A stretch of DNA of 64,000 bases, taken from assembly GCF_021568705.1 (NCBI RefSeq), contig NZ_JAKGTH010000007.1, forward strand, positions 372,001-436,000. Reading direction: 5' to 3'. The translations under genes were made by a program, and so were the position numbers. The notes beneath the pieces are model-generated. The model did no database searches. It had not been told where the DNA came from and saw only the letters and a list, made by a program, of their open reading frames with translations. Of this stretch, positions 1 to 64,000 are shown one piece after another (within the stretch, counting starts at the first letter, position 1; every line of letters starts with the position of its first letter). The DNA comes from Gillisia lutea (GTDB lineage: Bacteria > Bacteroidota > Bacteroidia > Flavobacteriales > Flavobacteriaceae).

Positions 1-2026
1 GCGAATCTTCAACTAAATTTGGTAGAGTGATCTTTAGTTTAGGCTCTTGTTCCATAGCGCGCTCAACAGAGAAAATAGCTTCTTTATTTCGAGCCCAGGA
101 ACGTCTTGCTAAACCATTGTTCACATCCCAGTATAACATTGATTTTAAGCGAGTTTCCGACCCCTTAGAACCATCAAGAACCATACCAAATCCCCCATTT
201 ATAACCTCTCCCCAGCCAACTCCACCACCGTTGTGAATGCTTACCCAGGTGGCTCCTCTAAAGCTATCTCCAATCACATTTTGAATAGCCATATCTGCAG
301 TGAATTGACTACCATCATAAATATTGGAGGTCTCTCTAAAAGGGGAATCGGTTCCGGATACATCATGATGGTCACGACCTAAAACAACCGTGCCTAGTTC
401 ACCTTTAGCAATGGCATCATTAAAGGCTTTTGCAATTTCTATTCTTCCGATAGCATCGGCATATAATATTCTTGCTTTAGATCCTACCACCAGTTTATTC
501 TCCATGGCACTCTTTATCCATTGTATATTATCTTGAAGTTGAGATTGGATTTCTTCGGGAGCTTCAGCTTTCAGTTCTTCCAGTACTTTTGTGGCAATGG
601 CATCGGTTTTCTTGAGATCTTCTTCTTTTCCGGATGCACACACCCATCTAAAAGGGCCAAAACCAAAGTCAAAACACATAGGGCCCATAATATCTTGTAC
701 ATAAGAAGGGTAGGCAAAACACGCGTTTTTATCTTGCTCTTGGTCTAAGCTATTTGCCGATACAAACTCCTGTTTATTGTTTAAGTGAATTTTAGCTCCT
801 GCCCGCGAGGCTTCTAAAAGAAAGGCATTGCCATAATCAAAGAAATAGGTTCCTTTTAGCGTATGTTTATTTATAGCATCTGTTTGTCGGCGTAAACTTT
901 CCTGAACTTTGTCCTTAAATTTTTCTGGCTCTTTAGCCATCATTACATTGGCTTCTTCAAAACTAAGTCCTACAGGATAATAACCTCCTGCCCAGGGGTT
1001 GTGTAAAGATGTTTGATCGCTTCCTAAGTCTATGTAAATATTCTTTCTGTCAAAATATTCCCAAACCTCTACAATATTCCCATGAAAGGCTATAGAAACG
1101 GTTTCTTTGGATTCTTTGGCTTGTGTAACTCGTTCTGCCAGTTTCTCTAGATCACTTACTACTTCATCTACCCAGCCTTGAGAATGTCTGGTTTGAACTG
1201 CTTTCAAATTGACTTCAGCACATACTGTAATACATCCGGCGATATTTCCGGCTTTGGGTTGCGCACCACTCATGCCTCCAAGTCCGGAGGTTACAAAGAG
1301 TTTTCCTTCCAAACTTTCTTTATTGGACGCTATTTTTCTCCCTGCATTTAGGACAGTAATAGTGGTTCCGTGCACAATTCCTTGCGGACCGATGTACATA
1401 TAGCTACCTGCCGTCATTTGTCCATATTGGGTAACTCCTAAAGCATTGTATTTCTCCCAATCATCTGGTTTAGAATAATTAGGAATCATCATTCCGTTGG
1501 TCACGACCACACGGGGTGCATTGGTATTGGAAGGAAATAACCCCATAGGATGACCACTATATATTACCAATGTTTGGTCTTCTTCCATCATAGAAAGATA
1601 TTGCATCACCAAGAGGTATTGTGCCCAGTTCTGAAATACCGCTCCATTCCCGCCATAGGTAATTAGCTCATGTGGATGTTGTGCTACTGCTGGATCCAGA
1701 TTATTCTGAATCATGAGCATAATAGCTTTTGCTTGGGTACATTTCCCCGGATATTCTTCTACGGGTCTGGCATACATTTTATAATCAGGTCGAAATCTAT
1801 GCATATAGATCCTGCCAAACTTATCTAATTCTTCTTTAAATTCAGGAAGCAAAGATGCATGATGTTTCGCTTTAAAATAACGAAGCGCATTTCGTAGTGC
1901 TAGCTTTTTTTCTTCAGAATTTAGAATTTCTTTTCGCCTGGGAGCGTGATTGATTGATAGGTCGTAGGTTTTAACAGCTGGGAGTTTATCAGGAATCCCT
2001 TGTGAGATCTGTTCTTTAAAATCCAT
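1..2026 (-). CDS. hutU: Urocanate hydratase, C-terminus cut by window edge
   Basis: Second step of histidine degradation: NAD-dependent hydration of urocanate to imidazolone propionate, in the cytoplasm. I translated the reverse strand from an ATG at 2026 and the frame stays open to base 1, giving about 675 residues. That is close to the full length of the long Bacteroidota urocanases, so only a few C-terminal residues should be missing. Typical stretches are visible, including TYGGNGAVFQNWAQY, YSGHPMGLFPS, QMTAGSYMYIGPQGIVHGTT, TSGLGGMSGAQ and FGPFRWVCASG. The glycine-rich segments fit the NAD-binding core. No other hut gene lies beside it inside the window; hutI and hutG are about 58 kb away on the same strand. 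The identification is secure from the motifs. Confidence 0.96.
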   Translation of the reverse strand, partial: MDFKEQISQGIPDKLPAVKTYDLSINHAPRRKEILNSEEKKLALRNALRYFKAKHHASLLPEFKEELDKFGRIYMHRFRPDYKMYARPVEEYPGKCTQAKAIMLMIQNNLDPAVAQHPHELITYGGNGAVFQNWAQYLLVMQYLSMMEEDQTLVIYSGHPMGLFPSNTNAPRVVVTNGMMIPNYSKPDDWEKYNALGVTQYGQMTAGSYMYIGPQGIVHGTTITVLNAGRKIASNKESLEGKLFVTSGLGGMSGAQPKAGNIAGCITVCAEVNLKAVQTRHSQGWVDEVVSDLEKLAERVTQAKESKETVSIAFHGNIVEVWEYFDRKNIYIDLGSDQTSLHNPWAGGYYPVGLSFEEANVMMAKEPEKFKDKVQESLRRQTDAINKHTLKGTYFFDYGNAFLLEASRAGAKIHLNNKQEFVSANSLDQEQDKNACFAYPSYVQDIMGPMCFDFGFGPFRWVCASGKEEDLKKTDAIATKVLEELKAEAPEEIQSQLQDNIQWIKSAMENKLVVGSKARILYADAIGRIEIAKAFNDAIAKGELGTVVLGRDHHDVSGTDSPFRETSNIYDGSQFTADMAIQNVIGDSFRGATWVSIHNGGGVGWGEVINGGFGMVLDGSKGSETRLKSMLYWDVNNGLARRSWARNKEAIFSVERAMEQEPKLKITLPNLVEDS

Positions 2027-2079
2027 AGAGGTATTATGTGTTTTATAGAAGATTAATGAAAGCTTTCAGTAATCTGAAA

Positions 2080-2247
2080 TTATATAGTATTTGTTTTCTT
2101 GTTATAACCGTAAGGGCAGTGGCGGCAACCGCTCTCACAACAATAGCCTCGCTTTAGATGGTATTGCTCTGTGAAACATTTGTATCCTTCAGGGGTTAGG
2201 TAATAATCACCATCTTCCAAAGGGATCTTTTTATTAAAAGTGCTCAT
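2080..2247 (-). CDS. DUF5522-type small cysteine-rich protein
   Basis: A 55-residue protein of unknown function. It carries a cysteine cluster near the C-terminus (CCESGCRHCPYGY), which I recall as the mark of the DUF5522 family common in Bacteroidota. The CxxxCxxC-like spacing suggests a small zinc or iron-sulfur site, but this is inference. I chose the ATG at 2247 (MSTFNKK) over an upstream TTG because a strong TATTTTTG promoter box ends five bases before it. By comparison with the SRP RNA promoter in this window, transcription would begin on the A of this ATG. It is divergent from the next gene, and the promoter region overlaps that gene's start. Confidence 0.75.
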   Translation of the reverse strand: MSTFNKKIPLEDGDYYLTPEGYKCFTEQYHLKRGYCCESGCRHCPYGYNKKTNTI

Positions 2248-2251
2248 ATAG

Positions 2252-2279
2252 CAAAAATACAATTCTTATCTTCAACCAA
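2252..2279 (-). promoter_or_regulatory. Bacteroidota-type promoter of the DUF5522 gene
   Basis: On the reverse strand a TATTTTTG box (2259-2252) matches the TAnnTTTG -7 consensus, with a TTG (2279-2277) 17 bases upstream as a possible -33 element. The G of the box lies five bases before the ATG, so the message is predicted to be leaderless or nearly so. The -33 element touches the start codon of the divergent gene at 2279. Confidence 0.6.
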
Positions 2280-2620
2280 TGATTGTATTGGTGAACAAAT
2301 ATTTACTTGCAAAAGGTTATAATGGAGTAAGCCTCTGGCCTTTTATAGTTTTAAAACATCCTTCTCTTAAAAATGATCCTGTTTTCCTTAATCATGAACG
2401 TATTCATTTAAAACAACAACAGGAATTATTAATTGTGGGTTTCTACATCTGGTATGGGTTGGAGTACTTCTACAGGTTATATCAATACAAACATCGATTT
2501 TTAGCATATAGAAATATTTCTTTTGAAAGGGAGGCTTATGCAAATGAGGGCAATTTGGAATATTGTAAAAATCGAAGGTCATGGAATTTTTATAAATACA
2601 TTCATAAGATTTTAAAATAA
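2279..2620 (+). CDS. Small putative metalloprotease-like protein with HERIH motif
   Basis: A 113-residue protein that I do not recognise as a named family. It contains NHERIHLKQQQE around residues 39-50, which fits the HExxH zinc motif. About 40 residues later comes FEREAYAN, whose glutamates could supply a third ligand as in gluzincins. Between them lies an aromatic, hydrophobic stretch (IVGFYIWYGLEYFYRLY) that could be one membrane segment. This resembles a minimal membrane-associated peptidase core, but it could equally be a non-catalytic relative. The ATG at 2279 is used; a later in-frame start would remove conserved-looking sequence. It stands alone between a divergent small gene and a downstream desulfhydrase gene. 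Confidence 0.65.
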   Translation: MIVLVNKYLLAKGYNGVSLWPFIVLKHPSLKNDPVFLNHERIHLKQQQELLIVGFYIWYGLEYFYRLYQYKHRFLAYRNISFEREAYANEGNLEYCKNRRSWNFYKYIHKILK

Positions 2621-2672
2621 ATAAGCAAGTATGTATTTCGCTTTCTCCTGCTAATTTTTGAATATTTGCAGC

Positions 2673-3623
2673 ATGAGCAAAGCGATCGATTTCAGTCTTC
2701 AATATTCTCCTAATTACTTGGTGAAGAAATTTGAGGAATCTGGAATTCAATTATATATTAAGCGTGAAGATCTTTTACATCCTGAGGTTTCCGGGAACAA
2801 GTTCAGAAAGCTGAAATATAATTTAAAGAAAGCGCAAGAGGTTGACGCAAAAACTTTACTCACATTCGGAGGGGCATTCTCTAACCACATTGCGGCTCTG
2901 GCAGCTGCAGGAAAAGCTTATAACTTTGAAACAATTGGATTAATAAGAGGGGAGGAGCTTGCAGTTAATCTTGAAAAGACCTTGAAAGAGAATGCCACTT
3001 TACGCTTTGCAGTTTCCTGTGGTATGAAATTGAAATTTATTTCAAGAACTTCTTATAAAGAGAAAACAAGTCCCGAACTTATTGAAAAACTAAAAAAGGA
3101 ATTTGGTGAATTTTATCTCATCCCGGAAGGAGGCACCAATTTGTTGGCTATAAAAGGCTGTGAGGAAATTTTATCTGAAGAAGATAAAGAGTTTGATTTT
3201 GTTGGCGTTTCGGTAGGAACGGGAGGAACAATTTCTGGAATAATCAATAGTACTTCTGAAACTCAAAAAATACTTGGTTTTTCAGCCTTAAAAGGTGATT
3301 TTTTAAAAGATGAAATTGCTATGAATACTTCAAGTTCTAATTGGGAACTCATTTCAAAGTATCATTTTGGTGGCTATGGCAAGGTTTCTGAAGAGCTTAT
3401 ACAATTCATCAACACTTTTTATAAAACCTATCAAATCCCGTTGGATCCTATTTATACGGGAAAAATGTTTTATGGTCTTTTTGATATGATCGAAAAATCT
3501 GCATTTCCTCAAAATTCTCGTATTTTAGCCATCCATACCGGAGGGCTTCAGGGTATTCCCGGAATGAATGCTCAATTAACTAAAAGGAACCAGCCTTTAA
3601 TCGATTTTTGGAATGAATTATAA
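2673..3623 (+). CDS. D-cysteine desulfhydrase / ACC deaminase-like PLP enzyme
   Basis: A PLP-dependent enzyme of the tryptophan synthase beta superfamily, of the 1-aminocyclopropane-1-carboxylate deaminase/D-cysteine desulfhydrase group. It has 316 residues from the ATG at 2673. The PLP lysine is in SGNKFRKLKYN near residue 45, the substrate-side loop is TFGGAFSNH, and the phosphate-binding glycine loop is VGTGGTISG. Sequence alone does not separate the two activities; in Bacteroidota D-cysteine desulfhydrase is the more likely role. An AATATTTG box ends five bases before the ATG, suggesting a leaderless message. The 3' end overlaps the next gene by 11 bases, so the two are probably co-translated. 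Confidence 0.85.
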   Translation: MSKAIDFSLQYSPNYLVKKFEESGIQLYIKREDLLHPEVSGNKFRKLKYNLKKAQEVDAKTLLTFGGAFSNHIAALAAAGKAYNFETIGLIRGEELAVNLEKTLKENATLRFAVSCGMKLKFISRTSYKEKTSPELIEKLKKEFGEFYLIPEGGTNLLAIKGCEEILSEEDKEFDFVGVSVGTGGTISGIINSTSETQKILGFSALKGDFLKDEIAMNTSSSNWELISKYHFGGYGKVSEELIQFINTFYKTYQIPLDPIYTGKMFYGLFDMIEKSAFPQNSRILAIHTGGLQGIPGMNAQLTKRNQPLIDFWNEL

Positions 3624-4437
3624 GCATCTAATTATTCTTGTTATTACAGTAATCTTTACTGCCTCTTGCGGAAGTAAAAAAAAGATCGCTTCCAGAAAGA
3701 AGGCGAAAACTGAACGCAGCATTTCTAGCAGGAATGATGTTCCAGCTAAAGTTAATAATACAGTTAAGAAATCCACCCCTTCCGGGTCTTATGCCGATAT
3801 TGTAGAAGAATATATTGCTGATTTTGCAGAAATAGCAAAAGAGGAAATGCGTTTATATAAGATTCCGGCAAGTATTACCTTGGCTCAGGGAATTCTTGAA
3901 TCTGGAGCGGGAAGAGGCACCTTATCCCGTAATGCTAATAATCACTTCGGAATTAAATGTCACGATTGGGAAGGAGATAAAGTATATCATGATGATGACA
4001 GATCTCAAGAATGTTTTAGAAAGTATAACAATGCTAAATATTCTTATCGTGATCATTCTCTTTTCTTGAGTGAGCGCAGGCGATACGCAGGCCTTTTTGA
4101 TTTGGATACTGATGATTATGAGGGATGGGCTAAAGGCTTAAGAGCAGCGGGTTATGCTACAGATAGAAAATACCCAGATAAACTAATAGATCTCATAGAG
4201 CGATATAGTCTTTATAAGTTTGATGAAGAAACTCTGGGAAAAAGAAAAAGTAATAGAAGTAGTAGAACAATTGCTGCCAGAGATGGAGGTAACACGTATA
4301 CCGTTCAAAAAGGGGATACGCTGTACTCTATTTCTAAACGATTTAATACTACAGTAGAAATGTTGCAACGTTACAATAATATTCAGGGAAATACCATTAG
4401 TATTGGTCAGGAACTGGTAGTAACTCCTGCACAATAA
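3613..4437 (+). CDS. LysM glucosaminidase lipoprotein (peptidoglycan hydrolase)
   Basis: A 274-residue exported peptidoglycan hydrolase. The N-terminus is a lipoprotein signal with lipobox TASC near residue 19, followed by a basic linker. A glucosaminidase domain of the GH73/FlgJ type spans about residues 60-205; the likely catalytic glutamate is in [13 protein letters not shown], followed by NNHFGIKC. One LysM domain ([16 protein letters not shown]) closes the protein at about 228-272 and would bind the glycan. The ATG at 3613 lies inside the end of the upstream desulfhydrase gene (11-base overlap). hemL follows after 16 bases, so these three genes look like one transcription unit despite unrelated functions. 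Confidence 0.9.
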
Positions 4438-4453
4438 AGAAGTATATATTTAT

Positions 4454-5740
4454 ATGAATTATAAGAGAAGTAGCGAGCTGTTTACAGCTGCAAAAAAAGT
4501 AATACCGGGAGGAGTAAATTCTCCTGTAAGAGCATTTAATGCGGTGGGAGGAGATCCTATCTTTATCGAAAAGGCCGAAGGCGCTTATTTATATGATGCC
4601 GATGGTAATAAGTTTATAGATTATATCAATTCCTGGGGGCCAATGATACTAGGGCATGCTCATAAGCCAGTGGTTGATGCTGTGGTAGAGAAAGCAAAAA
4701 AAGGAACTTCATTTGGTACGCCAACAGAAATAGAGACCAAGATCGCAGAATTAGCAGTGAAAATGGTGCCGAATATCGACAAGATCAGATTCGTGAATTC
4801 TGGGACAGAAGCTTGTATGAGCGCTGTTAGACTGGCGAGAGGATTTACAGGAAAAGAAAAGATCATCAAATTTGCAGGTTGTTATCACGGGCATAGCGAT
4901 TCCTTTCTTATACAGGCGGGGAGTGGTGCAGTTACTTTTGGAAGTCCTAATAGTCCCGGAGTGACAAAGGGTACCGCAAAGGATACTTTACTTGCAGATT
5001 ATAATAATTTAGAGAATGTAGCTGCCCTCATTGAAGCAAACAAAGGCGAGATTGCCTGTATTATTTTAGAACCTGTCGCCGGAAATATGGGATGTATTCC
5101 TCCCGCCGAAGGATTTTTAGGCGGACTTAGAAGCTTGTGTGATCAAAATGACATCTTGTTGGTTTTTGATGAGGTGATGACGGGCTTCAGGCTTGCTCCC
5201 GGAGGCGTACAGGAGCGTATGGGCATAGCTGCTGATATAGTTACTTTTGGTAAAGTTATTGGAGGGGGACTTCCTGTTGGCGCTTTTGCTGCAAGAAAGG
5301 AAATCATGAATTATTTGGCCCCAATTGGTCCGGTTTATCAGGCAGGAACGCTAAGCGGTAATCCTCTGGCAATGGCTGCGGGATTGGCAATGCTTACCGA
5401 ACTTGATGAGCAAAGAGAGATCTTCAAAAGTATCGAGGAGAAAACGGCTTATTTACATCAAGGTATGGAAAAAGTGTTGGTTGCTAATAATATTCCTCAT
5501 ACTATTAACAGATTAGGATCTATGATCTCTGTTCATTTTTCTGAAGAACCGGTAACAGATTTTACAAGTGCAGCCAATGCTAATAATGATACCTTTAAAA
5601 AGTTCTTCCACGGAATGTTGGACAACGGAATCTACATAGCACCAAGTGCTTTTGAAACTTGGTTTATTACTGAAGCTTTAACTTATCACGATCTTGATAA
5701 TACTATAAAAGCTGTAGAAGCAGTCGCTAAAACATTGTAG
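4454..5740 (+). CDS. hemL: Glutamate-1-semialdehyde 2,1-aminomutase
   Basis: Converts glutamate-1-semialdehyde to 5-aminolevulinate in the C5 route to heme. The protein has 428 residues, the normal length for the family. It is a class III aminotransferase fold with the N-terminal [13 protein letters not shown], the [17 protein letters not shown] cofactor loop, FDEVMTGFR, and the PLP lysine K267 in [12 protein letters not shown]. It follows the glucosaminidase gene by 16 bases. Its apparent terminator is a hairpin lying inside the 3' end of the convergent thioesterase gene. Confidence 0.97.
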
Positions 5741-5756
5741 AAGAAAAAGTGAATTC

Positions 5757-6161
5757 TTATTTATAGAAAACCCGTAACAGTTCTTCCGAGATCTTTACGG
5801 GTTTTTTGGTTTTTGAATCCATCAAGCACCAGGTAGATTTTGCCTGTATCAAAACTTTTCTGGTTTTTTTATTTAATATATTCACCATACGCTGGGAAGT
5901 TACATGAGTATGTTCCGCAACAAAGGTTTGTATGAGTAGTTCATCATCTAAAAAAGCTTGTTGCTTATAGTCTATTTCGTGCCGAATTACCACCCAAAAA
6001 TAATTCTCCTGTATAACTGCATCAGCACGAGTTTCCCAATGTGCTTTAGCGATATCCTGTATCCATTGCACATATCTCACATTATTTACATGCTCATTTT
6101 CATCAAGATCCTCTTTGCTTACCTTGATACTTTGTTCGAATATTTCGGGAGTAAAACTCAT
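5757..6161 (-). CDS. Hotdog-fold acyl-CoA thioesterase (YbgC/FadM-like)
   Basis: A 134-residue single hotdog-domain thioesterase of the 4-hydroxybenzoyl-CoA thioesterase class. The N-terminal segment DLDENEHVNNVRYVQWIQD carries the family pattern, with an aspartate/glutamate-rich start followed by HVNN and YxxW. The native acyl-CoA substrate cannot be read from the sequence. Its ATG overlaps the stop of the upstream glutaminyl cyclase gene as ATGA (four bases), so translational coupling is likely. The last coding bases contain an inverted repeat that also serves as a terminator-like structure for hemL on the other strand. Confidence 0.88.
   Translation of the reverse strand: MSFTPEIFEQSIKVSKEDLDENEHVNNVRYVQWIQDIAKAHWETRADAVIQENYFWVVIRHEIDYKQQAFLDDELLIQTFVAEHTHVTSQRMVNILNKKTRKVLIQAKSTWCLMDSKTKKPVKISEELLRVFYK
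5767..5807 (+). terminator. hemL terminator embedded in the convergent gene
   Basis: An inverted repeat (AAAACCCGTAA ... TTTACGGGTTTT) is followed by a T run on the + strand. It sits 27 bases after the hemL stop and lies wholly within the coding 3' end of the reverse-strand thioesterase gene. Confidence 0.75.
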
Positions 6162-7213
6162 TTTTTAACTATTTCTATTTCAAATAGTTTATCCCAATTC
6201 TTTCCTGTAACATATAATTTTTTGGTAGTAGGATTGTATGCAATTCCATTTAAAACATCCAGTTTTGGGTGTTGGGTCACTTGCTCTCTTAATCCTCTAA
6301 AATCAATCAACCCTTCAATAGCGCCATTTGTTGGGTTTATGATAGCTACACCGTCTTTTTGATAGGTATTGGCATAGATCTTTCCTTCCACCCATTCCAG
6401 CTCATTTAATTGAGTAGAGATCGATTTATTGGTAGTTGGCTGAATGTAATTTTCCTCGGCAAGTGTTGTGGCATTTAAGATCCAGATCTTCTCGGTGCCA
6501 TCACTTTTGTAAAATTGCTTGCCATTGTTACATAAACCCCAACCTTCTTTACTCTGATTGAATTTAAAACTACCCGTTTTTTCAAGCTTATCAAGGTTAT
6601 ATATTAAACCTTCACCTTCCTGCCAGGTAAGCTGATAGATCTTGTTGTTTAAAATGGAAAGTCCTTCTCCAAAATAATCTTTTGTTAAGTCTACTTTTTG
6701 AAGTACTTCACCGGTCTTAAAGTCTGTTTTTCTCAAGGATGAGTTTCCATATTGACCCGTGCTTTCATATAAAGTATCATTTAAGAATTCCAGACCTTGG
6801 GTGTAGGCATTTATATCGTGAGGGTAGGTGTTCACAATCTTATAGGTGTAAAATTCTGGCGCTACATCATTATGTATCTTTACAGGAATAAGAAGCGTAT
6901 CTACTTTTTCTTCTGAATAAACTAAGGCTTCAATAACTTGATTTCCTAATTTTTGATCTTGTAGAATGAATTCAGTTTGGGTTTCTCCGTTTTTTACTTC
7001 AGAAGTGATTTCATCTATTTTGAATTTTATAGCGTCTATCTTTCGATCTTTTGCATTCTCTATATTGAGTTTTATGGTATCTCCAAGCTGAAAAGAGTCC
7101 TTAGAATTAGAAATTTTTAAAGAAAAATCGCTTGTTTTTTTATCTGAATTACTTCCGCAGGAAATAAGAAGCGTATTTAAAATAATGAGTAATAGGAAGT
7201 TAAGTTTTTTCAT
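6158..7213 (-). CDS. Glutaminyl-peptide cyclotransferase, lipoprotein
   Basis: Predicted to cyclise N-terminal glutamine to pyroglutamate on exported proteins. It has 351 residues and a lipoprotein signal with LLISC at about residues 15-19. A roughly 100-residue N-terminal extension precedes the beta-propeller cyclase domain (Glu_cyclase_2, the plant/bacterial type). Family stretches include NAYTQGLEF, YESTGQYGNSSLR, GWGLCNNGKQFYKSDG, LNELEWVEGKIYAN and LNGIAYNP. It would act in the periplasm or at the outer membrane. Its stop overlaps the thioesterase start by four bases. Confidence 0.88.
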   Translation of the reverse strand: MKKLNFLLLIILNTLLISCGSNSDKKTSDFSLKISNSKDSFQLGDTIKLNIENAKDRKIDAIKFKIDEITSEVKNGETQTEFILQDQKLGNQVIEALVYSEEKVDTLLIPVKIHNDVAPEFYTYKIVNTYPHDINAYTQGLEFLNDTLYESTGQYGNSSLRKTDFKTGEVLQKVDLTKDYFGEGLSILNNKIYQLTWQEGEGLIYNLDKLEKTGSFKFNQSKEGWGLCNNGKQFYKSDGTEKIWILNATTLAEENYIQPTTNKSISTQLNELEWVEGKIYANTYQKDGVAIINPTNGAIEGLIDFRGLREQVTQHPKLDVLNGIAYNPTTKKLYVTGKNWDKLFEIEIVKK

Positions 7214-7267
7214 GAAAAATGCGAGTTTTAATAGAGGCTAATTTAATTAATTCAAGCCAAAAAATAC

Positions 7268-7297
7268 TTGCTAAATGTATCAAAGATTGTATATTTG
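7268..7297 (+). promoter_or_regulatory. Promoter of the SRP RNA gene
   Basis: TTG at 7268-7270, a 19-base spacer, then TATATTTG at 7290-7297. This is an exact fit to the Bacteroidota primary-sigma promoter. The RNA 5' end (GGCAAG, from 7302) follows the final G by about five bases, which calibrates the other promoters in this window. Confidence 0.85.
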
Positions 7298-7301
7298 CAC
7301 C

Positions 7302-7396
7302 GGCAAGTCCCACACAACCAGCTCCTGCTGACTCCCCCAGGGCGGGAACGCAGCAAGGGTAAGCGGTCGTAGCGGTGTGATGTGGGTAGCTTGCCA
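7302..7396 (+). ncRNA. ffs: Signal recognition particle RNA, small (4.5S) type
   Basis: The RNA core of the signal recognition particle, which partners with Ffh to target inner-membrane proteins. The ends pair (GGCAAG ... CTTGCC), with the further helix CCCACAC against GTGTG/GTGGG. The apical domain has the conserved GGGCGGGAACGCAGCAAGGG segment with the asymmetric loop typical of helix 8. The length of about 95 bases is that of the short bacterial form. A T run follows the closing helix and could serve as terminator. The open reading frame running antisense through it is not a gene. Confidence 0.95.
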
Positions 7397-7440
7397 TTTT
7401 TTGTATCTGATATTTAAATTTTATCGCATCTTTGTGATCT

Positions 7441-8259
7441 ATGAAAACAGATGCTTCCCCACAAGTTGTTCTAATTACCGGCGGTTCCTCAGGAATCGGA
7501 AAATCTATCGGAGAATTTCTTTTGCAGAGAAATTTTAAGGTATATGGAACAAGTAGAAACCCTCAAAATAATTCAACAAACTCATTTCCACTTGTAGCGC
7601 TTGATGTTACCAAGAAAGAAACAATTGTTTCTGCTATTCAGGAAATTGTAAAAAAGGAAGGTAAGATCGATATTCTTATCAATAACGCTGGAGTTGGAAT
7701 TACCGGCCCTATTGAAGAAACTCCCGATGAGGAGATCAAAAAAGCGTTTGATACCAATTACTTCGGTCCTTTAAATGTTACAAAGGCGGTATTGCCAACT
7801 ATGCGTAAGCAGGGTGGCGGATTAATAATAAATGTTACCAGTATCGCAGGGTATATGGGGTTGCCATATCGCGGTATTTATTCGGCTACTAAGGGTGCTT
7901 TAGAATTGACTACTGAAGCTTTTAGAATGGAGTTAAAAGACTTCAATATTAAAATGACCAATGTGGCGCCAGGAGACTTTGCTACCAACATAGCTGCTGG
8001 AAGATATCATGCTCCGGTTTTGGAAGATTCTCCTTATAAAAGAGCTTATAAGAATACATTAGATCTTATGAATGTGCATGTATCGGGAGGGAAAGACCCG
8101 CAGGAGATGGCCAAGGCAATTTACAAGATTATCCAAACCAAAGAACCTAGAGGCCATTATAAAGTGGGAGAGCCACTCCAAAAGTTCTCTATTGCCCTAA
8201 AGCGTATTTTACCAGATAAAGTTTACGAGAAAATGTTGCTTAAACATTATAAATTGTAA
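7441..8259 (+). CDS. Short-chain dehydrogenase/reductase
   Basis: A 272-residue classical SDR oxidoreductase of unknown substrate. It has the nucleotide loop TGGSSGIGKSIGEF at residues 14-27, the NNAG motif, the serine in INVTSIAGY and the catalytic pair in YSATKGALEL. The absence of an acidic residue right after the glycine loop and the nearby TSRN suggest NADP rather than NAD, which is inference. It begins 45 bases after the SRP RNA. A near-consensus CATCTTTG lies just before the start codon. The next gene has its own promoter across this gene's stop codon. Confidence 0.88.
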   Translation: MKTDASPQVVLITGGSSGIGKSIGEFLLQRNFKVYGTSRNPQNNSTNSFPLVALDVTKKETIVSAIQEIVKKEGKIDILINNAGVGITGPIEETPDEEIKKAFDTNYFGPLNVTKAVLPTMRKQGGGLIINVTSIAGYMGLPYRGIYSATKGALELTTEAFRMELKDFNIKMTNVAPGDFATNIAAGRYHAPVLEDSPYKRAYKNTLDLMNVHVSGGKDPQEMAKAIYKIIQTKEPRGHYKVGEPLQKFSIALKRILPDKVYEKMLLKHYKL

Positions 8260-8264
8260 TTTTG
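8236..8264 (+). promoter_or_regulatory. Promoter of the aldolase/transaldolase gene
   Basis: TTG at 8236-8238, 18 bases, then TAATTTTG at 8257-8264, matching TAnnTTTG. It overlaps the stop codon of the SDR gene. The predicted leader to the ATG at 8314 is about 45 bases and AT-rich. Confidence 0.7.
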
Positions 8265-8313
8265 TGCAAGTCTTATTAAAAACAACCAACAAAAGAATAA
8301 ACACAACAACATT

Positions 8314-8967
8314 ATGAAATTTTTTATTGATACTGCAAACCTAGATCAAATTAAGGAGGCTCAAGATCTTGGAGTTTTAGACGGGGTAACTACCAATCCG
8401 TCTTTAATGGCTAAAGAAGGAATTACTGGAAGGGAAAACATTATTAATCACTACAAAAAAATCTGTGAGATTGTAGATGGTGATGTAAGCGCCGAAGTAA
8501 TTGCTACAGATTTTGATGGAATTATTAAAGAAGGAGAAGAGCTTGCAAAACTTCATGATCAAATTGTAGTGAAGGTGCCAATGATAAAAGAAGGTATCAA
8601 AGCTATTAAATATTTTAGTGATAAAGGAATTCGTACTAACTGTACATTAGTTTTTTCTGCAGGACAAGCCTTACTAGCTGCTAAAGCCGGTGCCACATAT
8701 GTTTCTCCATTTATTGGAAGACTGGATGATATCTCTACAGATGGATTAAACCTTATCGCTGATATTAGATTAATTTATGATAATTATGGTTTTGAAACTG
8801 AAATTCTTGCAGCTTCAGTAAGACACAGTATGCATATTTTGGAATGTGCTAAAATAGGAGCCGATGTAATGACGGGACCACTGTCATCTATCGAAAGCTT
8901 ATTAAAACACCCGCTTACAGATAGTGGTTTGGCTAAATTCTTAGAAGATTATAATAAAGGAAACTAA
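8314..8967 (+). CDS. fsa: Fructose-6-phosphate aldolase / small transaldolase
   Basis: A 217-residue TalC/MipB-type enzyme acting in the non-oxidative pentose phosphate pathway or as fructose-6-phosphate aldolase. The two activities are hard to separate by sequence. Landmarks are [27 protein letters not shown], the Schiff-base lysine in VVKVPM near residue 87, [19 protein letters not shown] and [10 protein letters not shown]. The length fits the family exactly. It has its own promoter and is followed by a strong bidirectional terminator. Confidence 0.92.
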
Positions 8968-8989
8968 AGAATCCTGAATGATACTATAG

Positions 8990-9025
8990 AAAAAGGGGAC
9001 TGAATTTATTTCAGCCCCCTTTTTA
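8990..9025. terminator. Bidirectional terminator
   Basis: AAAAGGGGACTGAA pairs with TTCAGCCCCCTTTT, flanked by A and T runs. It separates the convergent aldolase and thioredoxin-fold lipoprotein genes. Confidence 0.9.
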
Positions 9026-9044
9026 ATTATAATATGTCTAAAGT

Positions 9045-10466
9045 TTATTGCTGACTCAGAAATTCTAAGATCTTAGTTTCCAGGTCCGGACTGTCAAGTC
9101 TAACGTCTCCTTTTATGATCTTCCCTGAGGCATCCATGAAGATCAATTTATTCAAATAATTCTTAAGTAATTTTTGATCCACTCTAAGTAGGGTAGCTTT
9201 ATATTCAAACTTCGGGTCGTAAGAATAGTTTTCAATAGCCGTTGTCCAATTTTCGAACTGATTTTTATCAAGGTTAATTCCTATAAAATCAATTTCAGGG
9301 TATTTAAATCTGAGATCATCTATTATCTCGTGCTGCCATTTGTGATGTGCCTGTGATGCTGTTGACCAGCGATAGGAGATCATGGGTTTTCTGGAAATAT
9401 TCCTTAGCAGTACTGTCTCTCCCTTCATATTCAGGTATTTTCGATCGCCTAATGAGTTTCCGGGTAAATATTCTGTTTGAATTCTTGCCAGATCCTGAAT
9501 GCTCTCTTCCAGATTGCCGGTGTATTTAATCTCTTCCAATAAATTTAATATGGCCTGAATGTCTTCTTTATTTTGAGAATAGATTATTCCCTGGGCAGCC
9601 AGTCTATCTAAAAAGGTGTTACGTATATTTTTATTTTGAATTAAAGAATCTATTAAAATGATCCTTCTTTTAATGTTGTTGTAATCATTAAGGTTGTAAC
9701 AACTCTTATCGGTAATATCGTTTTTATCGCAATAGTCTAAAGCTTTGTTTCTAAGGTAGTCGTCTATCAGGTTTAAGTAGACATAATAATCGGCTAATTT
9801 TTGATCATTAAATGAAATATCCTTTCGGTAGGCATGAAAATCTGTAGGAATGTTATCTACATATTCTCTGGAATACTTTCGAATTAAAAATGCGTAACGT
9901 TCTCTAAGATCATAATATTCATAATTAATACTAGAATGTGCTAACTCATAGAAGTCATCGCTAAAATCGTTTTTTTCTTCCAATTGTTTTAACTCTTCTA
10001 ATCTTGAAGCTTTTATGGAATCGGTTTTCGCTGCGAATTTGGAAGGTTCTAACTTGTAGTAGGAAAGTATTAGATCATTATTTTGCTGATTAAGCAAATA
10101 CATATTGGTTAGGAAATTACTTTTCTCGGCACCTTTTCCACTAAAATTTATAGATTCATCAAAAGCTAAGGTATTTACCCAAACCAGAATACTATCCCCG
10201 GGTTCCATATACATAATTTGATTTTCCGGAGCATGCTTAAAAACAAACAGTCCGGCTCCAGGATTCTTAAGTACCCCGTGAAATTGGTTGGAAGAGTTAA
10301 GGAGTAGCGTATCCAGATCAATATCATCTTTGGAAATTATCACATACTTACTGCTGGGGTTTGCAATTTGTCCACTTACGTAAATATCCTCCGAATCATC
10401 TTTCTCCTCATTGCATGCAGTAAGGCCGACTAAAAACAGCGATAGAAGTATAATCTTGTATTTCAT
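9045..10466 (-). CDS. TlpA-like thioredoxin-fold lipoprotein lacking CxxC
   Basis: A 473-residue lipoprotein with lipobox LTAC at about residues 15-18. The acidic stretch CNEEKDDSED follows, which resembles a surface-export signal in this phylum. A beta-rich N-terminal domain and a long charged helical middle region follow. The C-terminal 130 residues have the TlpA/DUF4369-family layout (GETVLLRNI, FIGINLDKNQFENW, FMDASGKIIKGDV). At the position where such proteins have WCxPC this one reads YRWSTASQAHHKW, so no redox pair is present. It may be a scaffold or substrate-binding relative rather than an oxidoreductase. Monocistronic between a terminator and the divergent ABC-F gene. Confidence 0.8.
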   Translation of the reverse strand: MKYKIILLSLFLVGLTACNEEKDDSEDIYVSGQIANPSSKYVIISKDDIDLDTLLLNSSNQFHGVLKNPGAGLFVFKHAPENQIMYMEPGDSILVWVNTLAFDESINFSGKGAEKSNFLTNMYLLNQQNNDLILSYYKLEPSKFAAKTDSIKASRLEELKQLEEKNDFSDDFYELAHSSINYEYYDLRERYAFLIRKYSREYVDNIPTDFHAYRKDISFNDQKLADYYVYLNLIDDYLRNKALDYCDKNDITDKSCYNLNDYNNIKRRIILIDSLIQNKNIRNTFLDRLAAQGIIYSQNKEDIQAILNLLEEIKYTGNLEESIQDLARIQTEYLPGNSLGDRKYLNMKGETVLLRNISRKPMISYRWSTASQAHHKWQHEIIDDLRFKYPEIDFIGINLDKNQFENWTTAIENYSYDPKFEYKATLLRVDQKLLKNYLNKLIFMDASGKIIKGDVRLDSPDLETKILEFLSQQ

Positions 10467-10607
10467 TCAGGGTAATCAAAATAACGTTTTCCTCTCTGGA
10501 ATTCAGAGATTTGAACAAATATATATGTTGGTAATTGTGCTATATGTTAATCGAGCGTTAAAACAAATAATTAAAACGTTAATGTTTCACCAACCGGGCA
10601 ATATTAG

Positions 10608-12278
<1,671 letters not shown>

Positions 12279-12314
12279 TGATATGCAAAGTTAGATTCTA
12301 TAACTATAGTATTC

Positions 12315-12354
12315 AAAAAAAGCCCCCTTATCATTAGGTAAGGGGGCTTTTTTT
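12315..12354. terminator. Bidirectional terminator
   Basis: AAAAAAAGCCCCCTTA, loop, TAAGGGGGCTTTTTTT. It serves the ABC-F gene and the convergent small membrane protein gene; the reverse gene's stop lies at its edge. Confidence 0.92.
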
Positions 12355-12544
12355 ATAATCCTTTGAAATATTTATAAAGGTCGTAAATACCAAAAATAAT
12401 AAAAGCTACGGCTAATAGTATTCCAAACGTGCTGTCTGGAGCTCCTGTTGTTACCATATACAATTTGTAAGAACCGTAGCCTAGAAAGAGTATTCCCAGT
12501 ACTAAATTCCATATATTTATCTTTCGTGGCGTGTTATTCTGCAT
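12353..12544 (-). CDS. Small two-helix membrane protein
   Basis: A 63-residue hypothetical protein. A short polar N-terminus is followed by two hydrophobic segments (about residues 12-30, LVLGILFLGYGSYKLYM, and 38-56, FGILLAVAFIIFGIYDLY). I do not recognise a family. Its start overlaps the end of the upstream DUF2007 gene by 11 bases, so the two are co-transcribed and probably translationally coupled. This suggests a shared role at the inner membrane. Confidence 0.7.
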   Translation of the reverse strand: MQNNTPRKINIWNLVLGILFLGYGSYKLYMVTTGAPDSTFGILLAVAFIIFGIYDLYKYFKGL

Positions 12545-12779
12545 CGCTATAATCTTCAGGAAATGTAACTCTAGCTAACTGAATTGCCTCTTCTACATGT
12601 GGCTTTTCCACAAATAATTGAACCTGTCCCGGCAAACCACCACCAAATCCGGCTCTAAGTCCGGAGTCAAAATCATTTCTAACTCTGGAGGAAAATCCTG
12701 CTTTCTTGAATAGTTCCAATAAGTATTGCACATTGGTCTCCGGCCCCGTGTAAACCCGTTCATAACTTTCTTTTGTCAT
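12534..12779 (-). CDS. DUF2007-type putative signal-transducing protein
   Basis: An 81-residue protein from the ATG at 12779 (MTKESYERVYTG); the upstream in-frame start adds six atypical residues. The pattern of a short beta strand, a helix (VQYLLELFKKAGF) and a C-terminal QVQLFVEKPHVEEAIQL fits the DUF2007 ferredoxin-like domain, where the protein ends shortly after the helix beginning EEAI. The biochemical function of the family is unknown. It overlaps the small membrane protein downstream by 11 bases. Confidence 0.75.
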   Translation of the reverse strand: MTKESYERVYTGPETNVQYLLELFKKAGFSSRVRNDFDSGLRAGFGGGLPGQVQLFVEKPHVEEAIQLARVTFPEDYSDAE

Positions 12780-12854
12780 TGGTAGCTGTTTTAACACTAT
12801 TAAGGTACATAGAAGTTAGAAATAGTTTGAGTATTTTTTAAAGAGTTTAACTTT

Positions 12855-13580
12855 CTAAGCATTATAATATGTGCTTTGCCAGCTATCGGCACTAAAATTC
12901 TTTCCTTTTTTAAAACCGTAGAAAATTGACATTCCTGCTACCCATTTGAACATGAAGAAGAGAATCATGAAAAACTCTGAGGTGGTTTGTTTGTAACTAA
13001 ATAAGCCTTCCGGTACAAGGCTGGTAAGAAGCAGACTTATCATCAACAAAAAGAAAATAAAATTTTCCAGTTGTCTAAAAGGCCACATCAGTAGTTTTCT
13101 AAATGGATGTAAGTCTCGTCCCCAGGAATGTATCAGATAGTGATAATTATTTCCCATAGGCGCGAAGAGAAGAGGATCGTCTGCATTTTTCAATTTAAAG
13201 GCTTTCGCTGGGGCCATTATCTTAAATCTTTTAATTTCCAGATCATGCTCTTTTTCTAGCGCCTTGATTTTGGAGATTGCTTCATAGGGTAGTGCTGCTT
13301 TATAATAATTACTGTCCAAAAATCTCAACCTGTATTCTATGCACATCTTTTCAATATCTGAAAGATGAAAGATCTTCCCGGTTTCTAATAAATCTACATT
13401 AAAATTATTCTGAAAATCTTGTTGGCCATTAGCCAATGTAGCCGCTATTATTTCATCTTTTATAAAATCTTCTGCAAGGATTTCCTGAACAGCATTCAAA
13501 ATAGCTTCTTCAGAAGTGCGCTTATTTCGGGCTCTTACTATTTTCTTGGGGATATGGGTTCGTGCTAGCTTCATCTTCAT
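12855..13580 (-). CDS. Uncharacterised protein with two C-terminal membrane helices
   Basis: A 241-residue protein from the ATG at 13580 (MKMKLARTHIP); an ATG two codons later is equally possible. The N-terminal part is basic, then helical and charged. A central segment (YRLRFLDSNYYKAALPYEAISKI quoted in part) is followed by two hydrophobic segments at about residues 175-200 and 205-225. I cannot assign a family. The layout, a cytoplasmic domain with a C-terminal hairpin in the membrane, is the main thing visible. It is monocistronic, with a 76-base gap to the next reverse gene. Confidence 0.65.
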   Translation of the reverse strand: MKMKLARTHIPKKIVRARNKRTSEEAILNAVQEILAEDFIKDEIIAATLANGQQDFQNNFNVDLLETGKIFHLSDIEKMCIEYRLRFLDSNYYKAALPYEAISKIKALEKEHDLEIKRFKIMAPAKAFKLKNADDPLLFAPMGNNYHYLIHSWGRDLHPFRKLLMWPFRQLENFIFFLLMISLLLTSLVPEGLFSYKQTTSEFFMILFFMFKWVAGMSIFYGFKKGKNFSADSWQSTYYNA

Positions 13581-13714
13581 GGTCTTATCTTTTACTAATT
13601 TAATTAATTGATAGTGAACTAACAACCAGCATTTTTGTTAAAATTTCTCTATTATATAGACATTTTTCATCGCATTATTATCTGTTAAATAACTCCCAAA
13701 TCACCTAATTTTTA

Positions 13715-13726
13715 AAACCGCGGTTT
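13715..13726. promoter_or_regulatory. Palindrome upstream of the fasciclin gene (possible operator)
   Basis: AAACCGCGGTTT is a perfect 12-base palindrome in AT-rich DNA, 42 bases before the ATG. It could be a repressor or activator site, but the sequence does not show which protein would bind it. Confidence 0.35.
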
Positions 13727-13768
13727 CTTTTAAGCCGTTTATTAAGCAGAACTAAATATTAAACTATT

Positions 13769-14344
13769 ATGAAAAATTTGAAATTTTTATCACTTACTGT
13801 AATTTTTGCAGCATTTACAATGGGTGGAAATGTACAAGCTCAAACAATGTCTAAAGAAGCTACTACAATGGTTGGTGGAGCTGCTATGTACCCAAGCAAG
13901 AATATCGTTGAAAATGCGGTGAACTCTAAAGATCACACTACTTTGGTTGCCGCGGTTAAAGCAGCCGATCTTGTAGAGGTTTTGCAAAGTGAAGGACCTT
14001 TTACAGTATTTGCACCGGTAAATGCAGCTTTTAACGAGTTACCTGCAGGAACTATTGAAAATTTATTGAAGCCTGAAAATAAGGAAACCTTGCAAGCCGT
14101 GCTAACCTATCATGTTGTTGCTGGTAACTTTAAAGCTGCAGATATTATGGCAGCTATTAAAAATGCGAAGGGAACTGCTACTTTTAAAACTGTTCAAGGT
14201 GTTGAGTTAAAAGCAATGATGGATGGTAAAAAATTGAAATTAATGGATGCAGCAGGAAATGTTGCAACGGTTACTATTGGTGATGTAAACCAGTCGAACG
14301 GGGTGATACATGTTATAGATACTGTGTTACTACCTACTAAATAA
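13769..14344 (+). CDS. Secreted fasciclin (FAS1) domain protein
   Basis: A 191-residue exported protein with a signal peptide ending near VQAQ (residues 21-24) and one FAS1 domain at about residues 50-190. FAS1 landmarks are TTLVAAVKAADLVEVL, GPFTVFAPVNAAFNELP, LTYHVVAGNF and the C-terminal NGVIHVIDTVLLP. Such single-domain proteins are thought to act in adhesion or at the envelope. A 12-base perfect palindrome lies about 43 bases upstream of the ATG. A strong terminator follows the gene. Confidence 0.93.
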   Translation: MKNLKFLSLTVIFAAFTMGGNVQAQTMSKEATTMVGGAAMYPSKNIVENAVNSKDHTTLVAAVKAADLVEVLQSEGPFTVFAPVNAAFNELPAGTIENLLKPENKETLQAVLTYHVVAGNFKAADIMAAIKNAKGTATFKTVQGVELKAMMDGKKLKLMDAAGNVATVTIGDVNQSNGVIHVIDTVLLPTK

Positions 14345-14370
14345 TTCTTTTTTTGCCCCCTTTAAATTAG

Positions 14371-14410
14371 AAAAGGTCATTTTCAATTAGTTGAAAATGA
14401 CCTTTTTATT
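14371..14410. terminator. Bidirectional terminator
   Basis: AAAAGGTCATTTTCAA, a four-base loop, then TTGAAAATGACCTTTTT. It sits between the convergent fasciclin and pheT genes. Confidence 0.92.
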
Positions 14411-14428
14411 TTTATAAATTGAAATCTC

Positions 14429-16855
14429 TTATCTCAATTCTGCATTCAACTCCTTTTCAAAGCGGTGTTGTAGCTTGCTCATTATTTTATCGATTTGCTT
14501 GTCGGTCAAGGTGTTATTTTCATCTTGGAATTTAAAACTCACCGCATAACTCTTTTTACCTTCTGGTAGATTTTTACCTTCATACACATCGAATAAATTC
14601 ACAGCTTTTAGCAGTTTCTTATCTGTTTGAAGCGCTATATCTTGTACTTGTTGATAGTTAATTGAAGCATCTAAAAGCAAAGCGAAATCTCTACGTACGG
14701 CCGGAAATTTTGGAATTGGAGTAAACTTCGTCTTTTGAAGTTTGGCGGTTTCAATAACCAGATCCCAATTGAAATCGGCATACAAAACTTCTTGTTGAAT
14801 GCTAAAATGTTTCAATACAGATTTCTTCACGACTCCAAATTCTACAAGCTTAGATTTCCCAGAGCTTATTGATATACCTTCAGAAAATACATCCGATTTT
14901 ATATCTCCCGATTTCAGATTGTTAATTCCAAGTCGTTCAAAAATACGTTCTATTATTCCCTTAATATAAAAGAAATTCCCCGTGTGTTGTGCACTGTTCC
15001 ATGCTTCCGCACTTCTATTTCCGGTAACGAACAAGCTTAGGTGCTTGTCTTCTACACGGCCACTGGAATAATTATGATAGGTCTTTCCGAATTCAAATAA
15101 TTTAAGATCTGCCTGCTTTCTATTGATGTTATAACTTACTGCTTCCAATCCGGAGAACAATAAGGATTGTCTCATCACTGAAAGATCCTGACTTAACGGG
15201 TTAAGCATTTCAACATTATAGTCCTCATTTAACTGCTCACTTAGTTTAGTGTAAACCGGAGTAGTTAATGAATTTGCCATGGTCTCAAAGAAACCCTGAC
15301 CTACCAGCTGATTGGCAATATGATTTTGCAGTTTATAATCTTCAAATCTTGAAGAATTAGAAACAGAAGCATTTATTTTAGTGCCAAATTCAATATTATT
15401 GTATCCGTACACACGTAAGATCTCTTCAATTACATCAGCTTCCCTCTGCACATCAACTCTGTAAGAAGGAATGGTCAGTCCCATTCCGCTTTCAGTGACA
15501 TTGTTTACACGTATCTCTAAAGAGGCAAGTATAGATTTTATAGTTTCTTCTTCAAGGTTTTGCCCAATAAGTTTGTTTACCTTCTCGAAGGTTAAGAACA
15601 CTTGGAAATCCTCAATTTTTTTGAAATAAAGGTCATCTATATCACTGGTTATTTCTCCTCCTGCAATTTCCTTGATAAGTAAAGCCGCTCTTTTTAAAGC
15701 ATACTCAGTAATGGATGGGTCGATCCCTCTTTCAAATCTAAAAGAAGCATCGGTATTTAAAGCGTGTCTTTTTGCTGTCTTTCTAATGCTTACAGGATTG
15801 AAGTAAGCACTCTCTATAAATAATTTGGTAGTTCCTTGAGATACTCCGCTAGTAATTCCGCCAAAAACCCCTGCAATACATAAAGGTTTTTCGGTATCAC
15901 ATATCATTAAATCTTCTTCGTGCAATTCGCGTTCTACCTCATCTAAAGTGGTGAATTTCGTTCCTGCCGGAAGGGTCTTTACATGAATTTCATTTCCGTT
16001 TATTTTATCGGCATCAAAAGCGTGTAATGGTTGTCCTAATTCATGCATCACATAGTTTGTGATATCTACAATATTGTTTTTAGGATTAATTCCAATAGCC
16101 TTCAATCTGTTTTGAAGCCATTTTGGAGATTCTTCCACTTTAATTCCATTCATGGTCACTCCACAATATCTAGGTGCAAGGTTGGAATCTTCTACATGAA
16201 TTGGAATTCTATTGCTTCTGCTGTCTACATGAAAACTGCTTACCGAAGGAGTAATAAGTTCTAAACTTAGGTCTTCTTGTTGGTATCCTGCTTTTAGGTC
16301 TCTAGCAACTCCCCAGTGGCTCATAGCATCGGCCCGATTAGGAGTAAGGCCTATTTCAAATACCTGGTCGTCTTCAATATTGAAGATCTCGGCTGCCGGA
16401 GTTCCGGGAGCAAGATCATCTTTTAATACCATAATACCATCGTGGCTGCTTCCAAGTCCCAATTCGCTTTCCGAACATACCATCCCATGGCTGGCTTCCC
16501 CGCGTATCTTTCCTTTTTTGATCTCCCAAGATTCTCCTTTTTCATCATAAAGGGTAGTACCTATTGTAGCTACAGGCACTTTCTGACCTTCAGCAATATT
16601 AGGTGCTCCACAAACAATTTGCAAAACCTTTCCGTTTCCAACATCAATCTTACAAAGTTTAAGTCTATCAGCATTAGGATGTTGAACACAGCTAAGTACG
16701 TGCCCGGTTACTATTCCTTTTAAGCCACCCTTTACACTTTGAAAATTATGAATTCCTTCTACTTCCAATCCAAGATCGGTAAGGAGTACTCCTGTTTCTT
16801 CAGGATTATTAGGGAGTTTTATAAATTGCTTAAGCCAGTTATATGAAATTTTCAT
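14429..16855 (-). CDS. pheT: Phenylalanine--tRNA ligase, beta subunit
   Basis: The beta subunit of the alpha2-beta2 phenylalanyl-tRNA synthetase. At 808 residues it is full length. It has the N-terminal MKISYNWLKQFI, a tRNA-binding OB domain at about residues 40-155 (GHVLSCVQHPNADRL, VCGAPNI), the B3/B4 editing domain (GLTPNRADAMSHWGVARD; GGITSGVS), B5 (YRVDVQREADVIEEILRVYGYN), and a C-terminal FDX-ACB anticodon domain (FPAVRRDFALLLD). pheS is not adjacent. A TATCTTTG promoter box lies just upstream. Confidence 0.98.
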   Translation of the reverse strand: MKISYNWLKQFIKLPNNPEETGVLLTDLGLEVEGIHNFQSVKGGLKGIVTGHVLSCVQHPNADRLKLCKIDVGNGKVLQIVCGAPNIAEGQKVPVATIGTTLYDEKGESWEIKKGKIRGEASHGMVCSESELGLGSSHDGIMVLKDDLAPGTPAAEIFNIEDDQVFEIGLTPNRADAMSHWGVARDLKAGYQQEDLSLELITPSVSSFHVDSRSNRIPIHVEDSNLAPRYCGVTMNGIKVEESPKWLQNRLKAIGINPKNNIVDITNYVMHELGQPLHAFDADKINGNEIHVKTLPAGTKFTTLDEVERELHEEDLMICDTEKPLCIAGVFGGITSGVSQGTTKLFIESAYFNPVSIRKTAKRHALNTDASFRFERGIDPSITEYALKRAALLIKEIAGGEITSDIDDLYFKKIEDFQVFLTFEKVNKLIGQNLEEETIKSILASLEIRVNNVTESGMGLTIPSYRVDVQREADVIEEILRVYGYNNIEFGTKINASVSNSSRFEDYKLQNHIANQLVGQGFFETMANSLTTPVYTKLSEQLNEDYNVEMLNPLSQDLSVMRQSLLFSGLEAVSYNINRKQADLKLFEFGKTYHNYSSGRVEDKHLSLFVTGNRSAEAWNSAQHTGNFFYIKGIIERIFERLGINNLKSGDIKSDVFSEGISISSGKSKLVEFGVVKKSVLKHFSIQQEVLYADFNWDLVIETAKLQKTKFTPIPKFPAVRRDFALLLDASINYQQVQDIALQTDKKLLKAVNLFDVYEGKNLPEGKKSYAVSFKFQDENNTLTDKQIDKIMSKLQHRFEKELNAELR

Positions 16856-16875
16856 CGAATCGTTTTTACAAGCTG

Positions 16876-16883
16876 CAAAGATA
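16876..16883 (-). promoter_or_regulatory. -7 promoter box of pheT
   Basis: TATCTTTG on the reverse strand, an exact TAnnTTTG match, predicts a leader of about 16 bases before the pheT ATG at 16855. Confidence 0.6.
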
Positions 16884-16989
16884 GCATTACGGATGGTTTT
16901 GACATAATTTGAAATTCGTTTTTCGGTATTTTGTATAAATGCTGAAAAACATCGAAATCAGTGGACGAAGAATTGATTGTGATGAAAAA

Positions 16990-19095
16990 TTAACTGATGT
17001 AATTCCAAATATTTTTATGCTTGGCAAGTTGTTGATAGGTATACCTGATCATCTTATTCTTCTCCATTTTCAGCTCGGGATCTTCACTAAGTACTCTTTT
17101 AGCAAAATCCCGCGCTACCTTCAGGATCTGATTATCCTTTACAATATCGGCTATCTTTAGATTCAATATCCCACTTTGTTGAGTTCCCATAAGATCTCCG
17201 GGCCCGCGAAGTTTTAAGTCTACCTCCGCGATCTCAAAGCCATCATTGGTAGCGGTCATGGTTTGTAACCTAGTCTTACCTTCTTCCGATAGTTTATGCG
17301 AGGTCATTAAAATACAATAACTCTGTTCTGCTCCTCGGCCAACTCTTCCTCTTAGCTGGTGAAGTTGAGATAGACCGAATCGTTCGGCACTTTCAATAAT
17401 CATTACACTGGCATTGGGAACATTTACCCCTACTTCAATTACCGTAGTCGCAACCATTATCTGTGTTTCTCCCTTTACAAAGCGCTCCATTTCATAATCT
17501 TTATCGGCTGGTTTCATCTGCCCGTGAACGATAGATATCTGGTAATCTGGCATTGGGAATTCGCGCGCAATACTTTCGTAACCATCCATCAGATCTTTAT
17601 AATCCATTTTTTCAGATTCCTGTATTAGCGGATACACGATATATATCTGTCTTCCTTTTTGAATTTCATCTTTTATGAAACGAAATACTTTTAGCCGATT
17701 GCTGTCATACCGATGTACGGTTTTTATAGGTTGTCTCCCCGGTGGAAGTTCATCTATCACTGAAACATCGAGATCTCCATACAAACTCATAGCCAGAGTT
17801 CGAGGAATGGGAGTGGCGGTCATTACCAGAATATGCGGGGGGAGATGATTCTTATGCCATAATTTAGCGCGCTGTGCTACTCCAAACCTGTGTTGCTCGT
17901 CTATAATGGCCAGACCAAGATTCTGGAATTTCACCTTATCTTCCAGAAGGGCGTGGGTTCCAATAAGGATATTCAGTGTTCCATCTTCCAGCTGTTCGTG
18001 TATCACGCGACGGCGAGCAGTTTTCACTGAACCGGTAAGAAGTGCAATATTGATGTCGAGACCTTCGCAAAGTTCTTTTAGACCCTGAAAATGCTGTGTA
18101 GCCAGAATTTCTGTAGGTGCCATAAGGCAAGCCTGAAAATCATTGTCTAAAGCAATAAGCATACACATTAAGGCAACGATGGTTTTTCCAGAACCTACAT
18201 CTCCTTGTAGAAGTCTGTTAAGTTGCGCTCCGCTGCCCAGGTCGCTGCGTATTTCTTTAATTACTCTTTTTTGTGCTCCTGTAAGTTCAAAAGGGAGGTG
18301 GTTCTTATAAAAATCATCAAAATAGTGTCCTATCTTGTCAAAAACAAAACCTTTTATTTTCTGCTTCTGCATCATATTTTTGATGAGAAGCTGCATCTGG
18401 ATATAAAATAATTCCTCAAATTTCAGTCGGAATTGCGCTTTTGCTAACAGTTCCTGACTTTTAGGAAAATGCACATTGAACAAAGCATCGGCTCTGGAAA
18501 TTAGGGAAAGATTCCCTTTAATATCTTCACTTAACGTATCAAAAAATCTACCTCTGGTTTCAATAAAGAGCTGCTGCATCAACTTATTTACAACTCTATT
18601 GGTAATACCTTTATTTGTCAGTTTTTCAGAAGAAGGATAAATAGGCTGCATCGCCGTTCGTAAGCTTTTTTCATGCTCTTCCAGAAGCTCCATGTCTGGA
18701 TGTGCCATGCTAAAGATGCCTCCGTAGTTATTGGTCTTTCCAAAAATCACATAAGGTGTATTGACCTTTAAGTTCTCCCTAATCCACTTATGGCCTCTAA
18801 ACCAAACCAGCTCCATACGGCCGGTATCATCAATAAAGTCGGCTACCAGTCGCTTTCCTCTTTTTTGTTCTACCGTCTTAAAGCCAACTATTTTACCTAT
18901 AATTTGCACTTCGGCATTGCTGGGTAAAAGTTCTTTAACTTTATAAAAACGAGTTTTATCAAGATATCGATTAGGAAAGAAATTGATGAGATCCTGGTAG
19001 GTGTGAATGCCCATTTCCTTCCGAAGAAGTTCTGCTCTATTCGGGCCAACACCTTTTAAATAATCGATGGGAGTTTGCAGAAGATTTGCATTCAT
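16990..19095 (-). CDS. recG: ATP-dependent DNA helicase RecG
   Basis: A branch-migration helicase that processes stalled forks and Holliday junctions. It has 701 residues, the usual length. The N-terminal wedge/OB domain covers about residues 1-250 (PIDYLKGVGPNRAELLRKE; DKTRFYKVKEL). Then come the helicase motifs: Walker A LQGDVGSGKTIVAL, DEQH (AIIDEQHRFG), TATPIPRTLA, and motif VI QLRGRVGRG. Downstream of it, 16856-16989 holds only the pheT promoter; the short forward open frame there is a shadow. Confidence 0.98.
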   Translation of the reverse strand: MNANLLQTPIDYLKGVGPNRAELLRKEMGIHTYQDLINFFPNRYLDKTRFYKVKELLPSNAEVQIIGKIVGFKTVEQKRGKRLVADFIDDTGRMELVWFRGHKWIRENLKVNTPYVIFGKTNNYGGIFSMAHPDMELLEEHEKSLRTAMQPIYPSSEKLTNKGITNRVVNKLMQQLFIETRGRFFDTLSEDIKGNLSLISRADALFNVHFPKSQELLAKAQFRLKFEELFYIQMQLLIKNMMQKQKIKGFVFDKIGHYFDDFYKNHLPFELTGAQKRVIKEIRSDLGSGAQLNRLLQGDVGSGKTIVALMCMLIALDNDFQACLMAPTEILATQHFQGLKELCEGLDINIALLTGSVKTARRRVIHEQLEDGTLNILIGTHALLEDKVKFQNLGLAIIDEQHRFGVAQRAKLWHKNHLPPHILVMTATPIPRTLAMSLYGDLDVSVIDELPPGRQPIKTVHRYDSNRLKVFRFIKDEIQKGRQIYIVYPLIQESEKMDYKDLMDGYESIAREFPMPDYQISIVHGQMKPADKDYEMERFVKGETQIMVATTVIEVGVNVPNASVMIIESAERFGLSQLHQLRGRVGRGAEQSYCILMTSHKLSEEGKTRLQTMTATNDGFEIAEVDLKLRGPGDLMGTQQSGILNLKIADIVKDNQILKVARDFAKRVLSEDPELKMEKNKMIRYTYQQLAKHKNIWNYIS

Positions 19096-19262
19096 AAAAC
19101 GAAGATATTAAATCCCAATTTAAACTTTACTTTTAGGGATATTATTTCTTTTAAAGAATGAAAACAATTTCTGAAAAAGTGCGAGTAGTACCTTATAAGT
19201 CTAATATTTCTATGTAGTAAAGCGGGTATTTCGTAATTTGCTAGCATTAACAACTCATCTTT

Positions 19263-21383
19263 ATGAAGTACCTTTTTCTGCTACTCTCTACACTGTTTTA
19301 TTCTTTAAGCAGTTATAGTCAGATAGATCCAAAACTCGATCAGATCAATAAAGTCGATTTTGAAAAAGTGAAAACGGATATTTCAATACTTCCAAAAGAT
19401 GAAAAAGTTACCGGAGTTGTTACTTATGAATTTAAGATTTTAAAGGATACCGATTCAATATTTTTAGACGCCAAGGATATGGAGTTTGAAAACGTGAGCA
19501 TCAACGGGAAATCCATAAGATTTAGAAACGATAAGAAGCGACTTTGGCTGAAGAGTAATTTTAAAGCAGCGCAAAAATATAGTTTAGAACTAAAGTATTC
19601 GGCAGCTCCCAGGCAAGCCATGTATTTTATAAATTGGAACTTGGAGAAGGAAATAAATGCACCTTCTCAGGTTTTTACTCAGGGCCAAGGAAAATACACT
19701 TCTTATTGGTTACCGAGTTTTGATGATATGCGTGAAAAAGCCGTTTTTGAGATCGGACTTAAATTTAAATCGGGCTTTAATGTTATTGCCAATGGAGAAT
19801 TGGAAGAGAAAATAGCGATTAACGATTCTATTACCAAGTGGGTTTATAAAATGGATAAACCCATGAGTAGTTATCTTGTAGCAGTTGCTGCAGGAATTTA
19901 CGAGAAAAAAGAATTGGTAGCTACCTCAGGTATTCCCTTGGAATTATATTATCTGCCAAAAGATTCCCTGCTGGTAGAACCTACATATAGACACTCAAAA
20001 AGGATCTTCGATTTTCTGGAGCAAGAGATAGGGTATGCTTATCCTTGGCAGAATTACAAACAGATTCCTGTTCAGGATTTTTTATATAGTGGAATGGAGA
20101 ATACGGGAATGACTATTTTCTCCAGCGCCTTGATGATAGATTCGATCTCTTTTAAAGATCAAAATTACGTGAATGTAAATGCTCATGAGCTGGCACATCA
20201 ATGGTTTGGGGATCTTGTTACCGAGAAAACTGGCGAGCATCATTGGCTTCATGAAGGTTTTGCCACCTATTACGCATTACTGGCTGAGAGAGAGATTTTT
20301 GGAGATGATTATTACTACTGGAAACTTTATCAGTCGGCTGAGCAGTTAAAGGAAATGAGCGACAGTGGGCAAGGTGAAGCCTTACTACGTGCAAAATCAA
20401 GTTCTCTTACTTATTATCAAAAAGGGGCCTGGGCATTGCATATATTAAAAGAACGCGTAGGAGAGAAGGCTTTTAAAGAAGGGGTGAGAAATTACCTTAG
20501 AAAATATGCCTATTCCAATGTTTCTACCGCTAAATTTATTTCGGAAATTGAAAAGAGCTCTGGAATGGATCTTACTGATTTTGCAAATAACTGGTTGAAA
20601 CAATCGGCATTCCAAGGAATTCAGGCTTTGAACTCCTTAAAGAAATCTCAGTTTATAAAAGATTATATGGAATTGGCAGCGCTGAGAGAAATTCCATTTA
20701 CAAATAAAAAAGAAGCTTTATCGAAAGCTTTTAATTTTCCTGTTAACGATTATATAGGTCAGGAAGCGGTGTATCAGATTTCTGGAAACACAGGGCCAGA
20801 AACGATTTCTCTATATAAAAAAGTTTTTGAAAGTGGTAATGTGTATGTTAGACAGGCTATAGCTGTAAGTATGCAAATAATTCCCAAAGAATTAAAAGAA
20901 GATTTTAAAGGACTTCTTTTTGATGATTCATATATTACGCAAGAGGCGGCATTACAAAAGATTTGGACACAATTTCCCGAAGATACTCAAGAAGTGTTGA
21001 ATGAAACTGAAAGTATACAAGGCTTTCCTGATAAGAGCTTTAGAATGCTTTGGCTATCCCTTGCGCTTGTTGACCCAAACTATAAACCCGATGAAAAACC
21101 AGTGTATTTCAAAGAACTTTCAGAATACACCCGACCTTATATGCCTTTTTATGTAAGGCAAAATGCCTTTGGATACCTCTACCAATTAGACGTCTTTACC
21201 GATGAAAATTTATTGGACCTAGCACAAAGCACCTCGCATCACACTTACAGGTATAGAGATTTTTGTAGAAAATTATTAGATAGATTGCTCGAAAACGAAG
21301 AATATCGTAGAAAATATGTAGCTTTAAAAGAAGAATTAAGCGGTTTGAACCGTGAGTATTTAAACAAAAAGCTCAACATATAA
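19263..21383 (+). CDS. Secreted M1-family aminopeptidase
   Basis: A 706-residue zinc aminopeptidase of the M1 family with an N-terminal signal peptide (about residues 1-19, ending SSYSQ). After the N-terminal beta domain it shows the GxMEN substrate motif (SGMENTGM), then HELAHQWFGD with H308, E309 and H312 and the third ligand E331 in WLHEGFATYYALLAE. The C-terminal half is helical repeats. Predicted to cleave N-terminal residues from peptides in the periplasm or outside. It abuts the first of two patatin genes (stop at 21383, ATG at 21384), so all three are probably one operon. Confidence 0.93.
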   Translation: MKYLFLLLSTLFYSLSSYSQIDPKLDQINKVDFEKVKTDISILPKDEKVTGVVTYEFKILKDTDSIFLDAKDMEFENVSINGKSIRFRNDKKRLWLKSNFKAAQKYSLELKYSAAPRQAMYFINWNLEKEINAPSQVFTQGQGKYTSYWLPSFDDMREKAVFEIGLKFKSGFNVIANGELEEKIAINDSITKWVYKMDKPMSSYLVAVAAGIYEKKELVATSGIPLELYYLPKDSLLVEPTYRHSKRIFDFLEQEIGYAYPWQNYKQIPVQDFLYSGMENTGMTIFSSALMIDSISFKDQNYVNVNAHELAHQWFGDLVTEKTGEHHWLHEGFATYYALLAEREIFGDDYYYWKLYQSAEQLKEMSDSGQGEALLRAKSSSLTYYQKGAWALHILKERVGEKAFKEGVRNYLRKYAYSNVSTAKFISEIEKSSGMDLTDFANNWLKQSAFQGIQALNSLKKSQFIKDYMELAALREIPFTNKKEALSKAFNFPVNDYIGQEAVYQISGNTGPETISLYKKVFESGNVYVRQAIAVSMQIIPKELKEDFKGLLFDDSYITQEAALQKIWTQFPEDTQEVLNETESIQGFPDKSFRMLWLSLALVDPNYKPDEKPVYFKELSEYTRPYMPFYVRQNAFGYLYQLDVFTDENLLDLAQSTSHHTYRYRDFCRKLLDRLLENEEYRRKYVALKEELSGLNREYLNKKLNI

Positions 21384-22286
21384 ATGCGAGCATTGGTAAT
21401 TTCAGGTGGGGGAAGTAAAGGCGCTTTTGCAGGTGGCGTAGCACAATACTTACAAGAGGCACAGGGAAATGAATATGATCTCTACCTTGGTACTTCCACC
21501 GGTAGTTTGTTGATCTCTCATCTAGCTCTTAATAAAACCCAAAAGATAAAGGAGGTTTATACTTCGGTTAACCAGCACAGTATTTTTAGCAATAGACCAT
21601 TTGATATTAAGAGGAAACATGGTCACGATCAAATCACGATCAACCACTTAAAAGTGCTACGTAATTTTTTAAGAGGAAAAAAAACCTTTGGCGAAAGCCT
21701 ACATCTTAAAAGGCTTATCAAAGAAACTATAACCAAAGAAGAATTTGAAGAATTAAAAGCCGGACCTAAAGATATTGTGGTAACCGTTTCTAATCTATCT
21801 TTGAATGAAGTGGAGTATAAATCTATCAAGGACTATAACTACGAAGATTTTTGTGAATGGATATGGATTTCTTGTAATTACACGCCTTTTATGAGTTTGG
21901 TGCTTAAAAATGGATGTGAATATGCTGATGGTGGCTTAGGCTCTATGGTACCCATAGAAGAAGCTATTAAAAGAGGGGCTACTGAAATTGATGCTATAAT
22001 ACTACAAACGGAAGTCACCTATTTTAACAGGATGCCTTCTAAAAATGTTTTTTCTTTAATCACTAATTTATTCAGTTTCATGCTAGATAGAATAGAAACT
22101 CAAAATATTAGAATTGGAAAATTTGCTGCGGCAAACAAGGATGTGATCATTAATTTCTATTACACCCCTACGGTATTAACCACCAATTCACTTATTTTTG
22201 ATAAGGTGAAGATGGAAAAATGGTGGGAAAGCGGTTATAGCTTTGCAAAATATAAAAATGAAGAACTTAATCAAATAGAACCTTAA
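21384..22286 (+). CDS. Patatin-like phospholipase, copy 1
   Basis: A 300-residue patatin-family lipid acyl hydrolase. It has the oxyanion loop SGGGSKGAFAGGVAQYL at residues 6-22, the nucleophile serine in LGTSTGS, and the catalytic aspartate in YADGGLGS. No signal peptide or membrane segment is visible, so it is probably cytoplasmic or peripherally bound. It begins one base after the M1 peptidase stop. Its own stop shares a base with the next start (TAATG). The next gene is a close tandem copy with the same first 22 residues. Confidence 0.9.
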   Translation: MRALVISGGGSKGAFAGGVAQYLQEAQGNEYDLYLGTSTGSLLISHLALNKTQKIKEVYTSVNQHSIFSNRPFDIKRKHGHDQITINHLKVLRNFLRGKKTFGESLHLKRLIKETITKEEFEELKAGPKDIVVTVSNLSLNEVEYKSIKDYNYEDFCEWIWISCNYTPFMSLVLKNGCEYADGGLGSMVPIEEAIKRGATEIDAIILQTEVTYFNRMPSKNVFSLITNLFSFMLDRIETQNIRIGKFAAANKDVIINFYYTPTVLTTNSLIFDKVKMEKWWESGYSFAKYKNEELNQIEP

Positions 22287-23209
22287 TGCGAGCACTGGTA
22301 ATATCAGGAGGAGGAAGTAAAGGCGCTTTTGCCGGAGGAGTGGCACAATATTTAATGGAAGAAGAAGGGAAAAAGTATGATCTTTTTTTGGGTACTTCTA
22401 CCGGGAGCCTGCTAATTCCTCATTTGGCAGATGGTAATATCAAAAAGATCTATGATATTTATACCAATGTTAACCAGCGTAAAATATTCAGCCTGAATCC
22501 TTTTGTGGTAAAAAAGAAAGATGGCCGCGAATATGTTACCATTAACTATTTCAATATGTTCTGGCAGTTCGTGAAAAAGAAACGGACTTTTGGAGAAAGC
22601 AAGAATTTAAGGAAACATATTAAGCGTCATTTTACAGAAGAGAATTTCAATTCTGTAAAGCTTAATGCTAAGGATGTAGTGGTAACAGTTTCAAACCTTT
22701 CTAAAAACAGGGTAGAATATAAATCGATTAGAGATTTTTCATATGAAGATTTCTGCGATTGGATCTGGATAAGTTGTAATTATATCCCATTTATGAGTCT
22801 TGCTACCAAAAATGGCTACGAGTATGCCGATGGTGGATTAGGCTGCGTGGTGCCTATTAGGGAAGCCATCAAGCGGGGAGCTACCGAGGTGGATGCAATT
22901 ATTCTGGAAGCTGAAAATATGGAATATAATAAGGTGCTGGGTAAGAATCCTTTTTCCTTGATGATTAACCTTTTTGGATTTTTATTAGATCAGGTAGAGT
23001 ATCATGATGTGGTAGAAGGGAAACTTGCCGCCATGAATAAAGATGTTAAGCTCAATACCTATTATACTCCTGTACAACTCACAGAGAATTCACTCGTGTT
23101 CAACAAAAAAGCGATGACTGCCTGGTGGCAACAAGGTTTTGATTATGCTATGGATAGAGGACTTCAAAAAAAGGGAGAGCAAAACCTTTCATTTAAAACT
23201 CTTTTATAA
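22286..23209 (+). CDS. Patatin-like phospholipase, copy 2
   Basis: A 307-residue patatin-family protein, a tandem paralogue of the gene before it. The catalytic motifs are all kept (GGGSKGAFAGG, LGTSTGSLLIP, YADGGLGC). By eye roughly six residues in ten match copy 1 along the whole length, including VVTVSNLS, EYKSI and WIWISCNY. Differences are concentrated in the last 30 residues and the region after the nucleophile. It starts on the stop of copy 1 and ends against the convergent next gene with no space between the stop codons. Confidence 0.9.
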   Translation: MRALVISGGGSKGAFAGGVAQYLMEEEGKKYDLFLGTSTGSLLIPHLADGNIKKIYDIYTNVNQRKIFSLNPFVVKKKDGREYVTINYFNMFWQFVKKKRTFGESKNLRKHIKRHFTEENFNSVKLNAKDVVVTVSNLSKNRVEYKSIRDFSYEDFCDWIWISCNYIPFMSLATKNGYEYADGGLGCVVPIREAIKRGATEVDAIILEAENMEYNKVLGKNPFSLMINLFGFLLDQVEYHDVVEGKLAAMNKDVKLNTYYTPVQLTENSLVFNKKAMTAWWQQGFDYAMDRGLQKKGEQNLSFKTLL

Positions 23210-23731
23210 TTAAATAAAGCTTTTCACTTCTTTCTTAATATAATCTAAGGCGGCTTCGGTAGGCGCTGTTTGCTCCATTAAATTTGTTAGTATTACCTCA
23301 CGTAGGTTAGAGGCGGTTTCAATTTCTTTTTTAGCCGCTGTCTTTCTAATTATTGCAATAGTTGCATTTTTGGAAGTTCTGATGAAATTCCAACATTCAT
23401 TTGAAAAATAGATTTGCTGCGCCAAATTATGTTCAAATTCCTGTTCGATATTAAGTATTAAAAGTTGTTCGTATTCTTCTTTTGAAAAGTCTTCCGGCTT
23501 TATGCGAATCAATAACTTTCCCAAGGAGATTCTCTCCAAGAACAAGGTCATTCGCTCAAAAGCCTGTAAGCGAAGTGGGAGTGAAGTTTTCTGATTCTCT
23601 AATCTTAGCTGATGCAGGCGCTTCTTATTTTCATTATCGGTATAGGTCTTAAAGAAATAGAACGCTACTCCTCCGGTAATTACGGCCGGTAGAATAAAAA
23701 ATAAAAGCTGCACTAAATTTAAGTCATTCAT
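23210..23731 (-). CDS. Uncharacterised protein with N-terminal membrane anchor
   Basis: A 173-residue protein: one N-terminal transmembrane segment at about residues 8-27 (LLFFILPAVITGGVAFYFF), then a charged, mainly helical cytoplasmic domain. Recurrent patterns are SLPLRLQAFERMTLFLERI and EQEFEHNLAQQIYFS. I think it belongs to a Bacteroidota-restricted family of unknown function. It lies six bases after the glutamate-synthase-like gene and is the last gene of a four-gene operon. Its stop codon is adjacent to that of the convergent patatin gene. Confidence 0.75.
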   Translation of the reverse strand: MNDLNLVQLLFFILPAVITGGVAFYFFKTYTDNENKKRLHQLRLENQKTSLPLRLQAFERMTLFLERISLGKLLIRIKPEDFSKEEYEQLLILNIEQEFEHNLAQQIYFSNECWNFIRTSKNATIAIIRKTAAKKEIETASNLREVILTNLMEQTAPTEAALDYIKKEVKSFI

Positions 23732-23737
23732 AATATA

Positions 23738-25357
23738 TTATTGTTTTGAAACTGAAGTATCTTCGGTTTCTACTTCTTTGGTTTTAACTTTCTTTTCGGC
23801 ACCATAGGTTCCTCCTAAATGCGGGCAATTTTTGATGTCTTCAACAGAGGTGAAAGGTACTTTGGTTTTTATATATCCAAAAGTGGAAGCTAAAGTTTTT
23901 GTGATATTTTTATCACTAAGGTTAATGTCAACATCATCCATTGCAAATTGAGCCGGGTGTTCATATCCGCATGCATGAGTGATCTCTAAGAATTCTTTCT
24001 TGAATTTTGTAAAATAATAGTTTACTCTTTCTGCTTTATCTTCAATGTTTATTCCGCTTTGCAGCCATTTATTTTGTGTTGCTATTCCAGTAGGACAGGT
24101 GTTATTATGGCAAGATTGTGCCTGAATACATCCTATGCTTATCATAGCTTCCCGGGCCACATTTATACAATCTGCTCCCATGGCAAATGCCATCGCGGCC
24201 TTTGCAGGAAAACCTAATTTTCCACTGGCAATAAAAACAATCCTGTTGGTTATTCCCTTATCTTCAAATACTCTATATACATCGGTAAAGGCATTAATGA
24301 AAGGTAGAGAAACATGATCTGCGAAACTTGGAGGTGCGGCACCTGTGCCACCTTCACCACCATCAACGGTAATAAAATCGGGCCCGCGGTTGGTATCTTT
24401 CATGATGGTTGCCAATTCTTCCCATTGCTTTATCTGGCCTACAGCCGATTTAATTCCAACAGGTAAGCCTGTGGCATTTGCAATTTCCTCCACAAAATCT
24501 ACCAACTCCGGGATATCGCTGAAGGCCGAATGTGTTGGTGGGGATAGAATATCTTTTCCTAAAGGAACATGTCTAATTGCGGCGATCTCTTTAGTGATCT
24601 TTGACGCTGGAAGTACCCCGCCTTTCCCGGGCTTGGCACCTTGAGATAATTTTACTTCAATAGCTCTAATCTGCGGATTTTCTTTTACCAATTTTACCAT
24701 TTTTTTCAGCGAGAAATTCCCATCGTCATCTCTCACTCCAAAATATCCTGTTCCAAAATGAAAGATCACATCTGCTCCCTTTTTATGATATTGTGATAAT
24801 CCGCCTTCTCCGGTATTATGATAAGCATTTGCTTGTTTACAACCTACATTCAAAGATTCTATGGCCTTTGCAGATAACGATCCAAAACTCATAGCAGAGA
24901 CATTGATAATAGATGCCGGACGGAATGGTCTTTTCCTATTGGTGAATTGCCCCATTACCTTTGCACATGCAATAAAATAAGGGTTTTCGTAATTGTAATG
25001 TGATTTATCTAATTTATAGGCAAGCATGGAGTTGTTAATGAAGATATAATTGGTTTTATAGATATCCTCATCGGTTCCAAAGCCCTCATAATTATTTTGA
25101 TTTTTTGCTGAAGCATAGATCCAACCCCGTTCATTGCGGTTAAAAGGAAGTTCTTCTCTATCACTCGCAACTATATATTGTCTTAATTCGGGTCCTATAC
25201 TTTCCAGGGCGTATCTTATATGTCCCACAATTGGAAAATTATGGGTTATAATATGCCTTTTATTGAAGAAAATATCTCGAATGGCTATTATAAGAAGAAG
25301 AATGAGGATCCATCCCCACCAAGGGATCATGCTTAATATATTCAACACTTGCTCCAT
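23738..25357 (-). CDS. Membrane-anchored FMN-binding glutamate synthase-family protein
   Basis: A 539-residue stand-alone relative of the synthase domain of glutamate synthase, without the glutaminase domain. A transmembrane segment is seen at about residues 10-30 (WWGWILILLLIIAIRD). The FMN barrel follows, with AMSFGSLSAKAIE, GEGGLSQYHKKGAD, KLSQGAKPGKGGVLP, DGGEGGTGAAP and ASGKLGFPAKAAMA. The cysteine cluster CIQAQSCHNNTCPTG matches the 3Fe-4S site. Electron donor and substrate are unknown. One base separates it from the upstream M20 gene. Confidence 0.88.
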   Translation of the reverse strand: MEQVLNILSMIPWWGWILILLLIIAIRDIFFNKRHIITHNFPIVGHIRYALESIGPELRQYIVASDREELPFNRNERGWIYASAKNQNNYEGFGTDEDIYKTNYIFINNSMLAYKLDKSHYNYENPYFIACAKVMGQFTNRKRPFRPASIINVSAMSFGSLSAKAIESLNVGCKQANAYHNTGEGGLSQYHKKGADVIFHFGTGYFGVRDDDGNFSLKKMVKLVKENPQIRAIEVKLSQGAKPGKGGVLPASKITKEIAAIRHVPLGKDILSPPTHSAFSDIPELVDFVEEIANATGLPVGIKSAVGQIKQWEELATIMKDTNRGPDFITVDGGEGGTGAAPPSFADHVSLPFINAFTDVYRVFEDKGITNRIVFIASGKLGFPAKAAMAFAMGADCINVAREAMISIGCIQAQSCHNNTCPTGIATQNKWLQSGINIEDKAERVNYYFTKFKKEFLEITHACGYEHPAQFAMDDVDINLSDKNITKTLASTFGYIKTKVPFTSVEDIKNCPHLGGTYGAEKKVKTKEVETEDTSVSKQ

Positions 25358-25358
25358 T

Positions 25359-26639
25359 TTATTGGTTTAAATAATTTAGTGCTAATTGAGACATCACTTT
25401 TACTCCTAATACCAGTCCGCTTTCATCAATATAGAAATCGGGAGTATGATGAGGTGCAGCTTCTTTGCTATTTAATGCTTGTCCGCCTAAAAAGAAATAG
25501 AAACCAGGAATCTTTTCCTGAAAAAATGAGAAATCTTCTCCACCGGTAGTGGCTTTTACCAGTTCTACATGATCTTTCCCTGCTATAGCTTGTAAGGTTG
25601 GAAGCATTTGTTGGGTAAGTTCAGGATCATTGTAAGTGATAGCAGTGTTATTCTGAATTTCTACAGTGGCTTTCCCACCGTAAGCTGAAGCTATAGCAGG
25701 TACCATTTCGCGCATTCTTCGAAGTATCATTTCTTTCATCTCCGGATCTAGCGTGCGAATTGTACCAATCATTTCAGCTGTTTCAGGAATAATATTGAAG
25801 CGTACTCCACTGGTTATTTTACCTACTGTAATAACTGCAGCAGCATCTACTAATTTCGCCTCACGGCTAATAATGGTTTGGAGGCCATCAATAATTTTAG
25901 CCGAAATAAGGATTGGATCTACACCACTCCAAGGGGCAGAACCGTGAGTTTGTTTGCCTTCAACATTAATTACAAAACGCTCTACCGCTGCCATGGTACC
26001 TTCCGGTTTGTATCGAATTGTTCCTACAGGCGTTCCTGAGTTAATATGTAAGCCAAAGATGGCATCTACTTCAGGATTTGTAAGCACTCCTTCTTTAATC
26101 ATTAGTGATGCCCCACCGTCTTCTCCCGGAGGCGGACCTTCCTCTGCAGGTTGAAAAATGAATTTTACCGTTCCTTTTATCTTATCCTTATGCTGAGATA
26201 GAATTTCAGCGACTCCCATTAAAATCGCAGTATGTGTATCATGCCCACAGGCATGCATTACGCCGGTTTTAGTTCCTAGGAATTCTGAAGTAACCATCGA
26301 TTTAAAAGGCAGATCATTTCGCTCGGTAACGGGAAGAGCATCAATGTCTGCCCGAAGTGCCACTACTTTTCCCGCTTGGTTTCCTTTCAAAATTGCAACG
26401 ACACCTGTTTTTGCAACTTCCGTTTGTACCTCTAAGCCTAAACTTTTTAAATGAGCCGCAATTTTTTCAGCGGTTTTAAACTCTCTGTTAGATAGTTCGG
26501 GGTGCTCATGGAAATCTCTTCTCCATTTTATCACCTGATCTTCAATTTTTTCAGCAGCAGAGTTGATATCGGTATCTATTTCCTGAGCACATAATGCTAT
26601 AGAAAATAAGCTGAAAATAGCTAGAAATAGTTTTTTCAT
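25359..26639 (-). CDS. Secreted M20 amidohydrolase
   Basis: A 426-residue M20D-type amidohydrolase (N-acyl-amino-acid hydrolase/IAL-resistant type) with a signal peptide ending near residue 18 (ALCAQ). Metal-site motifs are HACGHDTHTAILMG and QPAEEGPPPGEDGG, followed by the dimerisation domain (GKQTHGSAPW) and a C-terminal ATTGGEDFSFF ... HHTPDF. It should release amino acids or N-acyl groups in the periplasm. It follows the DsrE gene by 12 bases and precedes the glutamate-synthase-like gene by one. Confidence 0.93.
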   Translation of the reverse strand: MKKLFLAIFSLFSIALCAQEIDTDINSAAEKIEDQVIKWRRDFHEHPELSNREFKTAEKIAAHLKSLGLEVQTEVAKTGVVAILKGNQAGKVVALRADIDALPVTERNDLPFKSMVTSEFLGTKTGVMHACGHDTHTAILMGVAEILSQHKDKIKGTVKFIFQPAEEGPPPGEDGGASLMIKEGVLTNPEVDAIFGLHINSGTPVGTIRYKPEGTMAAVERFVINVEGKQTHGSAPWSGVDPILISAKIIDGLQTIISREAKLVDAAAVITVGKITSGVRFNIIPETAEMIGTIRTLDPEMKEMILRRMREMVPAIASAYGGKATVEIQNNTAITYNDPELTQQMLPTLQAIAGKDHVELVKATTGGEDFSFFQEKIPGFYFFLGGQALNSKEAAPHHTPDFYIDESGLVLGVKVMSQLALNYLNQ

Positions 26640-26651
26640 AATTAAGTTTAA

Positions 26652-27191
26652 TTAGAAGCTAATTAGCCTGTATCCATCATTTTGTAACTGCACTAATGCT
26701 GTCATTGCTGAAAGTGCAAATTCAACTTCCGGTAAAGTCTCAGTTTTTGTAATGTTATGATAGGCTGCGGTTTGACCACAAAGAATAATTTTAACTCCTT
26801 TTTCAGCCAGAGCTGTTATTAAGGCTGTATTGGAATTTGTTTTTATACCATCATTTTTTTGAGCATATTTTTCATCTTTTAAAATATCCTTAGAAGCACT
26901 TCCATGAATAACTAAAGCTACCTCAAGGTTTTTTAAAGCTACACCGGCATTATAATGCATGTTGATATAACGGGCAGCGGTTTCTATAAGAGGATTGGGT
27001 TTTGAAGCGTCGTCAAAACTTCGACCAACCTCAAAAACCACTTTTAGTGGATGCGATGTATCTGTTTTAAAATCGGTTTGTTCAACTTCATAAAAAGAGC
27101 CATATGCCTGGATGGGGCTTTCCTGTGTAGTATTTTGAGAATAAAGTAATTGAGACAGTAATAAAGAAAGTAGAAAAAAGATGTTTTTCAT
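26652..27191 (-). CDS. Exported DsrE-family protein
   Basis: A 179-residue protein with a signal peptide (MKNIFFLLSLLLSQLLYSQ) and a DsrE/DsrF-like domain at about residues 45-178. The visible family features are KVVFEV, LEVALVIHGSA, and the single conserved cysteine in IILCGQTAAY near residue 140. DsrE proteins can carry persulfide sulfur, but whether this one does is unknown. I use the ATG at 27191 because it starts the signal peptide. First gene of the DsrE-M20-GltS-like-unknown operon. Confidence 0.82.
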   Translation of the reverse strand: MKNIFFLLSLLLSQLLYSQNTTQESPIQAYGSFYEVEQTDFKTDTSHPLKVVFEVGRSFDDASKPNPLIETAARYINMHYNAGVALKNLEVALVIHGSASKDILKDEKYAQKNDGIKTNSNTALITALAEKGVKIILCGQTAAYHNITKTETLPEVEFALSAMTALVQLQNDGYRLISF

Positions 27192-27358
27192 GATAGTAAC
27201 GTTCATTTACAGTATAACCTAGGCTGTTATTGAGCTAAAGATATTTAAAATATTAGGCATGACATAACCTGGAACCGATTTGTTTAAAAGTAAGACTGAA
27301 TCGGGTTTTAGTTTACATGGTTTTTGGTTAAATTCACGCCTTAAAAGAAAGAGGGAAA

Positions 27359-29683
27359 TTGGAATCATATTTAGCTGAATTAAACGATGCGCAAAGGGCG
27401 CCGGTACTCCAAAAAGACGGAGCAATGATTGTGATTGCGGGAGCTGGATCCGGTAAAACACGAGTACTTACCTATAGAATTGCATACCTGATGAGTTTGG
27501 GGGTAGATGCCTTCAATATCTTATCGCTCACATTTACCAATAAGGCAGCACGTGAAATGAAGAAACGTATTGCTCAAATTGTTGGAAACAGTGAAGCCAA
27601 GAATTTATGGATGGGAACTTTTCATTCCATCTTTGCAAAGATGTTGAGAATGGAAGCCGATAAATTAGGTTATCCGTCAAACTTTACCATTTACGACACT
27701 CAGGATTCGCAACGACTTATCTCTACCATTATTAAAGAAATGGGACTGGATAAAGATGTATACAAATACAAACAGGTATATTCCCGTATTTCATCTTATA
27801 AAAACAGCCTTATTACGGTAAAGGCATATTTCCAGAATGCCGAATTGATGGAGGCTGATGCCATGTCTAAGAAACCGCGTTTGGGAGAGATCTATAAAAA
27901 TTATGTTGATAGATGCTTTAAAGCCGGAGCAATGGATTTTGATGATTTATTGCTGAAGACGAATGAATTGTTGAATCGTTTTCCGGAAGTACTTCAAAAA
28001 TATCAGAATAGATTCCGATACATTCTGGTAGATGAGTATCAGGATACCAATCACTCTCAGTATTTAATTGTAAAAGCGCTTTCTGATAAATTTCAGAATA
28101 TATGCGTGGTAGGGGACGATGCGCAGAGTATTTATGCATTTAGAGGAGCGAATATTAACAATATTCTGAACTTCCAGAAGGATTACGACAATGTGCAAAT
28201 GTACCGTTTGGAGCAAAATTACCGATCTACCAAAAATATTGTAAATGCCGCCAACTCAATAATCGATAAAAACAAGACCAAACTAGAGAAAGTGGTTTGG
28301 ACGGCAAATGATGATGGACCAAAGATTATTGTAAACAGGCTGCTTACTGATGGGGATGAAGGAAGATATGTAGCGAGTTCCATTTTTGAGAACAGAATGC
28401 AACAGCAGCTATCTAACGGAGATTTTGCTATTCTTTATAGAACCAATGCCCAAAGTAGGGCCATGGAAGATGCGTTAAGAAAAAGAGATATTCCTTACAG
28501 GATCTATGGAGGCTTATCGTTCTATCAGCGTAAAGAAATTAAAGATGTGCTTTATTATTTAAGATTGCTTATCAATCAAAATGATGAAGAAGCTTTAAAG
28601 CGAGTAATAAATTATCCGGCGAGGGGAATTGGGCAAACCACGATAGATAAGCTTACTATTACAGCAAATCAATATGGCAAGTCTATTTTTGAGGTGATTG
28701 AGCATTTAGATCATTTAGACCTTAAGATAAATAGCGGAACAAGGGCGAAGCTTACGAACTTCGTGAACATGATTAAAAGTTTTACCATTTTAAGTGAGAA
28801 TGCTGATGCTTTTACCGTAGCCGATACCGTAGCAAAAAAAACAGGTTTAATCCAAGAGCTTAAAAAAGATTCAACTCCTGAAGGGGTGGCCAGAATAGAG
28901 AATATCGAAGAGCTAATGAACGGGATACGGGATTTTGTGGAAGGACAGAAAGAACTGGCCGATACTACCGGTTCTTTAGCTGAGTTCTTAGAAGATGTGG
29001 CCTTAGCGACCGATTCAGATAAAGATACAGGAGATGAGGATAGAGTGGCATTAATGACCATACATTTAGCGAAAGGGCTGGAATTTCCTTACGTATACAT
29101 TGTTGGGATGGAAGAAGATCTATTTCCTTCGGGAATGAGTATGAATACCAGGTCTGAGCTTGAGGAAGAAAGAAGGTTATTTTATGTGGCATTAACCAGG
29201 GCCGAGAAACAAGCTTATTTAACGTATACTCAGTCTAGATATCGTTGGGGAAAACTGGTAGATGCAGAGCCGAGTAGATTTATTGAAGAGATAGATACTC
29301 AATATATGGACTATATGATCCCGCAGGACGATTATAAATATAAGCCCCTTATTGATGCAGATATTTTTGGAGAGGTAGATAAAAGTAAATACAGGCAAAC
29401 AAAGCCTTCACGAGGAACACCACCACCGGCGCATAAGCCAAGTGAAGAGCAACTTCGGAAACTTAGGAAGTTGCGACCCGCTTCAGGCGCTTCAGAAACT
29501 GCTTCAATAAAAGACACCGTAGCTTTAATGGTAGGGAATAAAGTAGAGCATATTCGGTTTGGGAAAGGTGAAGTGATTCAAATAGAGGGTGTGGGACAGG
29601 ATAAAAAAGCTGAAATAAATTTTGAGAATGGCGGATTAAAAAAACTCTTATTGAGATTCGCTAAGCTGAAGGTTCTCTCATAA
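27359..29683 (+). CDS. UvrD/PcrA-type DNA helicase, TTG start
   Basis: A superfamily 1A 3'-5' helicase of 774 residues used in excision repair and replication restart. Motifs in order are the Q-motif LNDAQRAPVL, Walker A IAGAGSGKTRVL, LTFTNKAAREMK, VDEYQDTNHSQY, GDDAQSIYAFRGA, LEQNYRST, LMTIHLAKGLEF, and VALTRAEK. The C-terminal 70 residues form the usual UvrD tail. The frame has no ATG before the Q-motif: an in-frame stop lies at 27329-27331, so TTG at 27359 is the only sensible start. A hairpin terminator follows. Confidence 0.96.
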   Translation: MESYLAELNDAQRAPVLQKDGAMIVIAGAGSGKTRVLTYRIAYLMSLGVDAFNILSLTFTNKAAREMKKRIAQIVGNSEAKNLWMGTFHSIFAKMLRMEADKLGYPSNFTIYDTQDSQRLISTIIKEMGLDKDVYKYKQVYSRISSYKNSLITVKAYFQNAELMEADAMSKKPRLGEIYKNYVDRCFKAGAMDFDDLLLKTNELLNRFPEVLQKYQNRFRYILVDEYQDTNHSQYLIVKALSDKFQNICVVGDDAQSIYAFRGANINNILNFQKDYDNVQMYRLEQNYRSTKNIVNAANSIIDKNKTKLEKVVWTANDDGPKIIVNRLLTDGDEGRYVASSIFENRMQQQLSNGDFAILYRTNAQSRAMEDALRKRDIPYRIYGGLSFYQRKEIKDVLYYLRLLINQNDEEALKRVINYPARGIGQTTIDKLTITANQYGKSIFEVIEHLDHLDLKINSGTRAKLTNFVNMIKSFTILSENADAFTVADTVAKKTGLIQELKKDSTPEGVARIENIEELMNGIRDFVEGQKELADTTGSLAEFLEDVALATDSDKDTGDEDRVALMTIHLAKGLEFPYVYIVGMEEDLFPSGMSMNTRSELEEERRLFYVALTRAEKQAYLTYTQSRYRWGKLVDAEPSRFIEEIDTQYMDYMIPQDDYKYKPLIDADIFGEVDKSKYRQTKPSRGTPPPAHKPSEEQLRKLRKLRPASGASETASIKDTVALMVGNKVEHIRFGKGEVIQIEGVGQDKKAEINFENGGLKKLLLRFAKLKVLS

Positions 29684-29735
29684 AGAGTGAGTGGTAAACA
29701 TAACAAACATTAATTTAATTATAAAAAGTAGATAG

Positions 29736-29770
29736 AACCTCTGAAATATTGTAAATTTTCAGAGGTTTTA
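29736..29770 (+). terminator. Terminator of the UvrD/PcrA gene
   Basis: AACCTCTGAAA, loop, TTTTCAGAGGTTTT on the + strand, just upstream of the YciO gene. Confidence 0.8.
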
Positions 29771-29782
29771 AATTTTATAAAT

Positions 29783-30403
29783 ATGGCAGATTTAATTAGA
29801 ATTTATGAAGAGAATCCTAATCCGAGAGATATAAAAAAAGTTGTTGATGTACTAAGACGGGGGGGCTTGGTAATTTATCCTACCGATACGGTTTATGGAC
29901 TAGGCTGCGATATAACCAATACCTCTGCTTTGGAAAAAATTGCACAGATAAAAGGTGTGAAGTTGGAAAAAGCTAATTTCTCGTTTATTTGTGAAGATCT
30001 TAGCAATCTTTCCGATTATGTAAAGCAAATTGATAATCAAACTTTTAAAATATTAAAACGTTGTTTACCCGGACCCTATACTTTTATACTTCCCGGAAGT
30101 AACAATTTACCAAGTGTTTTTAAGAAAAAGAAAACAGTAGGAATCAGGGTGCCTGATAATAGTATTTGTCAGGCCATAGTAAGGGAGCTTGGAAACCCCG
30201 TGGTGTCTACATCTATTAGAGATGAGGATGAGGTGATCGAGTATACTACCGATCCGGAACTTATTCTCGAGAAGTGGGATAAATTAGTGGATATTGTAGT
30301 GGATGGCGGTTATGGCGATAATATTCCATCAACAGTAATAGATATGACTTCAGGTATACCCGAAGTTATTAGAGAAGGCAAAGGAACCATAGATATTATG
30401 TAA
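29783..30403 (+). CDS. YciO-type Sua5/YrdC family protein
   Basis: A 206-residue protein of the Sua5/YciO/YrdC family, which binds double-stranded RNA and nucleotides. Its length and layout match E. coli YciO better than YrdC or Sua5: VIYPTDTVYGLGCDI, FSFICEDLSNLSDY, LKRCLPGPYTFILPGS, VGIRVPDNSICQAIVRELGNPVVSTS, and STVIDMTSGIPEVIREG. The family's tRNA threonylcarbamoyl-AMP activity is established for YrdC and Sua5 but less sure for YciO. The KxR-type substrate motif appears as KGVKLEKANFSF. Confidence 0.87.
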   Translation: MADLIRIYEENPNPRDIKKVVDVLRRGGLVIYPTDTVYGLGCDITNTSALEKIAQIKGVKLEKANFSFICEDLSNLSDYVKQIDNQTFKILKRCLPGPYTFILPGSNNLPSVFKKKKTVGIRVPDNSICQAIVRELGNPVVSTSIRDEDEVIEYTTDPELILEKWDKLVDIVVDGGYGDNIPSTVIDMTSGIPEVIREGKGTIDIM

Positions 30404-30453
30404 TTCCTATAGTTAAAGCTTTTGAGCAATTTTTAAATGCGTTCAGAAATAAA

Positions 30454-30480
30454 AAAAGCCTCGCTATTGCGAGGCTTTCC
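30454..30480. terminator. Bidirectional terminator
   Basis: AAAAGCCTCGC, TATT loop, GCGAGGCTTT, between the YciO and OmpA-family genes. Confidence 0.88.
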
Positions 30481-30500
30481 TATTATGTATAAGCTTAAAA

Positions 30501-31334
30501 TTATTTAGCTTCTTTCATACCGCTTTCAATCAGGTTGTAGAACTGATCTAATTTAGGTAAGATAACGATACGCGTTCTTCTGTTTTGAGCACGTCCTTCA
30601 GCAGTCGCATTGGTTGCAAGCGGAATGTAGTAACTTCTACCAGCGGCAGTCATTCTTTCTGGTGGCACACCAAATTCATTTTGAAGAACTCTTACAACTG
30701 AAGTAGCACGTTTCACGCTAAGATCCCAGTTGTCTTCAAGAACCGCAGTTTTAATAGCCTGATCATCAGTATGACCTTCTACCATAAATTCGATCTCTGG
30801 TTTGTTCTTTACAACAGTAGCAACTTTACCAAGTACTTGTTTAGCACGAGCACTTACGTTATAACGTCCGCTGTCAAATAATAATTTGTCTGAGATAGAA
30901 ACATAAACAACACCTTTCTCAACGTTGATTTGGATATCCTCATCATTAAGATTTCCTAATGCACCTTTTAAACTTGTAACTAAAGCAAGCGTTACAGAAT
31001 CTTTTTTGGTGATGGCATCTTGCATGCGTTGGATCTTCATGTCTTTCTCTTTAATGCTCTCTAAAGATTTCTCTAAGTTAGCAGCTTCTTTTGTAGAAAG
31101 AGTAGCTAAGTTTCCAACGTTGTTAAGCAATGCTGCATTCTGGTTGTTTAAAACCTTAATTTGTTCGTTAAATCTTTCTTTCTCGTCTAAACAAGAGTTC
31201 AATTTAACGGTTGCAGTATTTAATTGATCTTTAGTCTCTTTTTGTAAAGTTTCTAATTCAGAGTATTTCTTCTGTGAAACACAAGAAGAAAGCAAAAGTG
31301 CCGCTGTGGCCGATAAAAGCATGATTTTCTTCAT
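30501..31334 (-). CDS. OmpA-family lipoprotein
   Basis: A 277-residue lipoprotein with lipobox LLSSC at residues 14-18. A long coiled coil (about residues 22-120, rich in leucine, glutamate and lysine heptads) precedes a C-terminal OmpA peptidoglycan-binding domain at about 140-265. The latter has LLFDSGRYNV, VEGHTDDQAI, NWDLSVKRATSVVRVL and GRAQNRRTRIVI, with the aspartate and arginine that bind diaminopimelate. It likely tethers the outer membrane to the wall. It has its own TAGCTTTG promoter and is isolated. Confidence 0.93.
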   Translation of the reverse strand: MKKIMLLSATAALLLSSCVSQKKYSELETLQKETKDQLNTATVKLNSCLDEKERFNEQIKVLNNQNAALLNNVGNLATLSTKEAANLEKSLESIKEKDMKIQRMQDAITKKDSVTLALVTSLKGALGNLNDEDIQINVEKGVVYVSISDKLLFDSGRYNVSARAKQVLGKVATVVKNKPEIEFMVEGHTDDQAIKTAVLEDNWDLSVKRATSVVRVLQNEFGVPPERMTAAGRSYYIPLATNATAEGRAQNRRTRIVILPKLDQFYNLIESGMKEAK

Positions 31335-31367
31335 AATTTGTTTTAATTGTTAATTGTTAGAATTTTC

Positions 31368-31375
31368 CAAAGCTA
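31368..31375 (-). promoter_or_regulatory. -7 promoter box of the OmpA-family gene
   Basis: TAGCTTTG on the reverse strand matches TAnnTTTG, predicting a leader of about 29 bases before the ATG at 31334. Confidence 0.6.
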
Positions 31376-31416
31376 CCAAAATTAATGCCAAATGAATGGT
31401 TAGTACCTTCAAAAAA

Positions 31417-32409
31417 TTATAATTCGGAATATTTTTTTACTCCTGTTAAATAGTGAGTACAAACAACGGAAAATTTTGAAAAATAATCCACCTTATTCGC
31501 TATTTTTTTTCGCTTTTTAAGAAGTTTTGGGAGTTCTTTATAAAAATCTATGTGCGCTTTAAATACAGATTTAAAATGTTCATAATCAATATTTAACAAA
31601 AATTTAAGAGAGGCAATTCCATCCAAGATCATACGGCAAATCACCACAAAGAGCACTTGGTTTGAGGGAACATTTTTTACGAGATTATAAAGACTGTTTC
31701 TAAAATTATAATAGGTCTTTTTTGGGTTATAAGTACTTAACGTTGCTCCTCCAACATGATAAATTACCGATTTATAGGTGTATTTTATTCGGTATCCCAA
31801 ATTATGTATGCGCCAGCAAAGATCGATTTCTTCCTGATGTGCAAAATAATCTTCATCTAATCCTCCTGCTTCTCTGTATACTGTATTTCTTATAGCTAAA
31901 CACGCTCCACTAGCCCAAAAAATATCAACTTCATCATCATATTGGCCCTCATCTTTTTCAATACTATCAAAAATTCTCCCTCTACAATATGGATACCCAA
32001 ATTTGTCTATAAATCCACCAGCTGCCCCGGCATATTCAAAACATTCAGGGTTTTTAAAATCCAGGATCTTAGGTTGTACTGCTGCTACATCTGTTTCATT
32101 CTCAAAGATTTCCTTAATAGGTTCCAGCCAATAAGGAGTTACCTGTACATCACTATTCAATAATATTAGGATATCTTCGGTTAAATGGGAAAGTGCATCG
32201 TTATAACCTTTGGCGAAGCCTCCGTTTACTTTGTTTTGAATTATGGCAACTTCTGGATGATTGTGTGTAACATATTCTACAGATGTATCTGTGGAAGCAT
32301 TATCTGCTACGTACACCTTAGCATGTGCCGAATAATCTAAAACTGTTGGTAAGAACTGTTTAAGAAGTTCCACTCCATTCCAGTTTAATATAACTACTGC
32401 TATTTTCAT
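31417..32409 (-). CDS. Glycosyltransferase family 2
   Basis: A 330-residue GT-A glycosyltransferase with VVILNWNGVELL at the N-terminus, a nucleotide-sugar-binding VADNASTD, NGGFAKGYNDAL, and the metal site LNSDVQV. The segment IFWASGACLAIRNTVYREAGGLDEDYF carries the acceptor-side loop (quoted in part), and a C-terminal positively charged helical tail may touch the membrane. It resembles rhamnosyltransferase-like GT2 enzymes, but the substrate is not predictable. No polysaccharide locus surrounds it. Confidence 0.9.
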   Translation of the reverse strand: MKIAVVILNWNGVELLKQFLPTVLDYSAHAKVYVADNASTDTSVEYVTHNHPEVAIIQNKVNGGFAKGYNDALSHLTEDILILLNSDVQVTPYWLEPIKEIFENETDVAAVQPKILDFKNPECFEYAGAAGGFIDKFGYPYCRGRIFDSIEKDEGQYDDEVDIFWASGACLAIRNTVYREAGGLDEDYFAHQEEIDLCWRIHNLGYRIKYTYKSVIYHVGGATLSTYNPKKTYYNFRNSLYNLVKNVPSNQVLFVVICRMILDGIASLKFLLNIDYEHFKSVFKAHIDFYKELPKLLKKRKKIANKVDYFSKFSVVCTHYLTGVKKYSEL

Positions 32410-32464
32410 TTAAATTTCAATAATTCTGTAAGGCTATTACTGCCGTTTTACTTTTCTGTGCTCC

Positions 32465-32911
32465 TTAATTAGTGTAGGAAGGGAGATCTGGTAGGAAACT
32501 ATATTTTTCCTCTTCATAATCCATTTTGCAAAAATAATGATCGATGCCATTTGTTACCATAAGGTATTTTGCATTTAGACTTTTGTTATAACGAGCTATC
32601 TGATCAAAAGTTGTTTGAGTTATTTTTATGTTGGGCGCTTTGCATTCAACTATTACGTGAATATTACCTGTAGAAGTATATACTACAATATCATAACGTT
32701 TCAGCATTTTGCCTACCATAAGCTGTTTTTCAACATTAATAAGACTTTTAGGAAACTGCTTTATGTCCATTAAAAATTGGACGGTATGTATACGCACCCA
32801 TTCTTCTGGCGTAAGAATGACAAACTTTTTCCTGATTTCATCAAAAACAGCTATTTTATTTTCGCTATTTTTGAACCGAAATGAGTAATTGGGGAAATTC
32901 AGTTTCTGCAT
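32465..32911 (-). CDS. Stand-alone HsdR N-terminal-like (PD-D/ExK) protein
   Basis: A 148-residue protein matching the N-terminal nuclease part of type I restriction R subunits, with no helicase or methylase partner nearby. The catalytic pattern is visible: RYDIVVY (aspartate), then VIVECKAPN (ExK), so nuclease activity is possible. The N-terminal helix contains EEWVRIHTVQFLM. It is divergent from holA with 127 bases between, an arrangement I recall as common in this group, which suggests a housekeeping rather than a defence role. Confidence 0.8.
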   Translation of the reverse strand: MQKLNFPNYSFRFKNSENKIAVFDEIRKKFVILTPEEWVRIHTVQFLMDIKQFPKSLINVEKQLMVGKMLKRYDIVVYTSTGNIHVIVECKAPNIKITQTTFDQIARYNKSLNAKYLMVTNGIDHYFCKMDYEEEKYSFLPDLPSYTN

Positions 32912-33038
32912 AGGTTCAAATTAACGAATAACCCGGGGATATTTCAAGTTTAGATCACTTATTGGCTGCTATTGGTAAGCTTTTAATTCAAAACCAGCCC
33001 TAACTTATTAAGAATATCAAACAACTGCCGTTACATAT

Positions 33039-34043
33039 ATGGATGAAGCAATTAAAATAGTTACCGATATAAAAAATGGACAGATTAAACCCATTTATTT
33101 TTTAATGGGAGATGAACCATATTATATCGACAAGATTGCCGACTATATTGAGGATAACTTAATGCCAGAGGAGGAAAGAGGATTCAATCAAATGGTATTA
33201 TATGGGCGAGATACCAGTGTTGATGATATTGTAAGCAATGCTAAGCGGTATCCAATGATGGCTGAACGACAGCTGATAATAGTTAAAGAAGCTCAGGACC
33301 TTGTAAGAAGTATTGATAAGTTTGAACAATATGCTGAAAATCCTCAGCCTACTACAGTGGTGGTTTTTTGTTATAAATACAAGAAAATAGATAAACGTAA
33401 AAAACTTTACAAGGCAGTTGCTAAAACCGGGTTGATGTTTGAAAGCAAACGCTTGTACGATAATCAGGTAGCAGATTGGATTCAGAAATCCATGAAATCA
33501 CGAGGCTACACTATTTCACCAAAAGCATCCCAAATGTTGGTTGAATTTTTAGGAATAGATTTGAGTAAGATAGATAATGAATTGAAAAAATTACAATTGA
33601 TCTCTCCTAAAGGAACCGATATTACACCCGAACTAATAGAAGAGAACATAGGGATAAGTAAAGATTTCAATAACTTTGAACTTAGAAAAGCTATTGGGGT
33701 GAGGGACGAATTAAAGGTGCATCACATCATTAATTACTTTTCCCAAAATCCTAAGGATAATCCTATGGTAGTAACGGTTTCGTTGCTTTTTGCCTATTTT
33801 TCTCAAATAATGCAATATCATGGTCTCGCTGATAAATCTAAGCCTAATGTTGCTAAGTACTTGAAGATAAACCCATATTTTGTTAATGATTATGTAGTGG
33901 CTGCCAGAAATTATCCCATGAAAAAAGTTAGTCAGATAATAGGGCTTTTAAGAGAGGCTGATGTTAAAGGTAAAGGAGTAGGGGCTGCTAACGTGTCTCA
34001 GGGAGACCTGCTGAAGGAACTTGTAGTAAAAATAATGCATTAA
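33039..34043 (+). CDS. holA: DNA polymerase III, delta subunit
   Basis: The clamp-loader delta subunit that opens the beta clamp. 334 residues, standard for the family. The N-terminal part is IYFLMGDEPYYIDKIADYI, then MVLYGRDTSVDDIV and a degenerate nucleotide domain. The lid/collar domains follow (SGIDLSKIDNELKKLQL-like, NNFELRKAIGVRDELKVHHIINYF). It starts an apparent run of co-directional genes: menA begins five bases after its stop. Confidence 0.94.
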   Translation: MDEAIKIVTDIKNGQIKPIYFLMGDEPYYIDKIADYIEDNLMPEEERGFNQMVLYGRDTSVDDIVSNAKRYPMMAERQLIIVKEAQDLVRSIDKFEQYAENPQPTTVVVFCYKYKKIDKRKKLYKAVAKTGLMFESKRLYDNQVADWIQKSMKSRGYTISPKASQMLVEFLGIDLSKIDNELKKLQLISPKGTDITPELIEENIGISKDFNNFELRKAIGVRDELKVHHIINYFSQNPKDNPMVVTVSLLFAYFSQIMQYHGLADKSKPNVAKYLKINPYFVNDYVVAARNYPMKKVSQIIGLLREADVKGKGVGAANVSQGDLLKELVVKIMH

Positions 34044-34048
34044 TAAAG

Positions 34049-34951
34049 ATGGGGAATTTTAGAACCTGGGTAAGTGCAGCCCGATTAAGAACCTTACCAT
34101 TATCAATTTCCGGCATTGTGGTTGGCACTACCATAGCGGTGAGAGATGGGTATTTCAGTATTGTTATATTCAGTTTAGCTATGGCCACAACTTTAGGTTT
34201 ACAAATCCTTTCCAACTTTGCAAACGATTATGGAGATGGTGTTAAAGGCACAGATAATGAGGATAGAATTGGCCCTATGCGAGCTATTCAAAGTGGGTTG
34301 ATTTCCCATAAGGAAATGAAGCAAGGTATTGTAATAACAGCAGTTGCAACTTTAATATTAGCACTGTTACTTATCTATGCTTCCTTCGGAAAGAATAATT
34401 TTGGTTATGCAATTCTCTATGTTTTGCTGGGAATTGCAGCAATAACAGCTGCAATTAAATATACGGTCGGTAATAATGCCTATGGTTATAGGGGGTTGGG
34501 GGATCTCTTTGTTTTCCTGTTCTTTGGTTTAGTAGGAGTGTACGGGTCTTATTTCCTATATTCCCTTGACTGGAATTGGGTAGTTATCCTTCCGGCATGT
34601 GCTATAGGATTTCTAAGCGCAGGTGTTCTAAACCTGAATAATATGAGGGATCGCATACCTGATGAAAAGGCAGGGAAAATAACATTCGTTGTAAAATTAG
34701 GCCCGGTTCGAGCAAAGAATTACCACTATACTCTTATAATTGGAGCCATTTTATTTTTACTTATATATACGGTACTCACCTTAGAAAGTTTTAATGATTT
34801 TATATATGTTTTAGCATTTATTCCCTTGCTCCTTCATCTAAAAAGGGTGGACCAAAATAAGGAACCTATATTACTCGATCCTGAATTAAAAGTCTTAGCA
34901 CTTACAACCTTTTTTATTTCTATTCTGTTCGGATTAGGCTTGCTTATATAA
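34049..34951 (+). CDS. menA: 1,4-dihydroxy-2-naphthoate polyprenyltransferase
   Basis: Membrane UbiA-family prenyltransferase that attaches the polyprenyl tail to DHNA, giving demethylmenaquinone. It has 300 residues with eight or nine hydrophobic helices. The first aspartate-rich motif is NDYGDGVKGTDNEDR and the second NNMRDRIPDEKAGK, both with the Mg-diphosphate aspartates. Five bases after holA and followed by the MBL, menC, CPBP and menE genes. Confidence 0.95.
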   Translation: MGNFRTWVSAARLRTLPLSISGIVVGTTIAVRDGYFSIVIFSLAMATTLGLQILSNFANDYGDGVKGTDNEDRIGPMRAIQSGLISHKEMKQGIVITAVATLILALLLIYASFGKNNFGYAILYVLLGIAAITAAIKYTVGNNAYGYRGLGDLFVFLFFGLVGVYGSYFLYSLDWNWVVILPACAIGFLSAGVLNLNNMRDRIPDEKAGKITFVVKLGPVRAKNYHYTLIIGAILFLLIYTVLTLESFNDFIYVLAFIPLLLHLKRVDQNKEPILLDPELKVLALTTFFISILFGLGLLI

Positions 34952-35036
34952 GCTAGTTTTAACAAAACTATATACTCCCCTGAACTTATAATATTTTCAC
35001 AATGTTTAATTTTATACTCCATTAAAATATCAGATT

Positions 35037-35717
35037 ATGAAAATCACTTTTTACGGACAAAATTCACTAGGAATTAAAATTGGAGATATCAATATTATAG
35101 TAGATCCTTTTATAAGCGGAAACGATCTTTCTAAGGATAAAATAGATATTTATGATCTTAAAGCCGATTATATCTTGCTTACACATGCACACCAGGATCA
35201 TATTTTAGATGCGGAAGCCATAGCGAAAAATACCGGCGCGGTAATAGTAAGTAATTTTGAGATTGCTAACTATTATGAAGCTAAAGGTTTAGAAGTACAT
35301 CCTATGAATCATGGAGGAAGCTGGGATTTTGAATTTGGAAGTTTAAAATATGTGAATGCCATTCATACTTCATCTTTTCCTGACGGAAGTTATGGTGGTC
35401 AGCCTGGAGGTTTTGTAATTGAAAGTGAGCACAAGAATATCTATATTGCCGGGGATACTGCCCTTACAATGGATATGAAACTTATTCCTTTACAAACCAA
35501 GCTGGATCTGGCAGTTTTGCCAATTGGCGATAATTTTACAATGGGAGTAGGTGATGCTATTATAGCCAGCGACTTTATAGAATGTGATAAGATTTTGGGT
35601 TGCCATTACGATACCTTTGGTTATATAGAAATAGATCATGAAGAAGCAAAACGCAAATTCTATGAAAAAGGAAAAGATCTCATGTTATTAGAAATTGGAG
35701 AAAGCATAGAACTTTAA
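35037..35717 (+). CDS. Metal-dependent hydrolase, UPF0173 (MBL fold)
   Basis: A 226-residue metallo-beta-lactamase-fold hydrolase. Zinc ligands are in LTHAHQDHILDAEA, NHGGSWDFE, and AGDTALTMDMK, with a final histidine in LGCHYDTFGYIEID. The family is called UPF0173 and has no settled substrate. It lies between menA and menC, 85 bases after the former and 21 before the latter. A role in menaquinone synthesis, for example hydrolysis of the DHNA-CoA thioester, is possible but purely contextual. Confidence 0.88.
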   Translation: MKITFYGQNSLGIKIGDINIIVDPFISGNDLSKDKIDIYDLKADYILLTHAHQDHILDAEAIAKNTGAVIVSNFEIANYYEAKGLEVHPMNHGGSWDFEFGSLKYVNAIHTSSFPDGSYGGQPGGFVIESEHKNIYIAGDTALTMDMKLIPLQTKLDLAVLPIGDNFTMGVGDAIIASDFIECDKILGCHYDTFGYIEIDHEEAKRKFYEKGKDLMLLEIGESIEL

Positions 35718-35738
35718 TAGATTTCCTGAAATATAAAG

Positions 35739-36776
35739 ATGCTTCAAGCTACCTATAAAAAATATATTCTACAGTTTAAGCGCCCCAGTGGAACTTCACG
35801 GGGCGTTCTTAATACTAAAGAAACCTGGTTCCTGATACTTAAAGAGCATGGAAATATTGGAATTGGAGAATGCGGTATTTTGCGAAGTCTTAGTATAGAT
35901 GACCGACCGAATTATGAGGAGAAATTAAAGTGGGTTTGTGAAAATATCCATCTTGGTAGTGATTTTCTTTGGGAAGAGTTGAGTGAATTTCCCTCCATTC
36001 AGTTTGGAGTAGAAATGGCTTTTAGATCCTTACAAGCACAAGATCCGTTTATATTACACCCTTCTAATTTTACCTCTGGTAAGGCTGAAATTTCTATAAA
36101 CGGATTGGTATGGATGGGAGAGAAAGAATTCATGCGCTCTCAAATAGTAGAAAAAATTGAAAGTGGTTTTAAGTGTATAAAGATGAAAATTGGTGCTATC
36201 GATTTTCAAACTGAATTAGATCTTCTTAAATACATTCGATCTGAGTTCTCATCGGATGAAATAGAACTTCGGGTAGATGCCAATGGTGCATTTTCACCTT
36301 CCGAAGCATTAGAAAAATTGAAACGTTTAAGTGAATATCAATTACATAGCATTGAACAACCAATTAAACCAGGACAGACAGAATTAATGGCTGAATTATG
36401 CATTAAAACTCCAGTGCCTGTAGCTCTGGATGAAGAGTTGATTGGTATTGCTGATGTGAAAAAGAAAAAAGAGTTATTACAAAATATAAATCCGCAATAT
36501 GTGATCTTTAAACCAAGTTTAATAGGTGGTTATAAAGGCACTCAGCAATGGTTAGACATTGCTGAAGACAATAATATTGGATGGTGGGTGACCAGTGCGT
36601 TAGAGAGCAATGTGGGCCTTAATGCTATTAGCCAGTGGGCGTACACTAAAAATTCGCCTATGCCACAAGGTTTAGGAACAGGTTCACTTTATACGAATAA
36701 CTTTGAAAGTCCATTAGAAGTAAAAAATGGCACTATTAGATACAACCCTGAAATTTCCTGGAATTTCAATTTATAA
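35739..36776 (+). CDS. menC: o-Succinylbenzoate synthase
   Basis: Dehydrates SHCHC to o-succinylbenzoate in menaquinone synthesis. A 345-residue enolase-superfamily enzyme with the catalytic KxK in CIKMKIGAIDF, metal ligands in RVDANGAF, SIEQPI and ALDEEL, and the second lysine in VIFKPSLIGG. It follows the MBL gene by 21 bases. The C-terminal WNFNL is immediately followed, nine bases on, by the CPBP gene, so the group looks operonic. Confidence 0.92.
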   Translation: MLQATYKKYILQFKRPSGTSRGVLNTKETWFLILKEHGNIGIGECGILRSLSIDDRPNYEEKLKWVCENIHLGSDFLWEELSEFPSIQFGVEMAFRSLQAQDPFILHPSNFTSGKAEISINGLVWMGEKEFMRSQIVEKIESGFKCIKMKIGAIDFQTELDLLKYIRSEFSSDEIELRVDANGAFSPSEALEKLKRLSEYQLHSIEQPIKPGQTELMAELCIKTPVPVALDEELIGIADVKKKKELLQNINPQYVIFKPSLIGGYKGTQQWLDIAEDNNIGWWVTSALESNVGLNAISQWAYTKNSPMPQGLGTGSLYTNNFESPLEVKNGTIRYNPEISWNFNL

Positions 36777-36784
36777 CAGTTTTT

Positions 36785-37726
36785 ATGTTTATTAAGCAGG
36801 CATTCAATTATCAATACCAGTTTTGGCGCTATATTATTGGAGTTATAATAATTTTTATTGCCGTAATACTTGGGCAAATTCCTTTTGGAGTAGCTTTGTT
36901 TTTAAAGGAGGGAATAGGCGTAAGTAAACTCACAGAGACCGAAATGATGCAAGTATTAGATTCCAATCTTTCTCTCTTTTTAATGTTATTAACTTTTGCA
37001 GTGGGCTTGGGCGGTGTATTCTTTGTGAGTAAGGTGTTACATAACCAGCCAATAAAAGGTCTAACTACTACTAGAAAAAAAATAGATTGGCGCCGCTTTT
37101 TCTTTGCATTTGGATTGGTAGCAATCTTTGCTATTGCTACAACTTTATTAGATTATTTGGCTAACCCGGAAAATTACCTATTTAATTTTCAACTGGTACC
37201 ATTTCTCATCTTAGTAGTTATAGCTATCGTAATGGTGCCTTTACAAACCAGTTTTGAGGAATATCTGTTTCGAGGCTATCTAATGCAAGGGATTGGGGTA
37301 TTCGTTAAAAATAAATGGCTACCACTTATTTTAACTTCAGTAATATTTGGAAGTCTGCACTTTTTCAACCCTGAAGTTACCAAGCTGGGAAATATAATAA
37401 TGATCTATTATATAGGCACAGGATTCATGTTAGGAGTTATGACTCTTATGGATGAAGGTATGGAATTGGCTCTGGGCTTTCACGCCGGTAATAATTTAAT
37501 TACAGCATTACTTGTAACGGCAGACTGGACTGCTTTTCAAACAAATTCAATACTAAAAGATATTTCTGAACCCACAGCAGGCTGGAACGTGATAATCCCG
37601 GTATTTATAGTTTATCCTATCTTCCTTTATATAATGGGGAAAAAATATGGCTGGAGCAATTGGAAACAAAAACTTTTTGGAAGGGTAGAAAAGCCTAGAA
37701 TGTTAAATCATTTGTCCGATTCATAG
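36785..37726 (+). CDS. CPBP-family intramembrane glutamic endopeptidase
   Basis: A 313-residue multi-pass membrane protein with about eight hydrophobic segments. The CPBP/Abi protease motifs are present: EEYLFRGYLMQG (EExxxR), FGSLHFFNP (FxxxH) and a third helix ALGFHAGNN with a histidine and asparagine. These residues form the active site in Rce1-like proteases. Its substrate is unknown. It sits between menC and menE, so in this lineage it may be maintained in the menaquinone gene group. Confidence 0.88.
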   Translation: MFIKQAFNYQYQFWRYIIGVIIIFIAVILGQIPFGVALFLKEGIGVSKLTETEMMQVLDSNLSLFLMLLTFAVGLGGVFFVSKVLHNQPIKGLTTTRKKIDWRRFFFAFGLVAIFAIATTLLDYLANPENYLFNFQLVPFLILVVIAIVMVPLQTSFEEYLFRGYLMQGIGVFVKNKWLPLILTSVIFGSLHFFNPEVTKLGNIIMIYYIGTGFMLGVMTLMDEGMELALGFHAGNNLITALLVTADWTAFQTNSILKDISEPTAGWNVIIPVFIVYPIFLYIMGKKYGWSNWKQKLFGRVEKPRMLNHLSDS

Positions 37727-37791
37727 GAATGAAGCAGTAATTTGTTAAATTTAGGAATTCAGTAAAAAAAAACGGCTATATTTTTTATAAT

Positions 37792-38889
37792 ATGAACGAC
37801 AAAAATCGAATTCCTGAAACACATCATAACTTTAAATTAAACAAGTTACATTTCACTAATTCCGATTTAAAGCAAGTTGCTTATAATCTTATAAAAGAAG
37901 GGGAACCTTACGAGGGAAGTATAGGAGACTTTCTTTTAGATTGGCTTAAACCCTCGCCTTTTTTGGAAGTCAGTACTTCCGGTTCTACCGGGAAACCTAA
38001 ACGCATTAAGGTAAAGAAAGAGCATATGATAAATTCTGCTCTGGCAACTGCAAAATTCTTTGAACTACCGGAGAAATCAACCGCTCTTATGTGCCTGCCT
38101 GCAAATTACATTGCAGGTAAAATGATGCTGGTTCGTGCCATGGTATTAGGCTGGGAACTGGATCTGGTACCACCCTCTTCAAATCCTTTAGACCAGGTTT
38201 TTAAAACTTATGATTTTTGTGCAATGACTCCTTTTCAGCTGGATAATTCTATTGGAAGGTTGCACCTTATCAAGAAATTGATCGTTGGTGGGGGAGCTGT
38301 GGCTCCAAATTTACAGGAAATGGTGCAAGGGATGAAAACTAAGGTGTATGAAACTTTTGGGATGACCGAAACAGTTTCACACATAGCAGCCAAAAGACTT
38401 AATCCTAAAAAAAAGAAAAAGAAACCTACGCCGTTTAAGGTATTACCAAAAGTTCATATTTCAAAAGATGAACGAGGTTGCTTGGTGATAAAAGCTCCTA
38501 TGGTAGCCGATGAAACCATTGTTACTAATGATGTGGTAGAAATACTTACCTACAAAAAATTTATTTGGAAGGGAAGATATGATAATGTTATAAATTCTGG
38601 TGGTATTAAACTCTTTCCTGAAGAAATTGAAAAAAAATTAAATAAGGTAATTGAACATCGTTTTTTTGTAACCGGAATGCCGGATGATGCGTTAGGTGAA
38701 AAATTGGTGTTGTTTGTAGAAGCCGATTTTTCGGAAGAACTATTGGAAGAATTAAAACAAAAAGTAACCTCTGTAAAATCTTTGGATAAATATGAAGTTC
38801 CTAAAAAAGTCTATCTCATTCAAAAATTCGAGGAGACCCCCAATGGTAAAATTCATAGAGAACACACTGTAAAGAGTAAAGTTAAATAG
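37792..38889 (+). CDS. menE: o-Succinylbenzoate--CoA ligase
   Basis: Activates o-succinylbenzoate to its CoA ester in menaquinone synthesis. It is an ANL-superfamily adenylate-forming enzyme of 365 residues, a compact form lacking part of the usual N-terminal domain. The P-loop is STSGSTGKPKRIKVKK, the second core motif is YETFGMTETVSHIA, and the hinge is GRYDNVINSGGIKLFPEEIE. The C-terminal catalytic lysine lies in ETPNGKIHRE. It ends the menA-menE region, with a terminator after it. Confidence 0.92.
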   Translation: MNDKNRIPETHHNFKLNKLHFTNSDLKQVAYNLIKEGEPYEGSIGDFLLDWLKPSPFLEVSTSGSTGKPKRIKVKKEHMINSALATAKFFELPEKSTALMCLPANYIAGKMMLVRAMVLGWELDLVPPSSNPLDQVFKTYDFCAMTPFQLDNSIGRLHLIKKLIVGGGAVAPNLQEMVQGMKTKVYETFGMTETVSHIAAKRLNPKKKKKKPTPFKVLPKVHISKDERGCLVIKAPMVADETIVTNDVVEILTYKKFIWKGRYDNVINSGGIKLFPEEIEKKLNKVIEHRFFVTGMPDDALGEKLVLFVEADFSEELLEELKQKVTSVKSLDKYEVPKKVYLIQKFEETPNGKIHREHTVKSKVK

Positions 38890-38903
38890 AGTGTCTCAAG
38901 CAT

Positions 38904-38938
38904 AAAAAAGGCGATAATAAATAATTATCGCCTTTTTT
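38904..38938. terminator. Bidirectional terminator
   Basis: AAAAAAGGCGATAAT, loop, ATTATCGCCTTTTTT, between menE and the convergent M1 peptidase gene. Confidence 0.9.
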
Positions 38939-38957
38939 AGTTTTTGGTAAGGTGTTG

Positions 38958-40595
38958 TTAGTTCAGAAACTGAGTGAGTATGTAAAATTCAGGTTCATGT
39001 ACTTGAATATCCTCTTTACTTAATTTTTTATCGAATTTCTTCCATTGTGTGGTAGGGTTTATGCGCACTTCTTTATTATTGATGAATACATCTACCGGCA
39101 TTTTAAAATCCTTCACATCAGCCTGCCATCTATAAAAAAGCTTTTTTCCTTCCTGTTTAAACTGGAGCACAGGCAGGTTGGAGTATCGCAAATACTGATC
39201 GAATATAGGTTGTAAGTTTACCCTCGTAGCTTTATCGAAGAAGGATTCAGCAGTTTGAGTATCTATGGTCTGATGTTTATAAGTTTCGGTATAATCCTTT
39301 AAAGTTTTCCACCACAGGTCATCATCATTAAAAATACTTCTAATGTTATTGAGCAAATTAGCTCCTTTTGGATACATATCTCCAGAGCCTTCTGAATTTA
39401 CTCCGTAATCACCTATTATTGGCGAGGTATTTCTGATATTCTTACGAGTTCCTTGTAAATACTTCAGGGCTTCCTCTTTTCCCCAGTTACATTCAATATA
39501 TACAGCTTCAGAATAAGAGGTGAAGCCCTCATGTAGCCACATATCGGCAATATCCTTAGCGGTTATACTATTCCCATACCATTCGTGTCCCGATTCATGA
39601 ATAATTATAAAATCCCATTTCAATCCAGCCCCGGTCCCTGAAAGATCCCTTCCTAAATATCCCATTTGATACTGATTTCCGTAAGCTACGGCACTTTGAT
39701 GCTCCATTCCCAAATGAGGTGCCTCAACTAATTTATAGCCATCTTCTTTAAAAGGATATTCTCCAAATTTCTCATAAAAGCAATCCATCATAGGTTTAAC
39801 TTCTTCAAACTGCTTTTTAGCTTTTTCTAAATTATAGGGAAGCACGTAATAATCGAGGTCCAGATCTTTGTAGGTGTCGTGAAAGTGGCTATAGTTAGCA
39901 ATATTCAAGATAATATCGTAATTATTGATTGGGTTAACAACCTTCCAGCTCCACTGGGTATAACCATCTCCCAAATCTTTTTGTCCTACAAATCGACCGT
40001 TGGAAACATTCATGAGTCCGTTGGGAACAGCAATTTCAGTTAGTACCTCTTCTGGCTCATCACTTTGGTGATCCTTATTCGGGTACCATAAACTTGCTCC
40101 AGTACCTTGAACCGCTACAGCGATGAAGTGATTTCCATCCTCATCTTTATCAAAAACAAAACCTCCATCCCATGGTGCATTTTTAGCAACTATAGGATTT
40201 CCTGAATAATAGAACTGAATAGAATCTTTTTCGGAAGCTTTTAAAGCTTGTTCAAATTTGATAAAGACTGCATTGTAAGCTCTCGAGTATTTTAGTTTTT
40301 GATTTTTATGAATAATAGAATCAATATTCATATTCTCGAAAAGGTCGATTTGCATGATAGAAAGATTTTCTTCAGGCGTAAAAGTGATGGTATTCGAACC
40401 TGATATAAATCTTTTTTCGGGCTCTACTTTTAATTTTAGGTGATATTTTAGCACATCAAAATTACGCTCTGGCCGTAAAGAGCCTCTTAAGGTATCGGCT
40501 TTTGTATAATTCTGTTGTTTGTTGCTAAGGACTTGCGCAAAGCCTGAATGCAGGCTAAGAGTTGAAATTACTGTTAAGATAAATAAATATTTCAT
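38958..40595 (-). CDS. Secreted M1-family metallopeptidase, short form
   Basis: A 545-residue M1 zinc peptidase with a signal peptide (ending HSGFAQ near residue 21). Zinc motif is HESGHEWYG, with H333 first, and the third ligand in WLHEGFTSYSEAVYIE. The substrate motif MEHQSAVAYGN stands where GxMEN is usual. It is shorter than the other M1 enzyme at 19263 and lacks most of the C-terminal repeat domain. It is the last gene of a three-gene reverse operon, nine bases after an unknown secreted protein. Confidence 0.9.
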   Translation of the reverse strand: MKYLFILTVISTLSLHSGFAQVLSNKQQNYTKADTLRGSLRPERNFDVLKYHLKLKVEPEKRFISGSNTITFTPEENLSIMQIDLFENMNIDSIIHKNQKLKYSRAYNAVFIKFEQALKASEKDSIQFYYSGNPIVAKNAPWDGGFVFDKDEDGNHFIAVAVQGTGASLWYPNKDHQSDEPEEVLTEIAVPNGLMNVSNGRFVGQKDLGDGYTQWSWKVVNPINNYDIILNIANYSHFHDTYKDLDLDYYVLPYNLEKAKKQFEEVKPMMDCFYEKFGEYPFKEDGYKLVEAPHLGMEHQSAVAYGNQYQMGYLGRDLSGTGAGLKWDFIIIHESGHEWYGNSITAKDIADMWLHEGFTSYSEAVYIECNWGKEEALKYLQGTRKNIRNTSPIIGDYGVNSEGSGDMYPKGANLLNNIRSIFNDDDLWWKTLKDYTETYKHQTIDTQTAESFFDKATRVNLQPIFDQYLRYSNLPVLQFKQEGKKLFYRWQADVKDFKMPVDVFINNKEVRINPTTQWKKFDKKLSKEDIQVHEPEFYILTQFLN

Positions 40596-40603
40596 AAATA
40601 AGC

Positions 40604-41497
40604 TTAGAGAGTATGCACGATAAATAATTGTGCGTTGGGATGAGTTTTTAAGGTTTTTTTCATGTTGGTATGAATTGCTTCAAAGTCTTCTCGATTAGTT
40701 CCTTTACAAATTCCATAGGTATAATGATATTTCAGAACTTCCATGTCTATAGGGGTGAGACTTCTTATAACGGGACATTTTGATAGATAACTTTGACAGG
40801 TTAAGGAGACATTGTCACCAAAGTAACCTAATGTTCTAAAGAAGTTGAATTTTAAATGTGCAATTTGATAAGTTCCACTTTTTATATTTAAAGTGTTCAC
40901 TTTAAGAGAGGCCTGAGTTAACTGTTGCTTGCCATTCCAAGAGACGTAATATCCGGAGTTCTCATTATTTATTCTTGGCTCAAAATCTTCATCATTTTCA
41001 TTGTTTATATAATAAACCAGATAATTGGATTCTTCTCTAGTGTCAACCTGTTTAATATTTAATGAATCTACCGCTGCAGAGAGTCCTTCTGCAAAATCCA
41101 TTAAAGCTATAGTATGTTTTTTAGGTACGGATGCATCAAAATAGATTCTTATCTTATCTTTCCATATTTTTAATGTAGATTTTGAGTTGTCTTTTTTACC
41201 AAAAACAATATTCTTATAAGTTTCAAGGAAGGTAGAATCTTTGGGTTCATATTTCACGCGAACCTCTTTACCATTTCCCTTTCTAAGCTGTTTTATAAAC
41301 TCTTGAGTTACCAATACCAAAGTGTCTTTTCCCTCAATCATAAAATTGAGGCTGTCCTGTTTGGTTAGAGTTTCTCCTTTTTCCTTATAGGTTTTAATAT
41401 TAATATAAGTTTTGGAAATCCCATTTACTGCTGAGGTGTCCTGAGAGAACATATTAAATCCAAACAGTAAAATGAAAATAAGTATAATGTACCGCAT
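40604..41497 (-). CDS. Uncharacterised secreted protein
   Basis: A 297-residue protein with a signal peptide (ending MFSQDTS near residue 20). The mature part has an N-terminal polar region rich in lysine and aspartate, then a mixed domain with IRIYFDASVPKKHTIALMDFAEGL and two cysteines (SLTCQSYLSKC and YGICKG). I cannot name a family. It has no HExxH or other obvious catalytic motif. It sits three bases after the carboxyltransferase gene and nine before the M1 peptidase, so it is probably co-transcribed with both. Confidence 0.7.
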   Translation of the reverse strand: MRYIILIFILLFGFNMFSQDTSAVNGISKTYINIKTYKEKGETLTKQDSLNFMIEGKDTLVLVTQEFIKQLRKGNGKEVRVKYEPKDSTFLETYKNIVFGKKDNSKSTLKIWKDKIRIYFDASVPKKHTIALMDFAEGLSAAVDSLNIKQVDTREESNYLVYYINNENDEDFEPRINNENSGYYVSWNGKQQLTQASLKVNTLNIKSGTYQIAHLKFNFFRTLGYFGDNVSLTCQSYLSKCPVIRSLTPIDMEVLKYHYTYGICKGTNREDFEAIHTNMKKTLKTHPNAQLFIVHTL

Positions 41498-41500
41498 AGA

Positions 41501-43129
41501 TTAGGTTTGTATTACTCCCAGATTAAAATCCTTTGTAATGGGAGCGTGGTTAGCAGCTTCAATTCCGGTAGAGATCCATTTTCGGGTATCTAAGGGATCT
41601 ATAATTGCATCTGTCCACAGTCTTGCTGCTGCGTAGTAAGGGGAAGTTTGTTTATCATATCTGGCTTTTATCTTATCAAAAACTTCTTTCTCCTTAGCTT
41701 TATCTACTGTTTCTCCTTTTTTAGCCATAGATGCAGTTTCAATTTGAGCCAGTACTTTTGCGGCTTGAGTTCCTCCCATAACTGCAAGTTCGGCACTTGG
41801 CCAGGCGGCTATCAATCGGGGGTCGTAAGCTTTTCCACACATTGCATAATTACCAGCACCATAAGAATTTCCAATAATGATGGTAAATTTTGGGACTACC
41901 GAGTTACTCACGGCACTTACCATTTTTGCACCATCTTTTATGATGCCCCCATGTTCACTTTTACTACCTACCATAAATCCGGTGACGTCTTGTAAAAACA
42001 CTAAGGGAATTTTTTTCTGATTACAGTTAGCAATGAATCTTGTGGCCTTATCGGCAGAATCGGAATAGATCACTCCTCCAAATTGCATTTCACCTTTTTT
42101 TGTTTTTACAATTTTCCGCTGATTGGCTACAATTCCCACAGCCCAACCATCAATTCTTGCATAGCCGGTAATTATTGTTTGTCCGTAACCTTCTTTATAT
42201 TCATCAAATTCCGAATTGTCTACCAGGCGGTTGATGATCTCATGCATATCATATTGATCACTTCTCTTTTTTGGAAGGATTCCATAGATCTCTTGGGGGT
42301 CAGCTTTTGGTTTCTTTGCTTCTTTTCTATTGTAACCTGCCTTATCATAGTCACCAATTTTATCCATGATATTCTTAATGGTATCTAAGGCATCTTTATC
42401 GTCTTTGGCTTTATAATCGGTAACGCCGCTTATTTCACAATGAGTAGTAGCACCTCCTAAGGTCTCGTTATCTATAGATTCACCAATGGCAGCTTTTACA
42501 AGGTAACTTCCTGCCAGAAATATACTTCCCGTTTTATCAACTATAAGGGCTTCATCGCTCATAATAGGTAAGTATGCACCCCCGGCAACACAACTTCCCA
42601 TAACAGCAGATATCTGGGTTATTCCCATGCTACTCATTACGGCATTGTTTCTGAAAATCCTTCCAAAATGTTCTTTATCTGGGAATATTTCATCTTGTAG
42701 AGGAAGATAAACCCCCGCACTATCTACTAGGTAAATTATAGGCAATCTATTTTCTATAGCGATCTCTTGCGCTCTCAAGTTCTTTTTCGCAGTAATAGGA
42801 AACCAGGCTCCTGCTTTTACAGTAGCATCATTTGCCACTACAATACATTGCTTTCCTGCTACATGTCCAATCTTTACAACTACACCACCACTTGGGCAAC
42901 CTCCATGTTCTTCATACATTTCATCTCCCACGAAGGCTCCTACTTCAATTGCTTTTTGTGAATCATCTAAAAGATAATCTATGCGTTCGCGAGCAGTCAT
43001 TTTTCCTTTCTCGTGATGTTTTGCAATGCGTTTTTCACCGCCTCCCAGTTTTATCTTGGCAAGCTTATGCTTAAGGCTGGAGAGTAATAATTTGTTATGA
43101 TCTTCATTTTTATTGAAGTTGATATTCAT
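41501..43129 (-). CDS. Acyl-CoA carboxylase beta (carboxyltransferase) subunit
   Basis: The 542-residue biotin-dependent carboxyltransferase subunit, most like methylcrotonyl-CoA carboxylase beta (leucine degradation). Telltale regions are MTARERIDYLLDD, VDSAGVYLPLQDEIFPD, HFGRIFRNNAVMSSMG, and GGIIKDGAKMVSAV ... GNSYGAGNYAMCGKAYDPRL. No biotin carboxylase/carrier subunit lies beside it, so its partner must be elsewhere. Leads an operon with two secreted proteins. Confidence 0.9.
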   Translation of the reverse strand: MNINFNKNEDHNKLLLSSLKHKLAKIKLGGGEKRIAKHHEKGKMTARERIDYLLDDSQKAIEVGAFVGDEMYEEHGGCPSGGVVVKIGHVAGKQCIVVANDATVKAGAWFPITAKKNLRAQEIAIENRLPIIYLVDSAGVYLPLQDEIFPDKEHFGRIFRNNAVMSSMGITQISAVMGSCVAGGAYLPIMSDEALIVDKTGSIFLAGSYLVKAAIGESIDNETLGGATTHCEISGVTDYKAKDDKDALDTIKNIMDKIGDYDKAGYNRKEAKKPKADPQEIYGILPKKRSDQYDMHEIINRLVDNSEFDEYKEGYGQTIITGYARIDGWAVGIVANQRKIVKTKKGEMQFGGVIYSDSADKATRFIANCNQKKIPLVFLQDVTGFMVGSKSEHGGIIKDGAKMVSAVSNSVVPKFTIIIGNSYGAGNYAMCGKAYDPRLIAAWPSAELAVMGGTQAAKVLAQIETASMAKKGETVDKAKEKEVFDKIKARYDKQTSPYYAAARLWTDAIIDPLDTRKWISTGIEAANHAPITKDFNLGVIQT

Positions 43130-43278
43130 AGTAGCAATTTTATGGATTGTTCGGGTTTAATGCCGATATTTTAAAAATATGGCTTAAATAGCATCAAAGA
43201 ATTATTTAAGCCTCAGTATTCTGGCTAAAATACAAAAACGAAGCAATTTTATAAGAGAATTAAATCATTTAAATGTGC

Positions 43279-43286
43279 GATATTTG
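43279..43286 (+). promoter_or_regulatory. Near-consensus -7 box before a structured RNA
   Basis: GATATTTG differs from TAnnTTTG in its first base. It ends five bases before 43291, the outer edge of the structured element, the same spacing as at the SRP RNA gene. Confidence 0.45.
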
Positions 43287-43290
43287 TTAA

Positions 43291-43382
43291 GACTGCGCAA
43301 GGGATTGTAGCGGCATCGCCCTGCAGTAAAACGCAAGGGCATATAGCGAAAAGCCCAGTGCTGCCATTGCAGCAGGCGCCCG
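43291..43382 (+). ncRNA. Structured RNA element, resembles the Flavobacteria-specific 'Flavo-1' motif
   Basis: About 92 bases of unusually GC-rich DNA in an AT-rich gap. An outer GCGC (43295-43298) can pair with GCGC (43376-43379). GGG (43301-43303) can pair with CCC (43354-43356), enclosing GATTGTAGCGGCAT and ATATAGCGAAAAG. A central hairpin pairs GCCCTGC with GCAAGGGC (one bulge), and a second hairpin is GCTGC, CATT loop, GCAGC. I recall the AGCGGCAT ... ATATAGCG ... AAGCCC core as recurrent between genes in Flavobacteria. The Flavo-1 name is a guess from memory. It lies 17 bases before a small membrane ORF and could be its leader. Confidence 0.6.
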
Positions 43383-43398
43383 ATAAATACTTATTTGT

Positions 43399-43578
43399 AT
43401 GGGAATGAATAAAAATACCATTTTTGGCTGGGCTTCTTTTTTTACCCTGTTGGTGGGAATCGCATTGGTACTATTAGGGGTGTTGAAATATCCCGATTAT
43501 GCTATTGGATTTTCTACTGCCGGCATAGGTTTCTTTATTATGTCCTGGGTGTTTAATGCTTTAAAAGGACGAGTATGA
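43399..43578 (+). CDS. 59-residue two-helix membrane protein coupled to DinB gene
   Basis: An open frame read by hand from the ATG at 43399 (a second ATG at 43405 fits as well) to TGA at 43576-43578. It encodes 59 residues: a short polar start, a hydrophobic segment (ASFFTLLVGIALVLLGVL), a short YPDY loop, a second segment (IGFSTAGIGFFIMSWVF) and the basic tail KGRV. The stop overlaps the start of the next gene as ATGA, so translation is probably coupled. Unknown function. Confidence 0.72.
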   Translation: MGMNKNTIFGWASFFTLLVGIALVLLGVLKYPDYAIGFSTAGIGFFIMSWVFNALKGRV

Positions 43579-44051
43579 GAGATATAGAAATAAAAAAGCA
43601 ATTGGCAAGGCATATAGCAGGTGGGGAAGCATTTCTAACGGTAGACGAGATGTTAAAAGAGATTCCATTTTCTCAACTTGGAATACGCCCAAAGGAGTTG
43701 CCTTATTCTTTTTATGAGCTATTTTATCATATGCAGTTTGCTCAAAAAGACATTTTAGAATATTGTATTGCTACGAAATATCAACCTCACAAATGGCCTC
43801 AAGATTATTGGCCTTTAAAATCGGCTCCCGCTTCAACTAAGGAATGGGAAGATTTGGTATTGTCTTTTAAAAGTGAAAGAGAACGGTTTCAAAAGCTAGT
43901 CTTAGATCCTGAAACCATGCTAACCAAAAAGCTGAAAAAGGATACAGATCATACTTTAATGCGAGAGATACTATTGGTAATTGAACATAATGCCTATCAT
44001 ACAGGGCAACTTTTAATTGTGCTTAGAAGTTTGGGTTTACATCACTCATAA
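43575..44051 (+). CDS. DinB-family protein
   Basis: A 158-residue four-helix-bundle protein of the DinB/BstA superfamily, members of which act as metal-dependent thiol transferases. The metal ligands are visible: a histidine in ELFYHMQFAQKDILEY and the paired histidines in IEHNAYHTGQLLIVLR near the C-terminus. Bacillithiol-using organisms often carry several such proteins, and the YtxJ gene in this window points to bacillithiol; a link is inference. It begins inside the preceding small membrane ORF (ATGA overlap). Confidence 0.85.
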   Translation: MRDIEIKKQLARHIAGGEAFLTVDEMLKEIPFSQLGIRPKELPYSFYELFYHMQFAQKDILEYCIATKYQPHKWPQDYWPLKSAPASTKEWEDLVLSFKSERERFQKLVLDPETMLTKKLKKDTDHTLMREILLVIEHNAYHTGQLLIVLRSLGLHHS

Positions 44052-44166
44052 ATAATTAGATATGGCAGTGCAGATGATTTTTAAAATTATGATATTTGCA
44101 AAGCGAAAAAAATTAAGTTCGGTATCAAGAGATGTCGAGATTCAAATAATATTAAATACACTTATA

Positions 44167-45858
44167 ATGGCAGATGATAATAAGGTAATTTTCTCCATGT
44201 CGGGAGTTACAAAAACCTATCCGGGAGCAAATACCCCGGTACTTAAAAATATTTACTTAAGCTTTTTCTACGGTGCTAAGATCGGGATCTTAGGTTTGAA
44301 CGGATCGGGGAAATCTACCTTGATGAGGATTATTGCCGGAATGGAAAAGAACTATCAGGGAGATGTGGTATTTTCTCCCGGGTATAGCGTAGGAATCCTT
44401 GAGCAGGAACCACAACTTGATGACGAGAAGACAGTGCTTGAAGTTGTAAAAGAAGGGGTTGCAGAAACCGTTGCTGTTCTAGATGAATACAATAAGATTA
44501 ACGATATGTTTGGTCTTCCTGAAGTTTATGAGGATGCCGATAAGATGCAAAAGCTGATGGATAAGCAAGCAGCTTTGCAAGATCAAATAGATGCATCGAA
44601 TGCATGGGAATTAGATACCAAGCTAGAGATCGCAATGGATGCGTTACGTACTCCCGAACCTAATAAGAAAATTGGAGTGTTGTCTGGAGGGGAAAGAAGG
44701 CGTGTTGCTTTATGCCGATTATTATTACAAGAACCAGATGTGTTGCTATTGGATGAGCCAACCAACCACTTGGATGCAGAATCTGTACACTGGTTAGAAC
44801 ATCATTTATCTGAATATAAAGGGACTGTAATTGCAGTTACCCACGATAGATATTTTCTTGATAATGTTGCTGGTTGGATCCTTGAACTAGATAGAGGCGA
44901 AGGTATTCCATGGAAAGGGAACTATTCTTCCTGGTTAGATCAAAAATCGAAACGTTTAGCACAGGAGCAAAAGCAGGCGAGCAAACGTCAAAAGACCTTA
45001 GAACGAGAATTAGAATGGTCTCGCATGTCGCCTAAAGGAAGACAAAGTAAGCAGAAAGCACGTTTAAATAACTATGATAAGTTATTAAGTCAGGATCAAA
45101 AGCAAATGGATGAAAAGCTGGAGATTTATATTCCTAATGGTCCGCGTTTGGGAACAAATGTTATTGAAGCCAAAGGAGTAAGCAAAGCTTTTGGAGACAA
45201 GTTATTATACGAAAATCTGAACTTCAATTTGCCACAAGCAGGTATAGTAGGTGTAATTGGACCGAACGGTGCCGGAAAGACCACTATTTTTAAAATGATC
45301 ATGGGAGAAGAGCAGCCCGATCAGGGAAACTTCGAAGTTGGAGATACGGTAAAGATCGCTTATGTAGATCAGAGTCACTCAAACATGGATCCTGAAAAGA
45401 CTATATGGCAAAACTTCAGCGACGGGCAAGAGCTTATAAATATGGGAGGAAGACAAGTAAATTCCAGAGCCTATTTAAGCCGCTTTAACTTTGGGGGAGG
45501 AGAACAGAATAAAAAAGTGAGTATGCTTTCTGGAGGGGAACGTAACCGTTTACACCTTGCCATGACATTGAAAGAAGAAGGAAACGTATTATTACTGGAT
45601 GAGCCAACCAACGACCTTGACGTGAACACCCTGCGTGCACTGGAAGAAGGTTTGGAGAACTTTGCTGGCTGTGCGGTTGTGATCTCTCACGATAGATGGT
45701 TCTTGGATAGAATATGTACGCATATTCTTGCTTTTGAAGGAGATTCTCAAGTATATTTCTTTGAAGGTAGTTTTTCTGAATATGAAGAAAATAAGAAAAA
45801 ACGTTTAGGTGGCGATTTAATGCCGAAGCGTATTAAATACAAGAAATTAACTCGTTAA
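44167..45858 (+). CDS. ettA: Energy-dependent translational throttle EttA (ABC-F)
   Basis: The EttA-type ABC-F ATPase that acts on the ribosomal E site. I start it at the ATG at 44167 (MADDNKVIFSMSGVTKTYPG), giving 563 residues near the family's usual 555; upstream in-frame ATGs lie in the leader. Both ATP sites look intact: Walker A NGSGKST and NGAGKTT, signatures LSGGERRR and LSGGERNR, Walker [13 protein letters not shown] and [12 protein letters not shown]. Linker with MSPKGRQSKQKAR. A GATATTTG box lies about 64 bases before the start. Confidence 0.95.
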   Translation: MADDNKVIFSMSGVTKTYPGANTPVLKNIYLSFFYGAKIGILGLNGSGKSTLMRIIAGMEKNYQGDVVFSPGYSVGILEQEPQLDDEKTVLEVVKEGVAETVAVLDEYNKINDMFGLPEVYEDADKMQKLMDKQAALQDQIDASNAWELDTKLEIAMDALRTPEPNKKIGVLSGGERRRVALCRLLLQEPDVLLLDEPTNHLDAESVHWLEHHLSEYKGTVIAVTHDRYFLDNVAGWILELDRGEGIPWKGNYSSWLDQKSKRLAQEQKQASKRQKTLERELEWSRMSPKGRQSKQKARLNNYDKLLSQDQKQMDEKLEIYIPNGPRLGTNVIEAKGVSKAFGDKLLYENLNFNLPQAGIVGVIGPNGAGKTTIFKMIMGEEQPDQGNFEVGDTVKIAYVDQSHSNMDPEKTIWQNFSDGQELINMGGRQVNSRAYLSRFNFGGGEQNKKVSMLSGGERNRLHLAMTLKEEGNVLLLDEPTNDLDVNTLRALEEGLENFAGCAVVISHDRWFLDRICTHILAFEGDSQVYFFEGSFSEYEENKKKRLGGDLMPKRIKYKKLTR

Positions 45859-45877
45859 CAAGTTGACTTTTAAACAT

Positions 45878-45916
45878 AAAAAAAACTCCGAAGATTATTT
45901 CTTCGGAGTTTTTTGT
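45878..45916. terminator. Bidirectional terminator
   Basis: AAAAAAAACTCCGAAGA, loop, TCTTCGGAGTTTTTT, between ettA and the convergent lipoprotein gene. Confidence 0.93.
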
Positions 45917-45958
45917 TTTTTGAAATGAATGAAAATAAAATTTTAAAGGAAGAAAACC

Positions 45959-46348
45959 TTATTCTTTTTGATAAGTTAAGACAAGTTCATCATCTGCAAC
46001 CATAGGGTCGTCCAGAAGTGTTAAGGTTAGCTTATTTCCTTCAAAGCTATAAATGTAGGAGGCGGCACCTTCAACCTTCAAAATAGTATCGTCAAGCTCA
46101 TAATTATAGGTTCCCGAGCTTCCAATATAAAAATAATCTTCTGTAGGATTAATGAGTGTAAAGGAGTTATTTGTCGAACTGAATTGGAGTTTAAAATCCT
46201 TAAAATCTATCTCAGGATTAAATCCACAAAAACAACTGATATCAGTGAGATAGAAATTTCCGCTTAATTCCGGATCTGTTGAAATATCATCATCGGTACA
46301 GGATAATACTGTTCCTATTAGGGCTAAAATTAGAAGGAGTTTTTTCAT
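45959..46348 (-). CDS. Small lipoprotein, lipocalin-like plan
   Basis: A 129-residue lipoprotein with lipobox TVLSC at residues 13-17, followed by TDDDIS, an acidic run like the surface-export signals known in Flavobacteria. The mature part is short beta strands (GNFYLTDISCFCGF, FKLQFSSTNNSFTL, GTYNYELDDTIL, NKLTLTLLDD), the plan of lipocalin-like proteins. Two closely spaced cysteines (CFC) are a distinguishing feature. Function unknown. Confidence 0.78.
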   Translation of the reverse strand: MKKLLLILALIGTVLSCTDDDISTDPELSGNFYLTDISCFCGFNPEIDFKDFKLQFSSTNNSFTLINPTEDYFYIGSSGTYNYELDDTILKVEGAASYIYSFEGNKLTLTLLDDPMVADDELVLTYQKE

Positions 46349-46414
46349 AATACTTCAAATTAATATTAAAATCAAAGAAAGCATATGCTGAATATTTTAC
46401 CTTAAAAAGGTATT

Positions 46415-47656
46415 TTATTTATACCAGCGTTTTTTGTTGGCTTTAGAACCGCTTCCTTTTCTTCCTTTTTTATGCTTACTTCCTTTTTTCTTATGAACTA
46501 CAGGTTCTGCATTTTTCTCTAATGGATAAGGGTTGTTCTCTTCTACGGGGATCTTTTCTCCAATTAACGTTTCAATGAATCTTATGTAGTTCTTTTCATC
46601 GGCGCTGCAAAAAGAGATGGAGTTTCCTACGCTTCCAGCTCTACCGGTTCGTCCAATTCTATGCACATAGACCTCTGGCATATTTGGGATATCAAAGTTG
46701 ATCACAAAATCTAAAGCATCTATATCTAAACCGCGGGCAGCTAGATCTGTGGCTACCAGTATATTTACTTCTTTATTCTTAAAATGCGACAAAGCAGTGG
46801 TTCTATCGGTCTGGCTCTTATCTCCGTGAAGTTCTTCGGCTTTAAATCCATTTTTCAGCAAAGACTGAAGTGCTTTCTCCACCCCGAATTTGGTACGTCT
46901 AAAGATTAATACTGATTTATCTTTTACCACATTTCGCATAACATAGAGCAGTAATTCTGTCTTATCCGGTTTTGGTACCATGTACAACTTCTGAGCGATA
47001 GAAGGTGCTGCAGAAGAGTTGGTGGTAAGTTCTATTTTTTCAGGATTTTGTAATAAGGTTTTAGCAAGATCCTGCACTTTTGGAGGAATAGTTGCAGAGA
47101 ACATGAGGCGTTGTTCCAAATTTGGAGACAGTCTTATAATCTTTTGAACTTCATCTATAAATCCCATATCTAACATAAGATCAGCTTCATCTAATACCAG
47201 AACCGAAATTAATTCTAAATTGATATAGCCTTGCTTGCGAAGATCTAACAATCTTCCAGGGGTAGCCACCAAAATGTTCAATCCGCTTTTTAATAAGTTT
47301 ATTTGGGGTTGCATAGAAGCACCACCAAATACAACTCCAGATTTTACATTCGTAAATTTTGCGTAGGCTTGAATATTTTGATCTATCTGAACAGCCAACT
47401 CTCTGGTAGGGCTTACAATCAATACGCTAGGATCTTTAAAATCTGTAGAATCTCCTATTTTTTTATTTAAAAGATTTAAAAGAGGGATGGCAAAAGCTCC
47501 TGTTTTTCCGGTTCCCGTTTGTGCGCAGGCTATTACGTCATTTCTACGAAGTACTTCAGGAATTACTTTTTCCTGAATAGGAGTAGGATTGGTATGTCCA
47601 ATTGCTGCAATTCCTTCCTGAATTGGTTGTGATAAGGGTAGATCTTCAAATAACAT
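46415..47656 (-). CDS. DEAD-box RNA helicase (RhlE-like)
   Basis: A 413-residue DEAD-box helicase of the bacterial RhlE/CsdA class. Motifs are the Q motif NPTPIQEKVIP, Walker A AQTGTGKTGAF, PTRELAVQ, DEAD (VLVLDEADLMLDMGF), SAT (MFSATIP), ATDLAARGLDID and HRIGRTGRAG. A highly basic tail of about 35 residues (KKKGSKHKKGRKG ... NKKRWYK) should bind RNA nonspecifically. A TATCTTTG promoter box precedes it. Confidence 0.95.
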   Translation of the reverse strand: MLFEDLPLSQPIQEGIAAIGHTNPTPIQEKVIPEVLRRNDVIACAQTGTGKTGAFAIPLLNLLNKKIGDSTDFKDPSVLIVSPTRELAVQIDQNIQAYAKFTNVKSGVVFGGASMQPQINLLKSGLNILVATPGRLLDLRKQGYINLELISVLVLDEADLMLDMGFIDEVQKIIRLSPNLEQRLMFSATIPPKVQDLAKTLLQNPEKIELTTNSSAAPSIAQKLYMVPKPDKTELLLYVMRNVVKDKSVLIFRRTKFGVEKALQSLLKNGFKAEELHGDKSQTDRTTALSHFKNKEVNILVATDLAARGLDIDALDFVINFDIPNMPEVYVHRIGRTGRAGSVGNSISFCSADEKNYIRFIETLIGEKIPVEENNPYPLEKNAEPVVHKKKGSKHKKGRKGSGSKANKKRWYK

Positions 47657-47673
47657 AAACAGAGATTAAGCCG

Positions 47674-47681
47674 CAAAGATA
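47674..47681 (-). promoter_or_regulatory. -7 promoter box of the DEAD-box helicase gene
   Basis: TATCTTTG on the reverse strand, an exact TAnnTTTG match, predicts a leader of about 13 bases before the ATG at 47656. Confidence 0.6.
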
Positions 47682-47725
47682 CCCATATTTTAAGTGAAAA
47701 TAGAATTCACTTTCGTTTATGCCTA

Positions 47726-48262
47726 TTAATTGATATAGAGAACCTGACTAGTGGTATTTCCATCGGCATTTACAGTGATAATAAATAGAGCGCCGTTTTC
47801 TGAATCATCGAAATCCAGATATTTTTTGCTACCCAAAATGGCATTTACAAAGGCGGGAGTGGTGTCGCTGTGCCCAACTACCAGTACGTTTTTTCCTTTA
47901 GTTGCTTTCTTGAAATCTGAGTTGTATAACTTTTTCGGATCATATAGTTTTATCTCTAACAGCTTTAACTTCGCAGTAGGTGCAGCAGTAGCCTTTGTTC
48001 TTTTATAATTGGTACTATAAATAAGATCTAAAGGAATATCTTTAAGGACGTTGGCCCAATTTTCAGCTCTTTTTAACCCTTCTGCATTTAAAACGGGATC
48101 TTTTTCTTTCGCATCACTTCTATCTTTTTCGGCATGACGAATAAGATAATATGTAGTGATTCCTGAAGTTTCATCCTGATTTAAAGTTGCCTGCTGATTC
48201 TCGTTGGAATTCTGGCCACAAATAGTGAGGAGAGGGAATAGTAGGAGCAATAGATATTTCAT
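47726..48262 (-). CDS. Exported histidine-phosphatase family protein
   Basis: A 178-residue member of the histidine phosphatase (phosphoglycerate mutase/SixA) superfamily. The N-terminus is a signal (MKYLLLLLFPLLTICGQ), with a cysteine that could be lipidated although I at -1 is not ideal. The catalytic RHG-type motif reads YLIRHAEKDRSD; a second histidine is in VLVVGHSDTTP. Its substrate is unknown. The downstream partner in the same direction is the DEAD-box gene, 69 bases away. Confidence 0.85.
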   Translation of the reverse strand: MKYLLLLLFPLLTICGQNSNENQQATLNQDETSGITTYYLIRHAEKDRSDAKEKDPVLNAEGLKRAENWANVLKDIPLDLIYSTNYKRTKATAAPTAKLKLLEIKLYDPKKLYNSDFKKATKGKNVLVVGHSDTTPAFVNAILGSKKYLDFDDSENGALFIITVNADGNTTSQVLYIN

Positions 48263-48294
48263 CTTGGCAAAGTTTTATTAGTATAAAAATGATT

Positions 48295-49395
48295 TTATTT
48301 TTTGAATTCAACTTCTAAAAGAATAAGTTGAGAGATCTGTTTACCCATGCTGTTAAAGTTATTATCTGAAATTAAAAGTAAACTTTTATTTCCGTTAGGC
48401 AGATCAGGGCCAAAGGTCATCCCTTCAATATTATCAATTATCTGTTCTTTTAGCTGCTTCTTTATCGACTTAAAGTCAAATATCAGTTGTTTTTCTGCCA
48501 GTCTGATATCCTCTTTCCTTAGGTTGTTGTAAGTCAGGGTATTAGTAGCTTTATTTGCATTTACATCAAATAATCTCACTGTGTTCCCATTACTTCCATG
48601 TCCTGCCGAAAAAGCTCTTTCTAATACAATAAACTGTTTTGGGGCATATTCCAGTAACTCAGTAAGTCCGTTAACCGCAAAATATTTCCAGGGAATTTTT
48701 TTGATGCCGCCTAATTTCATTGCAAATTGAAATTCAGCCTCTTTGGTAGCATCTTTAAATTCTGTGATCCTTATATAGGAGCGGGTAGGAAAGAGTTTTG
48801 GTTTAGGTCCATCTTCTACCAATGGTAATTCCATTCCTGACCAAAATCCTGAATTGTTATAGCTAATGCTTAATCCCTCAAAAACTCCGTTATTTCTGGG
48901 TTTTTGTGTGCCTGCTGCTTTGAAATAATCTGGAAGAGAGTAGTGGGAGAGATATTTTCCTTCTTTCGTGATCTCATAAATCCCGGGATCTTTTCCGTTC
49001 GAAATAGAACCCTCACTAGTAATTAAGAAGTTATTTCTGGAAGTATGGAACCTAATAGCTTCCATATCCATCGTGTTGTTTTTGAGGGTTTCATTAGTTC
49101 TATCAAGCTTTACAACATTGGATATAATAACGGTGTCGAGCTTGTTTTTATTTATAAATATGGATGCAGTATAGAATCTGGGGTTAGAAGGATGATCACA
49201 TATTATATAATAGGTGTCGTTGTAAAAATCTATTCCTGATAATCCGCCAACTCTGGTATTTTTAATTTCAAGATCTTCAGGAATTATATAATCATCCAGA
49301 AAAGTGATTTTAACTTTGGAGTTGCTAATGTTTTTAGAAGCGCTGCAAGAGATTAACAAACAACTAAGGCAGAGGAGCGATACTATTTTTTTCAT
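48295..49395 (-). CDS. Esterase-like activity of phytase family lipoprotein
   Basis: A 366-residue lipoprotein from the ATG at 49395 (MKKIVSLLCLSCLLISC; lipobox LLISC), earlier in-frame start rejected because it precedes the signal. The mature part belongs, in my reading, to the phytase-like beta-propeller domain (PF13449): GGLSGIDFY, DMEAIRFH, NNGVFEGLSI, NGLTELLEY and DNIEGMTFG. Such proteins are thought to be extracytoplasmic phosphoesterases. It starts downstream of a divergent CsbD gene. Confidence 0.85.
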   Translation of the reverse strand: MKKIVSLLCLSCLLISCSASKNISNSKVKITFLDDYIIPEDLEIKNTRVGGLSGIDFYNDTYYIICDHPSNPRFYTASIFINKNKLDTVIISNVVKLDRTNETLKNNTMDMEAIRFHTSRNNFLITSEGSISNGKDPGIYEITKEGKYLSHYSLPDYFKAAGTQKPRNNGVFEGLSISYNNSGFWSGMELPLVEDGPKPKLFPTRSYIRITEFKDATKEAEFQFAMKLGGIKKIPWKYFAVNGLTELLEYAPKQFIVLERAFSAGHGSNGNTVRLFDVNANKATNTLTYNNLRKEDIRLAEKQLIFDFKSIKKQLKEQIIDNIEGMTFGPDLPNGNKSLLLISDNNFNSMGKQISQLILLEVEFKK

Positions 49396-49513
49396 TGAAA
49401 GGATAAAAGGTAAAAATAACAAATCCTTAAGAGAAAAATAGGAGTTCTTTGAGAGATTTTGAAAGGGTAAGCTGGTACTTTTAAATTATTATAAACCAAT
49501 AAAAATCAAAATT

Positions 49514-49699
49514 ATGAATAATGATCAATTAGAAGGAAAATGGAAGCAGATCAAAGGTGATTTTAAGCAGAAATATGGAAAATTAACCGATGATGATGTA
49601 ACTTATTCTGAAGGAAAATTTGATGAAATGGTTGGAAGACTTCAGGAAAAGACCGGAAAGACTAAAGAAGAAATAAAAGATGAAATTGACCGATGGTAG
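49514..49699 (+). CDS. CsbD-family stress protein
   Basis: A 61-residue hydrophilic, helical protein of the CsbD family, a general-stress group of uncertain biochemical function. Characteristic segments are LEGKWKQIKGDFKQKYGKL and EGKFDEMVGRLQEKTGK. It is divergent from the phytase-like gene and is followed at once by a bidirectional terminator shared with clpB, so it is a monocistron. The location beside clpB may reflect shared stress control, which the sequence does not prove. Confidence 0.9.
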   Translation: MNNDQLEGKWKQIKGDFKQKYGKLTDDDVTYSEGKFDEMVGRLQEKTGKTKEEIKDEIDRW

Positions 49700-49716
49700 T
49701 TGAAATCATCTAATAT

Positions 49717-49750
49717 AAAAAAGGCTCCATAATTTATGGAGCCTTTTTTA
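49717..49750. terminator. Bidirectional terminator
   Basis: AAAAAAGGCTCCATAA, loop, TTATGGAGCCTTTTTT, between csbD and clpB. Confidence 0.92.
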
Positions 49751-49765
49751 TTTAAGTTTATGACA

Positions 49766-52369
49766 TTAACTTTCTACCACCTGTTCCTGATTCCTGAACA
49801 CTAAGGTGTCATCAAATTCATCAAGTAATATGATGCTTTCGGTATTAATGGCACCAGAGAGGATCTCTTTAGAAAGCTTGTTTAATACTTCTCTTTGAAC
49901 CACTCTTTTTACCGGACGTGCTCCAAATTGGGGATCGAATCCTCTCAATGCTAAATAACTTATGGCTTCTTGCGTAGCATCCATTACAATGCCTTGTTGA
50001 GAAAGCATTTTTTTAACCCCTTTAAGTTGCAGCTCCACGATCTTACGAATGTCTTTTTCCGAAAGGGGAGTGAACATCACAATATCATCTATTCGATTGA
50101 TGAACTCCGGTCTTACCGTTTGTTTCAATAATCCAAGTACTTCAGTTTTTGCACCTTCCATGGCGGTATGAACATCTTTAATAGTTTCAAACTTTTCCTG
50201 GATAATCTGAGCTCCCATATTGGAGGTCATAATAATAATAGTGTTCTTGAAATCCGCTAATCGACCTTTGTTATCGGTTAATCGACCTTCATCCAACACT
50301 TGGAGGAGGATGTTGAACGTATCGGGATGTGCTTTTTCGATCTCATCAAGTAGTACTACAGAATAGGGTTTTCGTCTCACGGCTTCTGTAAGCTGACCGC
50401 CTTCATCATAACCCACATATCCCGGAGGTGCACCAACCAAGCGGCTTACAGCATGTCTTTCCTGATATTCACTCATATCGATTCTGGTCATTGAAGATTC
50501 ATCATCAAAAAGGTATTCAGCAAGAGCTTTTGCAAGCTCTGTTTTACCTACTCCTGTGGTTCCTAAAAAAAGGAAGGTTCCAATAGGTTTCTTTTGATCC
50601 TGAAGGCCGGCGCGGCTTCTTCTTACAGCGTCGCTTACCGCTTCTATAGCTTCTTCCTGACCTACCACTCGTTTGTGAAGTTCATCTTCCAGTTTCAATA
50701 ACTTTTCACGATCGCTTTGCAGCATTTTAGTAACCGGTACTCCGGTCCATTTAGCTACAACTTCTGCAATATCCTCATAAGTCACTTCCTCTTTAATAAG
50801 GGAAGAGCTATCCTGATTCTCATCTAATTGTTTCTGTAAAACTTCTAAGCGTTCTTGCGCCTCCTTTATTTTTCCATAACGAATCTCGGCAACTTTTCCA
50901 TAATCGCCTTCTCTTTCGGCTCTTTCGGCTTCCAGTTTAAAATACTCAATATCCGATTTTGCGGTTTGTATATTATCTACCACTTCTTTTTCGTTCTTCC
51001 AGCGAGCGTTCAGTTCATTACGTTCCTCTTTAAGATTGGCGAGATCAGCACTTAGTGATTTCAATTTAGTTTCGTCATTCTCTCTTTTTATGGCTTCGAT
51101 CTCAATTTCCAGCTGAGTAACCTTTCTGTCTAAAACATCTAATTCTTCAGGTTTAGAATTGATCTCCATTCTTAGTTTTGATGCCGCTTCATCCATAAGG
51201 TCAATAGCCTTATCTGGCAAGAATCGGTTGGTGATATAACGTTGAGATAATTCCACAGCTCCTATAATAGCCTCATCTTTGATTCTTACTTTATGATGGG
51301 TTTCATACTTTTCTTTAATTCCTCTTAAAATGGAAATAGCGCTTTCTGTATCAGGTTCATCTACAATTACTTTTTGAAAGCGTCTTTCCAGAGCCTTATC
51401 TTTTTCAAAATATTTTTGGTATTCATCTAGAGTAGTAGCTCCAATGGCTCTCAATTCTCCTCGAGCCAGAGCTGGCTTCAAGATATTTGCGGCATCCATA
51501 GCTCCTTGTCCGCCCCCGGCTCCTACCAGCGTATGGATCTCGTCTATAAAAAGTACGATGTCTCCTTCACTTTCTGTAACTTCTTTAATTACAGCTTTTA
51601 GTCGCTCTTCGAATTCTCCTTTATATTTAGCACCTGCAATAAGTGCTCCCATGTCTAAAGAAAATATCTGCTTGTTCTTTAGGTTCTCAGGGATATCTCC
51701 ATCTATAATTCTATGGGCTAGACCTTCAGCAATAGCGGTTTTTCCTACTCCTGGTTCTCCCACAAGCATAGGGTTATTTTTGGTTCGTCTAGAGAGAATT
51801 TGGAGCACTCTTCTAATTTCCTCATCTCTCCCAATAACCGGATCGAGTTTCCCCTCTTCAGCTAATTTGTTAAGATTTTTAGCGTATTTATTCAAGGAGT
51901 TATAGGTTTCCTCTGCGCTTTGAGAAGTTACTCTGTCTCCTTTTCTAAGTTCAGTTATAGCTTGTTTTAAACCTTTTTCTGTCGCCCCTTGATCTTTTAA
52001 GATTTGCGCTACTTTACTAGAAGACTTAAAAATAGCGAGAATGAGATGTTCAATGGCAACATACTCATCATTCATTTTTTTTGCTTCGGAAGCTGCTTCG
52101 TTTACTGTTTTAGAAGCTTCACGAGAAAGCATGATCTCGCCTCCGCTAACTTTAGGGAAGCTTTCCAAAGTTTTATCTAAAATCTGGGTGAAGAGCGCTG
52201 TGTTTATATTCAGCTTCTTTAATAAAAAAGGTGTTACATTTTCGTCGACCATAGTTATAGCCTTGAAAATATGTTCGTTCTCTATTTGTTGATGACCCAA
52301 TTCCTGAGCGAGCTGTTGCGCTTGCTGTATAGCCTCCTGTGATTTTATGGTAAAATTATTAAAGTTCAT
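49766..52369 (-). CDS. clpB: ATP-dependent chaperone ClpB
   Basis: Disaggregase of 867 residues. The N-terminal domain (ELGHQQIENEHIF) is followed by AAA1 with Walker A GEPGVGKTAIAEG and Walker B VLFIDEIH, then the long coiled-coil M domain at about 400-530. AAA2 follows with GTTGVGKTELAKA and VVLLDEIEKAH, and the C-terminal D2 small domain. No LGF/IGF ClpP-binding loop stands out. The upstream region has no perfect TAnnTTTG box, and no CIRCE-like repeat is visible. Confidence 0.98.
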   Translation of the reverse strand: MNFNNFTIKSQEAIQQAQQLAQELGHQQIENEHIFKAITMVDENVTPFLLKKLNINTALFTQILDKTLESFPKVSGGEIMLSREASKTVNEAASEAKKMNDEYVAIEHLILAIFKSSSKVAQILKDQGATEKGLKQAITELRKGDRVTSQSAEETYNSLNKYAKNLNKLAEEGKLDPVIGRDEEIRRVLQILSRRTKNNPMLVGEPGVGKTAIAEGLAHRIIDGDIPENLKNKQIFSLDMGALIAGAKYKGEFEERLKAVIKEVTESEGDIVLFIDEIHTLVGAGGGQGAMDAANILKPALARGELRAIGATTLDEYQKYFEKDKALERRFQKVIVDEPDTESAISILRGIKEKYETHHKVRIKDEAIIGAVELSQRYITNRFLPDKAIDLMDEAASKLRMEINSKPEELDVLDRKVTQLEIEIEAIKRENDETKLKSLSADLANLKEERNELNARWKNEKEVVDNIQTAKSDIEYFKLEAERAEREGDYGKVAEIRYGKIKEAQERLEVLQKQLDENQDSSSLIKEEVTYEDIAEVVAKWTGVPVTKMLQSDREKLLKLEDELHKRVVGQEEAIEAVSDAVRRSRAGLQDQKKPIGTFLFLGTTGVGKTELAKALAEYLFDDESSMTRIDMSEYQERHAVSRLVGAPPGYVGYDEGGQLTEAVRRKPYSVVLLDEIEKAHPDTFNILLQVLDEGRLTDNKGRLADFKNTIIIMTSNMGAQIIQEKFETIKDVHTAMEGAKTEVLGLLKQTVRPEFINRIDDIVMFTPLSEKDIRKIVELQLKGVKKMLSQQGIVMDATQEAISYLALRGFDPQFGARPVKRVVQREVLNKLSKEILSGAINTESIILLDEFDDTLVFRNQEQVVES

Positions 52370-52604
52370 ATGATCGAATATTTAGTACAAAACTGTATAG
52401 TCAAATTATATACCTGAGCGAGGGAAGTGTCAAAATGGCATGGCAAACGCAGTAAATGATGACTTTTTGACCTGTGTAAATTTGGAGTGTTATAAAGTTA
52501 ATCATTTATAAAGGAGGTAAGGTATATCTTAGAAAAACTTTAATATTTGAGGGTAGGTAATTATGAAATCGAAAGCTTACTTTTACAGCCTTAATAAAAA
52601 TGAT

Positions 52605-53003
52605 ATGGGACTTTTTGATAAAATATTTAAAAGCGAAAAAGAAGCAGATAGAGAAGAGGTGGTAAGGGTGCCCTGGAATCAATTGACCACTATGGAAGCC
52701 CTGGATGAGATAGAAGAAATATCCTTTAAACATCCTGTAGCAATTTTAAAACATTCTACACGTTGCGGGATTAGCAGAATGGTGTTAAGACAGTTTGAGC
52801 AATCTTACAGTTTAAAGGGAGATGAGGTGAAGCTGTATTTTCTTGATTTGCTTAATTATAGAGAGATTTCAAATAAAATTGCTTCTAAGTTTAATGTGCC
52901 TCATGAGAGTCCTCAATTAATAGTGATCAGAGAAGGAAAAGCGATCTATGATGCTTCACACAATGAAATTTCATCAGAAAAATTAAAGGACTTAGTTGCA
53001 TAA
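52605..53003 (+). CDS. ytxJ: Bacillithiol system redox-active protein YtxJ
   Basis: A 132-residue thioredoxin-fold protein of the monothiol bacilliredoxin-like YtxJ family. The redox cysteine lies in ILKHSTRCGISRM near residue 46 of the chosen start, followed by FDLLNYREIS-like beta strands and the cis-proline ESPQLIV. The second cysteine of a CxxC pair is missing, as usual in the family. Start at 52605 (MGLFDKIFKSEKE) is chosen because the upstream 14 residues are untypical. The presence of YtxJ suggests the cell makes bacillithiol. Confidence 0.88.
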   Translation: MGLFDKIFKSEKEADREEVVRVPWNQLTTMEALDEIEEISFKHPVAILKHSTRCGISRMVLRQFEQSYSLKGDEVKLYFLDLLNYREISNKIASKFNVPHESPQLIVIREGKAIYDASHNEISSEKLKDLVA

Positions 53004-53021
53004 ATAAATTAGTATAAAATT

Positions 53022-53054
53022 AAAAAGCCTCCAAAATTTTTTGGAGGCTTTTTA
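53022..53054. terminator. Bidirectional terminator
   Basis: AAAAAGCCTCCAAAA, loop, TTTTGGAGGCTTTTT, between ytxJ and fahA. Confidence 0.92.
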
Positions 53055-53070
53055 ATTTATGAATGTTATG

Positions 53071-54360
53071 TTATTTTTTCTTTGGTTCGTATACCGGTAG
53101 CAATTTCGTACTCACTTCTCCAAAACCAATTCTTATTTCCTTGTTTTCACAATGCCCTCGCATTATTACAGTGTCGTTATCCTGAATGAATTTTCGTTCT
53201 GATCCATCCTTTAATTTTACAGGTTTCTCACCTCTCCATGAAAGTTCAAGCATAGAGCCATATGAGTCTGGAGTTGGTCCCGAAATTGTCCCTGATCCCA
53301 TCATATCTCCAGAGTTCACAGGGCAACCATTAATAGTATGATGTGCCAGTTGCTGACTCATATTCCAATACATATATTTGAAATTGGAATGAGTAATGGT
53401 GGTCTCCTCTGCGCTTTCAGGCTTAATAGCTACTTCTAAATGGATGTCGAAACTCTTCTTTCCTTTAAATTGTAAATAGGGAAGTAGCTCTTTTTCAGGC
53501 TCTGGCCCCTTAGTTCTGAAAGGTTCTAAAGCATCCAAAGTCACAATCCATGGAGAGATTGATGAAGCAAAATTCTTAGCTAAGAACGGACCCAAGGGAA
53601 CATATTCCCATTTTTGAATATCTCTGGCACTCCAATCATTGAACAAGACAAGTCCGAAGATATAATCTTCAGCCTCTTCAATTGGTATAGGTTCACCTAA
53701 GGCATTCGCATCGGTAGTTATAAAAGCCATTTCCAATTCAAAGTCTACTAATTTTGAAGGGCCGAAGACCGGTTCTGTTGCACCTGCCGGAAGAGTTTGT
53801 CCTTGCGGGCGGTGAACCGGGATTCCACTTGGAATAATTGAAGAGCTCCTTCCATGATATCCAACAGGAATATGCAGCCAGTTAGGTAATAACGCATTAT
53901 CGGGATCCCTAAACATGGTTCCTACATTTGTTGCATGTTCTTTACTTGAATAAAAATCGGTGTAATCTCCTACTTGTACAGGGAGTTGCATTTCTATTTC
54001 ATCAAGCGTAAAAAGCACTATCTTACGATGATCTTCGTTATTCTTTAACTTAGAGTTATTAGCATCGAATACCTCTGCTATTCTATTTCTCACCAGACGC
54101 CACGTCTTTTTTCCGTCGGAGATAAAATCGTTTAAGGTATCCTGTAAAAATATATCGTCTGTTAATGGTATTCCTTCAAAGTATCCCAATTGGTGAAGTG
54201 CGCCAAGATCAATGGCATAATCTCCAATTCTTGTACCTATGGTAATGATATCGTCTCTGGTAAGAAATACCCCGAACGGAATGTTCTGAATTGGGAAATC
54301 TGTATCCTTAGACGTATCCAGCCACGTTTTTCTTTTAGGATCATTTGCTGTAATAGGCAT
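53071..54360 (-). CDS. fahA: Fumarylacetoacetase
   Basis: Last enzyme of tyrosine/homogentisate breakdown, splitting fumarylacetoacetate into fumarate and acetoacetate. From the ATG at 54360 (MPITANDPKRKTW) it has 429 residues; the longer reading adds 19 unsupported residues. The small N-terminal barrel is followed by the metal-binding FAH core, with DFYSSKEHATN, VGYHGRSSSI, VDFELEMAFI, LFNDWSARDIQKWEY, LGPFLAKNFASSISPW and GDMMGSGTISGP. Divergent from glyA. Homogentisate dioxygenase and HPPD genes are not in the window. Confidence 0.96.
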   Translation of the reverse strand: MPITANDPKRKTWLDTSKDTDFPIQNIPFGVFLTRDDIITIGTRIGDYAIDLGALHQLGYFEGIPLTDDIFLQDTLNDFISDGKKTWRLVRNRIAEVFDANNSKLKNNEDHRKIVLFTLDEIEMQLPVQVGDYTDFYSSKEHATNVGTMFRDPDNALLPNWLHIPVGYHGRSSSIIPSGIPVHRPQGQTLPAGATEPVFGPSKLVDFELEMAFITTDANALGEPIPIEEAEDYIFGLVLFNDWSARDIQKWEYVPLGPFLAKNFASSISPWIVTLDALEPFRTKGPEPEKELLPYLQFKGKKSFDIHLEVAIKPESAEETTITHSNFKYMYWNMSQQLAHHTINGCPVNSGDMMGSGTISGPTPDSYGSMLELSWRGEKPVKLKDGSERKFIQDNDTVIMRGHCENKEIRIGFGEVSTKLLPVYEPKKK

Positions 54361-54435
54361 ATAGTTTTTTTTATAATTCTTAAAAGTAATGTTTTCAAAT
54401 ATATTATTTTCCAGCAATTAACCGATTGGAATTAT

Positions 54436-54443
54436 TACTTTTG
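54436..54443 (+). promoter_or_regulatory. -7 promoter box of glyA
   Basis: TACTTTTG, an exact TAnnTTTG match, predicts a start near 54448 and a leader of about 22 bases. No TTG stands at the ideal -33 spacing. Confidence 0.6.
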
Positions 54444-54469
54444 AGGATAATTTAACGTAAAAATTTAAC

Positions 54470-55741
54470 ATGCAAAGAGACACGGAAATTTTTGATTTAA
54501 TAGAAGCCGAAAGAAACCGGCAAACAAACGGTTTAGAACTAATTGCAAGTGAGAATTTTGTAAGTGATCAAGTGATGGAAGCAGCAGGATCGGTACTTAC
54601 AAATAAATATGCTGAGGGATACCCCGGAAAACGTTATTACGGTGGCTGTGAAGTGGTAGATGAGGTTGAAAACCTTGCTATAGAACGCTTGAAAGAGCTA
54701 TTTAATGCAGAGTATGCCAATGTTCAGCCCCATTCAGGTTCACAAGCTAATACGGCAGTATTTCACGCCTGTTTGCAACCGGGAGATAAATTCTTAGGGT
54801 TTGATCTCTCTCATGGTGGGCATTTAACTCATGGGTCTCCAGTAAATTTTTCGGGTAGATTGTATGAGCCTGTTTTTTATGGTGTAGATGAAAAGACCGG
54901 CATGTTAGATTATGATGTTATTGCTGAGATTGCTGAAAAAGAAAAACCAAAAATGATTATAGCAGGTGCTTCTGCTTATTCAAGAGAGATAGATTATAAA
55001 AGATTTAGAGAAATAGCCGATAGTGTGGGTGCGATTTTATTTGCTGATATTGCCCACCCTGCCGGGTTAATAGCAAAAGGATTATTGAGTGATCCTTTAC
55101 CTCATTGTCATGTAGTAACAACAACAACTCATAAAACCCTAAGGGGGCCCAGAGGTGGCGTAATAATGATGGGGAAAGATTTTGATAACCCTTTTGGAAT
55201 TACTTTAAAAAATGGTAGCCTGAGAAAAATGTCCTCTTTATTAGATAGTGGAGTATTTCCGGGGAATCAAGGAGGGCCTTTAGAGCATATAATCGCAGCA
55301 AAAGCGGTAGCCTTTGGAGAAGCACTGACGGATGAGTTCTTGTATTATACGGTACAGGTAAAGAAAAATGCAAAGGCGCTTGCCAGTGCTTTTATAGATA
55401 AAGATTATAATGTTATTTCCGGTGGAACCGATAATCACATGATGCTTATAGATCTCAGAAATAAGAATATTACGGGAAAACAGGCTGAAGAAGCATTAGG
55501 GAAAGCAGAAATTACTGTAAACAAAAATATGGTTCCTTTTGATGATAAGTCCCCATTTGTTACCTCAGGTATAAGAATTGGAACTCCTGCAGTTACAACC
55601 AGAGGATTAAAAGAGGAAGATATGCCTACAATTGTTGATTTTATAGATACGGTTATCTGTAATTTTGAAGATGAAGAAAAGATAGAAGAAGTGAAAACAC
55701 AAGTTATAAAATTAATGAAAGGTAGACCACTTTTCAATTAA
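54470..55741 (+). CDS. glyA: Serine hydroxymethyltransferase
   Basis: Interconverts serine and glycine with tetrahydrofolate, supplying one-carbon units. It has 423 residues, standard for the bacterial enzyme. Landmarks are [53 protein letters not shown], and the PLP lysine in [15 protein letters not shown]. The C-terminus has [14 protein letters not shown]. Divergent from fahA with a clear promoter; a strong terminator follows. Confidence 0.98.
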
Positions 55742-55761
55742 GATTACCTATTGTTTCAAAT

Positions 55762-55794
55762 AAAAAAAAAACCGCTTTTAAGCGGTTTTTTTTT
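55762..55794 (+). terminator. glyA terminator
   Basis: A run of A, then ACCGCTT, a four-base loop, AAGCGGT and a T run. The gap to the kinase gene (55795-55952) is AT-rich with no box I can support. Confidence 0.9.
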
Positions 55795-55952
55795 ATTTGA
55801 AAACTTACAAAATGAGGATTTTAAATTGTTTTGGAAAATTTAAGATTGCTGTGTTTTGTTGAGTATATTTTAAATTTTCTCTAAAAAACATCTTTAATTA
55901 TGAATATATTTTTTTAGTTTTAACTCTTTTTTAAGATATTTTAATTACCATA

Positions 55953-58388
55953 ATGAAGTTTAAGAGTGTTCTACTAAAAATCAGCGTTTTAACATTTGTG
56001 CTTGGGGTATTAGTTTTGTTTGGCTGGTTTTTTAATATTTCTATTTTAAAAACGGTACTTCCAGGTTATACCAGTATGGTGGCAAACACTGCTATTTCAT
56101 TTATAATTAGCAGTATGATCCTTTTTCTGGCTGTTAAAAAACTTTCAAAAATTGCCAGGTATGTATCGCTACTCCTTTTAATATTTAGCTTAAGTACGCT
56201 ATCTCAGGATGTTTTTAATTTTAATTTAGGCATAGACGAATTATTTATAGAAGATACTAGTTATATAGAGAATGTAAATTCTTCTCCCGGCAGAATGGCC
56301 TTGACTACAGCGCTTTCTTTCGTTTTATTAAGTGTTGCTTTTTTACTTCTTCTTAGTAAAAGATCGGTTAAAGCTGGACAGTTCATGCTGCATATGGTAT
56401 CTCTTATAGCTTTTATTGGTATTACTGGATATTTATATAGAATATCTCCTTTAGATAAAATAGCAGTATTATCATCCATGGCTATACATACATCTTTAGC
56501 CTTGTTCTTCTTTTCGGCAGCGGCCTCTCTATTAAACCCGAAAGTTCTGGTTGCAGGCCTCTTTACAGGTAATAGGATTGGGAATAAAATGGCGAGAAGA
56601 ATATTTCCGACATTCTTACTAACGCTTTTGGCTCTTGGTTTTATAAGAGTGGTAGCTCACAGATTTATGCTGGTGAGCGTAGATTCCGGTATCGCATTAT
56701 TTGTAATTTCCGGGATTGTGGTGGGCTTATTTCTAATTTGGGATACCGCCCAATTACTTAACAATCTTGATCAGAAAAGGACGTTTGCCGAGAACGAATT
56801 GAAAAAAAGTTATAATAATCTGGAGAATATTGTGAGTTTAAGAACATCCGAGCTCACACAAAGTGTTGAAAAGCTAAAAGAGAAGGAACTTACACTATGG
56901 AAAAGTGAACAGCTTTTAAAGGGGGTGATCAATAATGCTGCGTCTACAATATTTGTGAAAGATAAACAGGGGAATTATTTAATGGCTAATAATACTTTCA
57001 CTTCAAAATACATAAATGGTGATGAGAAGCTGGAGGATAAAACCGCTTACGATTTGTTCCCGGAAGAACTTGCAGATAAACTGACGGCAGAAGATCCCGA
57101 AATTTTTAGTTCAGGAAAATCTACAACATACGAGGTGGTGGCTCCAGGTGCTGATGGAGAGTCGGTCTTACTCATCAATAAATTTGCATTATTTGATGAG
57201 TACAATAACATTTATGCTCTATGTGGAATGGCTACCGATGTTACTTTGCTGAAAAAGGCAGAAGCAAATATTAGGGCTGTATTTAATTCGGCCTCTGTAT
57301 CTATTATTGAAACAGATGTTCATGGAGTTATTACTCATTTTAATAAGGGAGCCGAATTTTTGTTGGGTTATAAAGAGGAAGAGGTAATAGGAATAGAAAA
57401 GCCAACCATCTTCCATACTCAGGAGGAATTGTGTGCGAGAGGAAAAGAATTATCAAAACTATATAAAAAACCTATTAATGGTTTTGATGCACTTGTAGAG
57501 TTTGCAAAGCAGGGAAAGCATGAATCAAAAGAGTGGCTATTCGTTAAAAAGAATGGAGAGACTTTTCCTGTTCAACTAGTGTTTACCGCCATTAAGGATG
57601 AGTATGGAACCATTACCGGGTATTTGGGTATAGCATCAGATATTTCCGATCTCAATTCGGCCAAGTATGATCTGGAGATATTAACCAATCAGCTTCAAAA
57701 GCAGAATTCACAATTGCTCAACTTTGCCCATATAACTTCTCATAATTTAAGGTCTCCGGTGAGCAATTTAAATTCACTCATGCATTTTTATCAGGAAAGT
57801 ACTAGTGTAGAAGATAAGGAGATGTTGTTCACAAAATTTGAAACGGTGATAAATCATCTTACTTCAACATTAAATGAGCTTATTGAAGCTTTAAAAATTC
57901 AGGAAGATAAAAGTCAGAAGGTAGAAATGGTTAAATTTCAGGATATCTTCAAAAAGATTAATGAGACTTTTGTTGGGAATATTATGGAAACCAACGCAAA
58001 GATCACTTTTAATTTTACAGAAGCTGAAAGCATAGAATATTCTAAATCCTATATGGAAAGCATTATGCTTAATTTATTTTCAAATGCATTAAAATACAGA
58101 TCGCCTGAAAGAATCCCCGAGATTCATTTTGAAACAAAGCGAAAAGAGGAGGAAATTAGCCTTTTAGTAAGTGATAATGGTTTAGGAATAGATATGAAGA
58201 GGCATAGAAAAAAACTGTTTGGTTTAAATAAAACATTCCATAGGCATTCCGAGGCGAAAGGAGTAGGCTTATTTATTACTAAAACACAGGTGGAAGCTAT
58301 GGGAGGCCGTATTAGTGCTGAAAGCGAAGTAGATAAAGGAACAATATTTAAAATAACATTTAATAAACAGAATAGCAATTATGAGTAA
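55953..58388 (+). CDS. PAS-domain membrane sensor histidine kinase
   Basis: An 811-residue histidine kinase. The N-terminal 270 residues hold about seven or eight hydrophobic segments forming an integral-membrane sensor. A coiled segment leads to two PAS domains at roughly 325-435 (VINNAASTIFVKDKQGNY) and 440-570 (AVFNSASVSIIETD). The DHp helix has its phosphoacceptor H597 in ITSHNLRSPVSNL, and the ATPase domain has N box (LNLFSNALKYRSP), G1 (VSDNGLGIDMKRH) and G2 (AKGVGLFITK). Its last eight bases overlap the response regulator gene. Confidence 0.93.
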   Translation: MKFKSVLLKISVLTFVLGVLVLFGWFFNISILKTVLPGYTSMVANTAISFIISSMILFLAVKKLSKIARYVSLLLLIFSLSTLSQDVFNFNLGIDELFIEDTSYIENVNSSPGRMALTTALSFVLLSVAFLLLLSKRSVKAGQFMLHMVSLIAFIGITGYLYRISPLDKIAVLSSMAIHTSLALFFFSAAASLLNPKVLVAGLFTGNRIGNKMARRIFPTFLLTLLALGFIRVVAHRFMLVSVDSGIALFVISGIVVGLFLIWDTAQLLNNLDQKRTFAENELKKSYNNLENIVSLRTSELTQSVEKLKEKELTLWKSEQLLKGVINNAASTIFVKDKQGNYLMANNTFTSKYINGDEKLEDKTAYDLFPEELADKLTAEDPEIFSSGKSTTYEVVAPGADGESVLLINKFALFDEYNNIYALCGMATDVTLLKKAEANIRAVFNSASVSIIETDVHGVITHFNKGAEFLLGYKEEEVIGIEKPTIFHTQEELCARGKELSKLYKKPINGFDALVEFAKQGKHESKEWLFVKKNGETFPVQLVFTAIKDEYGTITGYLGIASDISDLNSAKYDLEILTNQLQKQNSQLLNFAHITSHNLRSPVSNLNSLMHFYQESTSVEDKEMLFTKFETVINHLTSTLNELIEALKIQEDKSQKVEMVKFQDIFKKINETFVGNIMETNAKITFNFTEAESIEYSKSYMESIMLNLFSNALKYRSPERIPEIHFETKRKEEEISLLVSDNGLGIDMKRHRKKLFGLNKTFHRHSEAKGVGLFITKTQVEAMGGRISAESEVDKGTIFKITFNKQNSNYE

Positions 58389-58806
58389 GCCATTTATTGT
58401 ATGTATCATTGATGATGATGAAGTTTATCAGTTTACCGTTACCAGAAGTATTAACGCGCAAAAATTAGCTAAGAAGATATTGGTGTTTTCTGATGGAGAA
58501 TTGGCACTCCAATTCTTGTCTGATAATATAGCAGATAACGAAAATGTACCAGATGTTATCTTTGTGGATATCAATATGCCGGTGATGGATGGATGGGAAT
58601 TTCTTGAAGAATATGTGAATCTTAAACCCAGACTAACCAAGCAGATAACTCTTTATATGGTAAGCTCCTCGGTAGATCCTGTAGATTTGGACAGGGCCAA
58701 GAAAATTAGTGAGATTTCCGATTATATAATTAAGCCCGTAACTCCAGATGCTATCAAAGAAATTATAGTAGCTCTTGAAGAAAAGAGCAAGGTTGAGCAA
58801 AAGTAA
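58381..58806 (+). CDS. Single-domain response regulator
   Basis: A 141-residue receiver-only protein, without an output domain. The acidic pair is in IIDDDEVYQF, the phosphoacceptor aspartate in VIFVDINMPVMDGW, the signalling serine in YMVSSSVDP and the lysine in YIIKPVTP. Its ATG lies inside the kinase gene's end (eight-base overlap), so the two are translationally coupled and almost certainly partners. With no DNA-binding domain the output is by protein interaction or phosphorelay. Confidence 0.94.
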   Translation: MSKPFIVCIIDDDEVYQFTVTRSINAQKLAKKILVFSDGELALQFLSDNIADNENVPDVIFVDINMPVMDGWEFLEEYVNLKPRLTKQITLYMVSSSVDPVDLDRAKKISEISDYIIKPVTPDAIKEIIVALEEKSKVEQK

Positions 58807-58830
58807 TTGAGTAAATACCTAAAATAGTGT

Positions 58831-58863
58831 AAAACTTCCATCCTCTAAGATGGGAGTTTTTTT
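58831..58863. terminator. Bidirectional terminator
   Basis: AAAACTTCCATC, loop, GATGGGAGTTTTTTT, between the response regulator and the convergent alpha/beta hydrolase gene. Confidence 0.85.
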
Positions 58864-58874
58864 ATGGAACCTTT

Positions 58875-59663
58875 TTAAAATTGGTTTAAACTGTTCAGGA
58901 AATTTAGAGAAGTTCTATTAAAAGTTTCAGGTTGCTCTACATTCACTACATGGCCGGAATTGGTTACAACATGAAGATTGGAAAAGCTATGAGTAGCAAC
59001 AATCTTTTTTATAGCGGGAAGAAAGAGATAATCTTCTTCACCCATTACATATAACGTGGGAATTTGGATGTCCTTAGCTCTGAAAAAACTTAGTAATGGA
59101 TTGATCTCTGATGTGAGCTTAAACCATCGTATAAATTCTTTCTGGTAGAGTTTTTTGGCTTCCCTTACAAATAGCAATCGAGATTGTTTATGATTTTTAC
59201 GAGGCATAATTATAAATGCGAAGAATTTATAAAGTAACATGTAAGGAACAACCGATTTGAAGAGGACTCCCAGCTTGATAAGCAACTGAGATCGAAAATT
59301 CAATTTCATAATTGCCCCACCCATAATCATGCTTTCCACACGTGTTGGATGTAATTCGGCCAGGTTTCGAATAAGGATTGTCCCTAATGAAATGCCTACA
59401 AAATGAGATTTCGTTATTTCTAAATAATTGATAACATCTACAATGTCCTGAGTTACGGCATCAAAAGTATATTTTGGATTGAAAGCATCCTTTAGTACAG
59501 GTTTGCTGTTTCCGTGGCCTCTTAGATCCAGAATGAGTACATTATATTTACTTTTAAAAGCTCGTATCTGTTTAAACCAAATAGAAGAACTTCCTCCTGC
59601 TCCATGAACAAAAGTGACCCATTCTTTACTGGTAGAATGCTTGTATGTGGTGTAGTTTAGCAA
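58875..59663 (-). CDS. Alpha/beta-fold hydrolase
   Basis: A 262-residue soluble alpha/beta hydrolase. The oxyanion loop reads VHGAGGSSS, the nucleophile elbow SHFVGISLGTILIRN, the acid is in YVMGEEDYLF, and the histidine in VTNSGHVVNVEQPE. The residues between the elbow and the acid form a helical cap rich in aromatic residues (YMLLYKFFAFIIM). No substrate can be inferred. It is isolated; the 191-base gap upstream of it (59664-59854) is AT-rich with no recognisable gene. Confidence 0.9.
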   Translation of the reverse strand: MLNYTTYKHSTSKEWVTFVHGAGGSSSIWFKQIRAFKSKYNVLILDLRGHGNSKPVLKDAFNPKYTFDAVTQDIVDVINYLEITKSHFVGISLGTILIRNLAELHPTRVESMIMGGAIMKLNFRSQLLIKLGVLFKSVVPYMLLYKFFAFIIMPRKNHKQSRLLFVREAKKLYQKEFIRWFKLTSEINPLLSFFRAKDIQIPTLYVMGEEDYLFLPAIKKIVATHSFSNLHVVTNSGHVVNVEQPETFNRTSLNFLNSLNQF

Positions 59664-59854
59664 TTTTTATTTCAGCTGGTAAAAATACACCATTTTTTGA
59701 AATCTCAGAATTAAAAAGCCTGCTAGCAGTTTGATAGACTTCAATGCTATAAATAAATAGTAATGAAGTGAATAAATATAACCAATAGAACTCTAACCTT
59801 TAAATTGAAAAAGACAGAAAATCTATTCTTATTCAACTGCCTTTATATATCAAT

Positions 59855-60307
59855 TTATAACTTCAACTCCATTTTAATATCGCCTCTAGAATAAGGACTT
59901 GCTTCTATAGGAATTTCTTTAAATCCAAACTTGGAATAGATATAAATAGCATTTTCCAATTTCCTGTTAGAAAATAAAACAAGCGAAGTATAGCCCTGCT
60001 GCTTTGCGTATTGAATGGTATGTTCCATTAATTGTTGGCCTATTTTTTTGCCTTGTGCTACTGGGGTGACAGCCATTTTTGTAAGTTCAAAAACGCCGTC
60101 TTCCATATACATAAGAGCAACGGTCCCTAAAATAGTATCTGCTTCCTTAGCAAAAAAAATGTTTCCTCCCGAACTTAAAATGTATTTCTCCGGGTTTCCT
60201 AATACTTCTTCATCATGGGGCTCCACATAAAAGTATTTTTTAAGCCATGCCAAGTTAAGGTCTTTAAAGTCTTCCCTGTAAGCGGGATCGTATGAAATGA
60301 TCTTCAT
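59855..60307 (-). CDS. GNAT-family N-acetyltransferase
   Basis: A 150-residue GNAT acetyltransferase. The acetyl-CoA-binding loop reads VTPVAQGKKIGQQLMEHTI at about residues 83-101, preceded by FELTKMAV. The C-terminal part has LFSNRKLENAIYIYSKFGFKEI, the usual motif B. The substrate is unknown; context in the hutI-hutG operon (six bases after hutG) suggests it may act on a histidine-breakdown intermediate or glutamate, which is inference. Confidence 0.9.
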   Translation of the reverse strand: MKIISYDPAYREDFKDLNLAWLKKYFYVEPHDEEVLGNPEKYILSSGGNIFFAKEADTILGTVALMYMEDGVFELTKMAVTPVAQGKKIGQQLMEHTIQYAKQQGYTSLVLFSNRKLENAIYIYSKFGFKEIPIEASPYSRGDIKMELKL

Positions 60308-60313
60308 AATTCT

Positions 60314-61309
60314 TTAATGAATAAAATCTGTAATTAAATAACTAAGTGTTTTTCCTACTTTTATTTCCGATTGTTCGGTAGGGGCCGCCTCGCAAATATG
60401 CAAATATTTTAAATGTTCCTCTTCTGAAGCAATTCTAATAAAATTTCTCACCATGTTAATGGCAAATCCGCTAGGGGTTTGCGCGCTGCTCGGGAAACCT
60501 TTTATGGCATCACAATCCAGTTCCATTCCAAAATCTTCATTAGCAACCAATTCCAGCTCTTCTCTAAACGCTTTTACAATTTGCTCAGATGATTTTAAAA
60601 TAAGATGCTCAAATAATCTATAATTATCGTTTGCCGAGGTATTCATGTTTTCAAAGATGTACTGTGGAGTATAATTTTGATGAAGTCCAAAGACACGATA
60701 TTTGCCCAGTAACTTTTCGTTTCGAGCAAAGCTAAATCCATTACCACTATGGCGATATTCGGTAGTTCTTAGATCGGTATGAGCATCAATATTTAGAACA
60801 TTTAATGGCTTTTTTAGAGCCAAAGAGGCACCTTTAATATTTCCGTAGGCATTATTATGTCCCCCCCCAATAATAATCGGTATTTTACCTGCGCTTATAA
60901 TAAATTGTATTAACTGACTTACAGTAGTATCCAGTTGCTTTACAAGATCTCCTAATTTAGCTATATAATTGGGGTCTTCAATGGCAATATTACTGGCTTT
61001 ATTCATTAATTCATTACAATCCACTTCTCCCAACAGTACTAACTTTTCGGGTTTAGTGTACTGGTTTGCCTGTACATTTAATAGTGATTTTAAGCAGGAT
61101 TTCCAGGCATTAGCCGCTCCAGGTCTTCCTAGATTTGCACGAACCCCTATATCTTCAGGAATTCCAAAAAGTACATATTTAGCTTTAGAGGATTTTAGTT
61201 CTTCCAAATTTGAGATGAAATTCACTTTCTCTCCAAATTTTGTTTCCCCTTCCCGGGTAGATATATACGATGCTATACTTCGTGAAGTATATAGTTTGAT
61301 GCCTTCCAT
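60314..61309 (-). CDS. hutG: Formimidoylglutamase
   Basis: Arginase-superfamily hydrolase that converts N-formimidoyl-glutamate to glutamate and formamide, the last step of one histidine-breakdown route. It has 331 residues. The manganese-binding motifs are GGGHNNAYG, NIDAHTDLRTTE and MELDCDAIKGFP. The family GRPGAANAW stretch near residue 60 is also present. Its ATG overlaps the hutI stop by one base (TAATG), so the two are coupled; GNAT follows after six bases. Confidence 0.9.
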   Translation of the reverse strand: MEGIKLYTSRSIASYISTREGETKFGEKVNFISNLEELKSSKAKYVLFGIPEDIGVRANLGRPGAANAWKSCLKSLLNVQANQYTKPEKLVLLGEVDCNELMNKASNIAIEDPNYIAKLGDLVKQLDTTVSQLIQFIISAGKIPIIIGGGHNNAYGNIKGASLALKKPLNVLNIDAHTDLRTTEYRHSGNGFSFARNEKLLGKYRVFGLHQNYTPQYIFENMNTSANDNYRLFEHLILKSSEQIVKAFREELELVANEDFGMELDCDAIKGFPSSAQTPSGFAINMVRNFIRIASEEEHLKYLHICEAAPTEQSEIKVGKTLSYLITDFIH

Positions 61310-62547
61310 TATTTTAATTTTTTTCCATTGATGTAAACCGAATCTATATTGTTACTGCCAAAGGAATATGGCAGGTAAGTATAAGAGGGAATGGGTTTAG
61401 TAACTATCAGGTTAGCAATTTTTCCTTTAGTAATGGAACCATGGGTTTTGCTAAGCTCCATCGCATAAGCTCCATTTATAGTTGCTGCATTAATGGCTTC
61501 TTCTGGGGTAAGGTTCATTTTTATACAGGCTAATGATACAACAAGGTTCATATTTCCACTTGGGCAACTTCCCGGGTTAAAATCGGTGGCAAGTGCAAGC
61601 GGTAAACCTGCATCTATCATTTTTCTGCCCGGTGTATAGGGAATACTTAAAAATAAGGAACAGCCCGGTAATGCCACAGGCATTGTTGTTGAGTTCTTGA
61701 GGGAATTGATATCTTCCGGTCGCATTTCTTCCAAATGGTCTACACTAAGGGCATCATTTTCAATACCAGTCTGCACGCCACCAATTGCATTGAATTGATT
61801 TACGTGAATTTTTGGTTTTAATCCGTATTTCTTTCCTGCGGCTAAAAGTTTCTGGGTGTCTTCTACCGTAAAATAACCTTTTTCGCAAAAAATATCAATA
61901 TATTCTGCAAGACCCTGAGCAGCAACTTCTGGCAGAATCTCATTGATAACATAGTCAATGTATTCTACTTTCTTTTCTTTATATTCTGATGGCAAAGCAT
62001 GAGCCCCTAAAAAAGTGGCTTTTATTGGAAGGGTGTAATTTTCCTTTAATTTTTTTATAACCCGAAGCATTTTTAATTCAGCTTCTTTTGTAAGTCCGTA
62101 ACCCGATTTGATTTCTATCGCCCCGGTTCCTAATCTCATCACCTCTTCTAATCGCACTACCGATTGTTCGTAGATAACCTCTTCTGAAGTTTCTTGTAAG
62201 GTTTTAGCAGAGTTCAAAATTCCACCACCTTTACTGGCAATTTCCTCATAGGTCATTCCTTTAATGCGTTGCCCAAATTCCAGTTCTCGGTTTCCGGCAT
62301 AAACTAAATGTGTATGCGAGTCGCACCAGGTTGGCATTATCATTTTTCCGGTAGCATCAATTGTTTCATCCACTTCCAGTTCAGGTAAGTTATCCATACT
62401 GCCATAGTCAATAATTGTTTTATTGTCAACCAATAACCAGGCGTTGTTCAAGCTTGGCAATGATTTCATCTCTTTACCTGAAAGTTTTTCTATGCTGGTT
62501 TCCCTAACCTGTAATAGCTCCTTAATATTTATAAACAGTAATTTCAT
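61309..62547 (-). CDS. hutI: Imidazolonepropionase
   Basis: Hydrolyses imidazolone propionate to N-formimidoyl-glutamate. From the ATG at 62547 (MKLLFINIKELL) it has 412 residues; the in-frame reading 18 codons longer lacks support. Amidohydrolase-fold metal ligands are in CDSHTHLVYAG, IKATFLGAHALP, HVNQFNAIGG, and DHLEEM, with TDFNPGSC near the C-terminus. It leads the hutI-hutG-GNAT operon. A TATCTTTA box close to the start resembles a -7 promoter. Confidence 0.96.
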   Translation of the reverse strand: MKLLFINIKELLQVRETSIEKLSGKEMKSLPSLNNAWLLVDNKTIIDYGSMDNLPELEVDETIDATGKMIMPTWCDSHTHLVYAGNRELEFGQRIKGMTYEEIASKGGGILNSAKTLQETSEEVIYEQSVVRLEEVMRLGTGAIEIKSGYGLTKEAELKMLRVIKKLKENYTLPIKATFLGAHALPSEYKEKKVEYIDYVINEILPEVAAQGLAEYIDIFCEKGYFTVEDTQKLLAAGKKYGLKPKIHVNQFNAIGGVQTGIENDALSVDHLEEMRPEDINSLKNSTTMPVALPGCSLFLSIPYTPGRKMIDAGLPLALATDFNPGSCPSGNMNLVVSLACIKMNLTPEEAINAATINGAYAMELSKTHGSITKGKIANLIVTKPIPSYTYLPYSFGSNNIDSVYINGKKLK

Positions 62548-62628
62548 AGGGTAAAGATAAAAAACTGAAGAGGTTTTAATGGAGGAATCTCCGAAATCCA
62601 TGAATAAATTTTAACCTGATTTTTTCAA

Positions 62629-63006
62629 TTATAGGGTGTATTGGGCTAATATTGTTTGCACCTCATAAATATCCACGTTTTTGTTGAAACGTTTTGAAAT
62701 AGACGGGTTTTGCTCGCCCGAAATCCAAATCTTCAGTTCGGCATCCAGATCAAAACTACCTGCAGTTTCTACGCTAAATCTTGAAATGCTTTTGTAGATC
62801 ACCGAAAAATATTCGGTCTTTCTGCCGGTTAGACCTTGAACATCAATAAGAATCAGGCGTTTATTAGTGAAAATAAAAGTATCTCTTATAAGCTTAAAGC
62901 CAACTTCAATAGTTTCAGAAGGGATAAGAAGTTTTGAATATTGAGTTTCCAGTACCGATTTTTCTATAGTACCAGCGTTTCCCAAAAGTGAGGAGAATAT
63001 TCCCAT
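62629..63006 (-). CDS. Bacterial PH-domain protein
   Basis: A 125-residue protein with a bacterial pleckstrin-homology fold (bPH/DUF1696-like): VLETQYSKLLIPSETIEVGF, FTNKRLILIDVQGLTGRKTEYFSVIYKSISRF and ELKIWISG (both quoted in part of the domain). The fold usually forms rings and binds lipid or protein; the exact role here is unknown. It lies 81 bases upstream of hutI and downstream of the ADH terminator, so it is probably a separate unit. Confidence 0.83.
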   Translation of the reverse strand: MGIFSSLLGNAGTIEKSVLETQYSKLLIPSETIEVGFKLIRDTFIFTNKRLILIDVQGLTGRKTEYFSVIYKSISRFSVETAGSFDLDAELKIWISGEQNPSISKRFNKNVDIYEVQTILAQYTL

Positions 63007-63028
63007 AATGTTTTAATTTTTCATGAAT

Positions 63029-63057
63029 AAAAAAAGGAGGGATTTTAAGCCCTCCCT
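63029..63057 (-). terminator. Terminator of the alcohol dehydrogenase gene
   Basis: On the reverse strand GGAGGGCTTAAAATCCCTCC is followed by a T run of seven. Downstream of the ADH stop at 63084. Confidence 0.85.
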
Positions 63058-63083
63058 GTTGATTTAAAATGCTGTATCACGGA

Positions 63084-64000
63084 CTAACTTTCTTTTAAAG
63101 ACTTCATGTCGATCACGAAACGGTATTTAACATCCGATTTTATAATGCGCTCGTATGCATTGTTGATATCCTGCATCTTAATCATTTCAATATCTGAAAC
63201 AATATTGTGTTCCCCACAAAAATCCAGCATTTCCTGAGTTTCCTTAATACCGCCAATTATAGAGCCGGCAATACGCTTACGCCCTGCAATTAATCCGCCG
63301 CCATGAATGGGGTCTAAAGGTTCAATAGCGCCTACCATTACCATTGAAGCATCTCTTTTTAGCAGACCTATGTAAGGATTTGTATCGTGCCCCACAGGAA
63401 TGGTATTCAAAAGAAAATCGAAGGAATTAGCATGCGCCTTCATCTGCTCGCTGTCTTTAGAAATTAACACTTCATCTGCGCCCAGTTCTTTCGCATCAGA
63501 AGTTTTTGAAGGGGAGGTGGTTATCATTACTACATGCGCACCAAGAGCGTGAGCAAATTTAACACCCATATGGCCGAGTCCGCCCAAACCAATTACACCA
63601 ACTTTATCTCCTTTTTTTACTTTCCAATGTCTTAAGGGAGACCAGGTTGTTATACCTGCACATAAAAGTGGGGCAGCTGCTTTAAGATCTATATTCTCCG
63701 GTACTTTTAAAACGAATTTTTCATCAACGACCACCTTTTCAGAATATCCCCCATAGGTTTGACCGCCTAGGTGTTTATCTGGACTGTTATACGTAAAGGT
63801 GGCTCCATTCTCGCAGTATTGTTCCAGATCTTCTTTACAGGAGTTACAAGTTTGGCAGGAGTCTACCATACAACCAACTCCTACAAGGTCTCCTTCTTTG
63901 AATTTACTCACGTTGTCTCCCACACTTAGTACGCGACCAATAATTTCATGACCCGGTACTACTGGGTACTTAGAGCCTTTCCAATCATTTCTGGCGGTAT
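63084..64000 (-). CDS. Zinc-dependent alcohol dehydrogenase (YahK type), N-terminus cut
   Basis: A medium-chain zinc alcohol dehydrogenase/reductase, 305 codons visible with the start beyond the right edge. The first residues visible are from the catalytic domain: VVPGHEIIGRV with a zinc-ligand glutamate/histidine, then the structural-zinc cysteines in MVDSCQTCNSCKEDLEQYC. The Rossmann loop is VIGLGGLGHMGVKFA, followed by SKTSDAKELGADEVL. The order resembles NADP-dependent YahK/cinnamyl-alcohol-type reductases. A terminator lies directly after the stop. Confidence 0.9.
   Translation of the reverse strand, partial: TARNDWKGSKYPVVPGHEIIGRVLSVGDNVSKFKEGDLVGVGCMVDSCQTCNSCKEDLEQYCENGATFTYNSPDKHLGGQTYGGYSEKVVVDEKFVLKVPENIDLKAAAPLLCAGITTWSPLRHWKVKKGDKVGVIGLGGLGHMGVKFAHALGAHVVMITTSPSKTSDAKELGADEVLISKDSEQMKAHANSFDFLLNTIPVGHDTNPYIGLLKRDASMVMVGAIEPLDPIHGGGLIAGRKRIAGSIIGGIKETQEMLDFCGEHNIVSDIEMIKMQDINNAYERIIKSDVKYRFVIDMKSLKES

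Follow-up and report, generated by a model that had tools for sequence, protein, structure and literature searches.

A Flavo-1-type three-way junction as a candidate 5' leader structure of a small membrane protein message in Gillisia lutea

REP sequences are dispersed intergenic hairpins, and the leader of tmRNA must be removed. Flavo-1 (Rfam RF01705) is widespread in Flavobacteria, and the consulted portions of PMC9723704, PMC2864571 and PMC9029176 give no function for it; among transcripts of F. psychrophilum, as described in the consulted portion of PMC9723704, Flavo-1 matches lie in sense, in antisense or outside, with no preference. The same portion gives TAnnTTTG as the promoter consensus of Bacteroidota. 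By title and abstract, the literature held nothing on a Flavo-1 three-way junction or on a tmRNA leader element, a result that does not establish absence from print. The branched form of the elements described below, their strand asymmetry and their repeated placement at tmRNA make the function of Flavo-1 testable. The tmRNA placement, sense-only where found, provides test places in a phylum with little-known RNA biology, and the locus analysed here offers a single leader copy, of whose relatives one is intact and two are damaged.

We analysed a window of 64,000 nucleotides from Gillisia lutea, in which a GC-rich element and a box, GATATTTG, occupy the gap between a carboxyltransferase gene (41501-43129, on the opposite strand) and the gene of a 59-residue membrane protein of the CAL67264 family (43399-43578, forward strand; NF040514, 73.6 bits against a cut-off of 50). 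The start codon of a DinB-superfamily protein of 158 residues (43575-44051, forward strand; PF05163 30.6 bits and PF12867 27.9 bits, both above cut-off) overlaps the stop codon of the CAL67264 gene in ATGA, so that the two genes likely share one transcript. GATATTTG (43279-43286, forward strand) is a probable -7 box of the TAnnTTTG type, matching at 7 of 8 positions when both n are scored as met. Its frequency alone is unremarkable, with 5 occurrences in the window against 4.5 expected. Of 80 loci of the CAL67264 gene, ranging from Flavobacterium to Gillisia, 63 have the exact box upstream, which points to GATATTTG as very probably the old, ancestral promoter of this gene. It should be noted that these 80 loci were taken from 88, leaving out the duplicates L058, L060 and L071 and the uncultured L115-L118 and L120, all of the latter without the box. 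A further GATATTTG at 44091-44098 lies upstream of an EttA-like ABC-F gene (likely start 44168) and is possibly that gene's own promoter.

An earlier note, made from the sequence alone, had placed a promoter-like box before the element and no terminator between the element and the ATG, and both statements agree with our results: the box is present and conserved, and no terminator-like sites were found in 43130-43600. The linker between the element and the start codon (43383-43398, forward strand) is AU-rich, and the predicted unpaired probability across the region of translation start (43380-43398) is 0.35-0.96. The same note had likened the spacing between box and start to that at the SRP RNA. 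The Bacteroidales small SRP RNA (7294-7400, 101.3 bits) does have a box, TATATTTG at 7290-7297, but the Rfam match begins inside this box (7294), and the comparison is therefore not firm.

The element spans 43292-43382 on the forward strand and has the form of a Flavo-1-type three-way junction. Its closing helix P1 pairs GCGC (43295-43298) with GCGC (43376-43379), a variant that also occurs in L208, L217, L219 and L245. The Flavo-1 core, P2, consists of the 5' arm GGGATTGTAGCGGCATC (43301-43317), the tip hairpin GCCCTGC...GCAAGGGC (43318-43340) and the 3' arm ATATAGCGAAAAGCCC (43341-43356); GGG (43301-43303) pairs with CCC (43354-43356) at its base, TT/AA, GC/GC and AT/AT pairs belonging to the Flavo-1 core follow between this base and the tip, and the 5' arm carries the conserved internal-loop letters, with C43317 unpaired ahead of the tip. 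In the tip, GCCCTGC (43318-43324) pairs with 43333-43340 with one bulge; this tip is GC-rich, whereas the usual one is U-rich. P3, TGCTGC-CATT-GCAGCA (43359-43374), comprises the GCTGC-CATT-GCAGC hairpin (43360-43373) and the extra pair 43359/43374. Because this hairpin is a side branch, the fold is a three-way junction and not simple nesting. The four pairings that had been described as nested, checked pair by pair, are all present and were correctly listed, but the last branches sideways, and the TT/AA, GC/GC and AT/AT pairs of the core had been overlooked. The folding energy is ordinary (z -0.19; 85 of 200 shuffles equal or exceed it in stability), and stability was dropped as evidence for the element. 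The predicted minimum-energy fold (-32.9 kcal/mol) differs from the junction (-31.4 kcal/mol), and the predicted probabilities of the P1 and P2 pairs are about 0.1-0.5. As the fold is not unusually stable, the case for the element rests on homology.

The Rfam model of Flavo-1 matches the locus at 43286-43364 with 21.8 bits (E 0.038 when 501 bases are searched, E 0.0565 in a search of the whole genome), below its gathering score of 42 bits. An extended three-way-junction model, R1, built from 27 other copies with the window locus excluded (3 of the 27 rows, L206, L207 and L208, come from elsewhere in the G. lutea genome), gave a single match in the window, at 43292-43382, with 45.9 bits and E 1.6e-10. 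With the pair table of 87 elements, the 5' arm of P2 scored 14.5 and the 3' arm, including C43340, 13.8; the sum with final weights was 27.8, and the lowest sums of the 87 reference elements start from 21.4. All 9 of 9 core pairs are present, and none of 200 shuffles scored as high. The E-value of R1, together with the recurrence of the box before the gene (63 of 80 loci), places the element above chance, and we consider it almost certainly related to the Flavo-1-type junctions; it may also work like Flavo-1. Being below the curated score, it is named here as a three-way-junction variant and not as an Rfam member. The earlier suggestion of Flavo-1 was right as to kind, with both core arms matching, and the proposed search with the Rfam model did return a match, albeit one under the gathering score. 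The proposed count of copies in the genome yielded several dispersed ones, with 6 matches to RF01705 at E < 0.1 including the window element, 4 of them above cut-off, and 10 matches to R1 at E 0.01 or better. That the element is a chance GC-rich fold with no relation to Flavo-1 would agree with its ordinary folding energy and its Rfam score below cut-off; set against the E-value from a model not trained on the locus, and against the 9 of 9 core pairs in the related genome G011, this explanation is hardly credible. Two candidate explanations of the low Rfam score, element length as its sole cause and the junction alone, were rejected because other junction copies of the same genome pass the cut-off, and our guess is that the GC-rich tip is responsible. 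6S RNA was also set aside, as the genome's own 6S-Flavo match above cut-off sits on another contig.

At least one copy above the gathering score occurs in 31 of the 60 genomes searched, that of the window included, and single genomes hold 0 to 32 matches at E up to 1, both among the matches listed. We collected 105 elements with flanks, which are the stronger matches among those listed, so that genomes with many copies are unevenly sampled. Core arms were located by sequence and not by pairing, and 87 distinct elements were kept for the pair table after 18 had been dropped (16 with weak arms, 2 duplicates). Their 10 P2 pairs comprise 843 Watson-Crick, 18 G-U, 3 A-C and 6 other cases, and some loop letters are fixed in 87 of 87, for example G at position 12 of the 5' arm and A at positions 6 and 11 of the 3' arm. 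Junction copies exceed the Rfam hairpin, with an outer helix P1, the Flavo-1 core P2 and the side hairpin P3 after the core. The closing helix takes the form GCGTT/AACGC, GCGC/GCGC or GCGTG/CACGC and is present by a strict rule in 40 of the 87 elements; elements of class A are without it and read TAGCCC...GGGAAA..AGCT. In the A2 alignment of 27 junction copies, chosen from 35 candidates (left out were L172, L200, L238 and L241 for a doubtful P1, L214 and L222 as long, and L217 and L227 as near-duplicates), 98.9% of 610 cells are standard pairs, and both-sided changes occur in 20 of 23 pairs, a value reached in none of 500 shuffles. The 100% pairing of P1 is not independent evidence, since rows were partly picked for it; this does not apply to the arms of P2. 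The tip and P3 vary without constraint across the family.

The 105 elements lie mostly between ORFs and in either orientation, and 46 of them are antisense to both flanking ORFs, which were called by a simple longest-first rule that is blind to tmRNA. An excess of G-U over A-C persists in 35 elements antisense to both neighbours (7 versus 1). Host messages therefore do not select the folded strand in these copies, and their strand asymmetry fits single-stranded DNA as well as RNA. A TAnnTTTG box within 20 nt upstream of P2 is found in only 7 of the 87 elements, 4 of the 7 at tmRNA, and the box was ruled out as a rule of the family. With so few adjacent boxes and 46 of 105 copies antisense, a role as cis-leader cannot be a family rule either. 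Inspected by eye, other copies in genome G000 come before a likely promoter or follow a gene. Several class A elements (L166, L167, L169, L178, L186 and L192), from four genera (G020, G021, G029, G032), are antisense, and 12 nt separate the end of their Rfam match from the stop codon of the adjacent ORF. One element is kept at a single site flanked by dnaK and a gene resembling serine dehydratase, both identified by eye in L220; context places it there in seven Gillisia genomes (L213, L214, L215, L218, L220, L222, L225), and flank sequence in two more (L024 and L031). One element of the G. lutea genome had no match in 72,556 plasmid records, and 11 loci in viral contigs match the element pattern exactly.

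The distance from box to ATG is 15-17 nt in 10 Christiangramia, 15-16 nt in 10 Salegentibacter, 17-62 nt in 32 Flavobacterium and neighbours, 67-111 nt in 10 Salinimicrobium and 95-112 nt in 6 Gillisia; the Gillisia leader exceeds that of the sister genera by roughly one element. The syntenic leader of G011 scores 55.1 bits with R1 and 30.9 bits with Rfam (L071, identical sequence) and keeps 9 of 9 core pairs; its copy (L062) shows a paired change in the tip from GCCC/GGGC to TCCC/GGGA and is without a counterpart of P3. G001 and G010 still have an identifiable core, whose score is reached by 0 and 1 of 200 shuffles, with 6 of 9 and 3 of 9 core pairs standing, respectively. The leaders of G003 and G013 are of similar length with an unrecognisable core (score reached by 45 and 199 of 200 shuffles). 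R1 reports no match in any of these last four leaders or in ten Salinimicrobium leaders searched, and the core was not recognisable in the three Salinimicrobium leaders scored. The region upstream of the CAL67264 gene is different in G005 and G008, and the gene itself is absent between the same neighbours in G002, G007 and G009 (L051, L054 and L043). Conserved pairing in homologous loci, the point on which the earlier note would have let its reading fall, is thus found in G011 and damaged in G001 and G010, and this damage in close relatives looks like decay, not strict constraint. Among Gillisia, the CAL67264 gene is unmatched in G002, G006, G007, G009, G012, G014 and G015, and also in G004; DinB is retained in the first seven, of which G009, G012 and G015 are incomplete assemblies. 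Co-loss in one clade of G003, G010 and G013, which have 1, 2 and 0 R1 copies, was set aside, as a tree of 15 EttA fragments (G008 left out, with no usable sequence) does not settle whether the three group together.

These observations bear on the possibility that the family is a dispersed DNA element, whose fold matters as single-stranded DNA during copying or recombination and whose leader placement is incidental and decaying. The 0 to 32 copies per genome (E up to 1, among the matches listed), their position mostly between ORFs in both orientations, the G-U excess in the 35 antisense elements, the core damage in G001 and G010 and a Gillisia leader longer by roughly one element all fit such an origin. 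However, a mobilising enzyme was not identified, counts of Y1 transposases being unrelated to copy number, neither of the two loci compared (the CAL67264 leader and tmRNA) has a clean empty site or a target duplication, and the junctions at tmRNA are 19 of 19 in sense. On balance, we consider this explanation unlikely.

Upstream of tmRNA, a box, TATCTTTG, is conserved in 12 of 12 Gillisia, and in all but G003, G010 and G013 (9 of the 12) the space from this box to tmRNA contains a Flavo-1 junction. With R1 at E < 1e-4, a junction was found 17-180 nt upstream in 19 of 42 tmRNA loci (L246-L257, L266-L295), namely 9 of 12 Gillisia and 10 of 30 other genera, always in sense; 4 of the 19 are training rows of R1 (G000, G001, G009, G014). 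The Gillisia sample is the 12 of 16 genomes with a match over cut-off, and the other loci are those available for inspection in 30 of the 56 family genomes that have a match. The counts leave out G029 and G020, with an element upstream of tmRNA by coordinates, and L283 (E 0.48, sense, upstream); L281 has a junction match at another position and on the opposite strand. All 9 Gillisia junctions and 5 of the 10 others contain the Flavo-1 core, and the remaining 5 have a different P2 interior in the same frame. An exact TAnnTTTG stands at most 40 nt before the junction in 16 of the 19 loci and at most 3 nt from the R1 match in 12 (all 9 Gillisia and 3 of the 10 others). Descent of the tmRNA copies from a single ancestor would mean that the genera do not count as independent.

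The best reading of the junction, to which we give a probability of roughly 0.55, is an RNA structure that acts in cis at the 5' end of the CAL67264-dinB message and was captured from the dispersed family. The family relationship, the conserved box, the missing terminator and the sense orientation are apparent from the sequence. That the element is the 5' leader of the CAL67264 gene appears likely; that it acts in cis as an RNA structure at the 5' end is a more tentative proposal. Judging by the conserved box, RNA polymerase would start a few bases after GATATTTG, and by homology and pairing the first ~90 bases would fold into P1, P2 and P3, closing the 5' end in a helix. In what is the weakest step, the element would most likely affect message stability or early transcription, perhaps through protein binding at the near-invariant internal loops. 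As to its origin, the leader lengths suggest that a member of the dispersed family entered an ancestral leader of ~16 nt. A structure at the 5' end is favoured over an on/off switch because the start codon is outside the junction and a terminator is absent. Two observations argue against the leader mechanism: the core is damaged in close relatives, and 46 of 105 copies lie antisense.

The suggestion that the element is "a leader as well as an RNA" is supported in its first part, by the very probable old promoter and the missing terminator, and not in its second. A stand-alone small RNA made from the same promoter and ending before the ORF would agree with the Rfam type of Flavo-1 ('Gene; sRNA'), with the entries RNA = y and cis-reg = n in the table of Weinberg et al. 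2010 (PMC2864571, consulted in part) and with the adjoining box, but it is improbable given the absence of a terminator before the ATG and the same box preceding the gene with a leader of 15-17 nt in sister genera. Even less probable is a riboswitch or attenuator of the membrane protein gene. A conserved-motif RNA in sense directly upstream of an ORF is what such a regulator would look like, yet no terminator-like sites were found in 43130-43600, other copies lie before unrelated genes or after genes, the tip and P3 vary freely, and close relatives that retain the gene have a damaged structure or none.

Around the proposed cis-acting leader a wider reading can be ventured, although we hold it with considerable doubt: Flavobacteriaceae may have an unrecognised superfamily of modular three-way junctions with a constant frame and exchangeable P2 interiors, Flavo-1 being one. 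Copies lying between a promoter and its gene would make up the 5' end of pre-tmRNA and of a small number of messages, the present one included, and would be read there by a common trans-acting factor. The proposed frame consists of P1 GCGTT/AACGC, GGGAU/AUAGCCC at the base of P2, and the side hairpin P3. Other P2 interiors occur in elements that share the position of P1, the base of P2 and the hairpin P3: GAGCTC...GCGA in L312, L314, L315, L317, L332, L270 and L291, AAGCCC...GAGGACTT in L311, L313, L316, L331, L336 and L337, and AGCTC...GGGACT, or similar on either side, in L318-L321, L323-L330 and L333-L335. Some elements of the last type still partly score as Flavo-1. L312, L315 and L317 occupy one place in three Gillisia genomes, and L313 and L316 another in two.

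Compared with the known systems, the Flavo-1-type elements resemble those of REP/RAYT as dispersed intergenic hairpins but are longer and branched, and mobilisation of the REP/RAYT kind was rejected, as the number of copies is not in step with that of Y1 transposase genes (Flavo-1, among the matches listed, versus Y1: 25/0 in G032, 24/0 in G018, 4/13 in G002; the G. lutea genome has 0 Y1 genes). With Flavo-1 (RF01705; Weinberg et al. 2010, PMC2864571, as far as consulted) the window element shares the P2 core, with its GGG/CCC base and UU/AA, GC/GC and AU/AU pairs, the two 3x3 internal loops with near-fixed letters and the extra C before the tip. The structure line of RF01705 is one hairpin, whereas the window element and the 27 copies of A2 are three-way junctions with P1 and P3; the window element differs further in its GC-rich tip and in a score below the Rfam cut-off. 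The tmRNA junctions of Gillisia are arranged as here, with a promoter box, then P1 a few bases on, then the gene, all in sense. They precede tmRNA, however, whereas the window element precedes a messenger, and the P2 interior at tmRNA is other than Flavo-1 in 5 of 10 non-Gillisia genera, whereas P2 of the window element is the Flavo-1 core.
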